64,000 nucleotides of DNA, taken from contig NZ_KV917380.1 in assembly GCF_002019765.1 (NCBI RefSeq), forward strand, positions 1,828,855 to 1,892,854. Reading direction: 5' to 3'. The notes beneath the pieces were generated by a model. It was given only the letters and a program-made list of their open reading frames with translations. It searched no databases and was not told the origin of the DNA. Of the stretch, positions 1-64,000 are shown piece by piece. Position numbers and translations under genes: made by a program. The DNA comes from Shouchella oshimensis. GTDB taxonomy: Bacteria > Bacillota > Bacilli > Bacillales > Bacillaceae_D. Positions within the stretch are counted from its first letter, which is position 1; each line of letters opens with the position of its first letter.

Positions 1-73
1 ATCTTTGGTCTTGATAAATGACCGAGTAACTTTTCCCCATTGATACATCTAAAGCGACTACAAACTCCATCAT
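1..73 (-). CDS. IS110-family transposase, N-terminal fragment (runs off window)
   Basis: Only the first 24 codons lie in the window. Reading leftwards from 73, the peptide begins MMEFVVALDVSMGKSY, which matches the opening RuvC-like strand of IS110-family (DEDD) recombinases, where the Asp of the LDVS motif is the first catalytic acid. An AGAGGA ribosome binding site precedes the tandem ATGs. The gene would be a DNA recombinase that moves the element, guided in this family by an RNA from the element's non-coding end. The rest of the gene and the other element end lie outside, so completeness and activity cannot be judged. Confidence 0.7.
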   Translation of the reverse strand, partial: MMEFVVALDVSMGKSYSVIYQDQR

Positions 74-79
74 TGTTCC

Positions 80-270
80 TCTTTTCATTTAGCATTGAAA
101 GGTCTTCACTTAATCATTCCGATTCTAATTTCCTCTACACGAGCTCAATGGCCCCAACATACTTAAACCTGATTCAGTAATGAAAGTGAAGAAGCTCGGT
201 TTTTAATACGGATTCTAGATCCTTGAGGCTTAGGTCGAGCTTTCTTTCACCTCTCACTATACGCCTAAAC
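80..270 (-). ncRNA. Structured leader of IS110 element, candidate bridge RNA
   Basis: About 200 bases upstream of the transposase start have no open frame but strong folding potential on the same strand as the transposase. Seen directly: CACTAT/ATAGTG arms around 257-280, and AAGCTCG paired with CGAGCTT (about 191-197 with 235-241). The latter stem extends as GTGAAG/CTTCAC with bulged A residues and encloses a second small hairpin (GGAT with ATCC). IS110-group elements carry such a leader between their left end and the recombinase gene, and it encodes a bridge RNA that pairs with target and donor DNA. The assignment rests on position and structure; the exact element boundary is not visible here. 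Confidence 0.4.
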
Positions 271-276
271 GAAAAA

Positions 277-315
277 TAGTGGGTAAGATTCATCCGTCGA
301 TGATCTTACCCACTA
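277..315. terminator. 13-bp inverted repeat flanking the IS110 element
   Basis: Arms AGTGGGTAAGAT and ATCTTACCCACT, plus a T-A pair outside, enclose a 13-base loop. On the minus strand the stem is followed by ATTTTT, so it could terminate leftward transcription. On the plus strand there is no immediate T run. It probably belongs to the original intergenic region before tepA and may be the site beside which the element inserted. Confidence 0.5.
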
Positions 316-400
316 ATCTTAGTATGTTTTTCAGTTGTCTGTGACATATTCCATTAAAAGCAGACCATACTACTCTTAAGACTAAAAGGAGTGTGGAACC

Positions 401-1126
401 ATGTCAGACGAACAGCAACCAGCACCAGATACGGCAAAACCAAAAGAGGAAAAAGGTTCGTTGGTGGAGAAAATACAAGCGTTAGGTCAGACTAGTGTAC
501 CAGATATGGGACCGACAAATATTCATTGCATGACGGTCGTTGGTCAAATTGAAGGTCATATGCAGCTACCACCACAAAATAAAACGACAAAGTATGAACA
601 TATGATTCCTCAATTAGTAGCTGTTGAACAAAACCCGAAAATTGAAGGGTTGCTCATTATTTTAAATACGGTTGGTGGTGACGTAGAGGCAGGGCTTGCC
701 CTCTCTGAGATGATTGCATCTCTTTCAAAGCCAACAGTCACGCTTGTTTTAGGCGGTGGTCATTCAATAGGTGTGCCAATTGCAACAGCTGCTAACTATT
801 CGTATATTGCTGAAACAGCGACAATGACGATCCATCCAGTTCGCTTAACTGGTCTTGTAATAGGTGTTCCGCAAACATTTGAATATTTAGATAAGATGCA
901 AGACCGTGTGATTAATTTTGTGACAAACCATTCTTCCATAACGGAGGAAAAATTTAAAGAGTTAATGTTCTCCAAAGGAAATTTAACGAGAGATATTGGG
1001 ACGAATGTCATTGGAACCGATGCAGTCGAATATGGATTAATTAATGAAGTTGGTGGGATTGGGCAAGCAATTAAGAAGTTAAATGAGCTCATCGATAAAC
1101 AAAAATCTTCGGAGGTTGTGCAATGA
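401..1126 (+). CDS. tepA: Translocation-enhancing protein TepA, ClpP-like serine protease
   Basis: The 241-residue product belongs to the ClpP/crotonase fold family and matches B. subtilis TepA (YmfB), a protease-like protein linked to preprotein export and spore protein turnover. Visible family features are GGHSIGVP around the nucleophile position, the TIHPVRL segment at the catalytic His position, and a charged lysine-rich N-terminus instead of the ClpP axial loop. The start has an AAAGGAGTG site 7-8 bases upstream. Its stop overlaps the next gene by 4 bases (ATGA), so the two are translationally coupled. The neighbouring IS110 end makes the original upstream context uncertain. Confidence 0.9.
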
Positions 1127-1344
1127 TTTTATACACGACCGTTCCTTTAGAACAACTGTACCCAACAGATCAAAGTGATTATCAGAAACAAATAACCATA
1201 CCGTGTGAAGCAGGCTCGTTAATGGTGGAGCAACAAGGAGATGGTGACTATCGGATCATTCGTTTGCTCTCGAGCGATCCCCATGCTTACTTAAACCCTG
1301 CCTATGAGCCTGGTACAATTTTATCCAGTACGTTACGCTATTAA
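1123..1344 (+). CDS. ylzJ: YlzJ-like small protein
   Basis: A 73-residue protein starting [14 protein letters not shown] matches the conserved YlzJ family, found directly after tepA in Bacillus genomes. Its function is unknown. It overlaps tepA by 4 bases and has no membrane segment; conserved features are the Pro-rich start and an L(N)PAYEPG-type end. The assignment rests on both sequence and position. Confidence 0.85.
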
Positions 1345-1354
1345 AATACAGATA

Positions 1355-1405
1355 TGTTATACTGGTAAGGATGAAACAAGCAGTCTAACTTATAGACTGC
1401 TTGTT
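1355..1405 (+). promoter_or_regulatory. spoIIIE promoter with leader hairpin
   Basis: An extended -10 element (TGT followed by TATACT at 1358-1363) lies between ylzJ and spoIIIE. It is followed by a perfect 13-bp inverted repeat, AACAAGCAGTCTA (375-387 of this kilobase) with TAGACTGCTTGTT (393-405), loop ACTTA. There is no T run after the stem, so it looks like a 5' leader hairpin or protein site rather than a simple terminator. No convincing -35 is seen. Confidence 0.45.
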
Positions 1406-1430
1406 CGAGTATGACGTAGAAGGTGACAGG

Positions 1431-3761
1431 ATGGCAAAACGAAAGAAACGAAAAAAAACACAATGGAAGTCTCAATTAACGTTTGAACTAATTGGGTTAG
1501 GTCTGCTCGTCATCGCACTTGTAACACTCGCTCGTTTAGGAAGTGTAGGAGAAGCATTTGTACGATTGTTTCGCCTGTTTCTTGGTGAGTGGTTTATTTT
1601 ACTGGCTTTAGGTTTTTTTATTACAGCCCTTTACATTATGATTAAGAGGAAAAGGCCAACCATTTGGAATCGTCAATTGAGTGGCATGTATACAGTTGTA
1701 CTAGCACTCGCTATTATTGCGCATGTTAGTTTATTTCGACAGCTTACTATTGAAGGCACACTTGAAAATGGCTCAGTCATTCAAAGCACGTGGGCATTGT
1801 TTTGGCAAGAGCTAACAACCGGACAAACAGAAGATTTAGGTGGCGGTATGCTAGGAGCGATTGGCTATGCAGTAAGCCACTTTTTGTTTGATAATGCTGG
1901 AACTTATCTGTTATGTCTTATGCTGATTGTTGTCGGGGCCATTTTAATCTCTGGGCGTTCATTAAGCGATATGCTAGGTAAATGGTATCGACGCAGCTAT
2001 TTATTTGTAACAGATTTTGTGAAATCAACTTGGTCTGACTTTACTCAGTGGCGAAATGAAGCGAAAGAAAAGATGGATGACGAAAGACGTAGTAAACAAG
2101 CGCGAACAAAGAAAAAAGAAGAGATTGGACCTGAGGAAGAAACACGAGAAAAAGATCGTTGGGACAGTAAGCAAGAGCCTGAAATTGTTGATTTCTCACA
2201 AAGAGAGCAGACTAAAGAAGAGACAATAGCTGATCAACGTCAACAGCCTGCTCAAGAAGTCTCAAACGACAATGAAAAAGACGCTAAAGAAGTGGAGTTA
2301 ATTCCAACAGAACTGGTAAATGAAGAAACAAATGAGTCTTATTTATTACCGGATCTTGATCTATTACATACGCCAATTAAGCCTGATCAGCTTACAGAAA
2401 AGCAACAATTAACATCGAATGCACGGAAGCTTGAAAAAACGTTAGAAAGTTTCGGAGTGAACGTTCGAGTGACAAAAGTACACTTAGGGCCAGCTGTTAC
2501 GAAATACGAAGTGAATCCAAGCGTTGGTGTAAAAGTAAGTAAAATTGTTAATTTAGCAGATGATTTAGCATTAGCATTAGCAGCGAAAGATATTCGTATT
2601 GAAGCCCCAATTCCAGGGAAATCTGCTGTTGGAATTGAAGTGCCAAATCAAGAAGTAGCCATTGTATCACTGAAAGAAGTATTAAGTGGATCAACTGATC
2701 GTCAACATGAAGTTCTTTCTGTTGGCTTAGGTCGAGATATTTCTGGTGAACCAGTTTTGGCACCGTTAAATAAGATGCCGCACCTTCTTGTTGCAGGTGC
2801 AACTGGAAGTGGAAAAAGTGTATGCATTAACGGCATTATTACTAGTATATTAATGAAGGCGAAACCTCACGAAGTCAAGATGATGATGATCGACCCTAAA
2901 ATGGTTGAACTGAATGTATACAATGGCATTCCTCATTTGTTAACACCCGTTGTTACTGAACCAAAAAAGGCATCTCAAGCACTAAAAAAAGTCGTTGCAG
3001 AAATGGAGCGACGATATGATTTGTTTTCACATTCAGGAACGCGTAATATGGAAGGCTATAATGACTACATTAAGCGTCAAAATGAACTACAGGATGCGAA
3101 GCAACCGACGTTGCCGTACATTGTCGTCATTGTTGATGAACTTGCCGACCTCATGATGGTTGCGTCTGGAGACGTTGAAGACTCAATAGCAAGACTTGCT
3201 CAGATGGCTAGGGCAGCAGGTATTCACATGATTATTGCTACGCAACGCCCGTCTGTTGATGTCATTACAGGGGTCATAAAAGCAAATATTCCTTCAAGAA
3301 TTGCTTTCGGCGTTTCATCTCAAACCGATTCTCGAACGATTTTAGATGGTGGAGGAGCAGAAAAACTTCTTGGACGAGGGGATATGTTGTACTTGCCGAT
3401 GGGAGCAACCAAGCCAACAAGAATACAAGGAGCTTTTCTTTCTGATGAAGAAGTAGAGAAAATTGTTTCCTATGTTGTCTCTCAACAAAAAGCCCAGTAT
3501 GTAGAAGAAATGGAGCCGACAGTCGTCGAATCGAAAGAAAAGGCACCAGAGGATGATCTTTACAATGATGCAGTAGATCTTGTGATAGAAGTCGGTACAG
3601 CATCGGTGTCCATGCTACAGCGTCGTTTCCGTATTGGGTACACGAGGGCTGCTCGAATAGTTGATGAAATGGAAGCAAGAGGCGTTGTTGGTCCCTATGA
3701 AGGTAGTAAGCCGCGTGAAGTGCTTATAGGGAATAGATCTGATGAAGAGGCGACATCCTAA
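1431..3761 (+). CDS. spoIIIE: DNA translocase SpoIIIE/FtsK
   Basis: This septum-anchored, ATP-driven DNA pump clears chromosomes across the division or sporulation septum. The 776-residue protein (B. subtilis 780-790) has an Arg/Lys-rich start, about four to five membrane helices within residues 20-180, an acidic/Gln-rich linker to about 320, then the FtsK motor. Walker A GATGSGKS lies near 456-463, Walker [11 protein letters not shown] near 563, and a C-terminal winged-helix gamma domain contains [14 protein letters not shown] chose ATG 1431 because AAGGTGA lies just upstream and MAKRKKRKK matches the family start; a TTG at 1401 lacks such a site. The GntR-type gene and exporter that follow spoIIIE in B. 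subtilis are absent. Confidence 0.97.
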
Positions 3762-3793
3762 AAGTAGAACGATTGACGGAAGGAAGATGAAAA

Positions 3794-5077
3794 TTGACGG
3801 ATTTACAAGTGAAGTCGACGGAACAGAATGGGTTACATCTCCATTTAGGTGCAACAGATAAGTTTAAAACGATCAGCATTATGTTAATGGTGAATGCACC
3901 ACTTCGAGAGGATACCGTAACAGCAAGAGCGTTAATCCCTCATGTTCTTCAAGGTGGGACAACGGATTATCCAAATCGTAAGCAATTAAAACAAAAGCTA
4001 GAAGAAATGTATGGTGCTACGTTAACAGCAGATGTGCAAAAAAAAGGCGAAGCTCAAGTGATTACATTTCGGATGGATGTTGCCTCAGAGCAGTACCTCA
4101 AAGATTCCGTTTCGTTAGTGGAAGAGGCTTTAACACTTTTACACCAACTCCTTTACCAGCCTGTTCTGGAGAATGGGGTGTTCGTTTCCGAAACAGTGGA
4201 ACAAGAAAAACGTTCGTTAAAGCAGCGAATTGCTTCTATTTATGATGACAAGATGCGCTATGCCAATGTCCGTATTACAGAAGAAATGTTCCAACAGGAA
4301 GCCTATCGATTGCCTCCATATGGAAGAGAAAAAGATTTGGATCAAATACATTCGCAAACCTTGTATGAGGCTTATCAGTCAATGCTTAAACAAGATCGAT
4401 TTGACTTGTATGTTATCGGTTCATTTCAAGAAGAAGACGTTAAACAAATTGTAAGCCGAGTGTTTACTGAACAGCATCAAACTGGAAAAACAGTTGAGCC
4501 TACAAAAGCGAATAAAAGGATTGAACAGATTCACATTGTTCATGATGAACAGCAAGTGAAGCAAGGGAAGCTTCATTTAGGTTATAGAACCCATTCTACT
4601 TTTTCAGATGATGACTATGAAGCAGCTCGAGTTGGAAATGCATTATTTGGAGGATTTCCTTCTTCGAAATTGTTTATAAATGTACGTGAAAAAGAGAGTT
4701 TGGCCTATTATGCAGCTTCGCAAATTGAGAGCCATAAAGGGGTTTTAATGGTCATGTCAGGTATTGAATTTGACAAATATGACCGTGCTGTTGAAATCAT
4801 TCAGGAACAAGAAAAAGCTATGAAAAACGGTGAATTCTCAGAAGCTGAAGTAGAGCAAGCAAAAGGCATGCTTTTAAATCAAGCGTTAGAAGCGTTGGAT
4901 GCGCCGAGAGGAATTGCAGAGTTATCCTACCATGAAATTGTAGCAAATCATCGTAAGTCCATTCAAGAGCGAATAGAGAAGATAAAAACCGTTACGAAAG
5001 AGGATGTCGTTCGAGCTGTTTCCAAATGGGAGCTCGATACGATTTACTTTTTAACAGGACAGGGGGGTAAAGTATGA
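3794..5077 (+). CDS. ymfF: M16 peptidase-like protein, inactive partner YmfF
   Basis: A 427-residue M16-family protein similar to B. subtilis YmfF. The position that should carry the inverted zinc motif HxxEH reads HVLQGGT, so this subunit should not bind zinc. In M16 pairs one subunit is catalytic and the other helps form the closed chamber. The TTG start is set by GGAAGG upstream; no ATG is available in frame. It overlaps ymfH by 4 bases (ATGA), consistent with a heterodimer made in equal amounts. Substrate unknown. Confidence 0.85.
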   Translation: MTDLQVKSTEQNGLHLHLGATDKFKTISIMLMVNAPLREDTVTARALIPHVLQGGTTDYPNRKQLKQKLEEMYGATLTADVQKKGEAQVITFRMDVASEQYLKDSVSLVEEALTLLHQLLYQPVLENGVFVSETVEQEKRSLKQRIASIYDDKMRYANVRITEEMFQQEAYRLPPYGREKDLDQIHSQTLYEAYQSMLKQDRFDLYVIGSFQEEDVKQIVSRVFTEQHQTGKTVEPTKANKRIEQIHIVHDEQQVKQGKLHLGYRTHSTFSDDDYEAARVGNALFGGFPSSKLFINVREKESLAYYAASQIESHKGVLMVMSGIEFDKYDRAVEIIQEQEKAMKNGEFSEAEVEQAKGMLLNQALEALDAPRGIAELSYHEIVANHRKSIQERIEKIKTVTKEDVVRAVSKWELDTIYFLTGQGGKV

Positions 5078-6369
5078 AGCCGATTGAATACAAACAGTTG
5101 GAGGAAACCTTATACCATGAACAATTAGACAACGGATTAGATGTGTATATCTTGCCGAAAAAAGGGTTCCACAAGACGTTTGCAACGTTCACGACAAAGT
5201 ACGGCTCCATTGACAATCATTTTAAGCCAATTGGAGAAGACAAACAGGTTCGCGTCCCTGACGGTATTGCCCACTTTCTTGAGCATAAAATGTTTGAAAG
5301 CGAAGAAGGAGATGTCTTTCATACGTTTGGCAAACAAGGAGCTTCTGCCAATGCTTTTACGAGCTTTACTCGTACCGCTTACTTGTTTTCAAGTACAAAC
5401 AATGTAAAGGATAATTTAACAACGTTAATGGATTTTGTACAACATCCTTACTTTACAGATCAGACTGTGGAAAAAGAAAAAGGCATTATTGAACAAGAAA
5501 TTACGATGTATGATGACAATCCTGACTGGCGTGCTTATTTCGGAACCATCGAGAACATGTATAAACATCACCCTGTTAAGATCGACATTGCGGGTACTGT
5601 TCCTTCCATTAATAAAATAACAAAAGAAGATTTATATACGTGCTACCATACTTTTTACCATCCGAATAATATGTTATTGTTCATTGTTGGTTCCGTGGAA
5701 CCGGAAGAGATCATGGCACTTATCCGCGAAAACCAAGCACGTAAATCGTTTCCAGAACCAGAAAGCATTGAACGTACGTTTCCAGACGAGCCGATGGAAG
5801 TGGATAAGCGGACAAATATTATCCATATGCCTGTGCAAACGCCCAAAGTGTTCGTTGGCTATAAAGAAGCGAATGCTAGCCGTCAAGGGCAAGATTTGCT
5901 TCGCTACGAACTGTCACTCAATGTACTCTTAGACTTAATGTTCGGACCAAGTTCAGAAGCATACGAGAATATGTACAAATTGGGCGTTGCAGATGACTCG
6001 TTTTCGTTTGATTTTACTGCTGAAAAAGGGTTCGGTTTCTCAATAATTGGTGGTGAAAGTCAGCAACCGGAGCAACTTATTACAATAGTAGAACAGACGA
6101 TTGCAGCTTTTAAAGCAGGTTCCCTGAACGAAGAGGATACAGCTCGTGTGATAAAAAAGAAAATTGGTGGATTTCTTAAGGCGTTAAACTCGCCAGAATA
6201 CATTGCGAATGAGTTTACTCGCTACCGTTTTAACGATATGGATTTGTTCGCTGTATTGCCAACTTTAGAAGAGCTTACAGTGAACGACCTTGAAACAGTC
6301 TTACATGCACATTTTACTGATCAAGCAAAAACAACGCTTATTGTTAAGGACGACGAATCCGGGTCATGA
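5074..6369 (+). CDS. ymfH: Zinc-dependent M16 processing peptidase YmfH
   Basis: A 431-residue cytoplasmic metallopeptidase with the intact inverted zinc motif HFLEH near residues 67-71, followed by MFE and the usual downstream Glu of the EQEITMYDDNP segment. It is the active partner of the upstream inactive M16 subunit. A GGGGGGT ribosome site lies just before the ATG. The stop overlaps the next gene by 4 bases, so ymfF-ymfH-ymfI form one coupled block. The physiological substrate is not known. Confidence 0.9.
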   Translation: MKPIEYKQLEETLYHEQLDNGLDVYILPKKGFHKTFATFTTKYGSIDNHFKPIGEDKQVRVPDGIAHFLEHKMFESEEGDVFHTFGKQGASANAFTSFTRTAYLFSSTNNVKDNLTTLMDFVQHPYFTDQTVEKEKGIIEQEITMYDDNPDWRAYFGTIENMYKHHPVKIDIAGTVPSINKITKEDLYTCYHTFYHPNNMLLFIVGSVEPEEIMALIRENQARKSFPEPESIERTFPDEPMEVDKRTNIIHMPVQTPKVFVGYKEANASRQGQDLLRYELSLNVLLDLMFGPSSEAYENMYKLGVADDSFSFDFTAEKGFGFSIIGGESQQPEQLITIVEQTIAAFKAGSLNEEDTARVIKKKIGGFLKALNSPEYIANEFTRYRFNDMDLFAVLPTLEELTVNDLETVLHAHFTDQAKTTLIVKDDESGS

Positions 6370-7079
6370 CAAATGTCTTAGTAACTGGGGCGACAGGGGC
6401 AATTGGGCAAGCCGTCTGTCGCTCTTTTCAATTAGAGGCAAGCAACATCTACGTTCATTATTTTCGTAACGAACAGAAAGCAAAGGACTTGTGTATGTCC
6501 TTGAAATGTGATGCCATTCCAGTCTATGCTGATTTGAGGAAAAACGACGGTGTTTCCACACTTATGGACCAGCTTCCAAATATTCCGGATATTGTGGTAT
6601 ACTGCGCTGGCACATCCGAGCCGCAGCTCATTCAGGATGTTAGTGCTTCACAATTAGAAGAAACCATAGCATTGCATTTAACAAGTGTAATGAAACTGAC
6701 ACAAGCGGTGCTGCCACAAATGATACACCATCAAAAAGGGGTTATTACACTCATCACCTCCATTTGGGGGCTGGAGGGCGCCAGTATGGAAAGCGTTTAT
6801 GCAGCTGCAAAAAGCGGTGTTCATGGCTTTATGAAGAGCATCGCTAAGGAAGTGGGCCGCAGTAAGGTGCGTATGAACGCGGTGGCTCCGGGAGCTATTA
6901 ACAGTGAAATGTTATCCATTTATAGCGAACAAGAACGAGCCGAACTGGCTGATGATATTCCAGCTGGTCGACTAGGACGTCCAGAAGAGGTTGCAGACGC
7001 GGTTTGGTTTCTTAGCCAGGAGCGGTCATCGTATATTAATGGACAAATACTTTCAGTGAATGGTGCGTGGCATTGTTAG
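6366..7079 (+). CDS. ymfI: Short-chain dehydrogenase/reductase YmfI
   Basis: A 237-residue NAD(P)-dependent SDR. Visible are the Rossmann glycine motif TGATGAIG (residues 7-14), the catalytic Ser in the ITSIWG strand, YAAAKSG supplying Tyr and Lys near 145-149, and the SDR C-terminal segment INGQILSVNG. It resembles FabG-type reductases but sits in the ymf cluster as in B. subtilis, where its substrate is unknown. Coupled to ymfH by a 4-base overlap. Confidence 0.85.
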   Translation: MTNVLVTGATGAIGQAVCRSFQLEASNIYVHYFRNEQKAKDLCMSLKCDAIPVYADLRKNDGVSTLMDQLPNIPDIVVYCAGTSEPQLIQDVSASQLEETIALHLTSVMKLTQAVLPQMIHHQKGVITLITSIWGLEGASMESVYAAAKSGVHGFMKSIAKEVGRSKVRMNAVAPGAINSEMLSIYSEQERAELADDIPAGRLGRPEEVADAVWFLSQERSSYINGQILSVNGAWHC

Positions 7080-7149
7080 CATGTATATTTCCGTTTGACG
7101 AAGGCATACTAGGTGTGAATCTTTTTTAAAACTTAGAGGAGGGATTCAC

Positions 7150-7398
7150 ATGTCTGTATTAGATAGCTGGGATCATTGGAAAGAATTTTTAGGTGATCGA
7201 CTTGATCAAGCACAACACGAAGGAATGAACGAAAATATCGTGAGTGACGTTGCTTACCAAGTTGGTGAGTATTTAGCTGAACAAGTAGAACCTAAAAACG
7301 AGCAAGAGCGCGTTCTTGCTGAACTTTGGAAAGTGGCTGATGAAAAAGAACAACATGCTATTGCCAATATGATGGTGAAATTAGTCGGTCATAAATAG
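7150..7398 (+). CDS. ymfJ: DUF3243 protein YmfJ
   Basis: An 82-residue, mostly helical, acidic protein with the conserved DUF3243 opening SVLDSWDHWKEFLGDRL. GGAGGGATT lies just upstream of the ATG. The gene is followed at once by a strong terminator, so it closes the transcript that starts with ymfF or uses its own promoter in the 70-base gap. No function is established for the family. Confidence 0.85.
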   Translation: MSVLDSWDHWKEFLGDRLDQAQHEGMNENIVSDVAYQVGEYLAEQVEPKNEQERVLAELWKVADEKEQHAIANMMVKLVGHK

Positions 7399-7399
7399 G

Positions 7400-7441
7400 A
7401 AAAACTGCTTGTTCGTATACACGAACAAGCGGTTTTTCTTT
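7400..7441 (+). terminator. Rho-independent terminator after ymfJ
   Basis: Stem AAACtGCTTGTTCGT with ACGAACAAGCgGTTT, loop ATAC, then TTTTTCTTTTT. Confidence 0.85.
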
Positions 7442-7556
7442 TTGTAGTTTTGTGGTTTCTAAAGGAAAATGCTTTTCTTTTAAAAGTGAATCCTATATCA
7501 TAGAGCCAAGAAGATTAGCTTTATTTGTCAATTTATTAGAGAAAGGGAGTGGCACG

Positions 7557-8324
7557 GTGAAAGAATGGTATTTTGAGTACCAGCTACACGAAAACCGGCC
7601 AGGGATACTTGGAGATATATCTTCTCTTCTTGGTATGCTTTCTATAAACATTGTGACGATTAATGGGATTGACGATACGCGTCGAGGCATGTTACTTCGA
7701 AGTACGGACGATGACAATGTCAAGCGATTTAAAGCAATCTTACATACCATTGGCAGTGTGACTGTAACAAAATTTCGTGAACCAAGGGTACGAGACCGGT
7801 TAGCAATTCGACATGGTCGCTACATTGAGCGAAATGTAACAGAAAAAAAGACGTTTCGATTCATTCGCCGTGAATTAGGCTTACTCGTTGATTTTATGGC
7901 GGAAATGATGAAAAGGGATGAACACTATTTAATTGGTATTCGCGGTATGCCCCGAGTAGGAAAGACGGAGTCCGTTGTAGCAGCAAGCGTTTGTGCGAAT
8001 AAACGATGGTCATTTATCTCTTCCACATTGCTTAGGCAAACTGTCCGCAGCCAGCTCGCTGAAGATGAAATGGATGGAGATAACATTTTTATTATTGATG
8101 GCATTGTTTCAACTATGCGGGCAACAGAAAAACATCGTATACTAGTTGATGATATTATGCGTCTACCAGCTGTAAAAGTTGTAGAGCATCCGGATATTTT
8201 TATTCGAGAGACAGAGTATGAGTTAGAAGACTTTGACTGTATTATTGAACTACGTAACGATGATAATGAAGAGATTACGTACGATGTGGTTGAATCGGGT
8301 TTTTCTTCATTCGATATTAGCTAA
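7557..8324 (+). CDS. ymfK: DUF3388 protein YmfK with N-terminal ACT-like region
   Basis: A 255-residue protein matching B. subtilis YmfK. The N-terminus (ENRPGILGDISSLLGMLSINIVTIN) looks like an ACT-type ligand-binding domain. The middle carries a conserved GMPRVGKTES segment resembling a P-loop. I chose GTG 7557 because AAAGGGAG lies 8 bases upstream and the sequence then aligns with the family from KEWYFEY; the 35 upstream codons in the same frame overlap the leader and do not look like the family. Function unknown; both the ligand and nucleotide-binding ideas are inferences. Confidence 0.85.
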   Translation: MKEWYFEYQLHENRPGILGDISSLLGMLSINIVTINGIDDTRRGMLLRSTDDDNVKRFKAILHTIGSVTVTKFREPRVRDRLAIRHGRYIERNVTEKKTFRFIRRELGLLVDFMAEMMKRDEHYLIGIRGMPRVGKTESVVAASVCANKRWSFISSTLLRQTVRSQLAEDEMDGDNIFIIDGIVSTMRATEKHRILVDDIMRLPAVKVVEHPDIFIRETEYELEDFDCIIELRNDDNEEITYDVVESGFSSFDIS

Positions 8325-8345
8325 CGTTACTAGGTAGGTGTAAAG

Positions 8346-9242
8346 ATGTCAGAACTAGGGAATTATTTAAAAGAAAATCGTGAAGAAAAACAACTTTCAC
8401 TCGATGATCTTCAGCAACGAACAAAGATTCAAAAGCGCTATTTAGTAGCAATTGAAGAAGGGAATTTTGATACGCTTCCAGGTATTTTTTATGCAAGAGC
8501 ATTTGTGAAGACGTATGCGGAAGCAGTCGGCTTAAATGCAGAGGAAGTATTAACAACGTATAAGAATGAACTTCCCAGCCCACAAAGCGAAAACGTTGAT
8601 TTGCCCTCTCGAGCGGAGCGAGTAAAGCCACCAAAACAAAAAGCACCAGCTAAAAGCGGAAATCGATCCATTGGAACGATTCTTATTCCAATCTTACTTG
8701 TTATCGTTATTGCGCTAATTCTTTATTTTGTTTGGAGTGCAGGAGATAGTCCGAATACAGATAATACAGCGGAAGAACCGCAAGAAGGCTCTTCTTATGA
8801 TGGTCCAACTGCTGACGATGATGAAGACGATGGTGATGAAGAAGAAGCAACAGGTGAAGATGAGTCTCAAGATGAAGAAGCGAATAATGAAACGGAAGAT
8901 AATGAGGCTGAATCAGAACTCGTTTTAGAGAATGAAGAGGCGACGACAAAAACGTATACCTTAACGAATGCGGATTCTTTTGATTCGCTATTAATTGAAA
9001 TGAACAATGAAGGTACGTATGTTGAATTGCGTGAAAATGAAGGCTCAGGCACGATCGAACAAAATTACCCACCGTTCAATGAAGACTTTGAACCCGACGT
9101 CTCCGATTTAGAATCGCTTTACGTTCGAATTGGCTTCGGTGCGGAAGTGGATACGTTTACTGTGAATGGATTCGAAATTGATCTTTTAGATACATCAAGC
9201 GTCCAAGTGATTGAAGTGTTGCTTGAATCTGAAAATGAATAA
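8346..9242 (+). CDS. rodZ: Cytoskeleton/cell-shape protein RodZ
   Basis: A 298-residue membrane protein linking MreB filaments to cell-wall synthesis. An N-terminal helix-turn-helix of the RodZ type covers residues 1-70, a basic linker follows, then one membrane helix near 110-130, a very acidic Asp/Glu stretch of about 60 residues (roughly 135-200) and a C-terminal beta domain (DUF4115). The topology places the acidic stretch outside the cell. Its composition is extreme compared with B. subtilis RodZ and fits an alkaliphile surface protein. Position before pgsA is conserved. Confidence 0.92.
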   Translation: MSELGNYLKENREEKQLSLDDLQQRTKIQKRYLVAIEEGNFDTLPGIFYARAFVKTYAEAVGLNAEEVLTTYKNELPSPQSENVDLPSRAERVKPPKQKAPAKSGNRSIGTILIPILLVIVIALILYFVWSAGDSPNTDNTAEEPQEGSSYDGPTADDDEDDGDEEEATGEDESQDEEANNETEDNEAESELVLENEEATTKTYTLTNADSFDSLLIEMNNEGTYVELRENEGSGTIEQNYPPFNEDFEPDVSDLESLYVRIGFGAEVDTFTVNGFEIDLLDTSSVQVIEVLLESENE

Positions 9243-9245
9243 AGG

Positions 9246-9279
9246 TGATTTCCGTCTAAAGGCGGAAATCATTTTTTTT
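9246..9279 (+). terminator. Terminator after rodZ
   Basis: Stem TGATTTCCG with CGGAAATCA followed by eight T residues. Confidence 0.9.
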
Positions 9280-9362
9280 GAGTTCGTTCTTTTTCAGTAC
9301 AGACGTGACTGTGGTACAATAAAAAAGGATTCGCTTATCGTAGTTGGAAAGAAGGGAAGAAA

Positions 9363-9941
9363 TTGAATTTACCTAACAAAATAACAATCGCACGGATTTG
9401 CTTAATTCCCCTATTCATGCTGTTCTTGCTTGTTGATCTACCTTTTGGTGAGCTCGAAATGTTCAATGATACCATTGCTGTGTCGCTACTAATTGCAGCG
9501 CTTATATTTGTTATTGCCGCTGGAACGGATTGGCTAGATGGGTATTACGCCCGTAAATTAAATCTTATAACGAGCTTTGGAAAGTTTATTGATCCACTGG
9601 CAGATAAATTGCTTGTAACGGCAGCTTTAATTGGGTTAGTGGAAATTCAACTTATTCCAGCTTGGATTGCCATTGTTATTATTAGTAGAGAATTTATTGT
9701 GACGGGCATTCGGTTGGTGGCAGCGGCTGAGGGTGATGTCATCGCGGCGAGTAATTTAGGGAAATGGAAGACATTAACGCAAATGGTTGCCATTATCGCG
9801 ACACTCCTACATAACATTCCTTTCTCGGCGATTTCGTTTCCTTTCGCTGATTTAATGCTCTATGTTGCAGCCATCTTGACGATCTGGTCTGGCGTTGATT
9901 ATTTTGTTAAAAACAAACATATTATTCTAAAGTCAGTATAG
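9363..9941 (+). CDS. pgsA: CDP-diacylglycerol-glycerol-3-phosphate 3-phosphatidyltransferase
   Basis: Makes phosphatidylglycerophosphate, the committed step to phosphatidylglycerol and cardiolipin. The 192-residue protein is a multi-pass membrane enzyme with the CDP-alcohol phosphotransferase signature D-x2-DG-x2-AR-x8-G-x3-D-x3-D near residues 55-80 (DWLDGYYAR ... GKFIDPLAD). TTG start, preceded by GAAGGGAAG. An extended -10 (TGG TACAAT at 9315-9320) gives it its own promoter after the rodZ terminator. Confidence 0.95.
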   Translation: MNLPNKITIARICLIPLFMLFLLVDLPFGELEMFNDTIAVSLLIAALIFVIAAGTDWLDGYYARKLNLITSFGKFIDPLADKLLVTAALIGLVEIQLIPAWIAIVIISREFIVTGIRLVAAAEGDVIAASNLGKWKTLTQMVAIIATLLHNIPFSAISFPFADLMLYVAAILTIWSGVDYFVKNKHIILKSV

Positions 9942-9952
9942 GGGTTGGTCCT

Positions 9953-11206
9953 ATGAATGCGGAAATCATTGCAGTTGGTTCAGAGTTGTTGCTTGGCCAA
10001 ATTGCCAACACAAACGGCCAATACATTTCAAAGCAACTTGCAAGTGTTGGTGTTGACGTTTATTCACATACAGTGGTTGGTGATAATGAAGACCGGCTAT
10101 TTAAAACGATCAGTGAGGGATTTGCTCGTGCAGATTTGCTTATTTTAACAGGCGGGTTAGGCCCGACTAAAGATGATTTAACAAAAGATACGGTGGCAAA
10201 GTTTTGTGAGCGAAAGCTTGTGTATGACCGAGAGGCCCTTGATCATATTGAAGCATACTTTAAACGACACAATCGGACGATGACGCCAAATAATAAAAAG
10301 CAAGCATATGTTATAGAAGGTGCTCATGTTCTCGCCAATCGCCACGGAATGGCACCTGGAATGGTTGTTCAGCTAGCTAACGAAAAGCGAATTGTTCTAT
10401 TGCCTGGGCCGCCAAGTGAAATGAAGCCTATGTTTGAAAAAGAGCTTTTACCTTTTTTGTTAGGAGCAAACGATCAAGCGTCAATTACGTCGCGGGTACT
10501 TCATTTTTTCGGTATTGGTGAATCCCAACTTGAAACCGATCTGGAGGATATTATTGAAAACCAACAAAACCCGACAATTGCACCGCTTGCAAGTGACGGT
10601 GAAGTGAAGTTAAGGCTGACGGTGAAACATACAGATAAAAATGAAATTAAGCGATTGCTTGATGAAACAGAGTCAGTCATTATGGATCGTGTAGGGGATT
10701 ATCTTTACGGCTATGATGAAACAACGCTTGTTAAAGAAGTGTCTCGTTACTTAGATGAGCAAGGGCTTACTGTTGCCTGTGCAGAAAGCTTTACAGGTGG
10801 ATTATTTGCCAGTGAACTCGTATCTTTGCCAGGTGCATCATCGATCTTGACAGGGAGTATTACAGCTTATACAGAGGAAGCTAAGACTGCTTTGCTCGGT
10901 GTATCTCGAAAAACCCTCCAAGATCATGGGGTAGTAAGTGAAGCATGTGCAGCTGAAATGGCTCAAGGAATTCAAGAAAGGTTACAAACCGATGTAGCCA
11001 TCTCGTTTACCGGGGTAGCAGGACCTGAAAAGCAAGGTGATTTAGAGCCAGGTACGGTTGTCATTGGCATTGCCTTTCCACAACAACCTGTACGAACCAT
11101 TCCACTCTCATTATCTGGTGGGAGAAATGCTGTGCGAATGCGTGCGGTTAAATATGGATTTTTCTATTTGTTGGACGAATTAAAAAGGAGAAATGGTAGT
11201 AAATGA
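9953..11206 (+). CDS. cinA: CinA: competence/damage-inducible protein with NMN deamidase domain
   Basis: A 417-residue two-domain protein. The N-terminal MoaB-like domain opens AEIIAVGSELLLGQIANTN and has the GGLGPTKDD and LPGPPSEM motifs. The C-terminal PncC-type domain, from about residue 255, has AESFTGGLFASELVSLPGAS and FTGVAGP and deamidates nicotinamide mononucleotide in characterised members. The gene precedes recA in many Firmicutes; here a helicase gene lies between them, overlapping by 4 bases. Confidence 0.95.
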   Translation: MNAEIIAVGSELLLGQIANTNGQYISKQLASVGVDVYSHTVVGDNEDRLFKTISEGFARADLLILTGGLGPTKDDLTKDTVAKFCERKLVYDREALDHIEAYFKRHNRTMTPNNKKQAYVIEGAHVLANRHGMAPGMVVQLANEKRIVLLPGPPSEMKPMFEKELLPFLLGANDQASITSRVLHFFGIGESQLETDLEDIIENQQNPTIAPLASDGEVKLRLTVKHTDKNEIKRLLDETESVIMDRVGDYLYGYDETTLVKEVSRYLDEQGLTVACAESFTGGLFASELVSLPGASSILTGSITAYTEEAKTALLGVSRKTLQDHGVVSEACAAEMAQGIQERLQTDVAISFTGVAGPEKQGDLEPGTVVIGIAFPQQPVRTIPLSLSGGRNAVRMRAVKYGFFYLLDELKRRNGSK

Positions 11207-12819
11207 CATTTTTTTCAGACTTCGAGATTTCAGACCAAGTAAAACAAGCAATTAAGGAGATGGGATTTGAAGAACCTTCTCCGATTCAGGAAAAAGCCAT
11301 CCCGGCTATTCTTACTGGAGGCGACGTTATTGGCCAGGCTCAAACAGGAACTGGGAAAACAGCGGCTTTTGGTATTCCTGTTGTGGATAAAGTAACAAGT
11401 GATCGGGCCATTCAAGCGCTTATTTTAACGCCGACGCGTGAGCTTGCTATTCAAGTGGCAGGCGAACTACAAAAATTGTCTATGCACAAAGCAATTCGCA
11501 CGCTACCGATATATGGTGGGCAGTCAATCGGTCATCAAATTAAAGCACTAAAACAAGGTGTTCAAATTGTTATCGGAACACCAGGTCGAATGCTTGACCA
11601 TTTGCGTCGGGGGACTCTAAAGCTTCAATCTGTTCATACAGTTGTACTTGATGAAGCCGATGAAATGCTTGATATGGGTTTTGTTGAAGATATTGAAGCA
11701 ATTTTAAAAGAAGTAAATGATGTAAGACAAACGCTTCTGTTTTCAGCGACAATGCCACCAGCCATCCGTAAGTTGTCACGAAATTATATGAACAACCCTT
11801 CGACTGTAACGATTAATAAAGGAGAAGTAACGGCTCCTTCAATCAATCAAGTGTATTATAAAGTACTAGAACGTAACAAAATCGACTCCCTATGTCGGAT
11901 CATTGATAGCGATGATGTTGATCTTGGCATTTTATTCTGCCGTACGAAAAAAGGAGTTGCTGAATTAACAGAAGCCCTACAGGCAAGAGGATATTTAGCA
12001 GACGGTTTACATGGAGATCTTACACAGTCTCAGCGTGATGTCGTGATGAAAAAATTCCGTGATTCTTCCATTGAATTTTTAATTGCAACAGATGTAGCAG
12101 CTCGTGGAATCGATGTTGAAAACGTAAGTCACGTTATTAACTTCGATATTCCACAAGATCCAGAGAGTTATGTTCACCGCATTGGTCGAACAGGTCGTGC
12201 AGGTCGCACAGGTGCCGCAATTACGCTTGTTACGCCTAGGGAAATGAAGCACTTGCGTTCAATCGAAAAAGAAATTAAAATGTACATCCCATCTCAAGAA
12301 GTACCAACAATTGAAGATGTAGTCGAAAAACAACAAACGTCATGGAAGAATTTGATTAAAGAAACGATTGAAACTGGTGGAAAAGAGATGGAATTATTCC
12401 GTCCACTGGCTGATCAAATGCTAGAAGAGGAAGTCGATGCAAAAGAAATCATCTCTGCATTATTGAAACTGAAGTTCTCAACTGAAACAGGAAGTGAGGA
12501 TGCAGGCTATAGCTTTGGTGAAACAGGTGGAGCAAAAGGAATGGTTCGTTTCTTTATTAATGTTGGTCGCAACGTTAATTTAACGCCGAAGATTCTAGGT
12601 GATGAAATTAGTCGCTTAATTGGTATTCCAGTGAAAACAATTGGCCGAATTGATATTTTTGATAATTTCTCGTTTGTCGACGTACCGGAAGAGAGCGCCC
12701 CATTTGCATATGAAGGGTTGCGCTATTCGAGAATTAATGGTGCTAGAGTAAACTTAGAGCCGGCAAAGCCGCGTCCTAAGCGCGAGCGTCGTCCTCATGC
12801 TGCAGGTCGCCGCTCTTAA
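11203..12819 (+). CDS. DEAD-box RNA helicase with C-terminal DbpA-type RNA-binding domain
   Basis: A 538-residue ATP-dependent RNA helicase. The core shows the Q motif, AQTGTGKT (46-53), PTRELAIQ, DEAD near 151, SAT and HRIGRTGRAG. After a helical linker comes a DbpA-like RNA-binding domain near 455-525 (MVRFFINVGRNVNLTP ... GRIDIFDNFSFVDVP) and a basic Arg-rich tail. The core resembles CshA, while the tail domain is of the DeaD/DbpA kind that binds structured RNA such as 23S rRNA. Coupled to cinA by a 4-base overlap and closed by a terminator before recA. B. subtilis has no helicase at this position. Confidence 0.92.
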   Translation: MTFFSDFEISDQVKQAIKEMGFEEPSPIQEKAIPAILTGGDVIGQAQTGTGKTAAFGIPVVDKVTSDRAIQALILTPTRELAIQVAGELQKLSMHKAIRTLPIYGGQSIGHQIKALKQGVQIVIGTPGRMLDHLRRGTLKLQSVHTVVLDEADEMLDMGFVEDIEAILKEVNDVRQTLLFSATMPPAIRKLSRNYMNNPSTVTINKGEVTAPSINQVYYKVLERNKIDSLCRIIDSDDVDLGILFCRTKKGVAELTEALQARGYLADGLHGDLTQSQRDVVMKKFRDSSIEFLIATDVAARGIDVENVSHVINFDIPQDPESYVHRIGRTGRAGRTGAAITLVTPREMKHLRSIEKEIKMYIPSQEVPTIEDVVEKQQTSWKNLIKETIETGGKEMELFRPLADQMLEEEVDAKEIISALLKLKFSTETGSEDAGYSFGETGGAKGMVRFFINVGRNVNLTPKILGDEISRLIGIPVKTIGRIDIFDNFSFVDVPEESAPFAYEGLRYSRINGARVNLEPAKPRPKRERRPHAAGRRS

Positions 12820-12823
12820 AAAG

Positions 12824-12853
12824 AAAGATCGGGTTATGCCCCGATCTTTTTCT
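12824..12853 (+). terminator. Terminator after helicase gene
   Basis: Stem AAAGATCGGG/CCCCGATCTTT with loop TTATG and a T run. Confidence 0.9.
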
Positions 12854-12865
12854 GTTGAAAAAAAC

Positions 12866-12917
12866 CGAATAAATGTTCGTAAAACCTATTGGCAAACGAT
12901 GAAAAAAGAGGTATGAT
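12866..12917 (+). promoter_or_regulatory. recA promoter with LexA box
   Basis: LexA operator CGAATAAATGTTCG at 12866-12879 differs from CGAAC-N4-GTTCG at one half-site base. Downstream lie TTGGCA (12889-12894), a 17-base spacer and TATGAT (12912-12917). The operator abuts the -35, as in other Bacillus recA promoters. Confidence 0.85.
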
Positions 12918-13006
12918 AGAACAAGAACGATAGCTAACGATGAAACAAGATATAGAACGTTCTATGTCTCAACAATACATGAAGATGATTTAAAGGAGAT
13001 GGAAGA

Positions 13007-14056
13007 ATGAGTGATCGGAAACAAGCGTTAGATATGGCTTTGCGCCAGATCGAAAAGCAGTTTGGTAAAGGTTCTGTCATGAAATTAGGAGAGAGAGCGG
13101 AGCAACGAATCTCAACTGTTTCAAGTGGTGCGCTAGCTTTAGATATTGCTTTAGGTGTTGGCGGCTATCCAAAAGGTAGAATCATTGAAGTCTACGGACC
13201 AGAGTCTTCTGGTAAAACGACAGTTGCTCTTCACGCTATTGCTGAAGTACAGCGTCAAGGTGGTCAAGCTGCATTTATTGATGCAGAGCACGCGTTAGAC
13301 CCCGTTTATGCTGGTAAGCTTGGTGTAAATGTAGACGAATTGCTTCTTTCTCAACCTGACACAGGGGAGCAAGCATTAGAAATTGCTGAAGCGCTTGTAC
13401 GTAGTGGTGCTCTGGATATGATCGTTATTGATAGTGTGGCTGCTCTTGTTCCAAAAGCGGAGATTGAAGGCGAAATGGGAGATTCTCACGTCGGTTTGCA
13501 AGCTCGTTTAATGTCTCAAGCGTTAAGAAAATTATCTGGTGCGATTAATAAATCGAAAACCGTAGCGGTCTTTATTAATCAGATTCGTGAAAAGGTCGGC
13601 GTGATGTTCGGTAATCCTGAAACAACACCAGGTGGTCGTGCGCTTAAGTTCTATTCTTCTGTTCGTTTAGAAGTTCGACGAGCTGAGGCACTGAAACAAG
13701 GAAACGATATAGTCGGAAACCGTACTAAAATTAAAGTTGTGAAAAACAAAGTGGCGCCTCCATTCCGTCTTGCTGAAGTGGATATTATGTATGGAGAAGG
13801 AATTTCAAGAGAGGGATCTATTCTTGATATTGCTACGGATTTAGAAATTGTTGATAAGAGTGGTGCCTGGTATTCTTACAACGGTGATCGTTTAGGTCAA
13901 GGTCGTGAGAACTCGAAACAATTCTTAAAAGAAAACGTAGAAATTACAACTGAAATCGAACGGAAAATCCGTGATGAGCACAATCTTGATGGAGAAGCAA
14001 AAGTAGAAGAAGCCGATAAAGAATCTTTTGAAGATGTTCCTCTTGATTTAAAATAA
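13007..14056 (+). CDS. recA: Recombinase RecA
   Basis: DNA-strand exchange protein and LexA co-protease; 349 residues, normal length. Walker A GPESSGKT near 64-71, the signature [14 protein letters not shown], loop residues [13 protein letters not shown] and an acidic C-terminus are visible. An AAGGAGATGG ribosome site precedes the ATG. SOS-controlled through the operator upstream and closed by a strong terminator before the Mre11-like gene. Confidence 0.98.
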
Positions 14057-14061
14057 TGATA

Positions 14062-14101
14062 GATAAAAGACTTTCCTGCTTGTTAAGGAAAGTCTTTTAT
14101 C
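14062..14101 (+). terminator. Terminator after recA
   Basis: Perfect 15-bp stem GATAAAAGACTTTCC with its complement and a 10-base loop. The T run is inside the stem arm, so it may work in both directions. Confidence 0.8.
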
Positions 14102-14160
14102 ATAATGATAGTCTTTAAACAAAGAAATAGTTTAGCAATGAAAGGAACGAAGGATATAAT

Positions 14161-15150
14161 ATGATATCATTCCTCTACTTTACTGATACCCATATACGTG
14201 GAACAACTCCGAAAAATCGTTTAGATTCGTTTCCTGATACTATTAAAGATAAAATTGATCAAGTAATGGCTTTAGCTAATGAGCATCAGGTTGATTTTTT
14301 ACTCCATGGTGGAGATGTGTTTGACCGACCTGATTTGTCTCCGAGCACAGTTGGTCAGTTTGCGCAGTTATTTAGGAAGGCTAAAGCGCCTATTTATGCA
14401 ATAGCGGGTAATCATGATACATTCGGGCATAATCCTCTAACCGTAACACGAACGATGCTGGGGCTACTTGATGCTTTTGGTATAATGACTCTTATTCACC
14501 CAGATCAACCAGTAGTAGTAGAAAAAGAGGGTGTTCGACTTCAGCTATCTGGACAGCCTTACCACTATGATCTTGATCAACGAGACCCAAAGCTGGATTA
14601 TTACCCTGTTAATGAAACGAATGCTACCTATTTGATTCACCTCGTTCATAGTATGCTCGTTGAAAGAGCGTTACCAGAAGGAGTGTCTCATACCTTAATT
14701 GATCATATTTGGGGAACAACTGCAGATGTCATTTTCACTGGACATTTTCATAGTGGATTTGGGATTAAGGAAAAAGACGGTACATTTATTTGCAACCCAG
14801 GGGCACTTGCGCGAATAAACAACCATTGGACAGAAATTGAGCGGATGCCAACTGTCATTCTTGGTGAAGTAGACAAAGCTGGAATTAGACTAAAAGAGAT
14901 TCAGCTGAAAGCACAAAAGGGTGAAGCTGTTTTAGACCGATCCTACGTCGAAAAAGCGAGTCACCAAGAGGAAAAGCTCCATGCCTTTGTTCAACAAGTG
15001 AAAGAAAAAGCAAATTTTGAAACGCTACAAATGGGTGACATTATTCGGGAAATTGCAGCTATGTCTAATGTGGAAGAAAAAGTAAGAGAAGAAGCATTAA
15101 GACGTATGACGCTTATAGAAGAGCGATGGGAGCGTGATGAAACTGAGTAA
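14161..15150 (+). CDS. Mre11/SbcD-like metallophosphoesterase nuclease
   Basis: A 329-residue calcineurin-fold protein with all five family motifs in order: DTH near residue 8, GGDVFDR near 51, GNHD near 83, an LVHSML His near 160 and GHFH near 194. These residues bind two metal ions in Mre11-type DNA nucleases. The roughly 130 C-terminal residues are helical and would form the ATPase-binding and capping part. The stop lies inside the next gene, so it is coupled to the Rad50-like ATPase half. It differs from housekeeping SbcD in being short and in sitting with a split ATPase. Exact substrate (ends, hairpins, foreign DNA) is unknown. Confidence 0.85.
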   Translation: MISFLYFTDTHIRGTTPKNRLDSFPDTIKDKIDQVMALANEHQVDFLLHGGDVFDRPDLSPSTVGQFAQLFRKAKAPIYAIAGNHDTFGHNPLTVTRTMLGLLDAFGIMTLIHPDQPVVVEKEGVRLQLSGQPYHYDLDQRDPKLDYYPVNETNATYLIHLVHSMLVERALPEGVSHTLIDHIWGTTADVIFTGHFHSGFGIKEKDGTFICNPGALARINNHWTEIERMPTVILGEVDKAGIRLKEIQLKAQKGEAVLDRSYVEKASHQEEKLHAFVQQVKEKANFETLQMGDIIREIAAMSNVEEKVREEALRRMTLIEERWERDETE

Positions 15151-16570
15151 AATGGTTTCCGTCCGGCTTGAAAATTTTCAATCTCATTTAGATACAGTAC
15201 TGTCTTTATCAAAAGGGTTAAACGTTGTTGTTGGACAATCAGATAGTGGGAAAACAGCAGTGTTGAGAGGGATTCGCTGGGCTCTTTTTAATCAACCACG
15301 AGGGACAGATTTTTTGAAAGTTGGAGCGGACTTTGTACGGGTAACAATCGAATTTGAAAACGGTCATACACTTGTACGTGAACGAACATCATCAAAAAAT
15401 CGCTACATCATTAAAAAAAAGGGTGAAGAGGATTTAGTGTTAGAAGGATTCGGTTCATCTGTGCCTGAAGAAGTCTTAAATGCTCATCAAATGAGACCGT
15501 TTCGAATCGATGCGGATCATGAGTGGCAGTTGCAAATTGCCCAACAATTAGAAGGACCGTTTCTACTAGAACAAACTGGTTCAATACGAGCAAAAACCAT
15601 TGGTCGAATGAGTGGCGCTCATTATTTAGATATGGCTATTCGTGACACATCTAAAGACGTTTCTCAGTTAACTCAAAGAGTGAAGTGGAAAGAACAAGAA
15701 TTAGAAGCAGCGGAGAAAGAGTTGGAACCATTTAAGCCTCTCGATCAAGCGAAGCAGCAGTTAGACGAAGGGTTTCGTTTGCTTGAACGAGTAAAGGATC
15801 AAGCAAAAAAGGTTCAAGAACTAAAGCGTCTGAGTGAACAGTTTAAGCAATTGAAAGGTCAAAAGAGTCAACTAGAACAAACGATTCACAAGATAAAAGA
15901 TCTCGATACATGGGAAGTGCTTTTTTTAAACTTACAGCAACTAACAGCGAAGCGCTACCAGCTTTCTTCTGTCCAAAGAGAGTGGCAACGTATCGCTAAA
16001 GACCTTTCAACCTGTCAAAAGTGGCTTACAAAAACAGAGTCCATTGAGGAGGCTGAGCTGCTAGCGAGAGCTTTAGCAAATCATGTATCTCAAACTCTTA
16101 AATTGCAACAGTTTAAGAAGAGTGAAGAATATGTAAAAGAGAGTATAACAGCATTAAACGCCCGCTTAGAGCGTACGCATTTTTTACAATCGTTTAATGA
16201 AGAACATGTAACGGATGTACGCAACAAAGTACTTAAAACCCGACAGTTACGAGAACGTTTTGAACGGCTGCAAAAAATGACTGACGAAGAGAATGCGTTA
16301 TTGAAGAAAAAGCAACGTGCACATAAGGTTCTACAAGCGTACCCGTTAACGGAAAGTGTTGCCCAAGCATTTGAACGCACTCAATTGCTTTCACGCTACC
16401 AAGAAAAAATTGTTCTTTTAAAGAAGCGTTTAGAAGAAGGGGCGGCGTTCGTAGCACATTCCAAACAACAAGAAGAAGAACAAGTTGCTCGTTATACAGA
16501 AGCATTAAACACGTTCCATCTTTGTCCCACATGTGGACAACCAATACAGCAGAAGGAGGAGTTATCATGA
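15137..16570 (+). CDS. Rad50-like ATPase, N-terminal half with zinc hook
   Basis: A 477-residue protein holding the N-terminal lobe of a Rad50/SMC ATPase. Walker A GQSDSGKT lies at about 33-40 after the LENFQSH strand, and a Q-loop region contains EGPFLLEQTGS. A coiled coil of about 280 residues follows and ends in CPTCGQP (Cys 463 and 466), the zinc-hook motif. Translation then stops, where an ordinary Rad50 would turn back. There is no ABC signature or Walker B here; these lie in the gene at 16811. GGGAG lies 4 bases before ATG 15137; a GTG at 15134 and an ATG at 15152 are alternatives. Overlaps both neighbours. Confidence 0.8.
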   Translation: MKLSKMVSVRLENFQSHLDTVLSLSKGLNVVVGQSDSGKTAVLRGIRWALFNQPRGTDFLKVGADFVRVTIEFENGHTLVRERTSSKNRYIIKKKGEEDLVLEGFGSSVPEEVLNAHQMRPFRIDADHEWQLQIAQQLEGPFLLEQTGSIRAKTIGRMSGAHYLDMAIRDTSKDVSQLTQRVKWKEQELEAAEKELEPFKPLDQAKQQLDEGFRLLERVKDQAKKVQELKRLSEQFKQLKGQKSQLEQTIHKIKDLDTWEVLFLNLQQLTAKRYQLSSVQREWQRIAKDLSTCQKWLTKTESIEEAELLARALANHVSQTLKLQQFKKSEEYVKESITALNARLERTHFLQSFNEEHVTDVRNKVLKTRQLRERFERLQKMTDEENALLKKKQRAHKVLQAYPLTESVAQAFERTQLLSRYQEKIVLLKKRLEEGAAFVAHSKQQEEEQVARYTEALNTFHLCPTCGQPIQQKEELS

Positions 16571-16818
16571 AACAAGTGGAGCAAGACTTAGATAAAATGA
16601 AGCAAGCCATTGATAAAGCAAAAGATCTGCGTTATCGAGCAGAAGCGAAACTAGAAGAATTAGAGAATCAAAAAACACGTTTGCTTGAAGAGCTAGAAGA
16701 GTTAGGTGTGAAGCCAGAAGACTTAGACGATGAAATTGTAAAGTTAGAGACAGAGATTGAGCAATCAATGGAACGGGCATGGTCGCTTATTCCGAAAGAA
16801 TTGATGGCACGTGACTAA
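16567..16818 (+). CDS. Small coiled-coil protein of the split Rad50 cassette
   Basis: An 83-residue, highly charged, almost wholly helical protein with heptad-like Leu/Glu/Lys spacing and a short break at LGVKPEDLDDE. It overlaps the N-half gene by 4 bases (ATGA) and the C-half by 8 bases, so all are made together; AAGGAGG precedes it. It has no enzyme motif. The returning coiled coil of the C-half is much shorter than that of the N-half, so this peptide may supply part of the missing strand; that is an inference from length and position. Confidence 0.7.
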   Translation: MKQVEQDLDKMKQAIDKAKDLRYRAEAKLEELENQKTRLLEELEELGVKPEDLDDEIVKLETEIEQSMERAWSLIPKELMARD

Positions 16819-17473
16819 CCATGAATCCATTGTTGCACTTGAGCGTGCATTAAGAGAGAAAAACGATCAATGGACGCGCTTAGATGAAAAGAGAAACGTT
16901 ATTCTTGAGACCATTCAGCAAGCTAAAGCGGCTTTAAACGACTATGAAGAAACCCTCGACACATATGAAAAGGCAAGAGTTCTCTTACAGCAATCAGCAG
17001 AGTATGCACGAAAGCAAGCAAAACAACAAATGGAAACATTAGTAACGAACGCACTTCAATATGTATTTGGGCCAATGATTGCTTTTGAAATTGAACTTGA
17101 AGAACACGGTAATCGAGCGGTGGCAGAAATGTTTGTTGTCTCTAATTTCGATGGTATGAAAATAAAAACGAAACCTCAAGACGCTAGAGGGGGTGGGGTT
17201 GTAGACATTGTCACTCTTGCTTTACGTGTCGCACTAATGGAAACAACTCAACCAAAGCAATCAGGTCCGATACTCTTAGATGAACCGGGGAAACATGTGT
17301 CAGGTGAATATACACATTATTTATATGAGTTTTTAAAGTCCCTTGCGACAATGTTTGATCGACAGATACTTATGATTACACACAACCATCATTTAATGGA
17401 ATCAGGAGATAAAGCATTTATCGTTACCATTCGGGATGGAATCAGCCAAGTAGAAGAAGCGACGAGCCCTTGA
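16811..17473 (+). CDS. Rad50-like ATPase, C-terminal half
   Basis: A 220-residue protein complementary to the N-half at 15137. A coiled coil of about 75 residues leads into an ATPase lobe with a degenerate ABC signature, GGGVVDIVTLALRVAL, near 125-140. Walker B ILLDEP lies near 155-158 and the switch His in ITHNHH near 190. There is no Walker A. Both halves must assemble to form a working ATP site. GTG start within the previous gene, so coupled. The Mre11-like nuclease three genes upstream is the expected partner. Confidence 0.8.
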   Translation: MTNHESIVALERALREKNDQWTRLDEKRNVILETIQQAKAALNDYEETLDTYEKARVLLQQSAEYARKQAKQQMETLVTNALQYVFGPMIAFEIELEEHGNRAVAEMFVVSNFDGMKIKTKPQDARGGGVVDIVTLALRVALMETTQPKQSGPILLDEPGKHVSGEYTHYLYEFLKSLATMFDRQILMITHNHHLMESGDKAFIVTIRDGISQVEEATSP

Positions 17474-17608
17474 CATTAAAAGATGTGAAGCGTAAAATAA
17501 TGGATGATACACAATGTATCAAGGTTGAATTTTTATGAATATATTCATTATTGATTAACAAATGTGAAACATTTAAACCAACAATTGGATAGCAAGGGAG
17601 GTGTAACG

Positions 17609-19186
17609 ATGCCAAGCATTGAATTAAATCTCTTGGTTCTAAGCCTCATTGTACTTGCTTTCTCTGTAGTTTTTGCAGTTGTTGGATATCTTGTTCGAAA
17701 ATCAATCGCTGAACGGAAAATTTCAAGTGCGGAGCAAGCAGCAAAGCAAATTATTGATGATGCGACGCGTGAAGCAGAAACGAACAAAAAAGAAGCGATT
17801 CTCGAAGTGAAAGACGAGGTTCACAAGCTAAGAAGTGATGCAGAACGCGACGTACGTGAGCGAAGAAATGAGATTCAGAAACAAGAGCATCGTTTGGTTC
17901 AAAAAGAAGAGATTCTAGATCGGAAAAGTGAAACTCTCGATAAGAAAGAAGAGTCATTAGAAAAACGGGAGGAATCTCTCGCCAAAAAACAACGACAAGT
18001 TGAAGAGATGGAAAGTAAAATGAGCCAGCTGCTGCTGGACCAAAAACAAGAATTAGAGCGGGTGTCTGGCTTAAGCCGAGAAGAAGCACGAATGATCATA
18101 CGCCAAGAAGTTGAGCAAGAAGTAGCTCAAGAATCAGCACTTCTCATTAAAGAGAAGTTAGCTGAAGCAAAAGAAACGGCGGACAAGCGATCGAAAGAAA
18201 TTCTTTCTCTCGCTATTCAACGTTGCTCAGCAGATCATGTTGCCGAAACAACAGTTTCAGTAGTGAATTTGCCGAACGACGAAATGAAAGGCCGCATTAT
18301 CGGACGCGAAGGTCGTAACATTCGAGCTCTTGAGACGTTAACGGGTATTGATTTAATTATTGATGATACACCGGAAGCGGTTATTCTTTCTGGCTTTGAT
18401 CCAATTCGTCGTGAAATTGCACGATCTGCGTTAGAGAAGCTTGTGCAAGACGGTCGAATTCATCCAGCTCGAATTGAAGAAATGGTCGATAAATCAAGAA
18501 GAGAAGTCGATGAAACGATTCGCGAATATGGGGAACAAACAACATTTGAAGTAGGCGTTCATGGTCTTCATCCTGATTTAATAAAGATTTTAGGTCGACT
18601 TCGTTTCCGCACAAGCTATGGTCAAAATGTCTTAAAACATTCAATGGAAGTCGCTCATTTAACCGGCTTAATGGCCGCTGAACTTGGTGAGGATGTTAAA
18701 TTAGCGAAGCGTGCTGGTTTATTGCACGACATTGGGAAAGCTATTGATCATGAAGTGGAAGGAAGCCATGTTGAAATTGGTGTTGAGCTTGGAACGAAGT
18801 ACAAGGAGCATCCAGTTGTGATCAACGCGATTGCTTCCCACCACGGCGATGTAGAAGCGACATCCATTATTTCTACGCTTGTTGCAGCAGCAGATGCATT
18901 GTCAGCTGCTCGACCTGGCGCTAGACGCGAAACCCTTGAAACATATATTCGAAGATTAGAGAAGCTAGAAGAGATCTCTGAATCATTCGATGGTGTTGAG
19001 AAGACGTTTGCCATCCAAGCCGGTCGAGAGGTACGCATTATGGTAAGACCTGATGTGGTGGATGACGCGCTAGCTCACAGTCTTGCTAGGGACATTACGA
19101 AGAAGATTGAGCAAGAGCTAGATTATCCAGGACACATTCGTGTGACTGTCATTCGTGAAACTCGCGCAGTTGAATATGCTAAATAA
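17609..19186 (+). CDS. rny: Ribonuclease Y
   Basis: Membrane-anchored endoribonuclease that starts bulk mRNA decay. The 525-residue protein has one N-terminal membrane helix, a long charged coiled coil (about 35-200), a KH domain with [15 protein letters not shown], and an HD domain with [10 protein letters not shown] near 372. ATG 17609 has GGGAGGTG upstream and gives the normal N-terminus; 15 codons further upstream in frame are leader sequence. In B. subtilis it lies just after recA/pbpX; here the split Rad50 cassette separates them. Confidence 0.96.
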
Positions 19187-19213
19187 AGTGGCGAAAGCCA
19201 CTTTATTTTTTTG
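19181..19213 (+). terminator. Terminator after rny
   Basis: AAATAAAGTGGC with GCCACTTTATTT, GAAA tetraloop, then T run; overlaps the stop codon. Confidence 0.9.
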
Positions 19214-19239
19214 GAAATCAAAAGGAAAGTAGGGGTTTT

Positions 19240-20031
19240 TTGAAGATTTTATTTATTGGTGATGTTGTTGGTTCTCCTGGTAGAGAGATGATCACTAAAC
19301 ATATAAAAGGGTTAAAGCAAGAGCATCGACCGACAGTGACAATTATAAATGGCGAAAATGCAGCCCATGGAAAAGGGATTACAGAGAAAATTTACAAAGG
19401 GTTTTTAGCTGAAGGAGCCCAGGTTGTGACACTCGGAAATCATTCTTGGGATAAGAAAGAGATCTTTTCGTTTATAGATGATGCAACGGCTCTCGTTCGT
19501 CCAGCAAACTATCCTGAAGGAACACCAGGTGTTGGCTATCGAATCATTCAAATTAATCAAGTTAAGCTGGCTGTAATTAATTTACTTGGACGAACGTTTA
19601 TGAACCCGGTTGATTGTCCATTTAAGAAAGTGGATGACATTTTAGCTGAAATCAATGGTGAAGCTGATGTTATTTTTGTTGATTTTCATGCTGAAACAAC
19701 GAGTGAAAAACAAGCGATGGGTTGGTATTTAGATGGTCGTGTAAGTGCTGTAATCGGGACACATACGCATGTCCAAACGGCTGATGAACGGATTCTTCCT
19801 CAAGGGACGGCCTATTTATCAGATGTTGGTATGACAGGCCCTCTTGATGGAATTTTAGGGATGGATCGTCACGCTGTCCTGCATAAATTTCTAACGAGTA
19901 TGCCGGTTCGCTTTGAGGTCGCAGAAGGTAAAAGACAGTTAAATGCATGCATCATTACTATTAACGATAAGACGATGAATGCAACGAGCATTAAGAGAAT
20001 TACACGAACAGACGAACAAACCATTTATTAA
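19240..20031 (+). CDS. ymdB: YmdB phosphodiesterase
   Basis: A 263-residue metallophosphodiesterase that hydrolyses 2',3'-cyclic nucleotides and affects biofilm/sporulation decisions in B. subtilis. Visible motifs are FIGDVVGSPGR, NGENAAHGKG, GNHSWDKKE, DFHAE and GTHTHVQTAD. The TTG start follows AAGGAAAGTAGGGG. Conserved position between rny and spoVS. Confidence 0.95.
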   Translation: MKILFIGDVVGSPGREMITKHIKGLKQEHRPTVTIINGENAAHGKGITEKIYKGFLAEGAQVVTLGNHSWDKKEIFSFIDDATALVRPANYPEGTPGVGYRIIQINQVKLAVINLLGRTFMNPVDCPFKKVDDILAEINGEADVIFVDFHAETTSEKQAMGWYLDGRVSAVIGTHTHVQTADERILPQGTAYLSDVGMTGPLDGILGMDRHAVLHKFLTSMPVRFEVAEGKRQLNACIITINDKTMNATSIKRITRTDEQTIY

Positions 20032-20144
20032 GGCATATCTGTCCCTCTAAGCAAATATAGATGTAATAAGGCAGACAGCCTGTTAGACATCATCCATTCG
20101 ATTTTGAATTGATCGAACTGTTATTTGCTTAAGGAGGGGTAGAA

Positions 20145-20405
20145 ATGGAAGTGTTAAAAGTATCAGCAAAATCGACACCAAATTCAGTAGCAGGAGCTTT
20201 GGCAGGCGTTATTCGTGAGCGAGGTGCCGCAGAGATTCAAGCGATTGGTGCAGGCGCACTCAATCAGTCTATAAAAGCAGTTGCCATTGCAAGAGGATTT
20301 GTTGCCCCGAGTGGGATTGATCTCGTTTGTATTCCGGCATTCACGGATATAGAGATTGAAGGGGAAGAGCGAACAGCTATTAAGCTTATTATTGAACCGC
20401 GTTAA
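20145..20405 (+). CDS. spoVS: Stage V sporulation protein S
   Basis: An 86-residue Alba-like protein with the near-invariant family sequence (MEVLKVSAKSTPNSVAGALAG). In B. subtilis it is needed to pass stage V and affects septation. Strong AAGGAGGGG site before the ATG. The upstream 113 bases must hold its promoter, but I see no convincing sigma-H match. Confidence 0.97.
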   Translation: MEVLKVSAKSTPNSVAGALAGVIRERGAAEIQAIGAGALNQSIKAVAIARGFVAPSGIDLVCIPAFTDIEIEGEERTAIKLIIEPR

Positions 20406-20444
20406 AAAGAGAGGAGGTGTCCATGACATCTCCTCTCTTTTTTT
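20406..20444. terminator. Bidirectional terminator between spoVS and tgl
   Basis: GAGAGGAGGTGTC pairs with GACATCTCCTCTC (one wobble), with A and T runs on either side, so it serves both convergent genes. Confidence 0.9.
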
Positions 20445-21249
20445 AAGATAATCTTGTTTGATGGTTTGTTTGGATCGTAATGGCAGAATCAAGAGACGTT
20501 CGTGGTGTATAGCCACTGCTTGAAAAGGTACGCACAAAAGTAAAGTTTAACCGTGTTACTTGAGGAAGTAAATGAGCCTCGGTAGTCGCACCAGGACGTC
20601 GCATACGATTTAAATGATAGATGATTTCTTCAGATGAACGAATAGCAATGCCGTGACCGTAATAGAGATTTTCATTGAGCTTTATAACATTTTCTCCACG
20701 CCACACTGAGTGCTGAGGTGCAAAATCAGGGTTATCAAAATAAAGACAATCTCCGATTACATAGTCTGTTCCTGCTCGTGTTTCTAACTGCAAATCTTCA
20801 TCATGCTCCCATGAATATAGGTAGAGTTGCTGAAACAATTGATCAAAGGATCGTTGATCAATGGAGTCTTTTACTGCTTTATAAAAAATAATAATTATGG
20901 CGGTTGCACACTCAAAGCCATATAGCTGCCCATTTTGAAAGATATCCTCTATTGCGTCAGACGGGCGGACATAAGGATTCAATTGAAAAGCCCCATTCGG
21001 CATTCGTCTCCAAAAGCGAGGATTACAAGTTGAGCGCATAAATGATTCAAAACGGGCTCCACTTTGCAATAAGCCAATAGAAGCTTGAATCGTATGTTTT
21101 CGTAACGCAACTTCGAAACTTAATTCTTGTAAAGATGCATAATTGTAGGAGACGCTTTGACTAGCCAAACTTTGAATAATAGCCGTTTCGATTTGGGATA
21201 AAGCTGGTAAAGAAGATGTATTTAACGGTTTCTCTTGAATGGTTATCAT
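20443..21249 (-). CDS. tgl: Spore-coat protein-glutamine gamma-glutamyltransferase Tgl
   Basis: A transglutaminase that cross-links spore coat proteins through Gln-Lys bonds. The 268-residue product has the catalytic Cys at position 114 in FECATAI and the WRGENVI segment with Glu 186, matching Cys116 and Glu187 of B. subtilis Tgl. ATG 21249 follows GGAGGGATC; nine in-frame upstream codons are leader. It lies opposite to its neighbours, where B. subtilis has tdh-kbl, so its position is not the B. subtilis one. Confidence 0.93.
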   Translation of the reverse strand: MITIQEKPLNTSSLPALSQIETAIIQSLASQSVSYNYASLQELSFEVALRKHTIQASIGLLQSGARFESFMRSTCNPRFWRRMPNGAFQLNPYVRPSDAIEDIFQNGQLYGFECATAIIIIFYKAVKDSIDQRSFDQLFQQLYLYSWEHDEDLQLETRAGTDYVIGDCLYFDNPDFAPQHSVWRGENVIKLNENLYYGHGIAIRSSEEIIYHLNRMRRPGATTEAHLLPQVTRLNFTFVRTFSSSGYTPRTSLDSAITIQTNHQTRLS

Positions 21250-21424
21250 CGTAGATCCCTCCAATGATGTGTGCACGATTACTATTAATCAATGATTCAT
21301 TAAACGAAATTATGCGCATGAAGCGCGATTGAAAAGGAAAAGAACGGTTGTCATTGTGTTCTACCGCTTTGCCACGTATAATATGGAGGGAATGGATTGT
21401 TGGCACGAAAGGAGAGCAATAGAA

Positions 21425-22987
21425 ATGTCTGATCAAAAGAAGGCGAAAGATTACAGCCATTACTTTGATTTTAGTGATGCACGGATTATATCAGAAGATG
21501 ATGAAAAAAAGGTAGTTAAAATAAAAGGTAGAGACATTACAATTTATGATCAACCGAACTATCGCTCTGGTCGTAAACGAAAGCGTGAAGAGGTTCAAGT
21601 GATTCGACCGGATCACATTGTGCCATCTGAGTTGGCGAATCTCGGAAAAGGGAAGAAATTTCTGATTCGTACATACGGTTGCCAAATGAATGTACACGAT
21701 TCAGAGAATATGTCAGGAATGCTGTTGGAAATGGGCTTTGAAGAGACAACTGAAACGAGTGAAGCGGATGTTATTCTTCTTAACACATGTGCCATTCGTG
21801 AGAACGCTGAAAATAAAGTGTTTGGAGAGATTGGTCATTTAAAGCCGTTAAAATTAGAGAAACCTGAGCTTATAATTGGTGTTTGTGGTTGTATGTCACA
21901 AGAAGAATCGGTTGTCAGTCGCATTCTTCAGAAACATCAGCACATTGATTTGATTTTTGGTACGCATAACATTCACCGCTTGCCTACTCTTCTACAAGGA
22001 GCCATTTTTGGAAAAGAAATGGTCGTTGAAGTATGGTCAAAAGAAGGCGACGTTGTGGAAAATATGCCGCGAAAACGGCAAAATAAAACGCAAGCTTGGG
22101 TAAACATTATGTACGGGTGCGATAAATTTTGTACGTACTGTATTGTGCCTTATACACGAGGAAAAGAACGAAGTCGTTTGCCAGAGGATATTATAAACGA
22201 AGTACGTGACTTAGCTCGCCAAGGATACAAAGAAGTAACATTACTAGGACAAAACGTGAACGCTTACGGCAAAGATCTTCCTGGTGACTACGGTGGTCTT
22301 GGAGAACTAATGGATGCGATCCATAAAATCGATATACCTCGGGTTCGGTTTACGACAAGCCATCCAAGAGACTTTGACGATCATTTAATTGAGGTTTTAG
22401 CTCAAGGTGGAAACTTAGTTGAACACATTCACCTACCAGTTCAACACGGCAATACAGAGATTTTAAAACTAATGGGAAGGAAGTACTCACGAGAGCAATA
22501 TGTGACCCTGGCAAGCAAAATTAAAAAAGCCATTCCGAATGCTTCGTTCACAACAGATTTAATTGTTGGGTTCCCAAATGAAACAGACGAACAATTTGAG
22601 GACATGCTGACATTAGTCGAAGAGATGCAGTTTGATGCAGCCTTTACGTATATTTATTCTCCTCGTGAAGGTACGCCTGCTGCACGAATGGAAGATAATG
22701 TACCGATGGAAACGAAAAAGAAACGTCTCGCGCGTTTAAATGCCCTTGTAAACAGCATATCTGAGAAACGAAACTTAGATTATCAAGATCAAGTAGTTGA
22801 AGTTCTTGTAGAGGGCGAAAGTAAGAAAAACCCTGATGTATTAGCTGGAAGAACGCGAACAAATCGATTAGTAAACTTTGTTGGTCCTAAATCTGTTATT
22901 GGTGAGATTGTCTATATTCAAGTAACAGAGGCTAAAACATGGTCTCTTAATGGAAAAATGATTGAAACAGCGGAGGTGCGTGTGTAA
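21425..22987 (+). CDS. miaB: tRNA methylthiotransferase MiaB
   Basis: Radical-SAM enzyme that adds a methylthio group to i6A37 of tRNA. The 520-residue protein has an N-terminal extension, the UPF0004 domain ([26 protein letters not shown]), the radical-SAM motif CDKFCTYC and a C-terminal TRAM domain. ATG 21425 is preceded by AAAGGAG. It makes its product from i6A formed by MiaA, encoded at 29551. Its stop overlaps ricA by one base. Confidence 0.96.
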
Positions 22988-23406
22988 TGAGCACACTGTA
23001 TACACGAAAAGACATTCGGGAAAAAGCAAAAGAACTGGCAACGATGCTTGCACAAACAGAAGAGGTTGATTTCTTTAAACGAGCAGAAAAGAAAATCAAT
23101 GAGCATTTGCGTGTGCAAGAAATGATCGCTGAGATTAAAAAGCACCAAAAGGAAGCTGTTAATTTACGTCATTACGGTAAATTAGAAGCAATGAAAGAAG
23201 TAGAAGCAAAAATTGATGAGCTTCACAATCAAATTGATGAAATTCCGCTCGTTCAAGAATTTAAACGTAGCCAAATTGAAGTAAATGAACTACTACAAGT
23301 GATAACCAACACCGTTTCCAAACGTGTGACAGATGAGATTGTTCGTTCAATGGACGGAGATGTTATGCGTGGCACAACGACGAAAAGCCCCTTTCATCAG
23401 TGCTAA
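22987..23406 (+). CDS. ricA: RicA (YmcA), Ric complex subunit
   Basis: A 139-residue helical protein with the YmcA/YlbF fold, part of the RicA-RicF-RicT complex that directs RNase Y processing and affects sporulation, biofilm and competence. It has a single Cys, the very last residue (SPFHQC), of interest because the complex carries Fe-S clusters. Overlaps miaB (TAATG). Its partner rny lies 4 kb upstream. Confidence 0.93.
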   Translation: MSTLYTRKDIREKAKELATMLAQTEEVDFFKRAEKKINEHLRVQEMIAEIKKHQKEAVNLRHYGKLEAMKEVEAKIDELHNQIDEIPLVQEFKRSQIEVNELLQVITNTVSKRVTDEIVRSMDGDVMRGTTTKSPFHQC

Positions 23407-23412
23407 CCTAGG

Positions 23413-23445
23413 AACACCCTAATAATTTTTATTAGGGTGTTTTTT
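23413..23445 (+). terminator. Terminator after ricA
   Basis: AACACCCTAATAA with TATTAGGGTGTT, then T run. Confidence 0.9.
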
Positions 23446-23568
23446 GCTGGTCTAAACAAGTCATGGTGCACATAGCTTAATAGAGAAGCGTGTATCTAAA
23501 GCCACGCAGAACGGATAAAGAGTGCTGACTGCATAGGCTTTAGGTGAATTGTGAATGGAGGGAACAAG

Positions 23569-24144
23569 ATGGCAGATCCAAGAAGTTCATCAAGTTATCG
23601 TGAAATTATTACGAAAGCGGTCTGTGGAAAAGGACGGAAATTCTCTGAAGCTACTCATCATATTCGACCGACAGAGCGTCCTTCAAGTATTTTAGGGTGC
23701 TGGATCATTAATCATACGTATAGTGCAAAGAAACGTGGAGACAACATTGAAGTAAGCGGAACGTACGATATTAACGTCTGGTATTCATATGGAAACAATA
23801 CAAAAACAGAGGTAGCGACTCAAACCGTATCTTACACGGATATTGTTCCTTTATCGATGAAAGATGAGAATGTCATTTCTGAGGAGCTTGATGTTGTTGC
23901 AAAAGCTGTCCAACAACCAAACACATTAGAAGCAGTCATTAGTGAAAATGGTCATTCCGTAGATGTTCAAGTAGAGCGAGAGTTTGTAGTAGAGTGTATT
24001 GGAGAGACAAAAGTAGCTGTTGCAGTGAATCCAGAGGGAGTGATTGAAGAGTATCCACTAGATGCTTTAGGCAGTGACTTATCTGATGATGATTATGAAC
24101 AAATTGATCCGAATTTTTTACAAGAAGAAGTTGATAAATCCTAA
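23569..24144 (+). CDS. cotE: Outer spore coat morphogenetic protein CotE
   Basis: A 191-residue protein that assembles the outer coat. Family features are the SYREIITKAVCGKGRKFS start, the IRPTERPSSILGCWIINH block and a very acidic tail. ATG 23569 follows GGAGGGA; six upstream in-frame codons contain that site. A leader repeat, CTAAAGCC (23496-23503) with GGCTTTAG (23536-23543), lies in the 160-base promoter region. I cannot assign sigma-E/K elements with confidence. Confidence 0.95.
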   Translation: MADPRSSSSYREIITKAVCGKGRKFSEATHHIRPTERPSSILGCWIINHTYSAKKRGDNIEVSGTYDINVWYSYGNNTKTEVATQTVSYTDIVPLSMKDENVISEELDVVAKAVQQPNTLEAVISENGHSVDVQVEREFVVECIGETKVAVAVNPEGVIEEYPLDALGSDLSDDDYEQIDPNFLQEEVDKS

Positions 24145-24177
24145 GCCGAGCTGCATGATACAGCTGGCTTTTTTTTC
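24144..24177 (+). terminator. Terminator after cotE
   Basis: AGCCgAGCTG with CAGCTGGCT, loop CATGATA, then eight T residues. Confidence 0.85.
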
Positions 24178-24248
24178 TTGAATGAAGGGAGACCCTTTAC
24201 TATGATATAATGACGTAAGATTTTAGGATTAACGGAGGCACGTATAGA

Positions 24249-26834
24249 ATGACGCCAATGATGAAGCAATACTTAGAGATAAAAGAACACTACCAAGATG
24301 CGATTCTCTTTTTTAGATTAGGTGACTTCTATGAAATGTTCTATGAAGATGCTCAGACAGCAGCGAAAGAATTAGAAATTACCCTAACAGGTAGAGGTCA
24401 AGGAGAAGATCGTATCCCGATGTGCGGTGTCCCGCATCATTCAGCTGATAATTATATGACCCAATTAATTGATAAAGGCTACAAAGTTGCCATTTGTGAG
24501 CAAGTAGAAGACCCTAAAATGGTTAAAGGCGTCGTTAAACGCGAAGTGACAAAATTATTAACCCCTGGAACACTCATGAACAGCAAGCTATTATCAGAAA
24601 GAGAAAATAATTTTTTAGTTGCGATTGCAGTTGCAGACGATACGTTTGGAGTAGCTCGATGTGATTTATCGACTGGAGAAAGTGATGTCACGCTTATTAA
24701 TGGTACGTTGGATGATTTATTAGATGAGATTGCTACAAGTCGCTCTAAGGAAGTTGTTGCGCCTTTTGAAGTGGAAGAACTGTTGAATGCTTCTTTCGCC
24801 CATAATCGTTCTATGCTCATTTCTTATCGGCAGTATGAAGAGCCACTAGATGAATATCAACATCTGCTTACGAACATTGACCATCCTGTTTTACAGAAAG
24901 CATACTTTCGGTTACTTCATTATTTAGTAGAAACCCAGAAGCAATCTTTGCACCATCTTCAACAAGCTACATTCCTATCAACAGATGATTATTTGAAATT
25001 GGATATTCACGCAAAACGAAATTTAGAACTAGTGGAAACTTTGAGAGAAAAGAAAAAGCAAGGATCGCTCTTGTCTGTTATTGATCAAACGGTTACGTCC
25101 ATGGGGGGGCGCTTAATGCGACAATGGATGGACCGACCACTTGTGCGACCTAGAGCAATCCGAGAGCGCCAAGAGATTGTTGAGCAATTTTATCATGCTT
25201 TTTTTGAACGGGAAGCGCTAAGGGACTTATTAAAAGAAGTGTATGATATAGAGCGTTTAGCTGCTCGTATTGCCTATGGAAGTGTAAACGCGAGAGAACT
25301 TGTACAGCTTAAGCGATCTTTGAAAAAGCTACCTGATATAAAAGCCCAATTAGACAGTTTAGCGATTAATAAAAATTGGCTACAATCTATTGAAACATAT
25401 GAAACTCTTGTTCATTTATTAACGAACAGTATAGTGGAAGACCCGCCAATTTCGCTAACCGATGGCGGCATTCTTATTGATGGCTATAATGAAGAGCTTG
25501 ATCGCTACCGTGATGCGAGTAAAAATGGAAAACAGTGGATTGCACAACTGGAACAACAAGAACGAGAATTTACTGGAATTCGCTCATTAAAAGTCGGTTA
25601 TAACAAAGTCTTTGGCTACTATATTGAAGTATCACGAGCGAATACCCACCTATTACCAGAAGGAAGGTATGAGCGTAAGCAAACGTTAACAAACGCAGAA
25701 CGCTATATTACGCCTGAACTTAAAGAGAAAGAAGCATTAATACTAGAGGCAGAAGAATCGCTTACAGAACTAGAATATCAATTGTTTATCGATATTCGTA
25801 CAATTGTGCAAGAGTATGTACCATCTTTGCAAAAACTGGCTACAGAAATTAGTGAAATGGATGTACTTGCAAGCTTTGCGATGGTAGCCGAAAAACAACA
25901 ATACGTAAAACCAAATGTAACGGAAACACGTCAAATTGATATCATTCAAGGTCGGCACCCAGTGGTTGAAACCGTGATTCAGCGGGGAACATATGTTGAA
26001 AATGATATTGATTTAACAGATGAGCGAGATATGTTGCTTATCACTGGACCGAATATGGGTGGTAAATCTACTTATATGCGTCAGCTTGCACTTAGCGCTA
26101 TCCTAACTCAAATTGGAAGTTTTGTACCTGCGAAGAAAGCAACGATGCCAATTTTTGATCGGATCTTTACGAGAATTGGTGCCGCAGATGACTTAGCGAG
26201 TGGACAAAGTACGTTTATGGTCGAAATGATGGAAACAAAGGATGCCTTAACAAAGGCGACACCAAATAGCCTGATTATACTAGATGAAATTGGTCGTGGA
26301 ACATCAACGTATGACGGGATGGCTTTAGCACAGGCTATTATCGAATACATCCATGAATCTATTGGTGCAAAGACGTTGTTCTCCACTCATTATCACGAGT
26401 TGACGGACCTGGCAAAATCCATTCCAACATTACGAAACGTCCATGTTTCTGCTGCTGAAGAAGACGGTACAGTCGTGTTTTTACATCAAATTATTGAAGG
26501 TGCAGCCGATCGTAGTTATGGCGTATACGTTGCAGAACTGGCTGGCTTACCTGATTCTGTAACAAAACGAGCAAATGAATTGTTGCTGACGTTTGAAGCA
26601 AAACCAACAAATGCTACACAACAGCATACAGTCACTCACGAAGAATTGGCTGCCACTTACGAAGAGGCCGAGCAATTAAGTTTGTTTCAAATAAAAGAAG
26701 AGAAAAAGGATGGCAAAACAAAAAAAGAACAAAGCGTTTTAAAGGCGTTACAGGAATTAGATTTGTTGCACGTCACACCATTTGACGTCATCAAAAAGGT
26801 GAACGAATGGCAAATGCAGTTAAGAAAGAAATGA
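24249..26834 (+). CDS. mutS: DNA mismatch repair protein MutS
   Basis: Mismatch-recognition ATPase, 861 residues. The Phe-x-Glu mismatch wedge sits in GDFYEMFYEDA near residues 26-36; Walker A GPNMGGKSTYMRQ is near 600, with LDEIGRGTSTYDG and STHYHELT downstream. An extended -10 (TGA TATAAT at 24206-24211) lies 38 bases upstream. Followed within about 10 bases by mutL, so one operon. Confidence 0.98.
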   Translation: MTPMMKQYLEIKEHYQDAILFFRLGDFYEMFYEDAQTAAKELEITLTGRGQGEDRIPMCGVPHHSADNYMTQLIDKGYKVAICEQVEDPKMVKGVVKREVTKLLTPGTLMNSKLLSERENNFLVAIAVADDTFGVARCDLSTGESDVTLINGTLDDLLDEIATSRSKEVVAPFEVEELLNASFAHNRSMLISYRQYEEPLDEYQHLLTNIDHPVLQKAYFRLLHYLVETQKQSLHHLQQATFLSTDDYLKLDIHAKRNLELVETLREKKKQGSLLSVIDQTVTSMGGRLMRQWMDRPLVRPRAIRERQEIVEQFYHAFFEREALRDLLKEVYDIERLAARIAYGSVNARELVQLKRSLKKLPDIKAQLDSLAINKNWLQSIETYETLVHLLTNSIVEDPPISLTDGGILIDGYNEELDRYRDASKNGKQWIAQLEQQEREFTGIRSLKVGYNKVFGYYIEVSRANTHLLPEGRYERKQTLTNAERYITPELKEKEALILEAEESLTELEYQLFIDIRTIVQEYVPSLQKLATEISEMDVLASFAMVAEKQQYVKPNVTETRQIDIIQGRHPVVETVIQRGTYVENDIDLTDERDMLLITGPNMGGKSTYMRQLALSAILTQIGSFVPAKKATMPIFDRIFTRIGAADDLASGQSTFMVEMMETKDALTKATPNSLIILDEIGRGTSTYDGMALAQAIIEYIHESIGAKTLFSTHYHELTDLAKSIPTLRNVHVSAAEEDGTVVFLHQIIEGAADRSYGVYVAELAGLPDSVTKRANELLLTFEAKPTNATQQHTVTHEELAATYEEAEQLSLFQIKEEKKDGKTKKEQSVLKALQELDLLHVTPFDVIKKVNEWQMQLRKK

Positions 26835-26844
26835 GGTGTGTGCA

Positions 26845-28737
26845 GTGAAAGTCATTCGCCAGTTACATGATTCTTTATCAAATAAAATAGCCGCTGGGGA
26901 AGTGGTTGAACGTCCTGCCTCTATTGTGAAAGAACTAATAGAAAATGCTATTGATGCGGGTGCAACGGACATTTTGATTGAAATTGTAGAGGGCGGTATG
27001 GAATCGATTCGTATTGTTGATAATGGACATGGCATTCCTTCAGATCAAGTGGAGACGGCATTTTTACGCCATGCCACTTCAAAAATACAAAACGATCGCG
27101 ACTTGTTTTCCATTCGTACGCTAGGCTTTCGAGGAGAGGCTTTGCCAAGTATTGCGTCGGTATCGACTCTAACCGTGCAAACGAGTACGGGAACACAAGG
27201 AGTAGAGTTAACCTTACACGGGGGTGAAGTGATTCAACGACAGCCATCGAGTGCGAAAAAAGGGACAAGCATCGTTATTAAAGATTTATTTTATAATACA
27301 CCGGCACGATTAAAGTATTTAAAAACAAAATTGACTGAATCTGGTCATGTAAGTGATGTTGTCAATCGAATGGCGTTGGCCTACCCTGCTATTTCTTTTC
27401 ACTACACAAGTGATGGTAAAACGATTTTAAACACAACTGGAAACGACCGACTCTTACAAGTTGTGGCTGAAGTGTATGGTCGTCAAACTGCTTCAATGAT
27501 GGTGCCGATTGAAGGGAAGTCCCTTGATTATACGGTGTCTGGTTATGTGGCTAAGCCAGAACTAACTCGAGCGAGTCGACAATACATGTCCATCTTTATT
27601 AATGGGCGCTATATTCGTAACTATAAGTTGGCGCAAGCCATCCAACAAGGATATCATACGTTGTTGCCGATTGGTCGTTATCCATTAGCAATAGTGAAAA
27701 TTGAAATGGACCCAACATTAATTGATGTGAACGTACACCCATCGAAGCTTGAAGTGCGGCTCAGTAAAGAAGAGGCACTTGGCGACGTAATGACGACTGC
27801 AATTAAAGAAGTATTTTCACAGGAAACATTAATTCCACAATCACCAAAGCCAGTAGTCGAGAAGCAAACGTCACAACAACTGGCATTTTCCTTACGCTAC
27901 CAAGACCGAGCAGAAGTGCCACAGGAAACACATGCAGCGGTTCATGAAGAAACTGATTCGTATAAAGAGAAACCGTCGAGTCATGTTGCTTCGCTGAGAA
28001 CGACTGCTAAGACTGAGGAACCAGTTGCGATGCCAGAACAGCACTTCCATCAACAAAAGGAAGGTCAAGCTGAAAAGGAGCAATTGCTTGAAGCAACGCC
28101 AGTGGTTCAATCTGAAGTCAAACAAGATGAACCTGAAGAAACAATCAATGCGTCAACCATTCCGCCTTTGTACCCAGTTGGACAAATGCATGGAACCTAC
28201 ATCGTTGCACAAAACGATAACGGGATGTACTTAATAGATCAACATGCCGCACAGGAACGGATTAAATATGAATATTTTCGTAAAAAACTAAGTGAGCCAT
28301 CGCCAACGTTACAAGATTTACTCGTACCACTGACACTTGAATTTACCGCCAGAGAAGCAGCTATGATTCAAGAATCACAAGAGAAATTAGAAGCGGTAGG
28401 GTTATCCCTTGAGCCATTTGGTCATCATACGTATGTTGTGCGGTCCCACCCAACCTGGTTTCCAAAGGGAGAAGAAGAGTCGTCTATTCGGGAAATTATA
28501 GACCAGTTGCTTGGGACTAAACGAATTGACTTGTACCGGTTACGTGAAGAAGCAGCTATTTTAATGAGCTGCAAAGCGGCAATTAAAGCGAATCGGCATT
28601 TGCGGCATGATGAGATATTTGAACTGTTGGAAACGTTAAGACGATGTGAAGAGCCTTATACATGTCCACATGGTCGTCCGATTTTGGTTCATTTCTCCAC
28701 CTATGAACTAGAAAAAATGTTTAAACGTGTAATGTAA
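26845..28737 (+). CDS. mutL: DNA mismatch repair endonuclease MutL
   Basis: A 630-residue GHKL ATPase. N-terminal motifs ENAIDAGA, DNGHG and GFRGEAL; a poorly conserved acidic/Gln-rich linker (about 330-430); and a C-terminal endonuclease motif DQHA-x2-E-x4-E (DQHAAQERIKYEYF) with a terminal CPHGRP. These show a nicking MutL, as in organisms without MutH. GTG 26845 follows GAGGTGTG. Confidence 0.97.
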   Translation: MKVIRQLHDSLSNKIAAGEVVERPASIVKELIENAIDAGATDILIEIVEGGMESIRIVDNGHGIPSDQVETAFLRHATSKIQNDRDLFSIRTLGFRGEALPSIASVSTLTVQTSTGTQGVELTLHGGEVIQRQPSSAKKGTSIVIKDLFYNTPARLKYLKTKLTESGHVSDVVNRMALAYPAISFHYTSDGKTILNTTGNDRLLQVVAEVYGRQTASMMVPIEGKSLDYTVSGYVAKPELTRASRQYMSIFINGRYIRNYKLAQAIQQGYHTLLPIGRYPLAIVKIEMDPTLIDVNVHPSKLEVRLSKEEALGDVMTTAIKEVFSQETLIPQSPKPVVEKQTSQQLAFSLRYQDRAEVPQETHAAVHEETDSYKEKPSSHVASLRTTAKTEEPVAMPEQHFHQQKEGQAEKEQLLEATPVVQSEVKQDEPEETINASTIPPLYPVGQMHGTYIVAQNDNGMYLIDQHAAQERIKYEYFRKKLSEPSPTLQDLLVPLTLEFTAREAAMIQESQEKLEAVGLSLEPFGHHTYVVRSHPTWFPKGEEESSIREIIDQLLGTKRIDLYRLREEAAILMSCKAAIKANRHLRHDEIFELLETLRRCEEPYTCPHGRPILVHFSTYELEKMFKRVM

Positions 28738-28750
28738 GGGGCAAACAAAC

Positions 28751-29524
28751 GTGATTGTAACAACAGCAAGAAAGCAAGTGGATCGTTTAAAAGAGGAAGC
28801 GATGTCTTATTTACCATCACTTAACGGTACGTTTATTGATCGAGATGATCGCGCCATCGAAGATTTTTATTTAGAATTTGGTGAACAGCCCTTGTTAATT
28901 GTTGCGAAAGACAAACTAATTTTGCATAAACAACAAGGGGCCGAGCCGTTTTATTATCACCCGAATGGTGCTTTTCTACGCTACAAACAATGGCGAAACT
29001 CAGGCAATGATCCTTTTCTAGCCGCAACAGAGTTACATCCAGGAGACACCTTTATTGATGCTACACTCGGTATGGGAGCAGATGCTACAATGGCACAATT
29101 GGCAGTCGGTCACAACGGAAAGGTTGTTGGATTAGAAGCCAATCCTTATGTAGCATTTGTCGTCGGTCATGGTCTTGCAAATTGGCGTGGAGGCGATGAT
29201 CGTTTTAACGATGCTCTAAGGCAGATAAACGTCACGAATACAGATAATCTCTCTTATTTGCAAAATAGCGAGTCTAAAAGTGTGGATGTTGTTTACTTTG
29301 ATCCGATGTTTGATGTTCGTTTACACTCTCCTGGTATAGCAGGGCTAAAACAATTTGCATCCTACCAATCGTTAACAGCCACTATGGTTGAAGAAGCAAA
29401 ACGAGTTGCGCGAAAAAAAGTCGTTTTAAAAAACCACACGAAAAGTGATTTGTTTGCAACGTTCGGTTTTTCAGTAGAAAAACGAGTAAATGCATCGTTT
29501 CAATATGGGATTATTAATCGATGA
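28751..29524 (+). CDS. Class I SAM-dependent methyltransferase, RsmJ/YpiP-like
   Basis: A 257-residue protein. The SAM-binding loop DATLGMGADA (around 95-105), the acidic strand end GLEAN and the catalytic-site motif YFDPMFD (around 185) resemble the RsmJ/YpiP group of methyltransferases that act on rRNA guanine N2. Substrate is not shown by the sequence. GTG start after AAGGGG. The stop overlaps a possible ATG of miaA, and it sits between mutL and miaA. Confidence 0.75.
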   Translation: MIVTTARKQVDRLKEEAMSYLPSLNGTFIDRDDRAIEDFYLEFGEQPLLIVAKDKLILHKQQGAEPFYYHPNGAFLRYKQWRNSGNDPFLAATELHPGDTFIDATLGMGADATMAQLAVGHNGKVVGLEANPYVAFVVGHGLANWRGGDDRFNDALRQINVTNTDNLSYLQNSESKSVDVVYFDPMFDVRLHSPGIAGLKQFASYQSLTATMVEEAKRVARKKVVLKNHTKSDLFATFGFSVEKRVNASFQYGIINR

Positions 29525-29550
29525 ATGAGAGAGTGGAAGGAAGTATTTTA

Positions 29551-30489
29551 TTGAATAAAGAGCCATTAATTGCAGTTGTTGGGCCAACCGCAGTCGGAAA
29601 AACCGAATTAAGTATTCGTTTAGCCGAGACGTTACAAGGTGAAATCATTAATGCTGATTCTATGCAAGTGTATCAGGATATGACGATTGGAACGGCGAAG
29701 CCAACTGATGCAGAGAGAGCACGTGTACCTCACCATTTAATTGATATGCTGCACCCAACGGAGCCATGGACAGTTTCGAGCTTTCAAGACCGTGCACTAG
29801 CAGCAATCTCGAATGTAAAGGCCAAAGGCAAAATGCCAATCATGGTTGGCGGTACAGGTTTGTACGTCCAAGCTATTACCCATCACTTATCGTTCTCTAA
29901 AGCCGAAAGTGATCCAGCATATAGACAAGAGCTTGAAACATTCGCTAAAAAACAGGGAGGGACTGCTCTATTTCAGCTACTTGTAGAGAAGGACCCAAAA
30001 GCAGCTGAATCCATTCATCCTCACAATGAACGACGTGTCATCCGTGCTTTAGAAGTCCTTCACACTACAGGTTGTCGTTTTTCTGAAAGGGAGGAAGAAC
30101 AATCGGTGCCTCGTTTTCATAGTGCGTTAATTGGTCTAACAATGGATAGAGAGCTTCTTTATAGTCGTATAAATCAGCGTGTAGATCGTATGATGGAGCT
30201 AGGGCTTGTTGAAGAAGTAGAGGCTTTGTATAAAGCAGGCATTAAAGGTCAAGCCATTCAAGCAATTGGGTACAAAGAATTGTATGCTTACTTTAATCAA
30301 GAACAATCATTGTCACAAGCGATTGAGCAAATTAAAACTCGATCGCGTCAATATGCAAAAAGACAACTCACTTGGTTTAAAAATAAAAGTCAGGCAGAAT
30401 GGTTTGATGTTACGTCCCAAACAATTGAAGAAATTTTACCGAAAGTCGTCGATTTTTCTTGCAGGAAATTCAAGAATGGACTCGAATAA
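29551..30489 (+). CDS. miaA: tRNA dimethylallyltransferase MiaA
   Basis: Adds the dimethylallyl group to A37 of tRNAs reading U-starting codons, the substrate for MiaB. P-loop [18 protein letters not shown] and VGGTGLYVQ are visible. I chose TTG 29551 because GGAAGGAAG lies 8 bases upstream and the resulting 312 residues match the usual length. An ATG at 29521, overlapping the previous stop, would add 10 residues and would rely on coupling alone. Confidence 0.93.
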
Positions 30490-30527
30490 CTAAGATAGAA
30501 ACATATAGAGAGAGAGGGGCTATCGTT

Positions 30528-30761
30528 ATGAAGTCAACGGTGAATATTCAAGATCAATTTTTAAATCAATTAAGAAAGGAATCGATTCCAGTCACGATGT
30601 TTTTATTAAATGGGTTTCAGCTTCGTGGCACAATAAAGGGATTTGACAACTTTACAGTCATTATTGAAACAGAAGGAAAGCAGCAGCTTGTATATAAGCA
30701 TGCCATTTCAACATTTGCACCGCAAAAAAATGTCCAATTAAAAAGTGAAACGGACGTATAA
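30528..30761 (+). CDS. hfq: RNA chaperone Hfq
   Basis: A 77-residue Sm-fold hexameric RNA chaperone. The [24 protein letters not shown] start and the YKHAISTF Sm2 motif (proximal U-binding face) are intact. ATG 30528 follows GAGAGGGGC; upstream in-frame codons overlap miaA in another frame and are not used. Ends at a bidirectional terminator. Confidence 0.96.
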
Positions 30762-30767
30762 AAGAAT

Positions 30768-30806
30768 AAAAAAGATCTCTGAACCATGGTTCAAGAGATC
30801 TTTTTT
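30768..30806. terminator. Bidirectional terminator between hfq and recombinase-like gene
   Basis: AAAAAAGATCTCT ... AGAGATCTTTTTT around a GAACCATGGTTC inner palindrome. Confidence 0.9.
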
Positions 30807-31773
30807 ATTGATTTGGAAGTAAAAGCGCCTTTTCTTTTGTCGTTAATCGGGAAACTGTCAGTACATAACGGCGAAGAGACAACGGGCTTTTTAATCCGAG
30901 TTTACGCTGTAGCTGATGATCATGCCCAGAGTGGAGCAATGATCGCAGTAAATACGAATTACGAAAATGCTGTGCAGAAATGCCTTTCCGTAAATGGGCA
31001 CGTGCAACTTCTGTGCGAATCATTTTTTGAAGGGCAATGGCAGTTAACGCTTTAGGGCGATCGTTTTCATAAGACCAGTGATAGGTTCGCCTTGTAAAAT
31101 CAAACGCAACAAAGAATGAGTCATCTGTATGCATTCGAGGGCGAACAGGTTCTGGGATGCTACTCCAATAAACATAAAGTTGTTTAGCGTGGTCATCCTC
31201 TAACGTTAGTGTTCGTTTGGATGCATCTAAACCCACAATAATGGTCTGTTGAATAAAAGATGTATCCTTCATTGTTAGTGCACATGCTTCACTTAATGTG
31301 ATGCCATAATTCGTTAAAAGCAGCAAAATGGTATAATTTCGTTCTGTTAATTGTGGTCGAGCTATCCGTTGGTTCTCTGTTAACCCTCGTTCTGAATGGC
31401 TTGTTTTAAGCAGAATGGATGTTTCCTTTTGACTAATCCACTCATTCCTATTTAATGGTTCAAGGTTTAATAATGGTGGTTCGTGATGAAGTAACGGGTG
31501 ATCTTGTAAGAAGCCTTCTTCAAGTAAAAACAGCGCAAAGCGACGAAGTACAGAAGAGATTCGGCGGATTGTGCGTACTTTATATTGACGTGACATCAGC
31601 AAGTGATGATAGAACGCTTCCACTTCTTCTGTTGTTAACGTATGAAAGGGCTTTTCTTCTAACCATTGAAAGAAATCAAGCAAATCATAGTCATAGCGAC
31701 GAATCGTAGCCTGTTTTCTCCCTTTTAGAGCAAGTTGATCTAAAAACACGTTTTTCCACGACAATAGATCCAT
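30805..31773 (-). CDS. Degenerate XerC-like tyrosine recombinase
   Basis: A 322-residue protein with the two-domain layout of XerC/XerD: a SAM-like core-binding N-terminus (residues 1-85) and a C-terminal catalytic fold. The active site is incomplete. The first catalytic Arg (usually GLRxSE) is replaced in YGITLSEACAL, and the LGH His reads LGLKSP. The H-x-x-R (AQHFRNS) and the Tyr (LRRYV) remain. It may be a non-catalytic DNA-binding relic. GGGGGAG precedes the ATG. Sits on the opposite strand between hfq and spoVK; no att-like repeats seen nearby. Confidence 0.7.
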   Translation of the reverse strand: MDLLSWKNVFLDQLALKGRKQATIRRYDYDLLDFFQWLEEKPFHTLTTEEVEAFYHHLLMSRQYKVRTIRRISSVLRRFALFLLEEGFLQDHPLLHHEPPLLNLEPLNRNEWISQKETSILLKTSHSERGLTENQRIARPQLTERNYTILLLLTNYGITLSEACALTMKDTSFIQQTIIVGLDASKRTLTLEDDHAKQLYVYWSSIPEPVRPRMHTDDSFFVAFDFTRRTYHWSYENDRPKALTAIALQKMIRTEVARAHLRKGISAQHFRNSYLLRSLLHSGHDHQLQRKLGLKSPLSLRRYVLTVSRLTTKEKALLLPNQ

Positions 31774-31963
31774 CCAACTCCCCCTTTTCTTTAAATTTTA
31801 ACAAAGATCGTGTAAATGTCTATGGGAAGGATTAGAGGCATGGTTTTTCTGCTGTAGCCATAAGATAAAGAAGAGGATGCATCGTTTGGGTGTTTATCAC
31901 GCATTGTCTTCTTACACGTATAGTAGTAGGAGTGATAAGGTTTCAAGGGAGGTCTTACTAGCC

Positions 31964-32890
31964 ATGTCAAATCATCAAATGAAGAATAATGCGCGGATTA
32001 ACGTCGTGTTAAATAAATCTCCTGAAAAGCGTGCGAGCACAGATTGGTTTGTGTCAGTTGAAGAAAAAGAAAAGCATGAAGTTCTCGTTCGATTTGAACA
32101 GAAACTTGCAAACTATATCGGCTTAAAAGAGATAAAAGCGCTTGTGAAAGAACTGTACGCATGGATTTACATTAGTGAACGACGAAAGGAAGTTGGCTTA
32201 AAATCACCGAAACAAGTGTTGCACATGATTTTTAAAGGCAATCCCGGCACTGGCAAGACAACGGTTGCTCGGCTTATTGCTTCTTTTTTACATGAAATGA
32301 ATGTTCTTTCAAAAGGGCACTTTATTGAAATGGAGCGAGCTGACCTTGTTGGTGAGTATATTGGGCACACTGCGCAGAAAACAAGGGATGTCTTAAAGCA
32401 AGCTCAAGGAGGTGTTCTTTTCATTGATGAAGCGTACTCTCTTTCTAGAGGCGGGGAAAAAGACTTTGGCAAAGAAGCGATTGATACACTCGTTCGAGGA
32501 ATGGAAAATCATGCAAATGAATTTGTGCTTATATTAGCTGGTTATTCTAAAGAAATGGATTTCTTTCTGTCCCTAAACCCAGGCTTGCCGTCTCGTTTTC
32601 CAATCTCAATTACGTTCCCTAACTATTCGGTAGAAGAACTGATTGAAATGCTCATTGGAATGGCGAAAGAACGAGACTATACGATTGAAAAAGAGGCATT
32701 GAACCGCTGTCGTGAGCATATTAAAACGGTGCTAGTAGAGGAAACGTATGCGTTTAGTAACGGACGTTATATAAGGAATCTGGTGGAAGAAGCCATTCGT
32801 CTTCAAGCGGTTCGGGTGTTAAAAGAAGATAAGTTTACAAAAGCAGAACTTGAGACATTACGAAAAGAAGATTTCACATTTAGGAAATAA
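31964..32890 (+). CDS. spoVK: Stage V sporulation protein K, AAA ATPase
   Basis: A 308-residue CbxX/CfqX-type AAA ATPase needed for spore maturation in B. subtilis. Walker A GNPGTGKT, Walker B VLFIDEAYSL and the sensor segment AGYSKEM are present. ATG 31964 follows GGGAGG; 29 upstream in-frame codons are promoter region. In B. subtilis hflX (ynbA) follows, but here ynbB comes next after 90 bases. Confidence 0.9.
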   Translation: MSNHQMKNNARINVVLNKSPEKRASTDWFVSVEEKEKHEVLVRFEQKLANYIGLKEIKALVKELYAWIYISERRKEVGLKSPKQVLHMIFKGNPGTGKTTVARLIASFLHEMNVLSKGHFIEMERADLVGEYIGHTAQKTRDVLKQAQGGVLFIDEAYSLSRGGEKDFGKEAIDTLVRGMENHANEFVLILAGYSKEMDFFLSLNPGLPSRFPISITFPNYSVEELIEMLIGMAKERDYTIEKEALNRCREHIKTVLVEETYAFSNGRYIRNLVEEAIRLQAVRVLKEDKFTKAELETLRKEDFTFRK

Positions 32891-32979
32891 GATGCGTGTC
32901 ATTGCGCCATTTTATTTCTTTCTTTTTTAGGACGTGATAAGCTTAAGAGGATTGAATTTAATTAGGAGAGACACAACGT

Positions 32980-34248
32980 ATGGAATCATTATTTTCAAAA
33001 GAAGTTAGTGCGCTTGTCAAACGAGCAGAAGACAAAATAAAGTCGATTCATGAACAGGTGGATGACGTTGCTCTAGTTAATCAGAACCGAGTGATGGAAA
33101 GTTTTGCGACCCATCAAGTCGCCGATTTTCATTTCACTCCTTCAACAGGTTATGGATATGATGATGCAGGGCGAGAGACGTTAGAAGCAATTTATGCAGA
33201 TGTGTTTGGAGGAGAAGCGAGTTTAGTCCGCCATCAGCTTGTTTCTGGTACACACGCCATAGCTGTAGCGCTTTTTGGTCTATTACGTCCTGGAGATGAA
33301 TTGCTATACATTAGCGGAACGCCTTATGATACCCTCGAGGAAATTGTCGGTATTCGAGGAAATGGTAAGGGCTCGCTGCGTGATTATTCAATTGGCTACA
33401 ACAAAGTTGATCTTATGAACGGTAAAATGGACAAGCAAGGTATTCGAAACGCGATTCATGCACAGACGAAAGTAATAGGAATTCAGCGTTCACGAGGGTA
33501 TGGAGATCGTCCCTCCTTTACGATTGCTGAACTAGCAGATATTATCGCTTACGTAAAGTCAATAAAAGAAGATGTGATCGTGTTTGTAGATAATTGTTAT
33601 GGAGAGTTTGTTGAAACAAAAGAGCCTTGTCACGTTGGTGCTGATCTAATGGCAGGTTCGTTAATTAAAAATCCAGGTGGCGGCATCGCTAAATCTGGTG
33701 GGTACATTGTTGGGAAGCAGAATTTTGTAGAGTTAGCCTCCTATCGTTTAGCTGCACCGGGCATCGGTGCTGAAGGAGGGGCAACACTTGGGACACTTAC
33801 AGACATGTATCAAGGCTTCTTTTTAGCCCCACACGTGGTCGCCCAAAGCGTGAAAGGTGCTCATTTTACAGCTGCTTTATTAGAGGACGTAGGGATGAAG
33901 ACATCACCTCGTTGGAGTCAAACACGCACAGATTTAATTCAAGCGGTCTATTTTGATACAGCTGAGCAAATGGTTGCCTTTTGTCAGTCCATTCAGCACA
34001 CATCTCCTGTGAATGCCCACGTCACACCAACACCGAGCTATATGCCAGGTTATGAAGATGATGTGATTATGGCGGCAGGTACATTTGTTCAAGGTGCAAG
34101 TATCGAATTAACCGCTGATGGTCCACTGCGACCGCCATTTACTGCTTATGTTCAAGGTGGCTTAACCTATGAACATGTAAAGCTTGCTGTTACGAAAGCA
34201 GTAGAAAAGACGTTTAGCAACCATTGGGAAAAGGAAGACAGGAAATAA
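32980..34248 (+). CDS. ynbB: YnbB, PLP-dependent methionine gamma-lyase-like / aluminium-resistance family
   Basis: A 422-residue fold-type I PLP protein. The family segments TPSTGYGYDDAGR, VSGTHAIAVALFG and VDNCYGEF are present, and the PLP Lys is likely in SLIKNPGGGIAKSGGYIVG. It carries the old name aluminium resistance protein, while structural relatives are cystathionine/methionine lyases. TAGGAGAG precedes the ATG. It lies before glnA, as ynbB does before glnRA in B. subtilis. Confidence 0.88.
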   Translation: MESLFSKEVSALVKRAEDKIKSIHEQVDDVALVNQNRVMESFATHQVADFHFTPSTGYGYDDAGRETLEAIYADVFGGEASLVRHQLVSGTHAIAVALFGLLRPGDELLYISGTPYDTLEEIVGIRGNGKGSLRDYSIGYNKVDLMNGKMDKQGIRNAIHAQTKVIGIQRSRGYGDRPSFTIAELADIIAYVKSIKEDVIVFVDNCYGEFVETKEPCHVGADLMAGSLIKNPGGGIAKSGGYIVGKQNFVELASYRLAAPGIGAEGGATLGTLTDMYQGFFLAPHVVAQSVKGAHFTAALLEDVGMKTSPRWSQTRTDLIQAVYFDTAEQMVAFCQSIQHTSPVNAHVTPTPSYMPGYEDDVIMAAGTFVQGASIELTADGPLRPPFTAYVQGGLTYEHVKLAVTKAVEKTFSNHWEKEDRK

Positions 34249-34257
34249 GGACTTTTC

Positions 34258-34286
34258 TTGACGAACAAAAAAGCCTTTAGTACGAT
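34258..34286 (+). promoter_or_regulatory. glnA promoter
   Basis: TTGACG (34258-34263), 17-base spacer, TACGAT (34281-34286). It replaces the glnR promoter region of other bacilli. I searched for TGTNA-N7-TNACA sites (GlnR/TnrA) up to the start codon and found none. Confidence 0.6.
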
Positions 34287-34374
34287 ACGTACATAGCTTA
34301 TCGTTTAAAAGTCATGTAAAAAGGAGTTTATGTCCTTTTCTACATATAAAAACAGAGTGAGAGGAGCAAATGCG

Positions 34375-35724
34375 TTGCCAAATTATTCAAGAGAAGACAT
34401 TGTTCGCATTGCACAAGACGAAAATGTACGCTTTATTCGTCTACAATTTACAGACTTACTAGGAACGATTAAAAACGTAGAAATTCCAGTGGACCAGCTT
34501 TCAAAAGCGCTGGATAACAAGATGATGTTTGATGGATCTTCTATCGAGGGATTTGTAAGAATTGAAGAATCAGATATGTACCTTTACCCGGATTTAGATA
34601 CGTGGGTCATCTTCCCATGGACACCGGAAAAAGGGAAAGTAGCACGATTAATTTGCGATATTTATCAACCAGGTAAACCAGGAGAAGAGCCAACACCATT
34701 TGATGGAGATCCACGTGGAATTCTTAAGCGGGTGTTAAAACAAGCTGAAGAATTAGGCTTCACAGGTTTTAACATTGGCCCAGAGCCGGAGTTCTTCTTA
34801 TTTAAAAATGACGAAAAAGGCGAGCCGACCCTTGAGTTAAATGATAAAGGTGGCTACTTTGACTTAGCACCAACTGATCTTGGTGAAAACTGTCGTCGTG
34901 ACATCGTACTAGAACTAGAAGACATGGGCTTTGATATTGAAGCCTCTCACCATGAGGTTGCACCTGGTCAGCACGAAATCGATTTTAAATACGCCGATGC
35001 GATTACAGCATGCGACAACATTCAGACGTTTAAGCTTGTCGTTAAAACCATTGCTCGTAAGCATGGTCTTCACGCAACATTTATGCCGAAACCGTTGTTT
35101 GGTGTTAACGGCTCTGGAATGCATTTAAACATGTCGCTCTTTACGAAAGAGGGCAACGCGTTCTATGACGAGAAAACTGAAAGTCAGTTAAGCAAAACAG
35201 CTATGCAGTTTTTAAGTGGGATTTTGGAACATGCTGAAGGGTTTACAGCCATTACGAATCCAATCGTTAACTCGTATAAGCGTCTAGTACCAGGCTACGA
35301 AGCACCCGTTTATATTGCTTGGTCAATGCGTAATCGTTCGCCACTTATTCGAATTCCGTCTTCACGCGGTGTATCAACACGTATTGAAGTACGTAGTCCA
35401 GACCCATCTGCTAACCCGTATTTAGCGATGGCTGTTATGTTAGCGTCTGGTTTAGATGGTATCAAGCGTAAAATGACGCCTCCAGAAGCGACGGATCGAA
35501 ACATTTATGTAATGAGCAAGGAAGAGCGTGTAGAAGAAGGCATTAAAGCATTGCCGGCTTCACTAGGCGAAGCGCTTGAGAGCTTAGTAAAAGACGAGAC
35601 CCTCGTTCAAGCACTAGGTGAGCATGCAGTTGAACACTTTATTGAAGCGAAAGAAATTGAGTGGGATATGTTCCGTACCCAAGTCCATCCGTGGGAAAGA
35701 GAACAATTCATGCAGAACTACTAA
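34375..35724 (+). CDS. glnA: Glutamine synthetase type I
   Basis: ATP-dependent synthesis of glutamine from glutamate and ammonia. The 449-residue enzyme has [20 protein letters not shown], the ATP-site [21 protein letters not shown] and the C-terminal [13 protein letters not shown] block that in B. subtilis mediates feedback and TnrA/GlnR control. I place the start at TTG 34375, with GAGGAG 8 bases upstream, because MPNYSREDI then aligns with the family N-terminus. The in-frame ATG at 34330 has its AAGGAG only 3 bases away and would add 15 unlike residues. glnR, normally directly upstream, is missing. Confidence 0.95.
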
Positions 35725-35731
35725 AAGAGGA

Positions 35732-35764
35732 AGCCCTTGACACATCTTGTGTTGAGGGTTTTTT
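35732..35764 (+). terminator. Terminator after glnA
   Basis: CCCTTGACACA with TGTGTTGAGGG (two wobble pairs), then TTTTTT. Confidence 0.85.
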
Positions 35765-35789
35765 ACTATATATGGAAGAAGGCGCTTCA

Positions 35790-35818
35790 TTGACTTCGAT
35801 CATACGTTCGCCTATAAT
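35790..35818 (+). promoter_or_regulatory. dinB promoter with LexA box in the spacer
   Basis: TTGACT (35790-35795), 17-base spacer, TATAAT (35813-35818). The spacer contains CGATCATACGTTCG (35797-35810), one half-site mismatch from CGAAC-N4-GTTCG, so LexA would block polymerase directly. Confidence 0.8.
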
Positions 35819-35855
35819 AGTAGGTACGAGAACAAATGAAAGAGGCGGGTTTGTT

Positions 35856-36965
35856 ATGGCAAATGAAAATTTTAAGTTACCTGAGCCATATCGGGATACG
35901 TCACGAAAAATCATTCACATTGATATGGATGCTTTTTTTTCATCTGTAGAGGAACGGGATAACCCGTCTTTAAAAGGAAAACCTGTTATCATTGCAAAGC
36001 ACCCAAGAAAAACAGGAGGAAAAGGCATCGTTTCCACAGCAAATTATGAAGCTAGGAAGTACGGCATTCATTCAGCCATGAGCGCTTACGAAGCGTACAA
36101 GCGCTGTCCAGAGGGGATTTTTATATCGGGCAATTATAAAGCATATCAAGAGGCGTCTTTGCGCGTTCGTGAGGTTATGCTTGCATACACCGATTTAGTA
36201 GAGCCGATGTCAATTGATGAAGCGTATTTAGATGTAACAACAAATCGTTTAGGAGAAGTAAGCGCGAGCAAGTTAGCTCGGCATATTCAACGTGAGATTT
36301 GGGAAAAGACCGGTCTGACAAGTTCTGCTGGTGTTTCTTATAATAAATTTCTTGCTAAGATCGCTTCCGATATAAAGAAACCGGCTGGGTTAACGGTTAT
36401 CCCACCTGATCGAGCACAAGCGTTTATAAAAGAATTGCCAGTTGAAAAATTTCCTGGAATTGGTCCGAAAACAGCTGCAAAAATGCATGGTTTGCACATT
36501 TATACAGGAAATGACTTGTATCAGTTATCCCAACTTGATCTTGTTCATCACTTTGGTAAAGCAGGTCTTTCATATTATAAGCGTGCAAGGGGAATTGATC
36601 ATAATCGGTTAAAAGTACACCGGGATCGTAAATCAGTAGGGAAGGAACATACGTATTCTCAACCTTTAATGACAGATGAAGACGTCTTGTTAAAGTTACG
36701 TGTGCTTGCTGAAGAAGTGCAATCCTCTCTTGAGCGCGTAAAGAAACAAGGAAAAACCATCGTTATTAAAATTCGCTATCGTTCATTTGATACGATTACA
36801 CGACGTATTAGCTTGCCTGATTACGTTCATAAATGGGATGATCTATACAGGTATGCACAAGAACTATGGCTTTCTTATGGAACGGTGGATCGTCAAGTGC
36901 GACTGCTTGGCTTAAGTGTCACAAACCTTGTTGAAATTCGGTATCAAACCTTATCCTTGTTTTAA
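35856..36965 (+). CDS. dinB: Y-family DNA polymerase IV
   Basis: Translesion DNA polymerase, 369 residues. Metal-binding DMDAFFSSVE and SIDEAYLD motifs, the thumb helix-hairpin segment FPGIGPKTAAK and a little-finger domain are all present. The C-terminus lacks a clear clamp-binding peptide beyond the final YQTLSLF, which resembles QxxLxLF and may serve as one. ATG 35856 follows AAAGAGG; the open frame extends upstream into glnA without meaning. SOS-controlled by the operator described at 35790. Confidence 0.95.
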   Translation: MANENFKLPEPYRDTSRKIIHIDMDAFFSSVEERDNPSLKGKPVIIAKHPRKTGGKGIVSTANYEARKYGIHSAMSAYEAYKRCPEGIFISGNYKAYQEASLRVREVMLAYTDLVEPMSIDEAYLDVTTNRLGEVSASKLARHIQREIWEKTGLTSSAGVSYNKFLAKIASDIKKPAGLTVIPPDRAQAFIKELPVEKFPGIGPKTAAKMHGLHIYTGNDLYQLSQLDLVHHFGKAGLSYYKRARGIDHNRLKVHRDRKSVGKEHTYSQPLMTDEDVLLKLRVLAEEVQSSLERVKKQGKTIVIKIRYRSFDTITRRISLPDYVHKWDDLYRYAQELWLSYGTVDRQVRLLGLSVTNLVEIRYQTLSLF

Positions 36966-37007
36966 AATGACTTATTCAATGACGCCGTTAAAGTAGTTGA
37001 ACGCTAA

Positions 37008-37100
37008 CTATAGGTAAAACAAAATAATGCCAACAATAATTAATAAGATAAACAGCACAAGAATGGTAATGAGTAACACCATTTCATCTGAGAGATCCAT
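37008..37100 (-). CDS. Small hydrophobic membrane peptide, 30 residues
   Basis: Reading leftwards from 37100, a 30-residue peptide starts MDLSDEM and is then almost wholly hydrophobic (Leu/Ile/Val, ending FYL), a single membrane helix. AGGAGG lies 8 bases before its ATG. Small single-helix peptides of this kind are common around sporulation genes, but I recognise no family. It explains part of the 300-base gap between dinB and the MFS gene. A plus-strand frame over the same bases has no ribosome site. Confidence 0.55.
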   Translation of the reverse strand: MDLSDEMVLLITILVLFILLIIVGIILFYL

Positions 37101-37263
37101 TCCATTCGCCTCCTATGTAGTGGTTACTAATAAGTTATGTCTTTTTTCAAGATGTGTGAAAAAAGAATCAAGAGGAAGGAAAGTAGCTGTTTTAATCCTT
37201 TTTTTACGGATTTAGCCCGTAAAAGAGGTTTGACGGCTGTTTTTTTTTCGCATATATTTAGAG

Positions 37264-38538
37264 TTGCGAAATAATAAGGAAGATCCTTATGTAACGAAGG
37301 TGATCGGTATAAAAGCAGAAAAGCGTAACTTACTTATTATGTGGTTTGCCAACCTGTTTGTTGGTGCAAGCATGACGATGGTCATCCCTTTTTTATCCTT
37401 GTACATTGAATCGTTCGGACAATATTCAGGTGAAGATGTACAAAGATGGTCGGGTTTCGTGTTCGGTGTTTCTTTTTTAGTAGCGTTTCTTGTTGCACCG
37501 ATATGGGGTAGAATTGGCGATCGATATGGACGAAAGAAAGTATTAATTGGAACAGGATTCGGCATTGCCATTTCTGTCTTTTTAATGGGCTATGTGAATT
37601 CTGTTGAAGCGTTGTTTGTTTTGCGCGCCTTTATGGGCTTAGCAACAGGGTTTATTCCTGCTTCTATGGCGTTAATTGCCGCTCAAAGTAGTAAACGTAC
37701 AGCTGGAGAGACTCTTGGAACGTTGCAAACCGGAACTGTATCAGGAGGTTTACTAGGACCACTATTTGGCGGGCTAATTGCAGACACTGTTGGAATGGAG
37801 CTAACCTTTATTTTGACGGCTTCAATCTTGACTTTAGCTTCGTTTTTAGTCGTTTTCGGTGTCAAAGAAGTGATTTATGAAGAAAAAGGAGAAAAGAAAA
37901 AGCGGTATTCTGCGAGAGAAGTGATCCAGTTTATCGTGGGGTCCCCGATCCTTCTCATGGTAATGGTCGTTGCGCTCATTATCCAGATGGCGTTGTTTAG
38001 CATTCAACCATTACTCGCTTTATTTGTAAATGATTTGACCAGTTCAACAGAAAATATGGCCTTTTTAGCAGGAGTGGCTTTTTCGATTACTGGGCTCGGT
38101 AATTTACTATCGACAAGAAAGTGGGGACAACTAGGAGATCGTATTGGCCATGAAAAAGTCATGCTTTTACTTTTAATTTTGTCAGGCCTCTTTTTTATCC
38201 CTCAAGGCTTTGTGGATTCTTTGTGGCAGTTAATTGTATTACGCTTTATTTTCGGATTAGCAGTGGGTGGCTTAATTCCTTGTACAACCGCATTTATTCG
38301 TCAAGCGTGTCCAATCTCCATGCAAGGGGAAGTGCTCGGTTATAATCAAAGCTTTCGTTTTTTAGGGAATGTGTTAGGTCCAGTATCAGGAGGATTACTC
38401 GCAGCTAGTTTTGGTATATCCTATGTCTTTATTAGCGCAGGCGTGTTATTTTTGCTAACAGCTGCGGTACTGAAATGGTTGTTAGCACAGGAAAAGAAGA
38501 AAGAAGAGCAAGGAAAAGAGTCGGTAAATGAACAGTAA
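37264..38538 (+). CDS. Major facilitator superfamily drug-efflux-type transporter
   Basis: A 424-residue, 12-helix MFS protein. Motif A GRIGDRYGRKK sits between helices 2 and 3, with a second copy WGQLGDRIGHEK between 8 and 9; motif C-like GPLFGGLIAD is in helix 5, typical of proton-driven multidrug exporters. The start is uncertain. TTG 37264 has no clear ribosome site, GTG 37300 is possible, and AAGGTGATC lies just upstream of an ATA at 37309. Substrate unknown. Confidence 0.85.
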   Translation: MRNNKEDPYVTKVIGIKAEKRNLLIMWFANLFVGASMTMVIPFLSLYIESFGQYSGEDVQRWSGFVFGVSFLVAFLVAPIWGRIGDRYGRKKVLIGTGFGIAISVFLMGYVNSVEALFVLRAFMGLATGFIPASMALIAAQSSKRTAGETLGTLQTGTVSGGLLGPLFGGLIADTVGMELTFILTASILTLASFLVVFGVKEVIYEEKGEKKKRYSAREVIQFIVGSPILLMVMVVALIIQMALFSIQPLLALFVNDLTSSTENMAFLAGVAFSITGLGNLLSTRKWGQLGDRIGHEKVMLLLLILSGLFFIPQGFVDSLWQLIVLRFIFGLAVGGLIPCTTAFIRQACPISMQGEVLGYNQSFRFLGNVLGPVSGGLLAASFGISYVFISAGVLFLLTAAVLKWLLAQEKKKEEQGKESVNEQ

Positions 38539-38569
38539 AAAAGCACTGGGACCTCCCAGTGCTTTTCTT
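38537..38569. terminator. Bidirectional terminator between MFS gene and lexA
   Basis: AAAAGCACTGGGA/TCCCAGTGCTTTT with a short loop; serves the convergent genes. Confidence 0.9.
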
Positions 38570-39197
38570 ATTGGATGGTGCGAAATACACCAATGACTTT
38601 TCCAAGAATCGTACAGTTGTCCAAGATGATTGGGTCCATTGTTGAATTTTCTGGTTGTAAGCGAATGTAGTTTTTCTCACGGAAAAATCGTTTAACAGTC
38701 GCTTCATGTTCGTCAGTCATGGCTACTATAATATCACCATTATCTGCTGTTTGCGTTTGTTTCACATATACTTGGTCCCCATCCAGAATGCCAGCTTCAA
38801 TCATACTTTCCCCTTGAATAACAAGGGCATACACTTGTTCATGACCAGCCATATGATCTGGAAGTGGAATATAGTCCTCCACATTCTCAATTGCCGTAAT
38901 TGGACTACCGGCGGTGACTTTCCCCATAACAGGAATGTAGCGGGTTTTCTCACGAATAATTACCGCTTCATCTGCTGCTGCTTCAAGGGAAAGAACTTCG
39001 ATTGCTCTTGGCTTTGTTGGATCACGGCGAATGTAGCCTTTCTTTTCAAGTCGTGCAAGGTGGCCATGTACAGTAGAGCTTGATGCTAATCCAACTGCTT
39101 CTCCAATTTCACGAACGGAAGGTGGATAGCCTTTCTTTTTCACTTCGTCTTTAATAAATAATAGTATTTCTTCTTGTCTAGTAGATAATTTAGACAC
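38568..39197 (-). CDS. lexA: SOS repressor LexA
   Basis: A 209-residue repressor. The N-terminal winged helix-turn-helix has [22 protein letters not shown]. The C-terminal peptidase has the Ala-Gly cleavage site in VTAGSP, the Ser in [10 protein letters not shown] and the Lys in ATVKRFF. GTG start after GGGTGATGAGGA. Divergent from the small SOS gene at 39352, with shared operators between them. Confidence 0.97.
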
Positions 39198-39246
39198 TCC
39201 TCATCACCCGCTTTTTCTATGTATTCGTATCCTTACTGTAGCACAT

Positions 39247-39311
39247 CGAACATACGAACGCAAACATAAGTTCTAAAAAGGGTTGACACGAACAATAGTT
39301 CGAGTTATTCT
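39247..39311. promoter_or_regulatory. Divergent lexA / small-gene SOS control region
   Basis: A perfect LexA operator, CGAACAATAGTTCG (39289-39302), fills the 17-base spacer of a plus-strand promoter (TTGACA 39283-39288, TATTCT 39306-39311). Weaker matches, CAAACATAAGTTCT (39261-39274) and CGAACATACGAACG (39247-39260), lie towards lexA and would give self-repression. Established consensus: CGAAC-N4-GTTCG. Confidence 0.9.
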
Positions 39312-39351
39312 CATGTAAGAACAAATATTCTTACGAACGGGTGATCTTATA

Positions 39352-40208
<857 letters not shown>

Positions 40209-40254
40209 AGCATTGAAGATGCTATGATGGCAACAAAAGGATAGGTGATTGTCA

Positions 40255-40494
40255 TTGTTACCAAAAACGAAGCTAAACCGTATAAATGAGCTTTCTCACT
40301 TGGCGAAAACAACCGGCTTAACGAAAGCCCAAAAAGAAGAACAACAAGCTTTACGTAAAGAGTATTTAAGTACATTTCGTTCAGCGTTTAAAAATCAGCT
40401 TCATTCTGTAAAAGTCGTAGACGAAAAGGGTAGCGACGTAACGCCACAAAAGCTAAAAGACAGTAAAGCACAAAAGCAAACTCGACTTCATTAA
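40255..40494 (+). CDS. ynzC: DUF896 protein YnzC
   Basis: A 79-residue helical protein with the family core INELSHLAKTTGLTKAQKEEQQALRKEYL and VKVVDEKGSDVTPQKL. Third gene of the lexA-linked SOS operon. I chose TTG 40255 because GGTGAT lies 5-6 bases upstream; a TTG at 40249 is too close to it. Function unknown. Confidence 0.9.
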   Translation: MLPKTKLNRINELSHLAKTTGLTKAQKEEQQALRKEYLSTFRSAFKNQLHSVKVVDEKGSDVTPQKLKDSKAQKQTRLH

Positions 40495-40529
40495 TGTACA
40501 AGCTTCTGTCAGGCTTGTACATTTTTTTT
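40494..40529 (+). terminator. Terminator after ynzC
   Basis: ATGTACAAGC/GCTTGTACAT followed by T run; closes the SOS operon. Confidence 0.9.
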
Positions 40530-40575
40530 ATTTTGTTTATGATGGAGACGTAAGAAGAATGAAAGGGTGTTACAT

Positions 40576-42570
40576 ATGAATAAAAATATTGAAGAATTAG
40601 CGGTAAATACGATTCGAACACTTTCCATTGATAGTATTGAGAAAGCCAATTCTGGTCACCCAGGTATGCCTATGGGCGCAGCTCCTATGGCGTTGGATTT
40701 GTGGGCGAACCACATGAATCACAATCCAGCGAATCCAAACTGGACAAACCGCGATCGTTTTGTTTTGTCAGCTGGACACGGTTCCATGCTTTTATATAGC
40801 CTATTACATTTAACAGGTTATGATGTAACACTTGATGATTTAAAATCGTTTCGTCAGTTAGGAAGCCGTACACCAGGACACCCTGAATACGGTCATACAC
40901 CAGGTGTAGAAGCTACGACGGGACCCCTCGGTCAAGGCATTGCCATGGCTGTTGGGATGGCAATGGCAGAGCGTCATTTAGCAGCAACATATAATACGGC
41001 AAATCATGAGATTGTGGATCATTATACGTACGCTATTTGTGGCGATGGGGATTTAATGGAAGGGGTATCAGCAGAAGCGGCGTCATTAGCTGGTCACTTA
41101 AAGTTAAATCGTCTTGTTGTACTGTACGATTCAAATGATATCTCACTTGATGGAGATCTTCATGAATCATTTTCTGAAAGTGTGGAAGATCGATTCAAGG
41201 CTTATGGCTGGAATGTGATTTACGTAAAGGATGGCATGGATTTAGTAGAAATTAATAAAGCGATTAAAGAAGCAAAAACATCTGATCGTCCAACATTAAT
41301 TGAAGTGAAAACAGTCATTGGGTTTGGTTCACCTAACAAATCAGCGAAATCAGCTTCTCATGGTTCTCCATTAGGGTCAGATGAAGTGGCTCTTACAAAA
41401 GAAGCGTACAAATGGACATATGAGGAAGATTTTCATATTCCTGAAGAAGTAAGTGAATACTTTACGTCTGTTAAAGAGCAAGGACAAAAGCATGAAGATG
41501 AGTGGAATGAATTATTCGCTGCCTATAAAGCAGAAAATCCGGAGCTCGCAGCACAATATGAGCGTGCCTTTGCAGGAGATTTACCAGAGGGATTTGATCA
41601 AGCGTTGCCGACTTATGAAGCAGGAAAAAGCTTGGCTACACGTGCTTCTTCTGGAGAAGCGTTAAATGCGTTAGCGGCTCATGTGCCTGAACTATTTGGT
41701 GGATCGGCTGATTTAGCTGGTTCAAATAAGACAACCTTAACGAACGAAAGTAATTTTGGTAGAGACAATTATGCAGGACGCAACATTTGGTTCGGTGTTC
41801 GTGAGTTTGCAATGGGGTGTGCATTGAATGGAATGGCGCTCCACGGTGGTCTAAAAGTATTCGGTGGTACATTCTTTGTTTTCTCTGATTATGTTCGTCC
41901 CGCCATTCGTCTATCCGCTCTCATGGGTGTTCCGGTAACGTACGTATTAACGCACGATAGCATCGCTGTTGGTGAAGATGGTCCAACCCACGAGCCTGTT
42001 GAACAGTTAGCTGCTTTACGAGCAATGCCAGGTTTATCTGTTGTTCGTCCTGGAGATGGAAATGAAACTGCAGCAGCATGGAAACTTGCGCTAGAGTCTC
42101 AGAAAGAGCCAACTGTACTCGTATTAAGCCGTCAAAATGTTGATACACAAGAAGAAACAACAACGAAGGCATATGAAGGTGTGAAAAAAGGTGGATACGT
42201 ACTTTCAGAAACTAACGGTGAACCAGATGCCATTTTATTGGCAACAGGGTCTGAAGTACAACTTGCGATGAAAGCGAAAGCAGCACTTGCACAAGAAAAC
42301 ATTGATGTTTCTGTTGTAAGTATGCCTAGCTGGGATCGTTTTGAAGCTCAGCCGAAAGAATATAAAGATGCAGTGATTCCAAAACACGTTAAAGCACGTC
42401 TCGCTATTGAGATGGGGGCATCCCTAGGATGGGCAAAGTACATCGGTGATGAAGGAGATACTCTCACCATTGATACTTTTGGTGCTTCTGGTGCTGGCGA
42501 TGAAATCATTGCCGAGTACGGTTTTACTGTTGAAAATGTAGTAAGCAAAGTAAAAGCATTGCTTTCATAA
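40576..42570 (+). CDS. tkt: Transketolase
   Basis: Thiamine-diphosphate enzyme of the pentose phosphate pathway. The 664-residue protein has the ThDP motif GDGDLMEG ... [11 protein letters not shown], the pyrimidine-domain Glu region and substrate His residues ([26 protein letters not shown]). ATG 40576 follows GAAAGGG. Closed by its own terminator. Confidence 0.98.
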
Positions 42571-42578
42571 AAAACGCA

Positions 42579-42617
42579 GCCTATGATTGACTAGATTAGT
42601 GAATCATAGGCTTTTTT
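42579..42617 (+). terminator. Terminator after tkt
   Basis: GCCTATGATT/AATCATAGGC followed by six T residues. Confidence 0.9.
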
Positions 42618-42663
42618 AAAAAGAACAATAGAGACGAGCACAATAGGTGTTTTTCATACGGTA

Positions 42664-42728
42664 TTCGACAAAACTAGTGAGGTTCTTCACGACAAATAGA
42701 CAGCATCTTTTTGAAAAATAAGTATAAT
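42664..42728 (+). promoter_or_regulatory. sirA promoter region with Spo0A box
   Basis: TTCGACA (42664-42670) is a perfect reverse Spo0A box (TGTCGAA). A TATAAT -10 lies at 42723-42728 with no good -35, as expected of an activated promoter. Spo0A-P activates sirA in B. subtilis. Confidence 0.65.
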
Positions 42729-42771
42729 GAAGATAGATTCGAAATTTTCATTCTGCTGAAGGAGAGAAGAG

Positions 42772-43200
42772 ATGAGATACTATGAATTATTCAATGTCAC
42801 AGAAGATGTAGCATCCTCTTATCTTGGTAAAGAAATGAAATTATTTCAGTTATTTGAAGAACGAGAACAAGCGCGTAAGCATACCCAGCCGATTTATGAT
42901 CGCCAAATCAACTATATAACAACATCGATGCCGGAAGAAGAAATTAAACAAATCTTTTTATCTCGTTATAAAGAAGAAGATGCAAATCGCTTTGTTGCAG
43001 CTTCTGATGGAAATCCAAAAAATCAGTGCGCGCTTATGCTAGATGCAAAGAAAATTTGTCTGCAAGCAGAGGGAGATTTACAGGCGGAGACCGATGTGTT
43101 TGATCTGTTAAGGGAAGTAAATGGCTTCTTTTTTGCAGTAAATGTAAACGATCGACGGTTTGGCTGGCTGAAACCATATGAAAAACAAAGCGTGCTCTAA
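42772..43200 (+). CDS. sirA: Sporulation inhibitor of replication SirA
   Basis: A 142-residue protein matching SirA (YneE), which binds DnaA domain I and stops new replication rounds on sporulation entry. Similarity is moderate but spread along the protein: RYYELFNV start, LFQLFEE, QINYIT, and the conserved end with FFFAVNVNDRRFGWLKP. Position between tkt and yneF is as in B. subtilis. Confidence 0.85.
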   Translation: MRYYELFNVTEDVASSYLGKEMKLFQLFEEREQARKHTQPIYDRQINYITTSMPEEEIKQIFLSRYKEEDANRFVAASDGNPKNQCALMLDAKKICLQAEGDLQAETDVFDLLREVNGFFFAVNVNDRRFGWLKPYEKQSVL

Positions 43201-43212
43201 GCATGCTTTTTT
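43188..43212 (+). terminator. Terminator after sirA
   Basis: AAGCgTGC with GCAtGCTT, then T run; overlaps the stop codon. Confidence 0.7.
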
Positions 43213-43293
43213 AAGTGCTTTAAAATCGATGCCTGCTCGTGTATAATAGATAAGGTTCAATAGAAGTAGAACGTGTGAGAAGGAGGTTTAACA

Positions 43294-43509
43294 TTGATCT
43301 GGCATATTATAGGGTATACTGTAGCGGTTCTAGCAGGTATAGCAATTGGCTTTTTTATTGCTCGTAAAACCATGATGTCTTACTTGAAAAAGAACCCACC
43401 GATTAATGAGCAAATGTTACGGGTGATGATGCAACAAATGGGACAAAATCCATCACAAAAGAAAATCACTCAAATGATGAAGGCTATGCAAAAGCAACAG
43501 GGGAAGTAA
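43294..43509 (+). CDS. yneF: UPF0154 membrane protein YneF
   Basis: A 71-residue protein with one N-terminal membrane helix and the family hallmark [24 protein letters not shown], then a Met/Gln-rich tail. TTG start with a strong AGGAGG site. Function unknown. Confidence 0.92.
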
Positions 43510-43538
43510 GAAATCCTCTGATAATCATGAAACGGAAG

Positions 43539-43586
43539 AAATCACTTTATCGTAGGGACCGTAGCGTCGTGGATAAAGTGATTTTT
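43539..43586 (+). terminator. Terminator-like stem after yneF
   Basis: AAATCACTTTATC with GATAAAGTGATTT enclosing about 20 bases, followed by TTTTTG. The large loop is unusual; it could be an attenuator for the downstream exporter. Confidence 0.7.
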
Positions 43587-43677
43587 GTTGTATGTAAACA
43601 GGTTCGTAATAGGATTGTAGATTGTTTAAATCTGCTCTAAACGGCTGTACACTATTGAATAGAAATGTGGTATCTTT

Positions 43678-43706
43678 TTGAGACGAGCAACTGACAATTA
43701 TTTATT
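43678..43706 (+). promoter_or_regulatory. Possible promoter of the ABC exporter genes
   Basis: TTGAGA (43678-43683), 17-base spacer, TTTATT (43701-43706). The -10 is weak. Confidence 0.35.
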
Positions 43707-43753
43707 CATTTTTTTGAAAAAGAGTTAGACAACAAGAGTAATGGGGGAAGGCT

Positions 43754-45508
43754 ATGCGTGTTTTTTTAGATTTAAGCTGGTTTTTCAAGAAACATTGGAA
43801 AGCGTATGTATTTGGGACGCTGGTTTTAGCACTTGTTTCATTTTTGTCGTTAATTCCTCCACGAGTAATTGGGGAAGTTGTCGATTTTATTGATACTGAT
43901 ACACTTACGCAGTCGGCATTATTTCGATACATTGGACTTATTATGGGGATTGGTGTGCTGTTATACATTCTCCGTTTTTTGTGGCGAGTGCTCATCTTTG
44001 GTGCGGCTTTTAAGTTGGCAAGACAAATCCGAAATGATCTGTATCATCATTTCACAAACATGCCGAAATCATTTTATCAAAAGCGCACTACTGGGAATCT
44101 AATGGCAATTTCCACAAATGATGTACGGGCTGTTCAAGCAACTGCCGGGGAAGGCGTGCTCACAATTGTTGACGCCCTCCTACTTGGAGGAATGGTTGTT
44201 GCGACGATGGCGTTGACCCTTAATTGGCAGCTAACAGTCATAACATTATTACCACTTCCGTTAATGGCGATTTTAACGAGCTATTATGGATCGCTCTTAC
44301 ATAAACGCTTTGGCAGTGCACAAGCCGCATTTAGTGTATTAAATGATACGGTACAAGAAAATATTAGTGGAATGAAAGTAACAAAAGCATTCGGACAAGA
44401 AGAAGAAGAAAATCGCCGCTTTCGCCAGCAATCGGCGCTAGTTGTAGACGAGAATGTAAAGGTAGCGAAAATAGATGCATTGTTTGATCCGACCATTAGC
44501 GCAGTTATTGGAACCTGTTATTTGCTAGCGATAGGTTTTGGAGCAGGGTTTGTCGTATCAGGTGAGATGACTATTGGAGAATTAACGTCATTTGTCGTTT
44601 ATCTTGGCTTGTTGATTTGGCCGATGCTTGCGTTAGGAATGTTTTTTAACGTCATTGAACGAGGAAGAGCGTCTTATGATCGAATTCGTGAAGTATTGCA
44701 AGAAGAGTCAGAGCTTAAAGAAGTCGATCATGCAGTTGAAGCACCGATTGTAGGCGATTTAGATGTTGCTATTGATACGTTTTGTTATTCTGAAGATGGC
44801 CCGTCCGTGTTAAGAAATGTACACTTCTCCTTGAAGAAAGGTGAAACACTTGGCATTGTTGGGAAAACCGGCAGTGGTAAAACAACCTTACTTTCCCTTT
44901 TACAGCGCGAGATGGATGTTACGAAGGGGACTATACGTTTAGATTCCATACCCATTGACCAGTTTAAACGAGAACGTGTGAAAGCGGCATTTGGTATAGT
45001 ACCACAAGAACACTTTCTTTTTTCGGCGACAATAGGGGAGAATGTTGCATTTGCAAAGCCTGATGCCTCGATACAAGACATTATTCGAGCCTGCCAACTT
45101 GCAAGTATTCACGATGACATACGTCGTTTCCCAAATGGGTACGACACAGTTGTTGGAGAACGAGGTGTAACGCTCTCAGGTGGTCAAAAGCAGCGAATTT
45201 CGATTGCTCGTGCGATACTGAGCAATCCCGCCATACTCATTTTAGATGACTCCTTATCTGCTGTAGATGCGAAAACAGAAGAGCAAATTTTAGGAGCCCT
45301 TCGAGAAACAAAAACCGAGCAAACTCTTATTATGAGTGCTCACCGATTAAGCGCTGTTAGCCATGCTTCACTCATTTTAGTGATGGAAGAGGGGACGATC
45401 GCTCAGGCAGGGACTCATGTAGAATTAATGGCCCAAGGCGGATGGTACAAAGAGATGTATGAGCGTCAGCAGCTTGAGACGATCGTGGAGCAGGGAGGAT
45501 CATCATGA
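43754..45508 (+). CDS. bmrC: ABC exporter subunit, BmrC/YheI-like
   Basis: A 584-residue half-transporter: six membrane helices (about 15-310) then an ATPase domain. Walker A GKTGSGKTT, the Q-loop PQEHFLF, signature LSGGQKQR and Walker B ILILDDS are seen. As in BmrC, the acid after Walker B is Asp, so this subunit carries the degenerate site of an asymmetric heterodimer. Overlaps the next gene by 4 bases. In B. subtilis bmrCD exports several drugs and is induced by ribosome stalling; such control is not shown here. Confidence 0.87.
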   Translation: MRVFLDLSWFFKKHWKAYVFGTLVLALVSFLSLIPPRVIGEVVDFIDTDTLTQSALFRYIGLIMGIGVLLYILRFLWRVLIFGAAFKLARQIRNDLYHHFTNMPKSFYQKRTTGNLMAISTNDVRAVQATAGEGVLTIVDALLLGGMVVATMALTLNWQLTVITLLPLPLMAILTSYYGSLLHKRFGSAQAAFSVLNDTVQENISGMKVTKAFGQEEEENRRFRQQSALVVDENVKVAKIDALFDPTISAVIGTCYLLAIGFGAGFVVSGEMTIGELTSFVVYLGLLIWPMLALGMFFNVIERGRASYDRIREVLQEESELKEVDHAVEAPIVGDLDVAIDTFCYSEDGPSVLRNVHFSLKKGETLGIVGKTGSGKTTLLSLLQREMDVTKGTIRLDSIPIDQFKRERVKAAFGIVPQEHFLFSATIGENVAFAKPDASIQDIIRACQLASIHDDIRRFPNGYDTVVGERGVTLSGGQKQRISIARAILSNPAILILDDSLSAVDAKTEEQILGALRETKTEQTLIMSAHRLSAVSHASLILVMEEGTIAQAGTHVELMAQGGWYKEMYERQQLETIVEQGGSS

Positions 45509-47286
45509 AACATACCGATGAGATATTAACTGGAAAAGAGCAACGCGCGATTTTTATACGCTTGCTCGGTTATGCCAAGGTTCATTTTAAGAAACTACTG
45601 CTTGCTTTCTTTATAATGCTTCTAGCTGCAGGAGCGGAATTGTTGCAACCTATTTTGATTGCACGCTTTATTGATGACTATTTAACCCCTCAAGCATTTC
45701 CGACAGACGTTCTTGTGATGCTTGCGTCATTTTATATTGGCTTACTTGTTCTTGCGGTTATTTGCCAATATGTCCAAAGTATTTTATTTCAAAAGATTGC
45801 TTTGCGAATTGTGCAAGCGTTACGTGTTGATGTATTTAAAAATGTTCAAAAGCTCGGGTTATCGTTCTTTGATCGAATGCCTGGAGGTGGCCTTGTTTCG
45901 AGGATTACGAACGACACCGAGTCCATAAAAGAGCTTTACGTTAGCGTGTTAGCGGTATTTGTTCAAAACGGAATGTTTATGATTGGGACATTTGTTGCTA
46001 TGTTTTACTTAAATGCAACCTTGGCTCTTTATTGTTTAATCTTTTTACCTTTGCTTTTAGTTGTCATTCGTTTATATCGGTCTATTAGTTCTCGCTTTTA
46101 TGAGCATGTTAGCGCAAAAGTGAGTGAAATTAATGCGAAAATGAGTGAGTCTGTTCAAGGTATGGCGATTATTCAAGTGTTCCGCCAAGAAAAGCGAATG
46201 CGCAAAGAGTTTGGACGAACGAATGATGAGCATTATCAAGCGGGAATGAAGGCGATGAAAGCAGATGCCCTTTTGCTGCGTCCAATTGTCGATATTCTTA
46301 GTTTAATTGCTATTTCAATTGTACTTATTTATTTTGGTTTTCAATCATTTATTGGTCCGGTTGAGCTTGGTGTGCTGTATGCGTTTATTAATTATCTTGA
46401 TCGCTTTTTCGAACCAGTTAATCAAATTATGCAACGCTTATCCATTTTTCAACAAGCCATTGTGTCAGCAGGTCGTGTTTTTCGCTTAATGGATCAGCGT
46501 GAGTACGCTCCGACAAAAACGGGAACAGAAACGCCAACAATTGAAAAAGGAACGATTGAGTTTAACAATGTTACCTTTTCTTATGATGGTTCTACCCAAG
46601 TGTTAACTAATATTTCGTTCAAAGCGGAAAAAGGGCAGACCGTAGCATTAGTCGGTCATACTGGAAGTGGAAAAAGCTCCATCATTAACCTTTTACTACG
46701 GTTTTATCCACTTACGAAAGGTACGATAACCATCGATGGTAAACCTTTACAAGCTTTTAGTGAAGAAGAGTTTCGGTCTAAAGTGGGCCTTGTGCTGCAA
46801 GATTCCTTTTTGTATAGCGGAACAGTCGCTAGCAATATCACATTAGGTAGAGACGGATACGAGCGAGGAGAAATAGAGGCGGCATGTGCTTTTGTTGGCG
46901 CAGATACGTTTATTCAGAATCTTGAACACGGTTACGAGGCAAAAGTAACGGAGCGTGGCGCAACGTTTTCTAGTGGAGAAAAACAGCTGCTTTCTTTTGC
47001 GCGAACGATGCTGGCTGACCCGGCTATTTTAGTGCTTGATGAAGCAACAGCAAGTGTTGATACAGAAACAGAGGAATCGATTCAGCAAGCGTTAGAAAAA
47101 ATGCAGCAAAATCGAACGACGATTGCCATCGCGCACCGCCTATCAACGATTAAACACGCCGATCAAATTCTTGTGCTGCATCAAGGAGAGATTGTTGAAC
47201 GAGGCAATCATGAACAACTATTAAAACGCCAAGGCTTGTATCATAAAATGTATTTATTACAGGCAAGAGAAAACGTGACAGCATAA
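45505..47286 (+). CDS. bmrD: ABC exporter subunit, BmrD/YheH-like
   Basis: A 593-residue half-transporter with Walker A GHTGSGKSS, a catalytic Glu in ILVLDEATASVD and the signature FSSGEKQ. It lacks the roughly 80-residue loop of B. subtilis BmrD between the first helices. It pairs with the upstream subunit; the ATGA overlap supports equal expression. Substrates unknown. Confidence 0.87.
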   Translation: MKHTDEILTGKEQRAIFIRLLGYAKVHFKKLLLAFFIMLLAAGAELLQPILIARFIDDYLTPQAFPTDVLVMLASFYIGLLVLAVICQYVQSILFQKIALRIVQALRVDVFKNVQKLGLSFFDRMPGGGLVSRITNDTESIKELYVSVLAVFVQNGMFMIGTFVAMFYLNATLALYCLIFLPLLLVVIRLYRSISSRFYEHVSAKVSEINAKMSESVQGMAIIQVFRQEKRMRKEFGRTNDEHYQAGMKAMKADALLLRPIVDILSLIAISIVLIYFGFQSFIGPVELGVLYAFINYLDRFFEPVNQIMQRLSIFQQAIVSAGRVFRLMDQREYAPTKTGTETPTIEKGTIEFNNVTFSYDGSTQVLTNISFKAEKGQTVALVGHTGSGKSSIINLLLRFYPLTKGTITIDGKPLQAFSEEEFRSKVGLVLQDSFLYSGTVASNITLGRDGYERGEIEAACAFVGADTFIQNLEHGYEAKVTERGATFSSGEKQLLSFARTMLADPAILVLDEATASVDTETEESIQQALEKMQQNRTTIAIAHRLSTIKHADQILVLHQGEIVERGNHEQLLKRQGLYHKMYLLQARENVTA

Positions 47287-47311
47287 AAAAAGGCGCAAAT
47301 GCGCCTTTTTT
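47285..47311. terminator. Bidirectional terminator
   Basis: AAAAAAAGGCGC AAAT GCGCCTTTTTT between the exporter gene and yneK. Confidence 0.9.
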
Positions 47312-47798
47312 AGCTGGATTGTTTTCGTTCAACTGCCTCTTGGAGCTCTCTTTTGCTTCTGGCTTTTGATTGGCGGTCAAGTAGATGTTCATAGGGTGTT
47401 AAATCAATATCTTTTTGTTTTAATTTCTTAATTAAAAAACGGTGATCTTTTTTAGGTGTTGCTAAAATATATCCGCGAATAATCGTATCTAATGTAAGGG
47501 TAGTTGCCTGTTCATTTAAGGCAATCTCACTAATTTTACCGGCGATTTTCTCTTTAGCCACGTCACGAAAGAGTTCTGGTACTGGTTCTACAAGTTCATT
47601 TAACAATTGCCTCTGTTCATCTTTCCATAGAGGTAAAGCCTTGTTTATGTAGTATTCTTGCCAGTCTAAGATGGATTTCCCGTCTTCTTTTGGCATTCGC
47701 TTAAGGAATTTTCTAAACATGAAGAACCCACCGATAAACATTAGGCCAAGCAAGATAAAGGTCCATAGCACAATCATATTCATAAACCAGTCACTCAT
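47310..47798 (-). CDS. yneK: DUF2621 membrane protein YneK
   Basis: A 162-residue protein with one N-terminal membrane helix and the family segment FFMFRKFLKRMPKEDGKSILDWQEYYI. The C-terminal part is cytoplasmic and charged. ATG 47798 follows AGGAGG. Synteny with B. subtilis yneK supports the call. Function unknown. Confidence 0.85.
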   Translation of the reverse strand: MSDWFMNMIVLWTFILLGLMFIGGFFMFRKFLKRMPKEDGKSILDWQEYYINKALPLWKDEQRQLLNELVEPVPELFRDVAKEKIAGKISEIALNEQATTLTLDTIIRGYILATPKKDHRFLIKKLKQKDIDLTPYEHLLDRQSKARSKRELQEAVERKQSS

Positions 47799-47878
47799 CA
47801 ACACCCCTCCTTTTTGCTTGTTCTTTGCTGTTACTTTAGCATAAAATGAGGTGTGTTGCTATGGAGGGGGAGAAAAAC

Positions 47879-48286
47879 GTGTCTCAAATTGTTCTTTTTG
47901 CGACGCATATGTTTACATCAATCGTGTTATTTTTATGTATTCCGTTGCCATTTTTGTATTATGCAGCGAGGCTTGATGACGGGGAACGCTTTAAGATGAG
48001 GCTGATAAAGGTTTACCGTGTCATTCTTATGATTGCCCATATAGGGTTACTCCTTTTAATTGCTACAGGAATTCCTCTGTTAGTCGAGTGGCGATCGTGG
48101 TGGACATGGGGCGTCGTTCTGCTAACTCTTGTAATTGGGGCTAGTTTAGGAATAACTAGTAAGAGCCTGCGTTTAATGGCCAGTGGTGAGCAAGAGTATG
48201 AAAAGCCATTTCGAAAGGCGAGTCTTCTTTTAGCTTTTAGCATTGGAGCAATGTTTTTGTTGAAATATAGCCGTTATCTTATGTAA
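47879..48286 (+). CDS. Four-helix membrane protein of unknown function
   Basis: A 135-residue protein with four predicted membrane helices (about 5-25, 50-70, 75-95 and 115-130) and short loops. I placed the start at GTG 47879, with GGAGGGGGAG 7 bases upstream; ATG 47861 lies inside that ribosome site. I do not recognise the family. Closed by a strong terminator. Confidence 0.7.
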   Translation: MSQIVLFATHMFTSIVLFLCIPLPFLYYAARLDDGERFKMRLIKVYRVILMIAHIGLLLLIATGIPLLVEWRSWWTWGVVLLTLVIGASLGITSKSLRLMASGEQEYEKPFRKASLLLAFSIGAMFLLKYSRYLM

Positions 48287-48288
48287 AG

Positions 48289-48319
48289 AAAAAAAGGACT
48301 GCGATGCAGTCCTTTTTTT
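48289..48319. terminator. Bidirectional terminator
   Basis: AAAAAAAGGACTGC GAT GCAGTCCTTTTTTT between convergent genes. Confidence 0.92.
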
Positions 48320-48407
48320 AGAACCAGCTTGCTCCGACAATTACTAAAAGAATAAAAAGAACAACAATTAAAGCGAAACCACCGCCTGTTCCAAATCCAC
48401 CGCTCAT
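48318..48407 (-). CDS. YjcZ-family sporulation peptide
   Basis: A 29-residue peptide: MSGGFGTGGGF followed by one Leu/Ile/Val helix ending GASWF. This is the hallmark of the YjcZ/YmzA-type small sporulation peptides, found in the spore envelope or membrane. AAGGAGGTTACACA precedes the ATG. Far below usual gene-calling length limits. Confidence 0.85.
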   Translation of the reverse strand: MSGGFGTGGGFALIVVLFILLVIVGASWF

Positions 48408-48475
48408 TGTGTAACCTCCTTTTTATCAAGGTATGATTACAGTCTATGCAGGGGTTCTAAAAAGGTTTGGGCGAG

Positions 48476-48604
48476 TTAGCCTTCTCCGTTCGTTTGGCTA
48501 ACATGGTTGGCTTTTTTTGTTTTATGAGAGCCGCTTTGTTTTTGTGGTTGGTTACTATCTGGATGCTGTGGTTGGTTGCGTCTAGCTTTTGAATTTCCTT
48601 TCAT
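48476..48604 (-). CDS. sspP: Small acid-soluble spore protein P
   Basis: A 42-residue, basic, Asn/Gln-rich peptide. The QPQKQSGSHKTKKANHVSQ block matches the SspP core (QPEPLSGSKKVKNRNHTRQ in B. subtilis). GAGGTGAAG precedes the ATG. It lies divergent from aconitase, as sspP does near citB in B. subtilis; sspO is not present. Expected in the forespore. Confidence 0.8.
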   Translation of the reverse strand: MKGNSKARRNQPQHPDSNQPQKQSGSHKTKKANHVSQTNGEG

Positions 48605-48629
48605 TTTCTTCACCTCGCTTTTCTTTTTT

Positions 48630-48658
48630 TAGTATGTGAAACGTTTTTTTTCTTATCC
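48630..48658 (-). promoter_or_regulatory. Sigma-G-type promoter of sspP
   Basis: On the minus strand GGATA (48654-48658), a 17-base spacer and CATACTA (48630-48636). This fits the forespore sigma-G consensus, with a perfect -10, 25 bases before the start codon. Confidence 0.75.
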
Positions 48659-48682
48659 TTTTTAAAAAATGTCGAAAAAAGA

Positions 48683-48752
48683 TTTAAACTTTCGTCAACT
48701 TTTGCTATTCTAATGAAGGGCAATTGTATCGCTTACATTAAAAGCGCTTACT
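48683..48752 (+). promoter_or_regulatory. Aconitase promoter region with cre-like site
   Basis: TTTAAA (48683-48688), 17 bases, TATTCT (48706-48711). Downstream, TAAAAGCGCTTACT (48739-48752) differs at one position from the catabolite-response consensus TGAAAGCGnTTnCn. CcpA represses citB in B. subtilis, so the position within the early transcript suggests a roadblock. Confidence 0.6.
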
Positions 48753-48817
48753 CAAGTGCGTTCCTTAGACAAGAAAGGAACAATGCGATATGATGAAGTT
48801 GATAAGGAGGGTCTTAG

Positions 48818-51535
48818 ATGTCAAAAAACTTAGATGTGTTTAAAGCGCGGTCTTCTTTTGAGTCAAACGGAAAAACGTATCATTACTATGCATTAGATGC
48901 GTTAGAGAAAGCAGGTTATGGGAACGTTAATAGGCTACCATATTCTGTGAAAGTATTATTAGAATCAGTGTTACGTCAGTATGATGATTATGTCATTAAA
49001 AAAGAGCATGTTGAAAATTTAGCGAAGTGGGGAACACCTGAACAAAAAGAAATTGATGTTCCTTTCAAACCTTCTCGTGTTATTCTACAAGATTTCACTG
49101 GAGTGCCAGCTGTGGTTGATTTAGCAGCGCTAAGAAAAGCGATGGCGGACCTTGGTGGGGACCCAGATCAGATTAACCCTGAAATCCCTGTAGATCTTGT
49201 CATTGACCACTCTGTACAAGTAGATAAATTCGGTACAGATGATTCATTGCTTTATAATATGAATCGCGAGTTTGAACGGAATGGCGAGCGTTATGAATTT
49301 TTAAGCTGGGCAAAGAAAGCGTTTGATAATTACAATGCGGTTCCTCCAGCAACTGGTATCGTACACCAAGTAAACTTGGAGTACATAGCAAACGTCGTTC
49401 ATGCAGTTGAGAAAGATGGCGAATGGTTAACGTTCCCTGATTCACTTGTAGGAACAGATTCTCATACAACGATGATCAACGGCTTAGGTGTTTTAGGCTG
49501 GGGCGTTGGTGGTATTGAAGCGGAAGCGGGCATGCTTGGACAACCATCTTACTTCCCAGTACCAGAAGTTATTGGTTTAAAATTCACTGGTTCTTTACCA
49601 AGTGGCACAACAGCGACAGACGTAGCGTTAAAAGTAACTCAAGTCCTTCGCCAAAAGAACGTTGTTGGAAAATTCGTTGAGTATTTCGGTCCAGGTTTAG
49701 CAGATATGCCACTTGCTGACCGTGCAACAATTTCCAATATGGCTCCTGAGTATGGTGCAACATGTGGATTCTTCCCAGTGGATGAAGAAGCAATGAACTA
49801 CATGCGCTTAACAGGGCGTTCTGAAGAACAAATTGAATTGGTTCGTGCTTATTGTCAAGCAAACGGACTATGGTATATTCCTGGTGAAACACCAGATCCA
49901 ACGTATACAGATGTGGTTGAAGTCGACTTGTCTCAAATTCATGCAAATCTTTCTGGACCAAAACGCCCACAAGATTTAATTGAATTACCAAAAATGCAAA
50001 AATCATTCCAAGATGCGGTTGTTGCGCCTCAAGGAAACCAGGGTCTTGGTCTTGACCAGTCAGAATTCAATAAAACGGTTGATGTAACGTACAAAGATGG
50101 TCGTACAACAACGATGAAAACAGGGGCTGTAGCTATCGCTGCTATCACAAGCTGTACAAATACATCGAATCCATATGTGCTTGTAGCAGCAGGTCTTGTT
50201 GCGAAAAAAGCAAGTGAATTAGGGCTCCAAGTACCTGAATATGTGAAAACATCACTTGCACCAGGTTCAAAAGTCGTTACTGGCTATTTAAATGATTCTG
50301 GTTTAATGCCTTATTTAGAGGATCTTGGCTTCCATCTTGTTGGATATGGCTGTACAACATGTATCGGAAACTCTGGGCCACTAGAGGATGAAATTGAAGA
50401 AGCAATTTCGAGTAACGACTTAACTGTTACGTCTGTATTATCTGGTAACCGTAACTTTGAAGGACGTATTCATCCGCTTGTGAAAGCAAACTACTTAGCA
50501 TCACCACCACTTGTAGTAGCCTATGCACTAGCAGGAACAGTGAACGTTGATTTATTGAACGATCCAATCTCTACAGATAAAGACGGTAAACCTGTTTACT
50601 TTAAAGATATTTGGCCATCAACAGAAGAAGTACGTACAATTGTTGATCAAACGGTAACGCCAGAGTTATTCCGTCGTGAATACCAAGATGTCTTTACAAG
50701 TAACGATCGTTGGAATCAAATTAATACGACGGATGACGCCCTATACAAATGGGATGATGAGTCAACATACATTGCAAATCCACCATTCTTTGAAGGATTA
50801 GCAAAAGATCCTGAAGCTGTAAAGCCGCTTTCTGATTTACGTGTAATTGGTAAATTCGGCGATTCTGTTACGACAGATCACATCTCTCCTGCTGGAGCCA
50901 TTGGTAAGAACACGCCAGCTGGTAAGTTCTTAATGGAAAAAGGTGTAGAGCCAAGAGATTTCAACTCATACGGTTCACGTCGTGGTAATCACGATGTTAT
51001 GATGAGAGGAACGTTTGCGAATATCCGTATTCGTAACCAAATTGCACCAGGTACAGAAGGTGGATTTACAACATACTGGCCAACAGACGAAGTAATGTCC
51101 ATTTATGATGCGGCGATGAAGTACAAAGAGAATGATACAGGTCTTGTTGTTCTCGCTGGTCAAGATTATGGGATGGGATCTTCTCGTGACTGGGCTGCAA
51201 AGGGTACAAACTTACTAGGGATTAAAACAGTTATTGCTGAAAGTTACGAGCGTATTCACCGCTCTAACCTAGTATTAATGGGTGTTCTACCTCTTCAATT
51301 CAAAGCGGGTGAAAATGCTGAATCTCTTGGTCTAACAGGTAGAGAAAGCATTTCAGTTGCAATTGATGATACAGTGAAACCGCGTGATTATGTCACCGTT
51401 ACAGCTGTAGCTGAAGATGGAACAAAAACCGAATTTGAAGCGCTTGTTCGTTTTGATAGTGATGTTGATGTTGATTACTATCGCCACGGTGGAATACTTC
51501 AAATGGTTCTTCGTGATAAGCTGCAGCCAGCTTAA
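48818..51535 (+). CDS. acnA: Aconitate hydratase (aconitase)
   Basis: TCA-cycle enzyme, citrate to isocitrate, and an iron-responsive RNA-binding protein in Bacillus. The 905-residue AcnA-type protein has the Fe-S ligands: Cys in [10 protein letters not shown] and two in [10 protein letters not shown]. The substrate-binding SSRDWAAKG is also present. Strong AAGGAGGG site. Own terminator downstream. Confidence 0.98.
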
Positions 51536-51547
51536 ATAAGATAGAGA

Positions 51548-51577
51548 AACTTGCTTGAAAGGTCAAGCAAGTTTTTT
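51548..51577 (+). terminator. Terminator after acnA
   Basis: AACTTGCTTGA AAGG TCAAGCAAGTT then T run. Confidence 0.92.
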
Positions 51578-51686
51578 CTTTTGGGCAAATAGTTTAGGGG
51601 TCTAAATTGTTTTTGCTTGATTTTTAACCTTTTTATTGTGTAAGGTGTGTATAGATAAAAAGACATGACATGATGGAGGAACCAAC

Positions 51687-54600
51687 GTGACAAATTTTTC
51701 AATTCGCAGGCCCGTGTTTACCATTGTCGGAATGATTTTCTTTATTATAATGGGGATTGTTTCACTTACACGGTTGCCACTGCAGCTGCTACCAGAGATT
51801 AATCCTCCAGTTGCAGCAATTGCTACAAGCTATCCGAATGTAAACCCTCAAGAAGTTCAGGATCAAGTAACCATCCCAATTGAAAATCGCATGGCAAGTA
51901 TTTCAGGTTTACAAAACATGACGTCAAATTCTCAAGAAGGATCTTCTATTATCCTACTTGAATTTGATTGGAGCTCGTCCATTGAAGATGTAGAACTAGA
52001 CATTATCAATGCACTAAGGCAAATTGATTTGCCTGATGGCGCTGGGGAACCAAGCTTTTTAAAGTTTGATCCATCTATGTTTCCAATGATGCAGCTCGCA
52101 GTCACGTCCAATGATGAGATTGAAGCATTTCAAGATGATGTTATGGATTTAGAACAAGAAATTCTTCAAGTCCCTGGGGTTGCTAGTGTGAATGAATCAG
52201 GGACCATTAGTGAAATCGTTTCGATTGAACTCGATCAGGAAGACATGATTGATGCAGGTGTTACGCAAGATACAGTTGTGAATGCTTTGCAAGCAAACCA
52301 AATTACGATGCCAGGTGGCACTGTTGAACAAGATGATTTTAGCTTAACAACAAGAATCATCCATGAACTAACGAGCATAGAAGATATTGAAGAATTGGTT
52401 GTTGGCGTTAATCCAGAAACCGGTGAGGAGATTACGTTAACGAGTATTGCAAGTGTTGAAATTAGTTCAGAAGAATTAGAAACATTAACCCGAGCAAATC
52501 AAGAACCGGCTATCAGCTTATCGATTATGCAAGAATCAAGTGCGAATACGACGCAAACATCAAATGATGTAAATGAGCGTTTAAATGAATTACAAGACGA
52601 TGCTGATTACGAAGACTTAGATGTTGTGGTGCTTTATGATGAAGGTGACTTTATTAACTCAGCGATCCAAAGTGTTGCGACTGCATTAATTATTGGTGGC
52701 GTACTCGCCATGGTTGTGTTGTTTTTCTTCTTACGTAACCTTAAAACACCTCTTATTATTGGGTTAGCGATACCATTCTCAGTTATTGTTACATTTGCCT
52801 TTATGTATTTCTTAGATATTGGGTTAAACATTATGACATTAGGTGGTTTAGCTCTTGGTATTGGCTTAGTTGTCGATAATGCGATTGTTGTTATTGAAAA
52901 CATTTATCGTCATTTAGCAAAAGGAAAAGATCCGAAGCAAGCAGCTTCTGATGGGACAAAAGAAGTAATGGCTGCGATCTTTGCATCTACGTTAACGACT
53001 ATTTCTGTTTTCCTTCCAATTGTCTTTATTAGTGGGATTGTTGGAAACTTGTTTAGAGAATTGGCGTTAACCGTTTCATTTAGTTTATTGTCTTCCTTTA
53101 TTGTAGCGATTACCGTTGTACCCATGATTGCAAGCCGAGTGCTAAAACCGTCTCAGGCAAACGATGAGGCGAAAAGACGCGAATCTAGAACGATGCGTGG
53201 ATTAGAAAAAATGACCCACTGGTCTTTAGGCCACCGAAAAACGGTTATTGCTAGTACGTTTGGATTGCTTCTTATCGGTGGAGTTGGTCTAAGTACGGTT
53301 GGACTAGAATTAATTCCAGAAAGCGATCAAGGCTCTTTTACCGTCGACGTTGAAATGGAAACAGGAACAAGTTTAACCCGAACAACAGAAGCAGTTGAGG
53401 AAATTGAAAATGTTCTTGCCGATTATCAAGAAGTAAATGATTATGTAAGTGTAATCGGTTCAAGTGATCAGCCTGGTCAATCTGGAGGATCACATACTGC
53501 ACAAATTACGGTGGCGATGATTCCATTAGAAGATCGCTCTGTCTCTACAGCAGAATTTATTGAAACAATTGAACGAGATCTTGAGCGTGCTGATGACGAT
53601 GCAGATGTTCGTGCCTTTACACAGACAGCAGCGTTAAGTGGAGAAGCAAATACGGTTCCATTTACTGTAACTCATTCTGATCGTAACGCATTATACGATA
53701 CAGTCTACGAACTTGAAGAAGAGTTGTTGGACTCGTCTCTCGTTCGGGAAGTACAGCTGAGTATTGAAGATCAAGTACCAGAAATTGTCGTTGATGTGAA
53801 TGCAGAAGATGCTCGAGCAGAAGGGCTAACACCAGCTGAAATCGCGAGCCAAGTTAATAGTGCTACACGCGGAGAAACGGCGATGCTTATTCAACTGACC
53901 AGTGATGATACATCCCAAACGTATGAAGTGCATGTTGGTCTTGCGTCAGAATACACGGAAACGATAAATGAGCTTGAGAATTTACAAATAGTCTCTCAAG
54001 AAGGAACAACCATTTCGTTAAATGAAGTAGCAGACGTAACAGAAGGCGAATCGCCAGCCTCTATCCAACGAGCAGATCAATCAGAAGCAGTTGAGGTAAC
54101 GGTTGGTTATACAACAGAAGCAACGCTAAGTGACGTTTCAACATTAATTGAAGATTCAATTGCTGAAATTGAATTTCCTGAAGGTGCTAGCTACTCCTTT
54201 GGAGGCGAGCAAGAAATTCTTGAAGATGCCATAGGCAGTATGATTTTAGCGCTTGTTCTTGCGATTATTTTCATTTACTTGATTATGGCTGCGCAATTTG
54301 AGTCGTTTAAACTACCGTTTATCATGTTAATGACCGTTCCACTTGTACTAATCGGTGTTACCCTTGCTTTAACACTTACGCAAACAGCGATCGGTGTAAC
54401 AACGTTTATTGGGATCATCATTTTAGTGGGTGTTGTAACGAACAATGGAATTGTCATGCTTGATTTTGTAAATCAGCAGAAGCAAAAAGGGATGTCAACG
54501 TATAACGCTCTAGTTGAATCTGTCCAGCTACGAACACGACCAATTGTAATGACCTCTTTGACCGCTATTTTAGGAATGGTGCCAATTGCGTTTGGCTATG

Positions 54601-54980
54601 GCGAAGGGGCAGAATTACAACAGCCGATGGCTATAGCAGTTATTGGTGGTTTAATAAGTAGTACGGCGCTAACGTTAATCTTTATTCCGGTTCTTTACAG
54701 TTTGTTTGACAAAGAAACCCGTTCTAAAAACCGTACACCACGAATGGTAACAATCGATGGAGAGTATTACGAAGTCGATGAAAACAATCGAGTTGTGAAA
54801 GCATTACCTGAAGGTGAAGGGCAAAATGGCTCACAGGAAACATCCGAACGTGTTGACCTGAATGAAAGCGAACGGGAACAACATAATGCGGAATTTAAAA
54901 ATGAATTAAGTCGAGACGATATCGTCGAGTTACTTGATTCCATTGTTGCAAGAACAAAAAAAGACGACGATAAAAAATAA
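51687..54980 (+). CDS. RND-family transporter, SwrC/AcrB-like
   Basis: A 1097-residue, 12-helix RND exporter. There is an N-terminal helix, two large outside porter domains (about 35-330 and 555-860), and helix bundles around 335-500 and 860-1015. The proton-relay acid is seen in GLVVDNAIVVIENI. The outer domains are rich in Asp/Glu. The closest known role is B. subtilis SwrC (surfactin self-resistance, swarming), but substrate cannot be told from sequence. GTG start after GGAGGAACC. No membrane-fusion partner gene is adjacent. Confidence 0.88.
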   Translation: MTNFSIRRPVFTIVGMIFFIIMGIVSLTRLPLQLLPEINPPVAAIATSYPNVNPQEVQDQVTIPIENRMASISGLQNMTSNSQEGSSIILLEFDWSSSIEDVELDIINALRQIDLPDGAGEPSFLKFDPSMFPMMQLAVTSNDEIEAFQDDVMDLEQEILQVPGVASVNESGTISEIVSIELDQEDMIDAGVTQDTVVNALQANQITMPGGTVEQDDFSLTTRIIHELTSIEDIEELVVGVNPETGEEITLTSIASVEISSEELETLTRANQEPAISLSIMQESSANTTQTSNDVNERLNELQDDADYEDLDVVVLYDEGDFINSAIQSVATALIIGGVLAMVVLFFFLRNLKTPLIIGLAIPFSVIVTFAFMYFLDIGLNIMTLGGLALGIGLVVDNAIVVIENIYRHLAKGKDPKQAASDGTKEVMAAIFASTLTTISVFLPIVFISGIVGNLFRELALTVSFSLLSSFIVAITVVPMIASRVLKPSQANDEAKRRESRTMRGLEKMTHWSLGHRKTVIASTFGLLLIGGVGLSTVGLELIPESDQGSFTVDVEMETGTSLTRTTEAVEEIENVLADYQEVNDYVSVIGSSDQPGQSGGSHTAQITVAMIPLEDRSVSTAEFIETIERDLERADDDADVRAFTQTAALSGEANTVPFTVTHSDRNALYDTVYELEEELLDSSLVREVQLSIEDQVPEIVVDVNAEDARAEGLTPAEIASQVNSATRGETAMLIQLTSDDTSQTYEVHVGLASEYTETINELENLQIVSQEGTTISLNEVADVTEGESPASIQRADQSEAVEVTVGYTTEATLSDVSTLIEDSIAEIEFPEGASYSFGGEQEILEDAIGSMILALVLAIIFIYLIMAAQFESFKLPFIMLMTVPLVLIGVTLALTLTQTAIGVTTFIGIIILVGVVTNNGIVMLDFVNQQKQKGMSTYNALVESVQLRTRPIVMTSLTAILGMVPIAFGYGEGAELQQPMAIAVIGGLISSTALTLIFIPVLYSLFDKETRSKNRTPRMVTIDGEYYEVDENNRVVKALPEGEGQNGSQETSERVDLNESEREQHNAEFKNELSRDDIVELLDSIVARTKKDDDKK

Positions 54981-54993
54981 CGTGTACGAAATC

Positions 54994-55050
54994 GACTTCC
55001 CGTGCAGTGAACAAAGAAGACATGGTCACTGCTGACGGGGAGTCTTTTTA
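54994..55050 (+). terminator. Terminator after the RND gene
   Basis: Long stem GACTtCCCGT-GCAGTGA with TCACTGC-ACGGGgAGTC, 15-base loop, then TTTTTA. Confidence 0.75.
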
Positions 55051-55064
55051 TGTGCAGATAGATG

Positions 55065-55184
55065 CTATGATTGTTGATTGGCTGTTTGAGTACAAACCCA
55101 TTCAAGCAACTGTTTCTCCCCATTCATTAGTGGACGCTGTAATTTGTTTTCTATTTCCAAAGACAGTTGTTCTAAGTGAATCAC
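55065..55184 (-). CDS. Putative 39-residue soluble peptide
   Basis: A 39-residue frame from GTG 55184, preceded by AGAGGGGTGA at good spacing. The product starts MIHLEQLSLEIENKLQ and is amphipathic and helical, with no membrane helix. I recognise no family. The overlapping plus-strand frame has no ribosome site. Support is the ribosome site and sensible composition only. Confidence 0.4.
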   Translation of the reverse strand: MIHLEQLSLEIENKLQRPLMNGEKQLLEWVCTQTANQQS

Positions 55185-55309
55185 TGTATTCACCCCTCTC
55201 ACTAAAGGCTATGTGCAAAATTTGTTGAATATTCATCTTTTTACATCGAAAGAAGGTTTAAAACAGTTGTAAAGGTGCAATACTGTATATAAAAACGAGG
55301 TGACTGAGG

Positions 55310-55438
55310 ATGAGAAGAGTTGGAAGATTACCGTTTGATCAATTAGTAAAGCAGAACAAAGAGCGATTAATTCAAGATCAGGCTGAAATTAATCGTTTAG
55401 AAGAGCGATTTGAACAAAAGCATGCATTGCCAAAATAA
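55310..55438 (+). CDS. fbpB: FbpB-like small basic protein
   Basis: A 42-residue peptide starting MRRVGRLPFDQLVKQNKERL and continuing as a charged helix (INRLEERFEQKH). This pattern (MRK...FEELV..N...L..D...L..IE.R.E.K) is that of the FbpB family, which in B. subtilis helps the small RNA FsrA repress iron-using enzymes including aconitase. GAGGTGAC precedes the ATG. I see no Fur box upstream, so iron control is unproven. Confidence 0.7.
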   Translation: MRRVGRLPFDQLVKQNKERLIQDQAEINRLEERFEQKHALPK

Positions 55439-55492
55439 ACTAACGTAAAAACCCCTCATTTGTGAAACACTATTCATAAGGAGGGATGTTTT

Positions 55493-55630
55493 GTGAGTGA
55501 AAAAAACCGATTTGCCCAATTTACTCCAGACCATTTAGGAACACAGCCGCGAAAATCGAACCGAAATAATGGAAAGAAAGTCGCGACGAAATCAAATCGC
55601 CAGCCAGACTATATTCCTCCTAAAGGATAA
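55493..55630 (+). CDS. sspN: Small acid-soluble spore protein N
   Basis: A 45-residue basic peptide with the SspN core F-x-PDHLGTQPR followed by NNGKKV. GTG start 8 bases after AAGGAGG. In B. subtilis sspN-tlp lies just after citB; tlp is not seen here. Expected to be made in the forespore, though no clear sigma-G promoter is visible. Confidence 0.8.
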   Translation: MSEKNRFAQFTPDHLGTQPRKSNRNNGKKVATKSNRQPDYIPPKG

Positions 55631-55656
55631 ACCGTCGAGATCTCGACGGTTTTTTG
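55631..55656 (+). terminator. Terminator after sspN
   Basis: Self-complementary ACCGTCGAGA/TCTCGACGGT followed by T run, directly after the stop codon. Confidence 0.9.
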
Positions 55657-55733
55657 TCGATTTAGTAAAAAGTAACTAGAACAGCTCTCTGCCTGTTAAA
55701 ATAAAGTGGAATCGTTTAGTAGGGGAGAACAAT

Positions 55734-57359
55734 ATGACGGAAATGATCTTAAATGCTCTTATGTATACAAGCTTAGCATTGTTGGCAGGCTTACTCGTTA
55801 TTCAAATGGTGCCAAATGGAAGAGGCATTGAAGGAACGCTTCACCCATTGTTTTTACTTAGCGTTATACTTACTGTTCCACTGCTTCAATTTGGAAACGT
55901 CATCGTACTTGGGTCAACGTATGCGACGTTTTTTGATACGTCGCTTTTAGACGGAACGCTGACAGCAATGGGAGAACATATTTTAGGAACGAGCTTTTTA
56001 CTCGTTCTTCTGTTTTCAAGCGTACAGCTTGTACTAGTGGTTTTAACTAAAAAATGGAATCGGTACGTGGTTTCAAGTTTGCAGCTACTTTTCTTTATAG
56101 GCATTATTGGAGCAGTAAGTTTGTCCAGCCATAGTGCGTCTTTAACAGAAGGCTATGCAACAGGTGCACTATCAAACGGCATTCATTTATTGGCGATGTC
56201 ACTCTGGGTGGGTCCATTATTTATCGTCAGTCTTTATGGGACGCGATTAGAAGACGGACAGAAATTCCATCAATGGTTTTCTGCACTTGCTGTGTTTAGT
56301 TTGCTTCTTGTTTCAACGAGTGGATTTGTCATGATGGGAGAAATTGCACCTGAATATGTGAATAGTTGGATGCTGACATACGGCCAGCTATTACTTATTA
56401 AAAACATCCTTATTTTTCCTTTGTTGCTTTTCGGGTTTCGGCATCTGGTTACCCTTAGTGGAAAAGGCGTGTCATTATCTGCACAGGAACGCCAACGCTC
56501 GTTTCGTGCCGAATCTCTTTTTGTTTTAGCTGTTTTTATTGTAACAGCGTGGTTAACGGAAACAGAACCACCTCATAATGTGCTGCGCACTTTGCAAAAC
56601 GAGCCATTTAATCCTGTAATGCAGTTTTTCTTGAATGAACCACTGATTGAAAATCAATTAATTGCATTTTCTCCTTCTCTTTGGTCTGGCTTATTGCTGG
56701 GGCTTTCCGTTTTCGTCTTTTTCCTCGGTCTATTTGTTGCCTGGAGATGGAGACGAACGATATATAGTGTAGGGGCAGCCATTTTATTTGTGGCCACATT
56801 TTATCTAGGTTTAATGACTAGCACAGCTCCTGGTGAAATTCCTGTTAATTTAACTGTCCACGACAGTGTAGAAGAGGCTATCGCTGTCAACAGAGAAACG
56901 AACGAGCTTGATATTTTGGCAACATGGTCAATCGACGAAGAATCTTTTGCCGTTGTTTATCAGGAAAATGAACGCCATCTTATTGCGGAACGATTAAAAA
57001 AGGAGCCTGACGGGTATCGGAAATATTTAGATGCTGAAGTAGAGATAGAGAATGGCTTTCTAACAGGTGGTGAACAATTTATGGATACCTTCATGTTTAT
57101 AGAAAATGATTGGGTAGATGTTGAAACGATAAGTACGTACGTGACCCTCGGCTATGTCACAGAAGATATTGAACAAGTACGTATCCAATTTTCAAATGGA
57201 TCTGTTGAAGTACCTGTTGATGATCACGTATTCTTCTATATTCAGAGCATGAATGGGACATTAGAAGAGCCCCATCAATACGAATTACTCGATGAAGATG
57301 GACAAAAGGTTCGGGTTATAGAAAAACGCCAGTTTGTTCATGAAGGTCATGTTCATTAG
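55734..57359 (+). CDS. CopD-domain membrane protein
   Basis: A 541-residue membrane protein. Residues 1-290 hold about eight helices of the CopD type, including the HLLAMSLWVGPLF motif near 150 that supplies conserved His/Trp of copper-resistance proteins. Two more helices follow near 320-365, then a soluble acidic domain of about 170 residues ending EGHVH. The C-terminal domain is not one I recognise. A copper-import or homeostasis role is inferred from CopD/YcnJ relatives. The stop lies within the ribosome site of the next gene, so the two are linked. Confidence 0.75.
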   Translation: MTEMILNALMYTSLALLAGLLVIQMVPNGRGIEGTLHPLFLLSVILTVPLLQFGNVIVLGSTYATFFDTSLLDGTLTAMGEHILGTSFLLVLLFSSVQLVLVVLTKKWNRYVVSSLQLLFFIGIIGAVSLSSHSASLTEGYATGALSNGIHLLAMSLWVGPLFIVSLYGTRLEDGQKFHQWFSALAVFSLLLVSTSGFVMMGEIAPEYVNSWMLTYGQLLLIKNILIFPLLLFGFRHLVTLSGKGVSLSAQERQRSFRAESLFVLAVFIVTAWLTETEPPHNVLRTLQNEPFNPVMQFFLNEPLIENQLIAFSPSLWSGLLLGLSVFVFFLGLFVAWRWRRTIYSVGAAILFVATFYLGLMTSTAPGEIPVNLTVHDSVEEAIAVNRETNELDILATWSIDEESFAVVYQENERHLIAERLKKEPDGYRKYLDAEVEIENGFLTGGEQFMDTFMFIENDWVDVETISTYVTLGYVTEDIEQVRIQFSNGSVEVPVDDHVFFYIQSMNGTLEEPHQYELLDEDGQKVRVIEKRQFVHEGHVH

Positions 57360-57369
57360 GAGGAAAGCT

Positions 57370-59577
57370 ATGGGGACATCAAATGAGAAATTAGTAGAAG
57401 AGGCACAACTTTGGCGAAAACGTTTAGAGAACGACGAGGGTGAAAACAACCGAAATGAACTTGCTACACTTGTTTCGTTGCGGTTTGAACGTAAGCAGAA
57501 GATGGATTTATTTACTGAGAAATGGAAACAAGAATTAGAGGAAGATGGCTCTTTTAACGACTTTTTAGACGAGCTAACCGAAAAACAGCTACTCGTTTCT
57601 TGGGCTCAAGATGAATGGATTCGTCGTTCGTGGCCACAGCTTAGAGAAACAGACCAAGCCCGAGTAAAAAAGCAAAAAGTAGAGCAGATCATTACACGTA
57701 GTCAAGACTGGATCACTCAAGTAGAAGGAAAAGAAACCTCCCTTGCGAAAAAGCATGGTAGCATGCTCTTAACTAATATAAAAGAGTTAAATGATCGCAG
57801 TCAGCAGTTTTTAACCAGCTTTCAAGGAAACTATTATTCAAAAAGTCAGTTCACCCAATTGAAGAAGCAGCTTGATAGTGTGAATGAACTGCAAGAAAGA
57901 GTAAACAAAGAAATGGATGAAGCTCTTGGAGAGAAGCAGACATCCGCACTCGCTCAGCTAGAAGAAATGATTGGTTTAACTGATGTAAAAGATCGAGTTA
58001 AAAAGCTCTATGCGTTTTTAAAGTATCAAAAGAGTCGTGAAGAAGTTGGTCTTTCTTCAAACAATCTGTTAAACCTCAATATGGTCGTAACAGGGAACCC
58101 TGGTACAGGTAAAACATCCATTGCTCGTTTACTCGCTTCCATCTACTACGAATTAGGAATGCTTGCAAAACCAACTGTGTATGAAGTAGATCGTGCTTCT
58201 CTTGTTGCTGGCTATGTTGGTCAAACTGAAGAGCAAACGATGGCAGCTATTGAGCGAGCGGTAGGGGGGGTGTTGTTTATTGATGAGGCTTACAGCTTAA
58301 AGCGTGAAGGACAGTCAGGAAATGATTACGGTCAAGCGGTTATCGATACCCTTGTATCAGCGATGACGAGTGAGACGTATGCAGGAAAGTTTGCTGTTAT
58401 TTTAGCAGGCTATCCGCAAGAAATGCGTGGGTTCATTCGTGCAAATCCTGGTTTAGCAAGTCGATTCCCTGAACAAAACCATTTTGATTTACCAAATTAT
58501 ACAGAATCCGAACTCTTACAAATTGCTGAGAAAAAAGCACTTGATGTTGATTTTGTGTTCACAAATGCTGCACTGCAAAAAGTAAAAGCAGAAATAGAGC
58601 GTTTGGAAATTGATCAGTCGTTTGGAAATGCACGTGTCGTTGAAGACATTGTAAAAAAAGCCATTTTTGAAAAAGGATCTCAAGGTTACCATACAACCGA
58701 GCGAGACTTTGTTTTAATAGAGGAGCAACATGTGCAAACAAAGCAATCTGCTAAATCAGGACAAGCCCTACAAAAGCTTAACGAACTTGTCGGGCTTGAA
58801 CAGGTAAAAGCAGAATTGAATAAATTAACTTCTTTTGCAAAAGTAAAAGAATCGCGTAGACGCATGGATTTACCTGTTCCACCGATGCCGCTTCATACTG
58901 TATTTAGCGGACCACCAGGCACAGGGAAAACAACGGTTGCCACACTTTATGCAGAGGCGTTAAATGAGATTGGCTTATTAAAGCGAGGTCATCTCGTCAC
59001 GGTTTCTAGAAGTGATTTAGTAGGGGGCTATGTCGGTCAAACCGCCATTAAAACAAATCAAGTCATTCAAGATGCGCTAGGTGGCGTTCTCTTTATCGAT
59101 GAAGCTTATGCACTTGCACAAGGTGGAGAGAATGATTTTGGCAAGGAAGCGATTACGATGATAACTCAAGCAATGACCGAACATGAAGAACATCTTGTCG
59201 TTATATTTGCTGGCTACCATAATGAGATTCAGACGTTGCTAAACAGTAATCCTGGTTTGCGTTCACGTATTCGAAAAGAAATTGAGTTTCAGCCATATAC
59301 ATCAAATCAATTGGCAGAAATGTTAAAGCAAAAGTTCACTGTGTATGGCTATACATGGTCAGACGAAGCGTTTAACGCAATCGAAGATCATTTTTCAAAA
59401 GAAACCATTGCGGGAAATGGACGTTACATTGACTGGTTTTTTGAGGAAATTATTCAAGCTCATGCCTTGCGAACAACAGAGGAATCGGATATAGCCCTTA
59501 CCATTGAAGCAAAAGACGTAATTCAGGTATTCAATTCAACGAAAGGAAACGATGGTCCTGAAAAGTCACCTTCTTAA
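57370..59577 (+). CDS. Double-AAA SpoVK/CbxX-like ATPase
   Basis: A 735-residue protein. About 190 helical, charged residues lead into two tandem CbxX/CfqX AAA modules. The first has Walker A GNPGTGKT and Walker B VLFIDEAYSL; the second has GPPGTGKT and VLFIDEAYAL. Both keep the sensor AGY motif and a C-terminal arginine-finger region (NGRYIDWFFEE in the second). SpoVK itself (31964) has one module. ATG 57370 follows AGGAGG; 12 in-frame codons upstream lie inside the CopD gene. Role unknown; its operon partner is a membrane protein, so remodelling at the membrane is possible. Confidence 0.85.
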   Translation: MGTSNEKLVEEAQLWRKRLENDEGENNRNELATLVSLRFERKQKMDLFTEKWKQELEEDGSFNDFLDELTEKQLLVSWAQDEWIRRSWPQLRETDQARVKKQKVEQIITRSQDWITQVEGKETSLAKKHGSMLLTNIKELNDRSQQFLTSFQGNYYSKSQFTQLKKQLDSVNELQERVNKEMDEALGEKQTSALAQLEEMIGLTDVKDRVKKLYAFLKYQKSREEVGLSSNNLLNLNMVVTGNPGTGKTSIARLLASIYYELGMLAKPTVYEVDRASLVAGYVGQTEEQTMAAIERAVGGVLFIDEAYSLKREGQSGNDYGQAVIDTLVSAMTSETYAGKFAVILAGYPQEMRGFIRANPGLASRFPEQNHFDLPNYTESELLQIAEKKALDVDFVFTNAALQKVKAEIERLEIDQSFGNARVVEDIVKKAIFEKGSQGYHTTERDFVLIEEQHVQTKQSAKSGQALQKLNELVGLEQVKAELNKLTSFAKVKESRRRMDLPVPPMPLHTVFSGPPGTGKTTVATLYAEALNEIGLLKRGHLVTVSRSDLVGGYVGQTAIKTNQVIQDALGGVLFIDEAYALAQGGENDFGKEAITMITQAMTEHEEHLVVIFAGYHNEIQTLLNSNPGLRSRIRKEIEFQPYTSNQLAEMLKQKFTVYGYTWSDEAFNAIEDHFSKETIAGNGRYIDWFFEEIIQAHALRTTEESDIALTIEAKDVIQVFNSTKGNDGPEKSPS

Positions 59578-59597
59578 AAGCACCGTGCTTCTTTTTT
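59575..59597 (+). terminator. Terminator after double-AAA gene
   Basis: AAGCAC/GTGCTT short stem and T run, overlapping the stop codon. Confidence 0.65.
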
Positions 59598-59684
59598 AAG
59601 AGGTCGTTGTGCTATACTAAGAGTGTATACCAAGTATTAGGACAAGGTATAAAAGCGATAGAGTGAGAAAGGTGAGGATAGGCA

Positions 59685-60110
59685 TTGCCATATCAGGTTA
59701 AGAAGTTCATTACGCCCCAATACGCAGATACCGATATGATGGGTGTTGTTTATCACGCAAACTACATTAAGTTTTTTGAATTAGGAAGAACGGCGTATAT
59801 ACAAGAAGCAGGCTATAGTTATGTTGAAATGGAGCAAGCTGGCTATTATGCACCTGTGTATGACGTCTATGCAACATATAAAAAGCCTCTTGTTTATGGA
59901 GATGAGGCTATCATCACAACATGGTTATCCCTAAATGATGGTGTGAAAACAATTTACCAATATGAAATAAAAAATCAGCATGATGATGTCTGTGTAACAG
60001 GTTATACAACCCACGTGATTGTGAAAAAGGATACCTTTAAACCAGTTCCGTTTAAGCGAGCTTTCCCTGAATGGTATGAAACCTATAACCGTTTAATGGA
60101 GGAGCATTAA
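59685..60110 (+). CDS. yneP: Hotdog-fold acyl-CoA thioesterase YneP
   Basis: A 141-residue 4-hydroxybenzoyl-CoA thioesterase-like protein. The family motif [23 protein letters not shown], with the catalytic Asp, lies near residues 12-35. TTG start after AGGTGAGGA. An extended -10 (TGC TATACT, 59613-59618) is its likely promoter. The stop overlaps the next ATG by one base, so it is coupled to the YneQ-NadE gene. Confidence 0.9.
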
Positions 60111-61252
60111 TGGCGTTTGGAATTAACCGACGTGAATTGACAAAGTGGAAACAGGAAGCTAGAAATGGTAAAATTGCTTTTATCACGCACTACTGGTATG
60201 ATGCGCGCTTTCCAAATGCGACAACTGTAACAAAAGTGGCCTGTGAAGATCGAGAGAAATTAATACATTGGGGTAAGCAATATGGTTTAAAAAGAGAGTG
60301 GATTCATCAACGGGATGAACTTTCCCACTTTGATTTATTAGGAAAGACACAAGAAGCCATTTTGCAGAGCGAAGGGTTATTAACACAGCTTTCTCAATTC
60401 AATAGACGGATGGAGTGTGCACAGATGGACGTTAACCAAGATCGTATTCGAAAAGACTTATTTTCAAAGGAAACCATTGACCCAAGAGAAGAGATTCGTA
60501 ACCGTGTTGAATTTCTTAAATCATATGCAATTAAAACCGGAACCAAAGGCTATGTGCTTGGTATATCTGGAGGTCAAGACTCAACTCTTGCAGCAAAACT
60601 TGCGCAAATAGCAGTAACGGAACTACGAGAAGAGAAACAAGACGAAAGCTATCAATTTTATGCAGTTCGCTTGCCTTACGGAGAACAGCATGATGAAGAG
60701 GATGCTCAGCTTGCTCTTTCTTATATTGAAGCAGATCATGTGTTAACAGTGAATATAAAGAATGCTGTTGACGCATCGGTTCAAGCATTTCAAGAAGCAA
60801 CACAGTCTCAATTGTCAACTTTTTTAAAAGGAAATACGAAAGCCCGAGAACGAATGAAAGTTCAATTTGACTTGGCGGCTCACTACCATTCTCTTGTTAT
60901 TGGAACCGACCACGCAGCAGAAGCTGTAACAGGCTTCTTTACTAAATTCGGTGATGGTGCATGTGATGTTGCACCTTTGTTTGGTTTAACGAAGCGTCAA
61001 GGAAAACAGTTACTCGAAGCGTTAGCGGCACCAAAATCTCTTTATATGAAAGTTCCAACAGCGGACTTAGAAGATGACAAGCCTGGTTTACCAGATGAAG
61101 AAGCACTGGGCATTTCTTATGAGCAAATTGATGATTACTTAGAAGGAAAGCAAGTGGATCAAGAAGTTGCTCAACAAATCGAGTCACGCTACGCTATGAC
61201 AGAACACAAACGGCAAACACCAGTTACAATCTATGATCATTGGTGGGAGTAA
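60110..61252 (+). CDS. nadE: YneQ-NadE fusion: NAD synthetase with N-terminal YneQ domain
   Basis: A 380-residue protein joining two proteins that are separate in B. subtilis. Residues 1-100 match YneQ ([15 protein letters not shown] ... [19 protein letters not shown] ... [15 protein letters not shown]), the unknown protein encoded just after yneP. Residues 106-380 are a complete ammonia-dependent NAD synthetase with the P-loop [26 protein letters not shown] and the MTEHKRQ end. ATG 60425 (Met 106) has GGAG 9 bases upstream and would give a free 275-residue NadE, the usual length, so both forms may be made. Coupled to yneP. Confidence 0.9.
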
Positions 61253-61353
61253 TAAGTCTTATTTACTCTTTTACTAAACATATGTATGATTAACCAGTTC
61301 CGAGCATAGGGTAGAGAAAGAAATTTGTACATATGTTAAGGAGAGGGAACGTA

Positions 61354-61821
61354 ATGAAAGGCAAAATCCTTATATTATTAAGCTTACTTGCATGCTTACT
61401 CATCATTTTGGTCGTAACGGTAGGAGTGACGAACGATTCAACAGAACCAACGGCTTCCGATAATCAGGATGAATCGGAAACCCAGGAACTCAACGGTGTG
61501 TACGTTACGCTTAACGGTGTTAGTGTCACAGAACATAGTGATACAGAACAACTAGTGAAAGTTGATTTAACAGCAGAAAATACGCGAGAATCAAGTATTA
61601 GCTTTCTGCCGGTCAATCTTACGTTAGTCGATGAGGAGCACTATGCATACAGTCATGCTGAGCGGATTGAAACAAAAGGGATTATTGGTGGACAATTAGA
61701 AAGCGGGCGCTCTGTATCTGGGGAAATTGCATTTATCGTTCCAAAAGATACAGCGCTTGAGCTTGTTTACAGTGATCACTTTCGTGGCGGGCAACTGATG
61801 TTTCCACTCGAAGTTGACTGA
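61354..61821 (+). CDS. Membrane-anchored DUF4352-like protein
   Basis: A 155-residue protein. One N-terminal membrane helix (about 4-24) leads to an Asp/Glu/Thr-rich linker and an outside beta domain (GVYVTLNGVSVTEHSD ... LMFPLEV) resembling the immunoglobulin-like DUF4352 fold. LLAC occurs in the helix, but hydrophobic residues continue past the Cys, so a lipoprotein is less likely than a plain anchor. AAGGAGAGGG precedes ATG 61354. Role unknown. Confidence 0.7.
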   Translation: MKGKILILLSLLACLLIILVVTVGVTNDSTEPTASDNQDESETQELNGVYVTLNGVSVTEHSDTEQLVKVDLTAENTRESSISFLPVNLTLVDEEHYAYSHAERIETKGIIGGQLESGRSVSGEIAFIVPKDTALELVYSDHFRGGQLMFPLEVD

Positions 61822-61864
61822 AAAAGTACGACTAGCGTGATACTGAAATAGAAGGCAAGACAAA

Positions 61865-61886
61865 GAAGCGCTTTTGCGCTTTTTTG
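61865..61886 (+). terminator. Terminator
   Basis: AAGCGC TTTT GCGCTT then TTTT. Confidence 0.8.
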
Positions 61887-61991
61887 CTTGTTTTTTCTTA
61901 GTTCATGAAGCGCTTTTGTTGAAATTAGAAAATTCTTACGGTAAGATTAATGAAAAATCGAAATAATGGGTTCGTTTAGGAGAGACGTTTT

Positions 61992-62906
61992 ATGCCAATT
62001 AAAATTCCTGATCACTTACCAGCAAAGGAGAAGCTGTTAAAAGAAAATATCTTTGTGATGGATGAATCACGTGCCTATCAACAAGATATTCGACCTCTGA
62101 AAATTTGTATTTTAAACTTAATGCCGACGAAGCAAGAGACAGAGACACAATTGATTCGTCTTCTTGGTAATACGCCACTACAAATAGATGTTTCCCTTTT
62201 ACATCCGAGTAGTCACGAGCCAAAAAATACATCAAAAGAACATTTACAACAATTTTATAAAACGATTAGTGAAATTAAGTCGTTGAAATTTGATGGCATG
62301 ATTATTACAGGGGCGCCTGTGGAGACCTTACCTTTTGATGATGTCCACTACTGGGACGAAATGAAATCCATCTTAGATTGGACCACAACAAATGTGACAT
62401 CAACCCTTCACATTTGCTGGGGGGCGCAAGCTGCACTTTACCATCACTACCAGATTCGTAAACGGCCATTGAATACAAAACTGTTTGGAATTTATAATCA
62501 TACGGTAAACGTTTCGAATGTGAATTTACTTCGTGGTTTTGACGACTATTTTCTTGCTCCTCATTCTCGTCATACAACGATTCACCGCCAAGACATAGAA
62601 GAAATATCAGATTTAGAAGTACTTAGCTCATCAGATGAAGCAGGTGTCTACATTGCTTCTTCAAAAGACGGAAAACGTATTTTCGTTATGGGACATGCTG
62701 AATATGATGCACATACGTTAAAGAAAGAATACGAACGAGACATCAAGCAAGGTGGGGCATGCCAGATGCCCATAAACTATTTTCCAGATGAAAATCCGGA
62801 AGCGTTGCCACCACTTCAGTGGAGAGCTCACTCGAACTTGTTGTTCTCAAATTGGTTAAATTATTATGTGTACCAAGAAACCCCTTATCATTTAGACAAA
62901 TCGTAA
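61992..62906 (+). CDS. metA: Homoserine O-acetyltransferase MetA
   Basis: Activates homoserine for methionine synthesis. The 304-residue MetA-type enzyme has the nucleophile Cys 142 (HICWGAQ), His 235 and Glu 237 (MGHAE). Residue 111 is Glu (GAPVE), which in characterised MetA proteins selects acetyl-CoA; Gly there selects succinyl-CoA. The 170-base leader shows neither an S-box nor a T-box, so control is not by the usual methionine riboswitches. TAGGAGAG precedes the ATG. Confidence 0.93.
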
Positions 62907-62958
62907 GGTTTTGATTTGCCGTTTCTCGTACATCCTAAGTGTACGGGAGTGAATCAAC

Positions 62959-63807
62959 ATGCCAAAACGGGTACCAGATCGAGCGTCTTATTTGCATATT
63001 CATGAAGCAAGCATCTATTATGAATGGTTTAAAAGCACAAAGCCTAAAAAAGGAACGTTGTTACTGATTCATGGTATTTTTGCTTCAGTCACAAGTTTTT
63101 ACCGTGTTATTCCATCGTTACGTGAAGAGTATGATATTATTTGCTGTGATTTGCCAGGCTTCGGTCGTAGTTCGAAAGGAAATGGATCTGTCTATTCCTT
63201 TTCTGCTTATGCGGATCAGCTTGGGGAATTAATGAGCCAATTACATGTGGACTCCTTTCACGTAATCGGACATTCAATGGGGGGACAGATTGCCCTTTAC
63301 CTCGCTTACCGCCAGCCGGACAGAGTGATAAGTATCTCATTACTCGCAAGTTCTGGTTATTTAAAGTCGGTAAAGAAACCATTTCAAGTTGCTACATATT
63401 TTCCTTTAATCGAAAGAAGTTTAAACTGGGTCATGCACCATCGAAAACCGCAAGTACGACTCTTCTTACAAGACGCTGTTTACAATAAACGGTGCTTAAC
63501 CGCGGATATGATTGCCAATTACGAGGGGCCGCTCTCAGATCCATTATTTATAAATGGATTAATTCAATTAACTCGACAGCGTGAAGGGGATTTGTCGCAA
63601 GCTCAGCTTCAACAGATACACCAACCAGTGCTCATTCTTTCAGGTGTAGAAGATCCCCTTATCTCGATTGAAACAAGCTATGCCCTTCATCGAGATCTGC
63701 CCAATAGCCGTATACATGTTATTAAGCAGTGCGGGCATTTACTTCTAGAAGAAAAGCCAAAGCAAGTTCAGAAGAGAGTTAAGCATTTTTTACTTTCCAT
63801 AGTTTAA
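62959..63807 (+). CDS. Alpha/beta hydrolase
   Basis: A 282-residue alpha/beta-hydrolase. Oxyanion region IHGIFASVTSF, nucleophile elbow GHSMGG with Ser near 98, an acid in GVEDPL near 232 and His in CGHLLLEE near 261 complete the triad. An amphipathic Lys/Arg start but no signal peptide suggests cytoplasm. The substrate is not predictable from sequence. Confidence 0.85.
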   Translation: MPKRVPDRASYLHIHEASIYYEWFKSTKPKKGTLLLIHGIFASVTSFYRVIPSLREEYDIICCDLPGFGRSSKGNGSVYSFSAYADQLGELMSQLHVDSFHVIGHSMGGQIALYLAYRQPDRVISISLLASSGYLKSVKKPFQVATYFPLIERSLNWVMHHRKPQVRLFLQDAVYNKRCLTADMIANYEGPLSDPLFINGLIQLTRQREGDLSQAQLQQIHQPVLILSGVEDPLISIETSYALHRDLPNSRIHVIKQCGHLLLEEKPKQVQKRVKHFLLSIV

Positions 63808-63843
63808 TAAAGACACTTACTTTCATAAAAAGGAGGCGATCTT

Positions 63844-64000
63844 GTGGACCCTCTTGATATTATGATGAATAAAGACCGTGTGGTTCCTTATTTCTTACCT
63901 ATCATTAGTGCAGACACACAGAAAGTTATTGGTTACGAAGTAGAGGCCTATTGGATTGAGAACAATAAACCGATGAACGTAACTTGGTTTTTCGATGACC
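63844..64000 (+). CDS. ykuI: YkuI-like EAL-domain protein, N-terminal fragment
   Basis: The first 52 residues are present and the gene runs off the window. The start DPLDIMMNKDRVVPYFLPIISADTQKVIGYEVEA matches B. subtilis YkuI, a c-di-GMP-binding EAL-fold protein; the start of the EAL strand pattern (VIGYEVEA) is visible. AAGGAGGCGATC precedes GTG 63844. Whether the EAL active-site residues are kept cannot be seen. Confidence 0.75.
   Translation, partial: MDPLDIMMNKDRVVPYFLPIISADTQKVIGYEVEAYWIENNKPMNVTWFFDD

Follow-up and report, generated by a model that had tools for sequence, protein, structure and literature searches.

A conserved bacterial Mre11-Rad50-like cassette with a putative three-chain Rad50 and an accompanying NurA

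The 64,000-nucleotide stretch of the Shouchella oshimensis genome analysed here (the window) carries four tightly packed genes, A-B-C-D, at 14161-17473 on the (+) strand. The cassette is read, with a probability of about 0.7, as a host Mre11-Rad50 nuclease for DNA-end processing whose Rad50 consists of three chains, which would assemble into one machine, act on DNA ends and hand these on to HerA-NurA. The best reading of the wider set is an archaeal-like NurA-HerA-Mre11-Rad50 system with a three-chain Rad50, standing largely in the place of SbcCD.

All four ORFs announced by the initial annotation are present in the ORF list and the sequence, and neighbouring frames overlap by 14 nt (A/B), 4 nt (B/C) and 8 nt (C/D). 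The ORF of recA (13007..14056, + strand) precedes A in 35 of the 36 loci of the family to which the window belongs, the window counted, and the sole exception, L061, begins at a contig edge; rny, encoding RNase Y (17564..19186, + strand), follows D in all 36. Signals around the cassette are sparse. A consensus scan places a 16-pair hairpin in the recA/cassette gap (14062..14101, no strand assigned) that is only suggestive as a terminator, with four sites in the scan against 3.2 expected from shuffles. A TTAGCA/TATAAT promoter candidate at 14132-14160 was discarded because its end coincides with the start codon of A, in a scan that returned 12 sites where 10.1 were expected. Upstream of recA, at 12866-12879, is a LexA-like box with a single mismatch. 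SOS control of the cassette itself was rejected, since the sole LexA-like match near A (14210, two mismatches) falls within the gene; in total, the scan gave no excess of matches, with 93 against 96.6 in shuffles.

Gene A (14161..15150, + strand) encodes a 329-aa Mre11-like metallophosphoesterase nuclease, as judged from profile matches to calcineurin-like phosphoesterases (Pfam Metallophos, 1.1e-13), from Mre11/SbcD models and from Mre11 structures. The metal motifs noted in the initial annotation are near invariant: D9, H11, D52, D55, N84, H85, H163, H195 and H197 are retained in 137-143 of 143 aligned rows, and the Mre11-type phosphodiesterase residues among them (D9, H11, D52, N84, H163, H195 and H197) in 140-143. 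The NCBIfam models Mre11_Sulfo (33.8 bits) and sbcd (33.1 bits, short of its curated cut-off of 77.65) score A nearly equally, and the archaeal affinity of this gene is weak.

Gene B (15137..16570, + strand) encodes a Rad50-like N-half with a Walker A motif and a Q-loop. Its length of 477 aa is counted from the ATG at 15137, the ORF list starting at an upstream GTG (15134); an ATG equivalent to 15137 is found in L031-L033 and L035-L040. B matches AAA_23 (2.8e-16), PHROG 16465 over nearly its full length (1.3e-62) and, around Walker A, the N-halves of Rad50 in solved structures. The Walker A lysine is present in 142 of 143 rows, the remaining one being a gap. At residues 463-466 (16523..16534, + strand), sequence and alignment reveal a CPTC zinc-hook-like motif, after which only 11 residues remain. 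Of 143 rows, 141 retain C463 and 140 retain C466, the exceptions being three fused genes, and CPxC is found in 98 of 101 loci, which are not independent because the named set overlaps the class and phylum samples.

The arm of B spans 322 residues between the PFLL motif and the hook cysteine, and its length varies among loci in steps of ∼47 residues (classes 275/322/369, with limits chosen after the histogram was seen). An internal repeat in the arm gives a modest signal, with lag 142 ranking first (2.9 sd) and lag 47 second (2.5 sd) of 145 lags. The C and D side is far shorter and mostly constant, usually 85-96 codons with outliers of 100-196 at a few loci, and does not track the length changes of the arm; C and D are therefore not a plain return strand mirroring B. 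The proposal that the chain is cut where an ordinary Rad50 turns back is thus borne out in that B stops just past the hook, but not in its implication of a simple return strand. A one-chain Rad50 with two matching arm halves does not describe these loci, in which B, C and D are separate and the arm and C-D lengths are uncoupled.

Gene C (16567..16818, + strand) encodes an 83-aa helical protein that matches PHROG 18563 (2e-9) and reaches no Pfam cut-off among the matches listed (25 models); alignments show a conserved GVxPE turn and a LIPKEL motif at the C-terminal end. Gene D (16811..17473, + strand, GTG start) encodes a Rad50-like C-half of 220 aa, in which an N-terminal helix is followed by an RGGG signature, the Walker B motif LLDEP, GKHVS and a switch histidine. 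D matches PHROG 15167 (4.5e-60), C-half chains of Rad50 such as 1us8_B, 1ii8_B and 1f2t_B, and SMC C-halves; among solved structures its top match is an SMC protein rather than Rad50. The best NCBIfam models for both B and D are archaeal Rad50. The ATPase motifs of Rad50 are all found, divided between B (Walker A, Q-loop) and D (Walker B, switch histidine), and the Walker B DE and the switch histidine of D occur in 144 of 144 rows. The canonical SGG signature, which is defining for the Mre11-Rad50/SbcCD superfamily, is absent from D and replaced by RGGG. The signature described as degenerate is indeed so, and is itself conserved (R in 137/144 rows, GGG in 144/144). With arginine in place of the signature serine, ATP hydrolysis might differ.

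The neighbourhood comparison proposed in the initial annotation reveals a conserved quartet. It is present, with B, C and D as separate ORFs and always 5' of rny, in 36/36 genomes of the family, each with one strong copy at one locus, and further in all 48 loci fetched at class level and in 56 of 60 at phylum level, these 60 coming from 68 match places outside the S. oshimensis genome. With the window included, 140 of 144 loci thus have the quartet with B, C and D as separate genes (36 family, 48 class and 60 phylum loci, counted by genome handle, G734 contributing two). Profile searches find D in 50/398 class genomes and 65/398 phylum genomes. The dN/dS of the cassette genes is 0.02-0.12 (0.076 for C) against one close relative, L031, consistent with purifying selection; a second comparison, with L033, is saturated for A, B and C. 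The recurrence of the quartet and these dN/dS values show that the cassette is not due to chance.

A frameshift or sequencing artefact breaking a single Rad50 gene has next to no probability. Nothing in the window speaks for it, and B itself stops early in two draft genomes (L092 and L096). Against it, B, C and D are separate in many assemblies, where each has its own start codon and neighbouring genes overlap slightly or lie a short gap apart, and the artefact or pseudogene reading is rejected on the conservation of these separate ORFs. The two Rad50 halves are encoded together everywhere examined except on one 4-kb contig, so that the finding named in advance as damaging to a shared machine, halves that never occur together, is not what the genomes display.

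Natural fusions link the genes further. A and B are fused in the viral contigs L117, L118 and L120 and in L199, while A, B and D form a single ORF of ∼700 aa, without C or the hook, in L278-L280, where it adjoins addB. These fusions indicate that A, B and D belong to one Mre11-Rad50 machine. In L118, which we take to be a candidate for Bacillus phage 0305phi8-36, C and D stay separate genes downstream of the fused A and B. Yoshida et al. (2011; PMC3175470) describe Mre11/Rad50 fusion proteins that join nuclease and ATPase in the same order as the A-B and A-B-D fusions, and report that one P-loop segment was not observed in those of Bacillus phage 0305phi8-36 and Anaerostipes; if L118 is this phage, its separate downstream C and D would explain the unseen segment.

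Like bacterial SbcCD, the cassette combines an Mre11-like nuclease with a Rad50-like ATPase bearing a zinc hook. SbcC is one long chain, in contrast with the separate B, C and D. The cassette falls below the curated cut-offs of the bacterial SbcCD models (TIGR00618/TIGR00619): B has no match to TIGR00618 at E <= 1, no cassette gene is among the TIGR00618 matches in the S. oshimensis genome, and a staphylococcal SbcC model matches B weakly, in the arm (1.2e-4). The check for an ordinary sbcCD elsewhere in the host, also suggested at the outset, finds no SbcC above cut-off in this genome, in which the best other Rad50-like match is RecN; a PF13476 match at 1594373 (L001) was considered as SbcC and rejected as this same RecN.

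Across genomes, SbcD and the cassette are nearly mutually exclusive. SbcD, scored as present above its curated cut-off, is found in 4/36 family genomes versus 20/24 other genomes of the order, in 4/50 cassette versus 282/348 non-cassette genomes of the class, and in 2/65 versus 158/333 of the phylum, samples that are phylogenetically structured, so that Fisher p-values overstate independence. Four genomes of the family (G014, G017, G025 and G034) keep SbcD, cassette and NurA together. On the best reading, the cassette largely replaces SbcCD, though not strictly. AddA is also encoded in the S. oshimensis genome, and resection is therefore not left to the cassette system alone.

NurA, like HerA known chiefly from archaea, follows the cassette closely, a co-occurrence that is new here. 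It is encoded in 36/36 family genomes versus 0/24 others of the order and, further out, in 39/40 cassette versus 0/40 cassette-free genomes, where the test covers 40 of 71 eligible cassette genomes (48 class, 23 phylum at recA) and the phage-like and plasmid copies G231 and G248 fall outside the 40. Directly upstream of A-B-C-D, nurA-herA is found in 26/60 phylum loci, which thereby have the gene order of end resection in archaea, and in 3/48 class loci. In the family of the window it lies far from the cassette; in the S. oshimensis genome, nurA and herA sit side by side at 63.3-66.1 kb (NurA PF09376 3e-35; HerA PF01935 3.2e-14). No NurA is detectable in G093, which has both cassette and SbcD, although in two members of the same family, G206 and G226, nurA-herA adjoins the cassette. 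Such co-occurrence is no proof that the proteins act as physical partners.

Among the closest known systems is the NurA-HerA-Mre11-Rad50 operon of archaea (Constantinesco et al. 2002, 2004, as cited in PMC8708640). The same four activities would be expected of both, and nurA-herA stands first in the 26 phylum loci. The cassette differs in being bacterial, in having Rad50 in three chains with an RGGG rather than SGG signature, in a gene A equally near the Mre11 and SbcD models and, in the family of the window, in the separate loci of nurA-herA and cassette.

The same data bear on a simpler view, in which the cassette is a plain equivalent of SbcCD, limited to hairpin opening, palindrome cleavage and the cleaning of blocked ends, and its association with NurA-HerA reflects common descent as a gene block with no functional hand-off. 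The near exclusion of SbcD suits this view, as do the distance of nurA-herA from the cassette in the family and the position of the fused form beside addB, where B. subtilis keeps sbcDC. It is nevertheless unlikely, if the most serious of the alternatives, as block ancestry explains less well why NurA tracks the cassette even when unlinked (36/36, 39/40) and is missing from all 24 and all 40 cassette-free genomes.

Cassette genes also occur on mobile elements. Phage vB_BboS-125 has all four, with a Holliday-junction resolvase and UvsW-type helicase encoded nearby; the passages found of the paper on phages of Lake Elmenteita (PMC6375668) make no mention of them. PHROG 16465 ('exonuclease'), 18563 (unknown) and 15167 ('ATPase') match B, C and D over near their full length and are listed as three families, none named as part of one Rad50. 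Annotations on phage and plasmid copies read 'exonuclease', 'hypothetical protein' and 'chromosome partitioning protein ParA'. Phage T4 gp46/gp47 is an Mre11/Rad50 pair used in recombination, in which gp46 is one chain, in contrast with the ATPase of the cassette in B, C and D; the SbcC-like phrog_77 weakly matches B and D, and the SbcD-like phrog_100 weakly matches A.

The PHROG matches and the complete set in vB_BboS-125 favour the idea of phage recombination genes captured once by a host and domesticated. In a midpoint-rooted A+D tree, however, ten phage, plasmid or phage-like copies, four of them assigned by gene order alone, form one group apart from the clade of the window with support of 0.87, the next node having only 0.41; loci without A or D and identical rows were dropped, and 13 of 48 named loci were used. 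Moreover, D is found in only 4/50,697 phage records, by a single-protein search less sensitive than the profile search of the class and phylum genomes. Phage capture is disfavoured by these comparisons and appears improbable.

The initial annotation left a choice between DNA-end repair and foreign-DNA defence, of which the analysis favours the first and does not support the second. B and D weakly match ATPases in PADLOC from systems such as Lamassu, Gabija and Septu. An anti-phage or anti-plasmid role is nonetheless less probable still than phage capture and was rejected as the main reading: the matches are of a generic ATPase kind, neither a strong PADLOC match nor a patchy distribution is seen, and the cassette occupies a single housekeeping locus in 36/36 family genomes under apparent purifying selection. 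It looks like housekeeping, not defence. The adjoining recA, nurA-herA or addB and the near exclusion of SbcD favour DNA-end processing.

For the preferred reading of a host end-processing nuclease, a mechanism can be proposed. B, with Walker A and Q-loop, and D, with signature, Walker B and switch histidine, would together form one ABC-ATPase head, and on binding ATP two such heads would close around a DNA end that is broken or hairpinned, thereby placing a dimer of A for cleavage. The zinc hook joining two arms would be formed by the CPTC end of B, and C may pair with or brace the arm in the vicinity of this hook. Once cleaned, the DNA end would pass to HerA-NurA, a translocase-nuclease whose genes lie elsewhere in the S. 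oshimensis genome and which would resect the 5' strand before RecA is loaded. The cassette would stand in for SbcCD in most of these bacteria.

In a literature search limited to open-licence papers, no listed title or displayed abstract described this operon or a Rad50 divided among several proteins. The odds lean slightly towards a broader picture in which much of Bacillota uses archaeal-like NurA-HerA-Mre11-Rad50 resection in place of SbcCD, with a three-protein Rad50 whose arm lengthens or shortens by self-contained helical modules of ∼47 residues against a fixed return side, and in which one lineage has re-fused the machine into a hookless, nearly armless protein of ∼700 residues. It is debated how the ATP cycle in the head of Rad50 is coupled to a hook about 300 residues distant, and the three-chain Rad50, the hookless fusion and the seemingly modular arm provide natural tools for this question without protein engineering. 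If the NurA-HerA link and the exclusion of SbcD hold, archaeal-style resection would be common in Bacillota too, and the assignment of repair functions in these bacteria would change.

Four same-strand open reading frames, here A, B, C and D, lie between recA (13007-14056) and rny (17564-19186) with successive overlaps of 14, 4 and 8 nt. By profile and structure matches, A (329 aa) belongs to the calcineurin-like phosphoesterases and resembles Mre11 and SbcD. The two Rad50-like halves are B (477 aa), the N-half, in which Walker A and the Q-loop are found and a zinc-hook-like CPTC motif stands 11 residues before the C-terminus, and D (220 aa), the C-half; between them, C encodes a helical protein of 83 aa. 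In a structure-sequence search, B is matched by solved chains holding the Rad50 N-half alone and D by chains holding the C-half alone, the best match of D being an SMC protein. These matches and the reading frames confirm the four-gene Mre11/split-Rad50 cassette proposed by the initial annotation. In PHROGs, three separate families correspond to B, C and D. A LexA-like box with one mismatch is present ∼130 bases before recA (12866-12879); the whole scan for such boxes yields no excess over chance.

The split of B, C and D is genuine and widespread. D is strong (E <= 1e-90) in 36/36 genomes of the window's family; in other families of the order it is detected as weak matches alone (<= 24 bits; 3/24 genomes). 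The wider samples harbor D in 50 of 398 class genomes and 65 of 398 phylum genomes. Named genomes with D belong to Shouchella, Halalkalibacter, Alkalihalophilus, Alkalicoccobacillus and kin, to Salsuginibacillus and Fuchsiella, and to several genera of the Thermoactinomycetaceae. The neighborhood is conserved, with the order A-B-C-D in all 36 family loci, rny downstream in 36/36 and recA upstream in 35/36 (the contig of the sole locus without recA begins at A; draft L035, A truncated). All 48 class loci outside the family were fetched and contain the four genes, 35 of them at recA-rny. Of 68 phylum match positions in genomes other than the own one, 60 were fetched, and these comprise 56 with all four genes, three with A, B and D fused, and one with D alone on a 4-kb contig; 23 are at recA-rny. 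Neither a frameshift or stop artefact nor halves that never occur together, the refuters named at the outset, is borne out, as B, C and D are separate yet co-located in 140/144 loci overall, and no B-C or C-D fusion is present among the loci examined. The dN/dS values against locus L031 are 0.022 (A), 0.123 (B), 0.076 (C), and 0.047 (D); against L033 the ratio is computable for D alone (0.036). Two drafts, those of Halalkalibacter akibai JCM 9157 (L092) and Bacillus sp. JCM 19034 (L096), have a B reading frame that stops short.

Across the 143-144 aligned rows, the Mre11-type metal positions, the Walker A lysine, the Walker B DE, and the switch histidine are nearly or fully invariant. The Rad50 signature is SGG, whereas that of the cassette is RGGG, with the arginine in 137/144 and GGG in 144/144 rows. 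In the alignment, the arm of B between PFLL motif and hook is 322 residues long in 36/36 family members, and in 131/140 loci it differs by no more than 3 residues from 275, 322, or 369. On the C-D side, the median number of codons between two anchors is 91.7 in the 322 class, 92.7 in the 275 class, and 92.7 in the 369 class (anchors usable in 84/102, 19/24, and 14/14), with a few outliers of at least 100 codons. Because these medians stay alike, most loci offer no match on the C-D side for the extra ∼47-residue modules of B. The repeat signal in the arm is modest. From these lengths we infer that the arm is built, at least in part, of self-contained helical modules, and that pairing of C and the N-terminal helix of D would be restricted to a fixed portion of the arm. 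This modifies the initial proposal that the chain is cut where ordinary Rad50 turns back, since C and D do not form a plain return strand.

Natural fusions also occur. In three loci of one Bacillota family (L278, L279, and L280; f120), A, the head of B, and D form a single ∼700-aa reading frame followed by addB as the next gene; C is not detected there, and the hook cysteines are absent solely in these three among the aligned rows. The arm is almost gone in the L279 translation, the one fused protein read. In the A+D tree the fused forms nest among split ones (support 0.97), and the fusion therefore looks derived from the split form. A and B alone are fused in the class locus L199 and in viral contigs L117, L118, and L120. 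L118, which may be Bacillus phage 0305phi8-36, encodes C and D further downstream in genes of their own. According to Yoshida et al. 2011 (PMC3175470), one P-loop segment of the Mre11/Rad50 fusion of phage 0305phi8-36 was not observed. If the contig and the phage are the same, the missing segment is D.

Four of five viral loci contain all four genes, and one has no detectable C. Bacillus phage vB_BboS-125 harbors B, an AP2-domain gene, C, D, and, farther on, an Mre11-like A gene that is unannotated in the record (L029:9247-10224; NC_048735.1 about 22423-23394; 37% identity to A over 98%). Ten phage, plasmid, or phage-like copies, four of them classed by gene order only, form their own group in the A+D tree. 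Microbacterium phage Magritte (OR553905.1) has a B-like half, gp155 (93826-94335, in L030), far apart from a D-like half, gp2 (335-925), and the 485-kb uncultured phage LR745208.1, a record without annotation, has B-like and A-like stretches ∼3 kb apart at about 450.6-455.8 kb.

The cassette and SbcCD are nearly mutually exclusive. SbcD, counted when above the curated cut-off, is present in 4/36 family genomes versus 20/24 other genomes of the order, in 4/50 class genomes with the cassette versus 282/348 without, and in 2/65 versus 158/333 in the phylum; p-values for this comparison ignore relatedness and are descriptive only. Both systems occur in six class and phylum genomes, G231, G544, G821, G248, G014, and G093. 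The first three have the gene order B-C-D-A, as in phages, and the G248 copy lies on a contig as long as an Aneurinibacillus plasmid that has its D match at the corresponding position. A check of the own genome for an ordinary sbcCD reveals no SbcC above the cut-off, the best Rad50-like match outside the cassette being RecN. The same genome encodes a strong AddA (1244.6 bits; G000:C1:3331942-3335556). In contrast, for the relative Bacillus halodurans, Rocha et al. 2005 (PMC1193525) report RecBCD in place of AddAB; end-processing sets may differ within this group.

The cassette travels with NurA-HerA. NurA followed by HerA lies directly upstream on the same strand in 26/60 phylum and 3/48 class loci, with a ∼1.5-kb gap between the two in L254. 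Five more class loci have HerA only, four upstream and one downstream (L199); among the upstream ones, L190 (genome G207) has NurA immediately past the fetched stretch. Pfam confirmed six NurA/HerA examples and one AddB. When the cassette is at recA, NurA is located elsewhere in the genome: the own-genome nurA (65,175-66,125) adjoins herA (63,328-65,157), the pair being flanked on one side by a methionine-tRNA ligase gene and on the other by a 93-aa ORF followed by a 16S rRNA methyltransferase gene. NurA is present in 36/36 family genomes versus 0/24 cassette-free order-mates, and in 39/40 further cassette genomes versus 0/40 cassette-free ones, all 80 hand-picked from the class and phylum lists and spread over families (35/40 cassette ones at recA). 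Counted by family, as tested, this is 15/16 with the cassette versus 0/45 without; B. subtilis, among the control genomes, has no NurA match. The sole NurA-less cassette genome is G093, and same-family G206 and G226 have nurA-herA beside the cassette. According to one review (PMC8708640), archaeal nurA-herA usually share an operon with mre11-rad50, and the bacterial homologues, found in Firmicutes among others, have been studied solely in Deinococcus radiodurans, where they are not clustered with mre11-rad50. The nurA-herA-A-B-C-D operon is therefore the archaeal arrangement in Bacillota.

Mre11-Rad50 nucleases, NurA-HerA, and Mre11/Rad50 fusions are already known; no description of a three-chain Rad50 or an A-B-C-D Bacillota operon was found in the titles and abstracts of the open-licence literature searched. 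By analogy with established Mre11-Rad50 biology, B and D would make one ATPase head, and two heads could clamp DNA on ATP, exposing the A dimer to the DNA end, with the CPTC ends joined through zinc. The altered signature, the unmatched arm, the SbcD-keeping family genomes, and G093 stand against a simple reading of this mechanism, in which HerA-NurA would extend resection for RecA.
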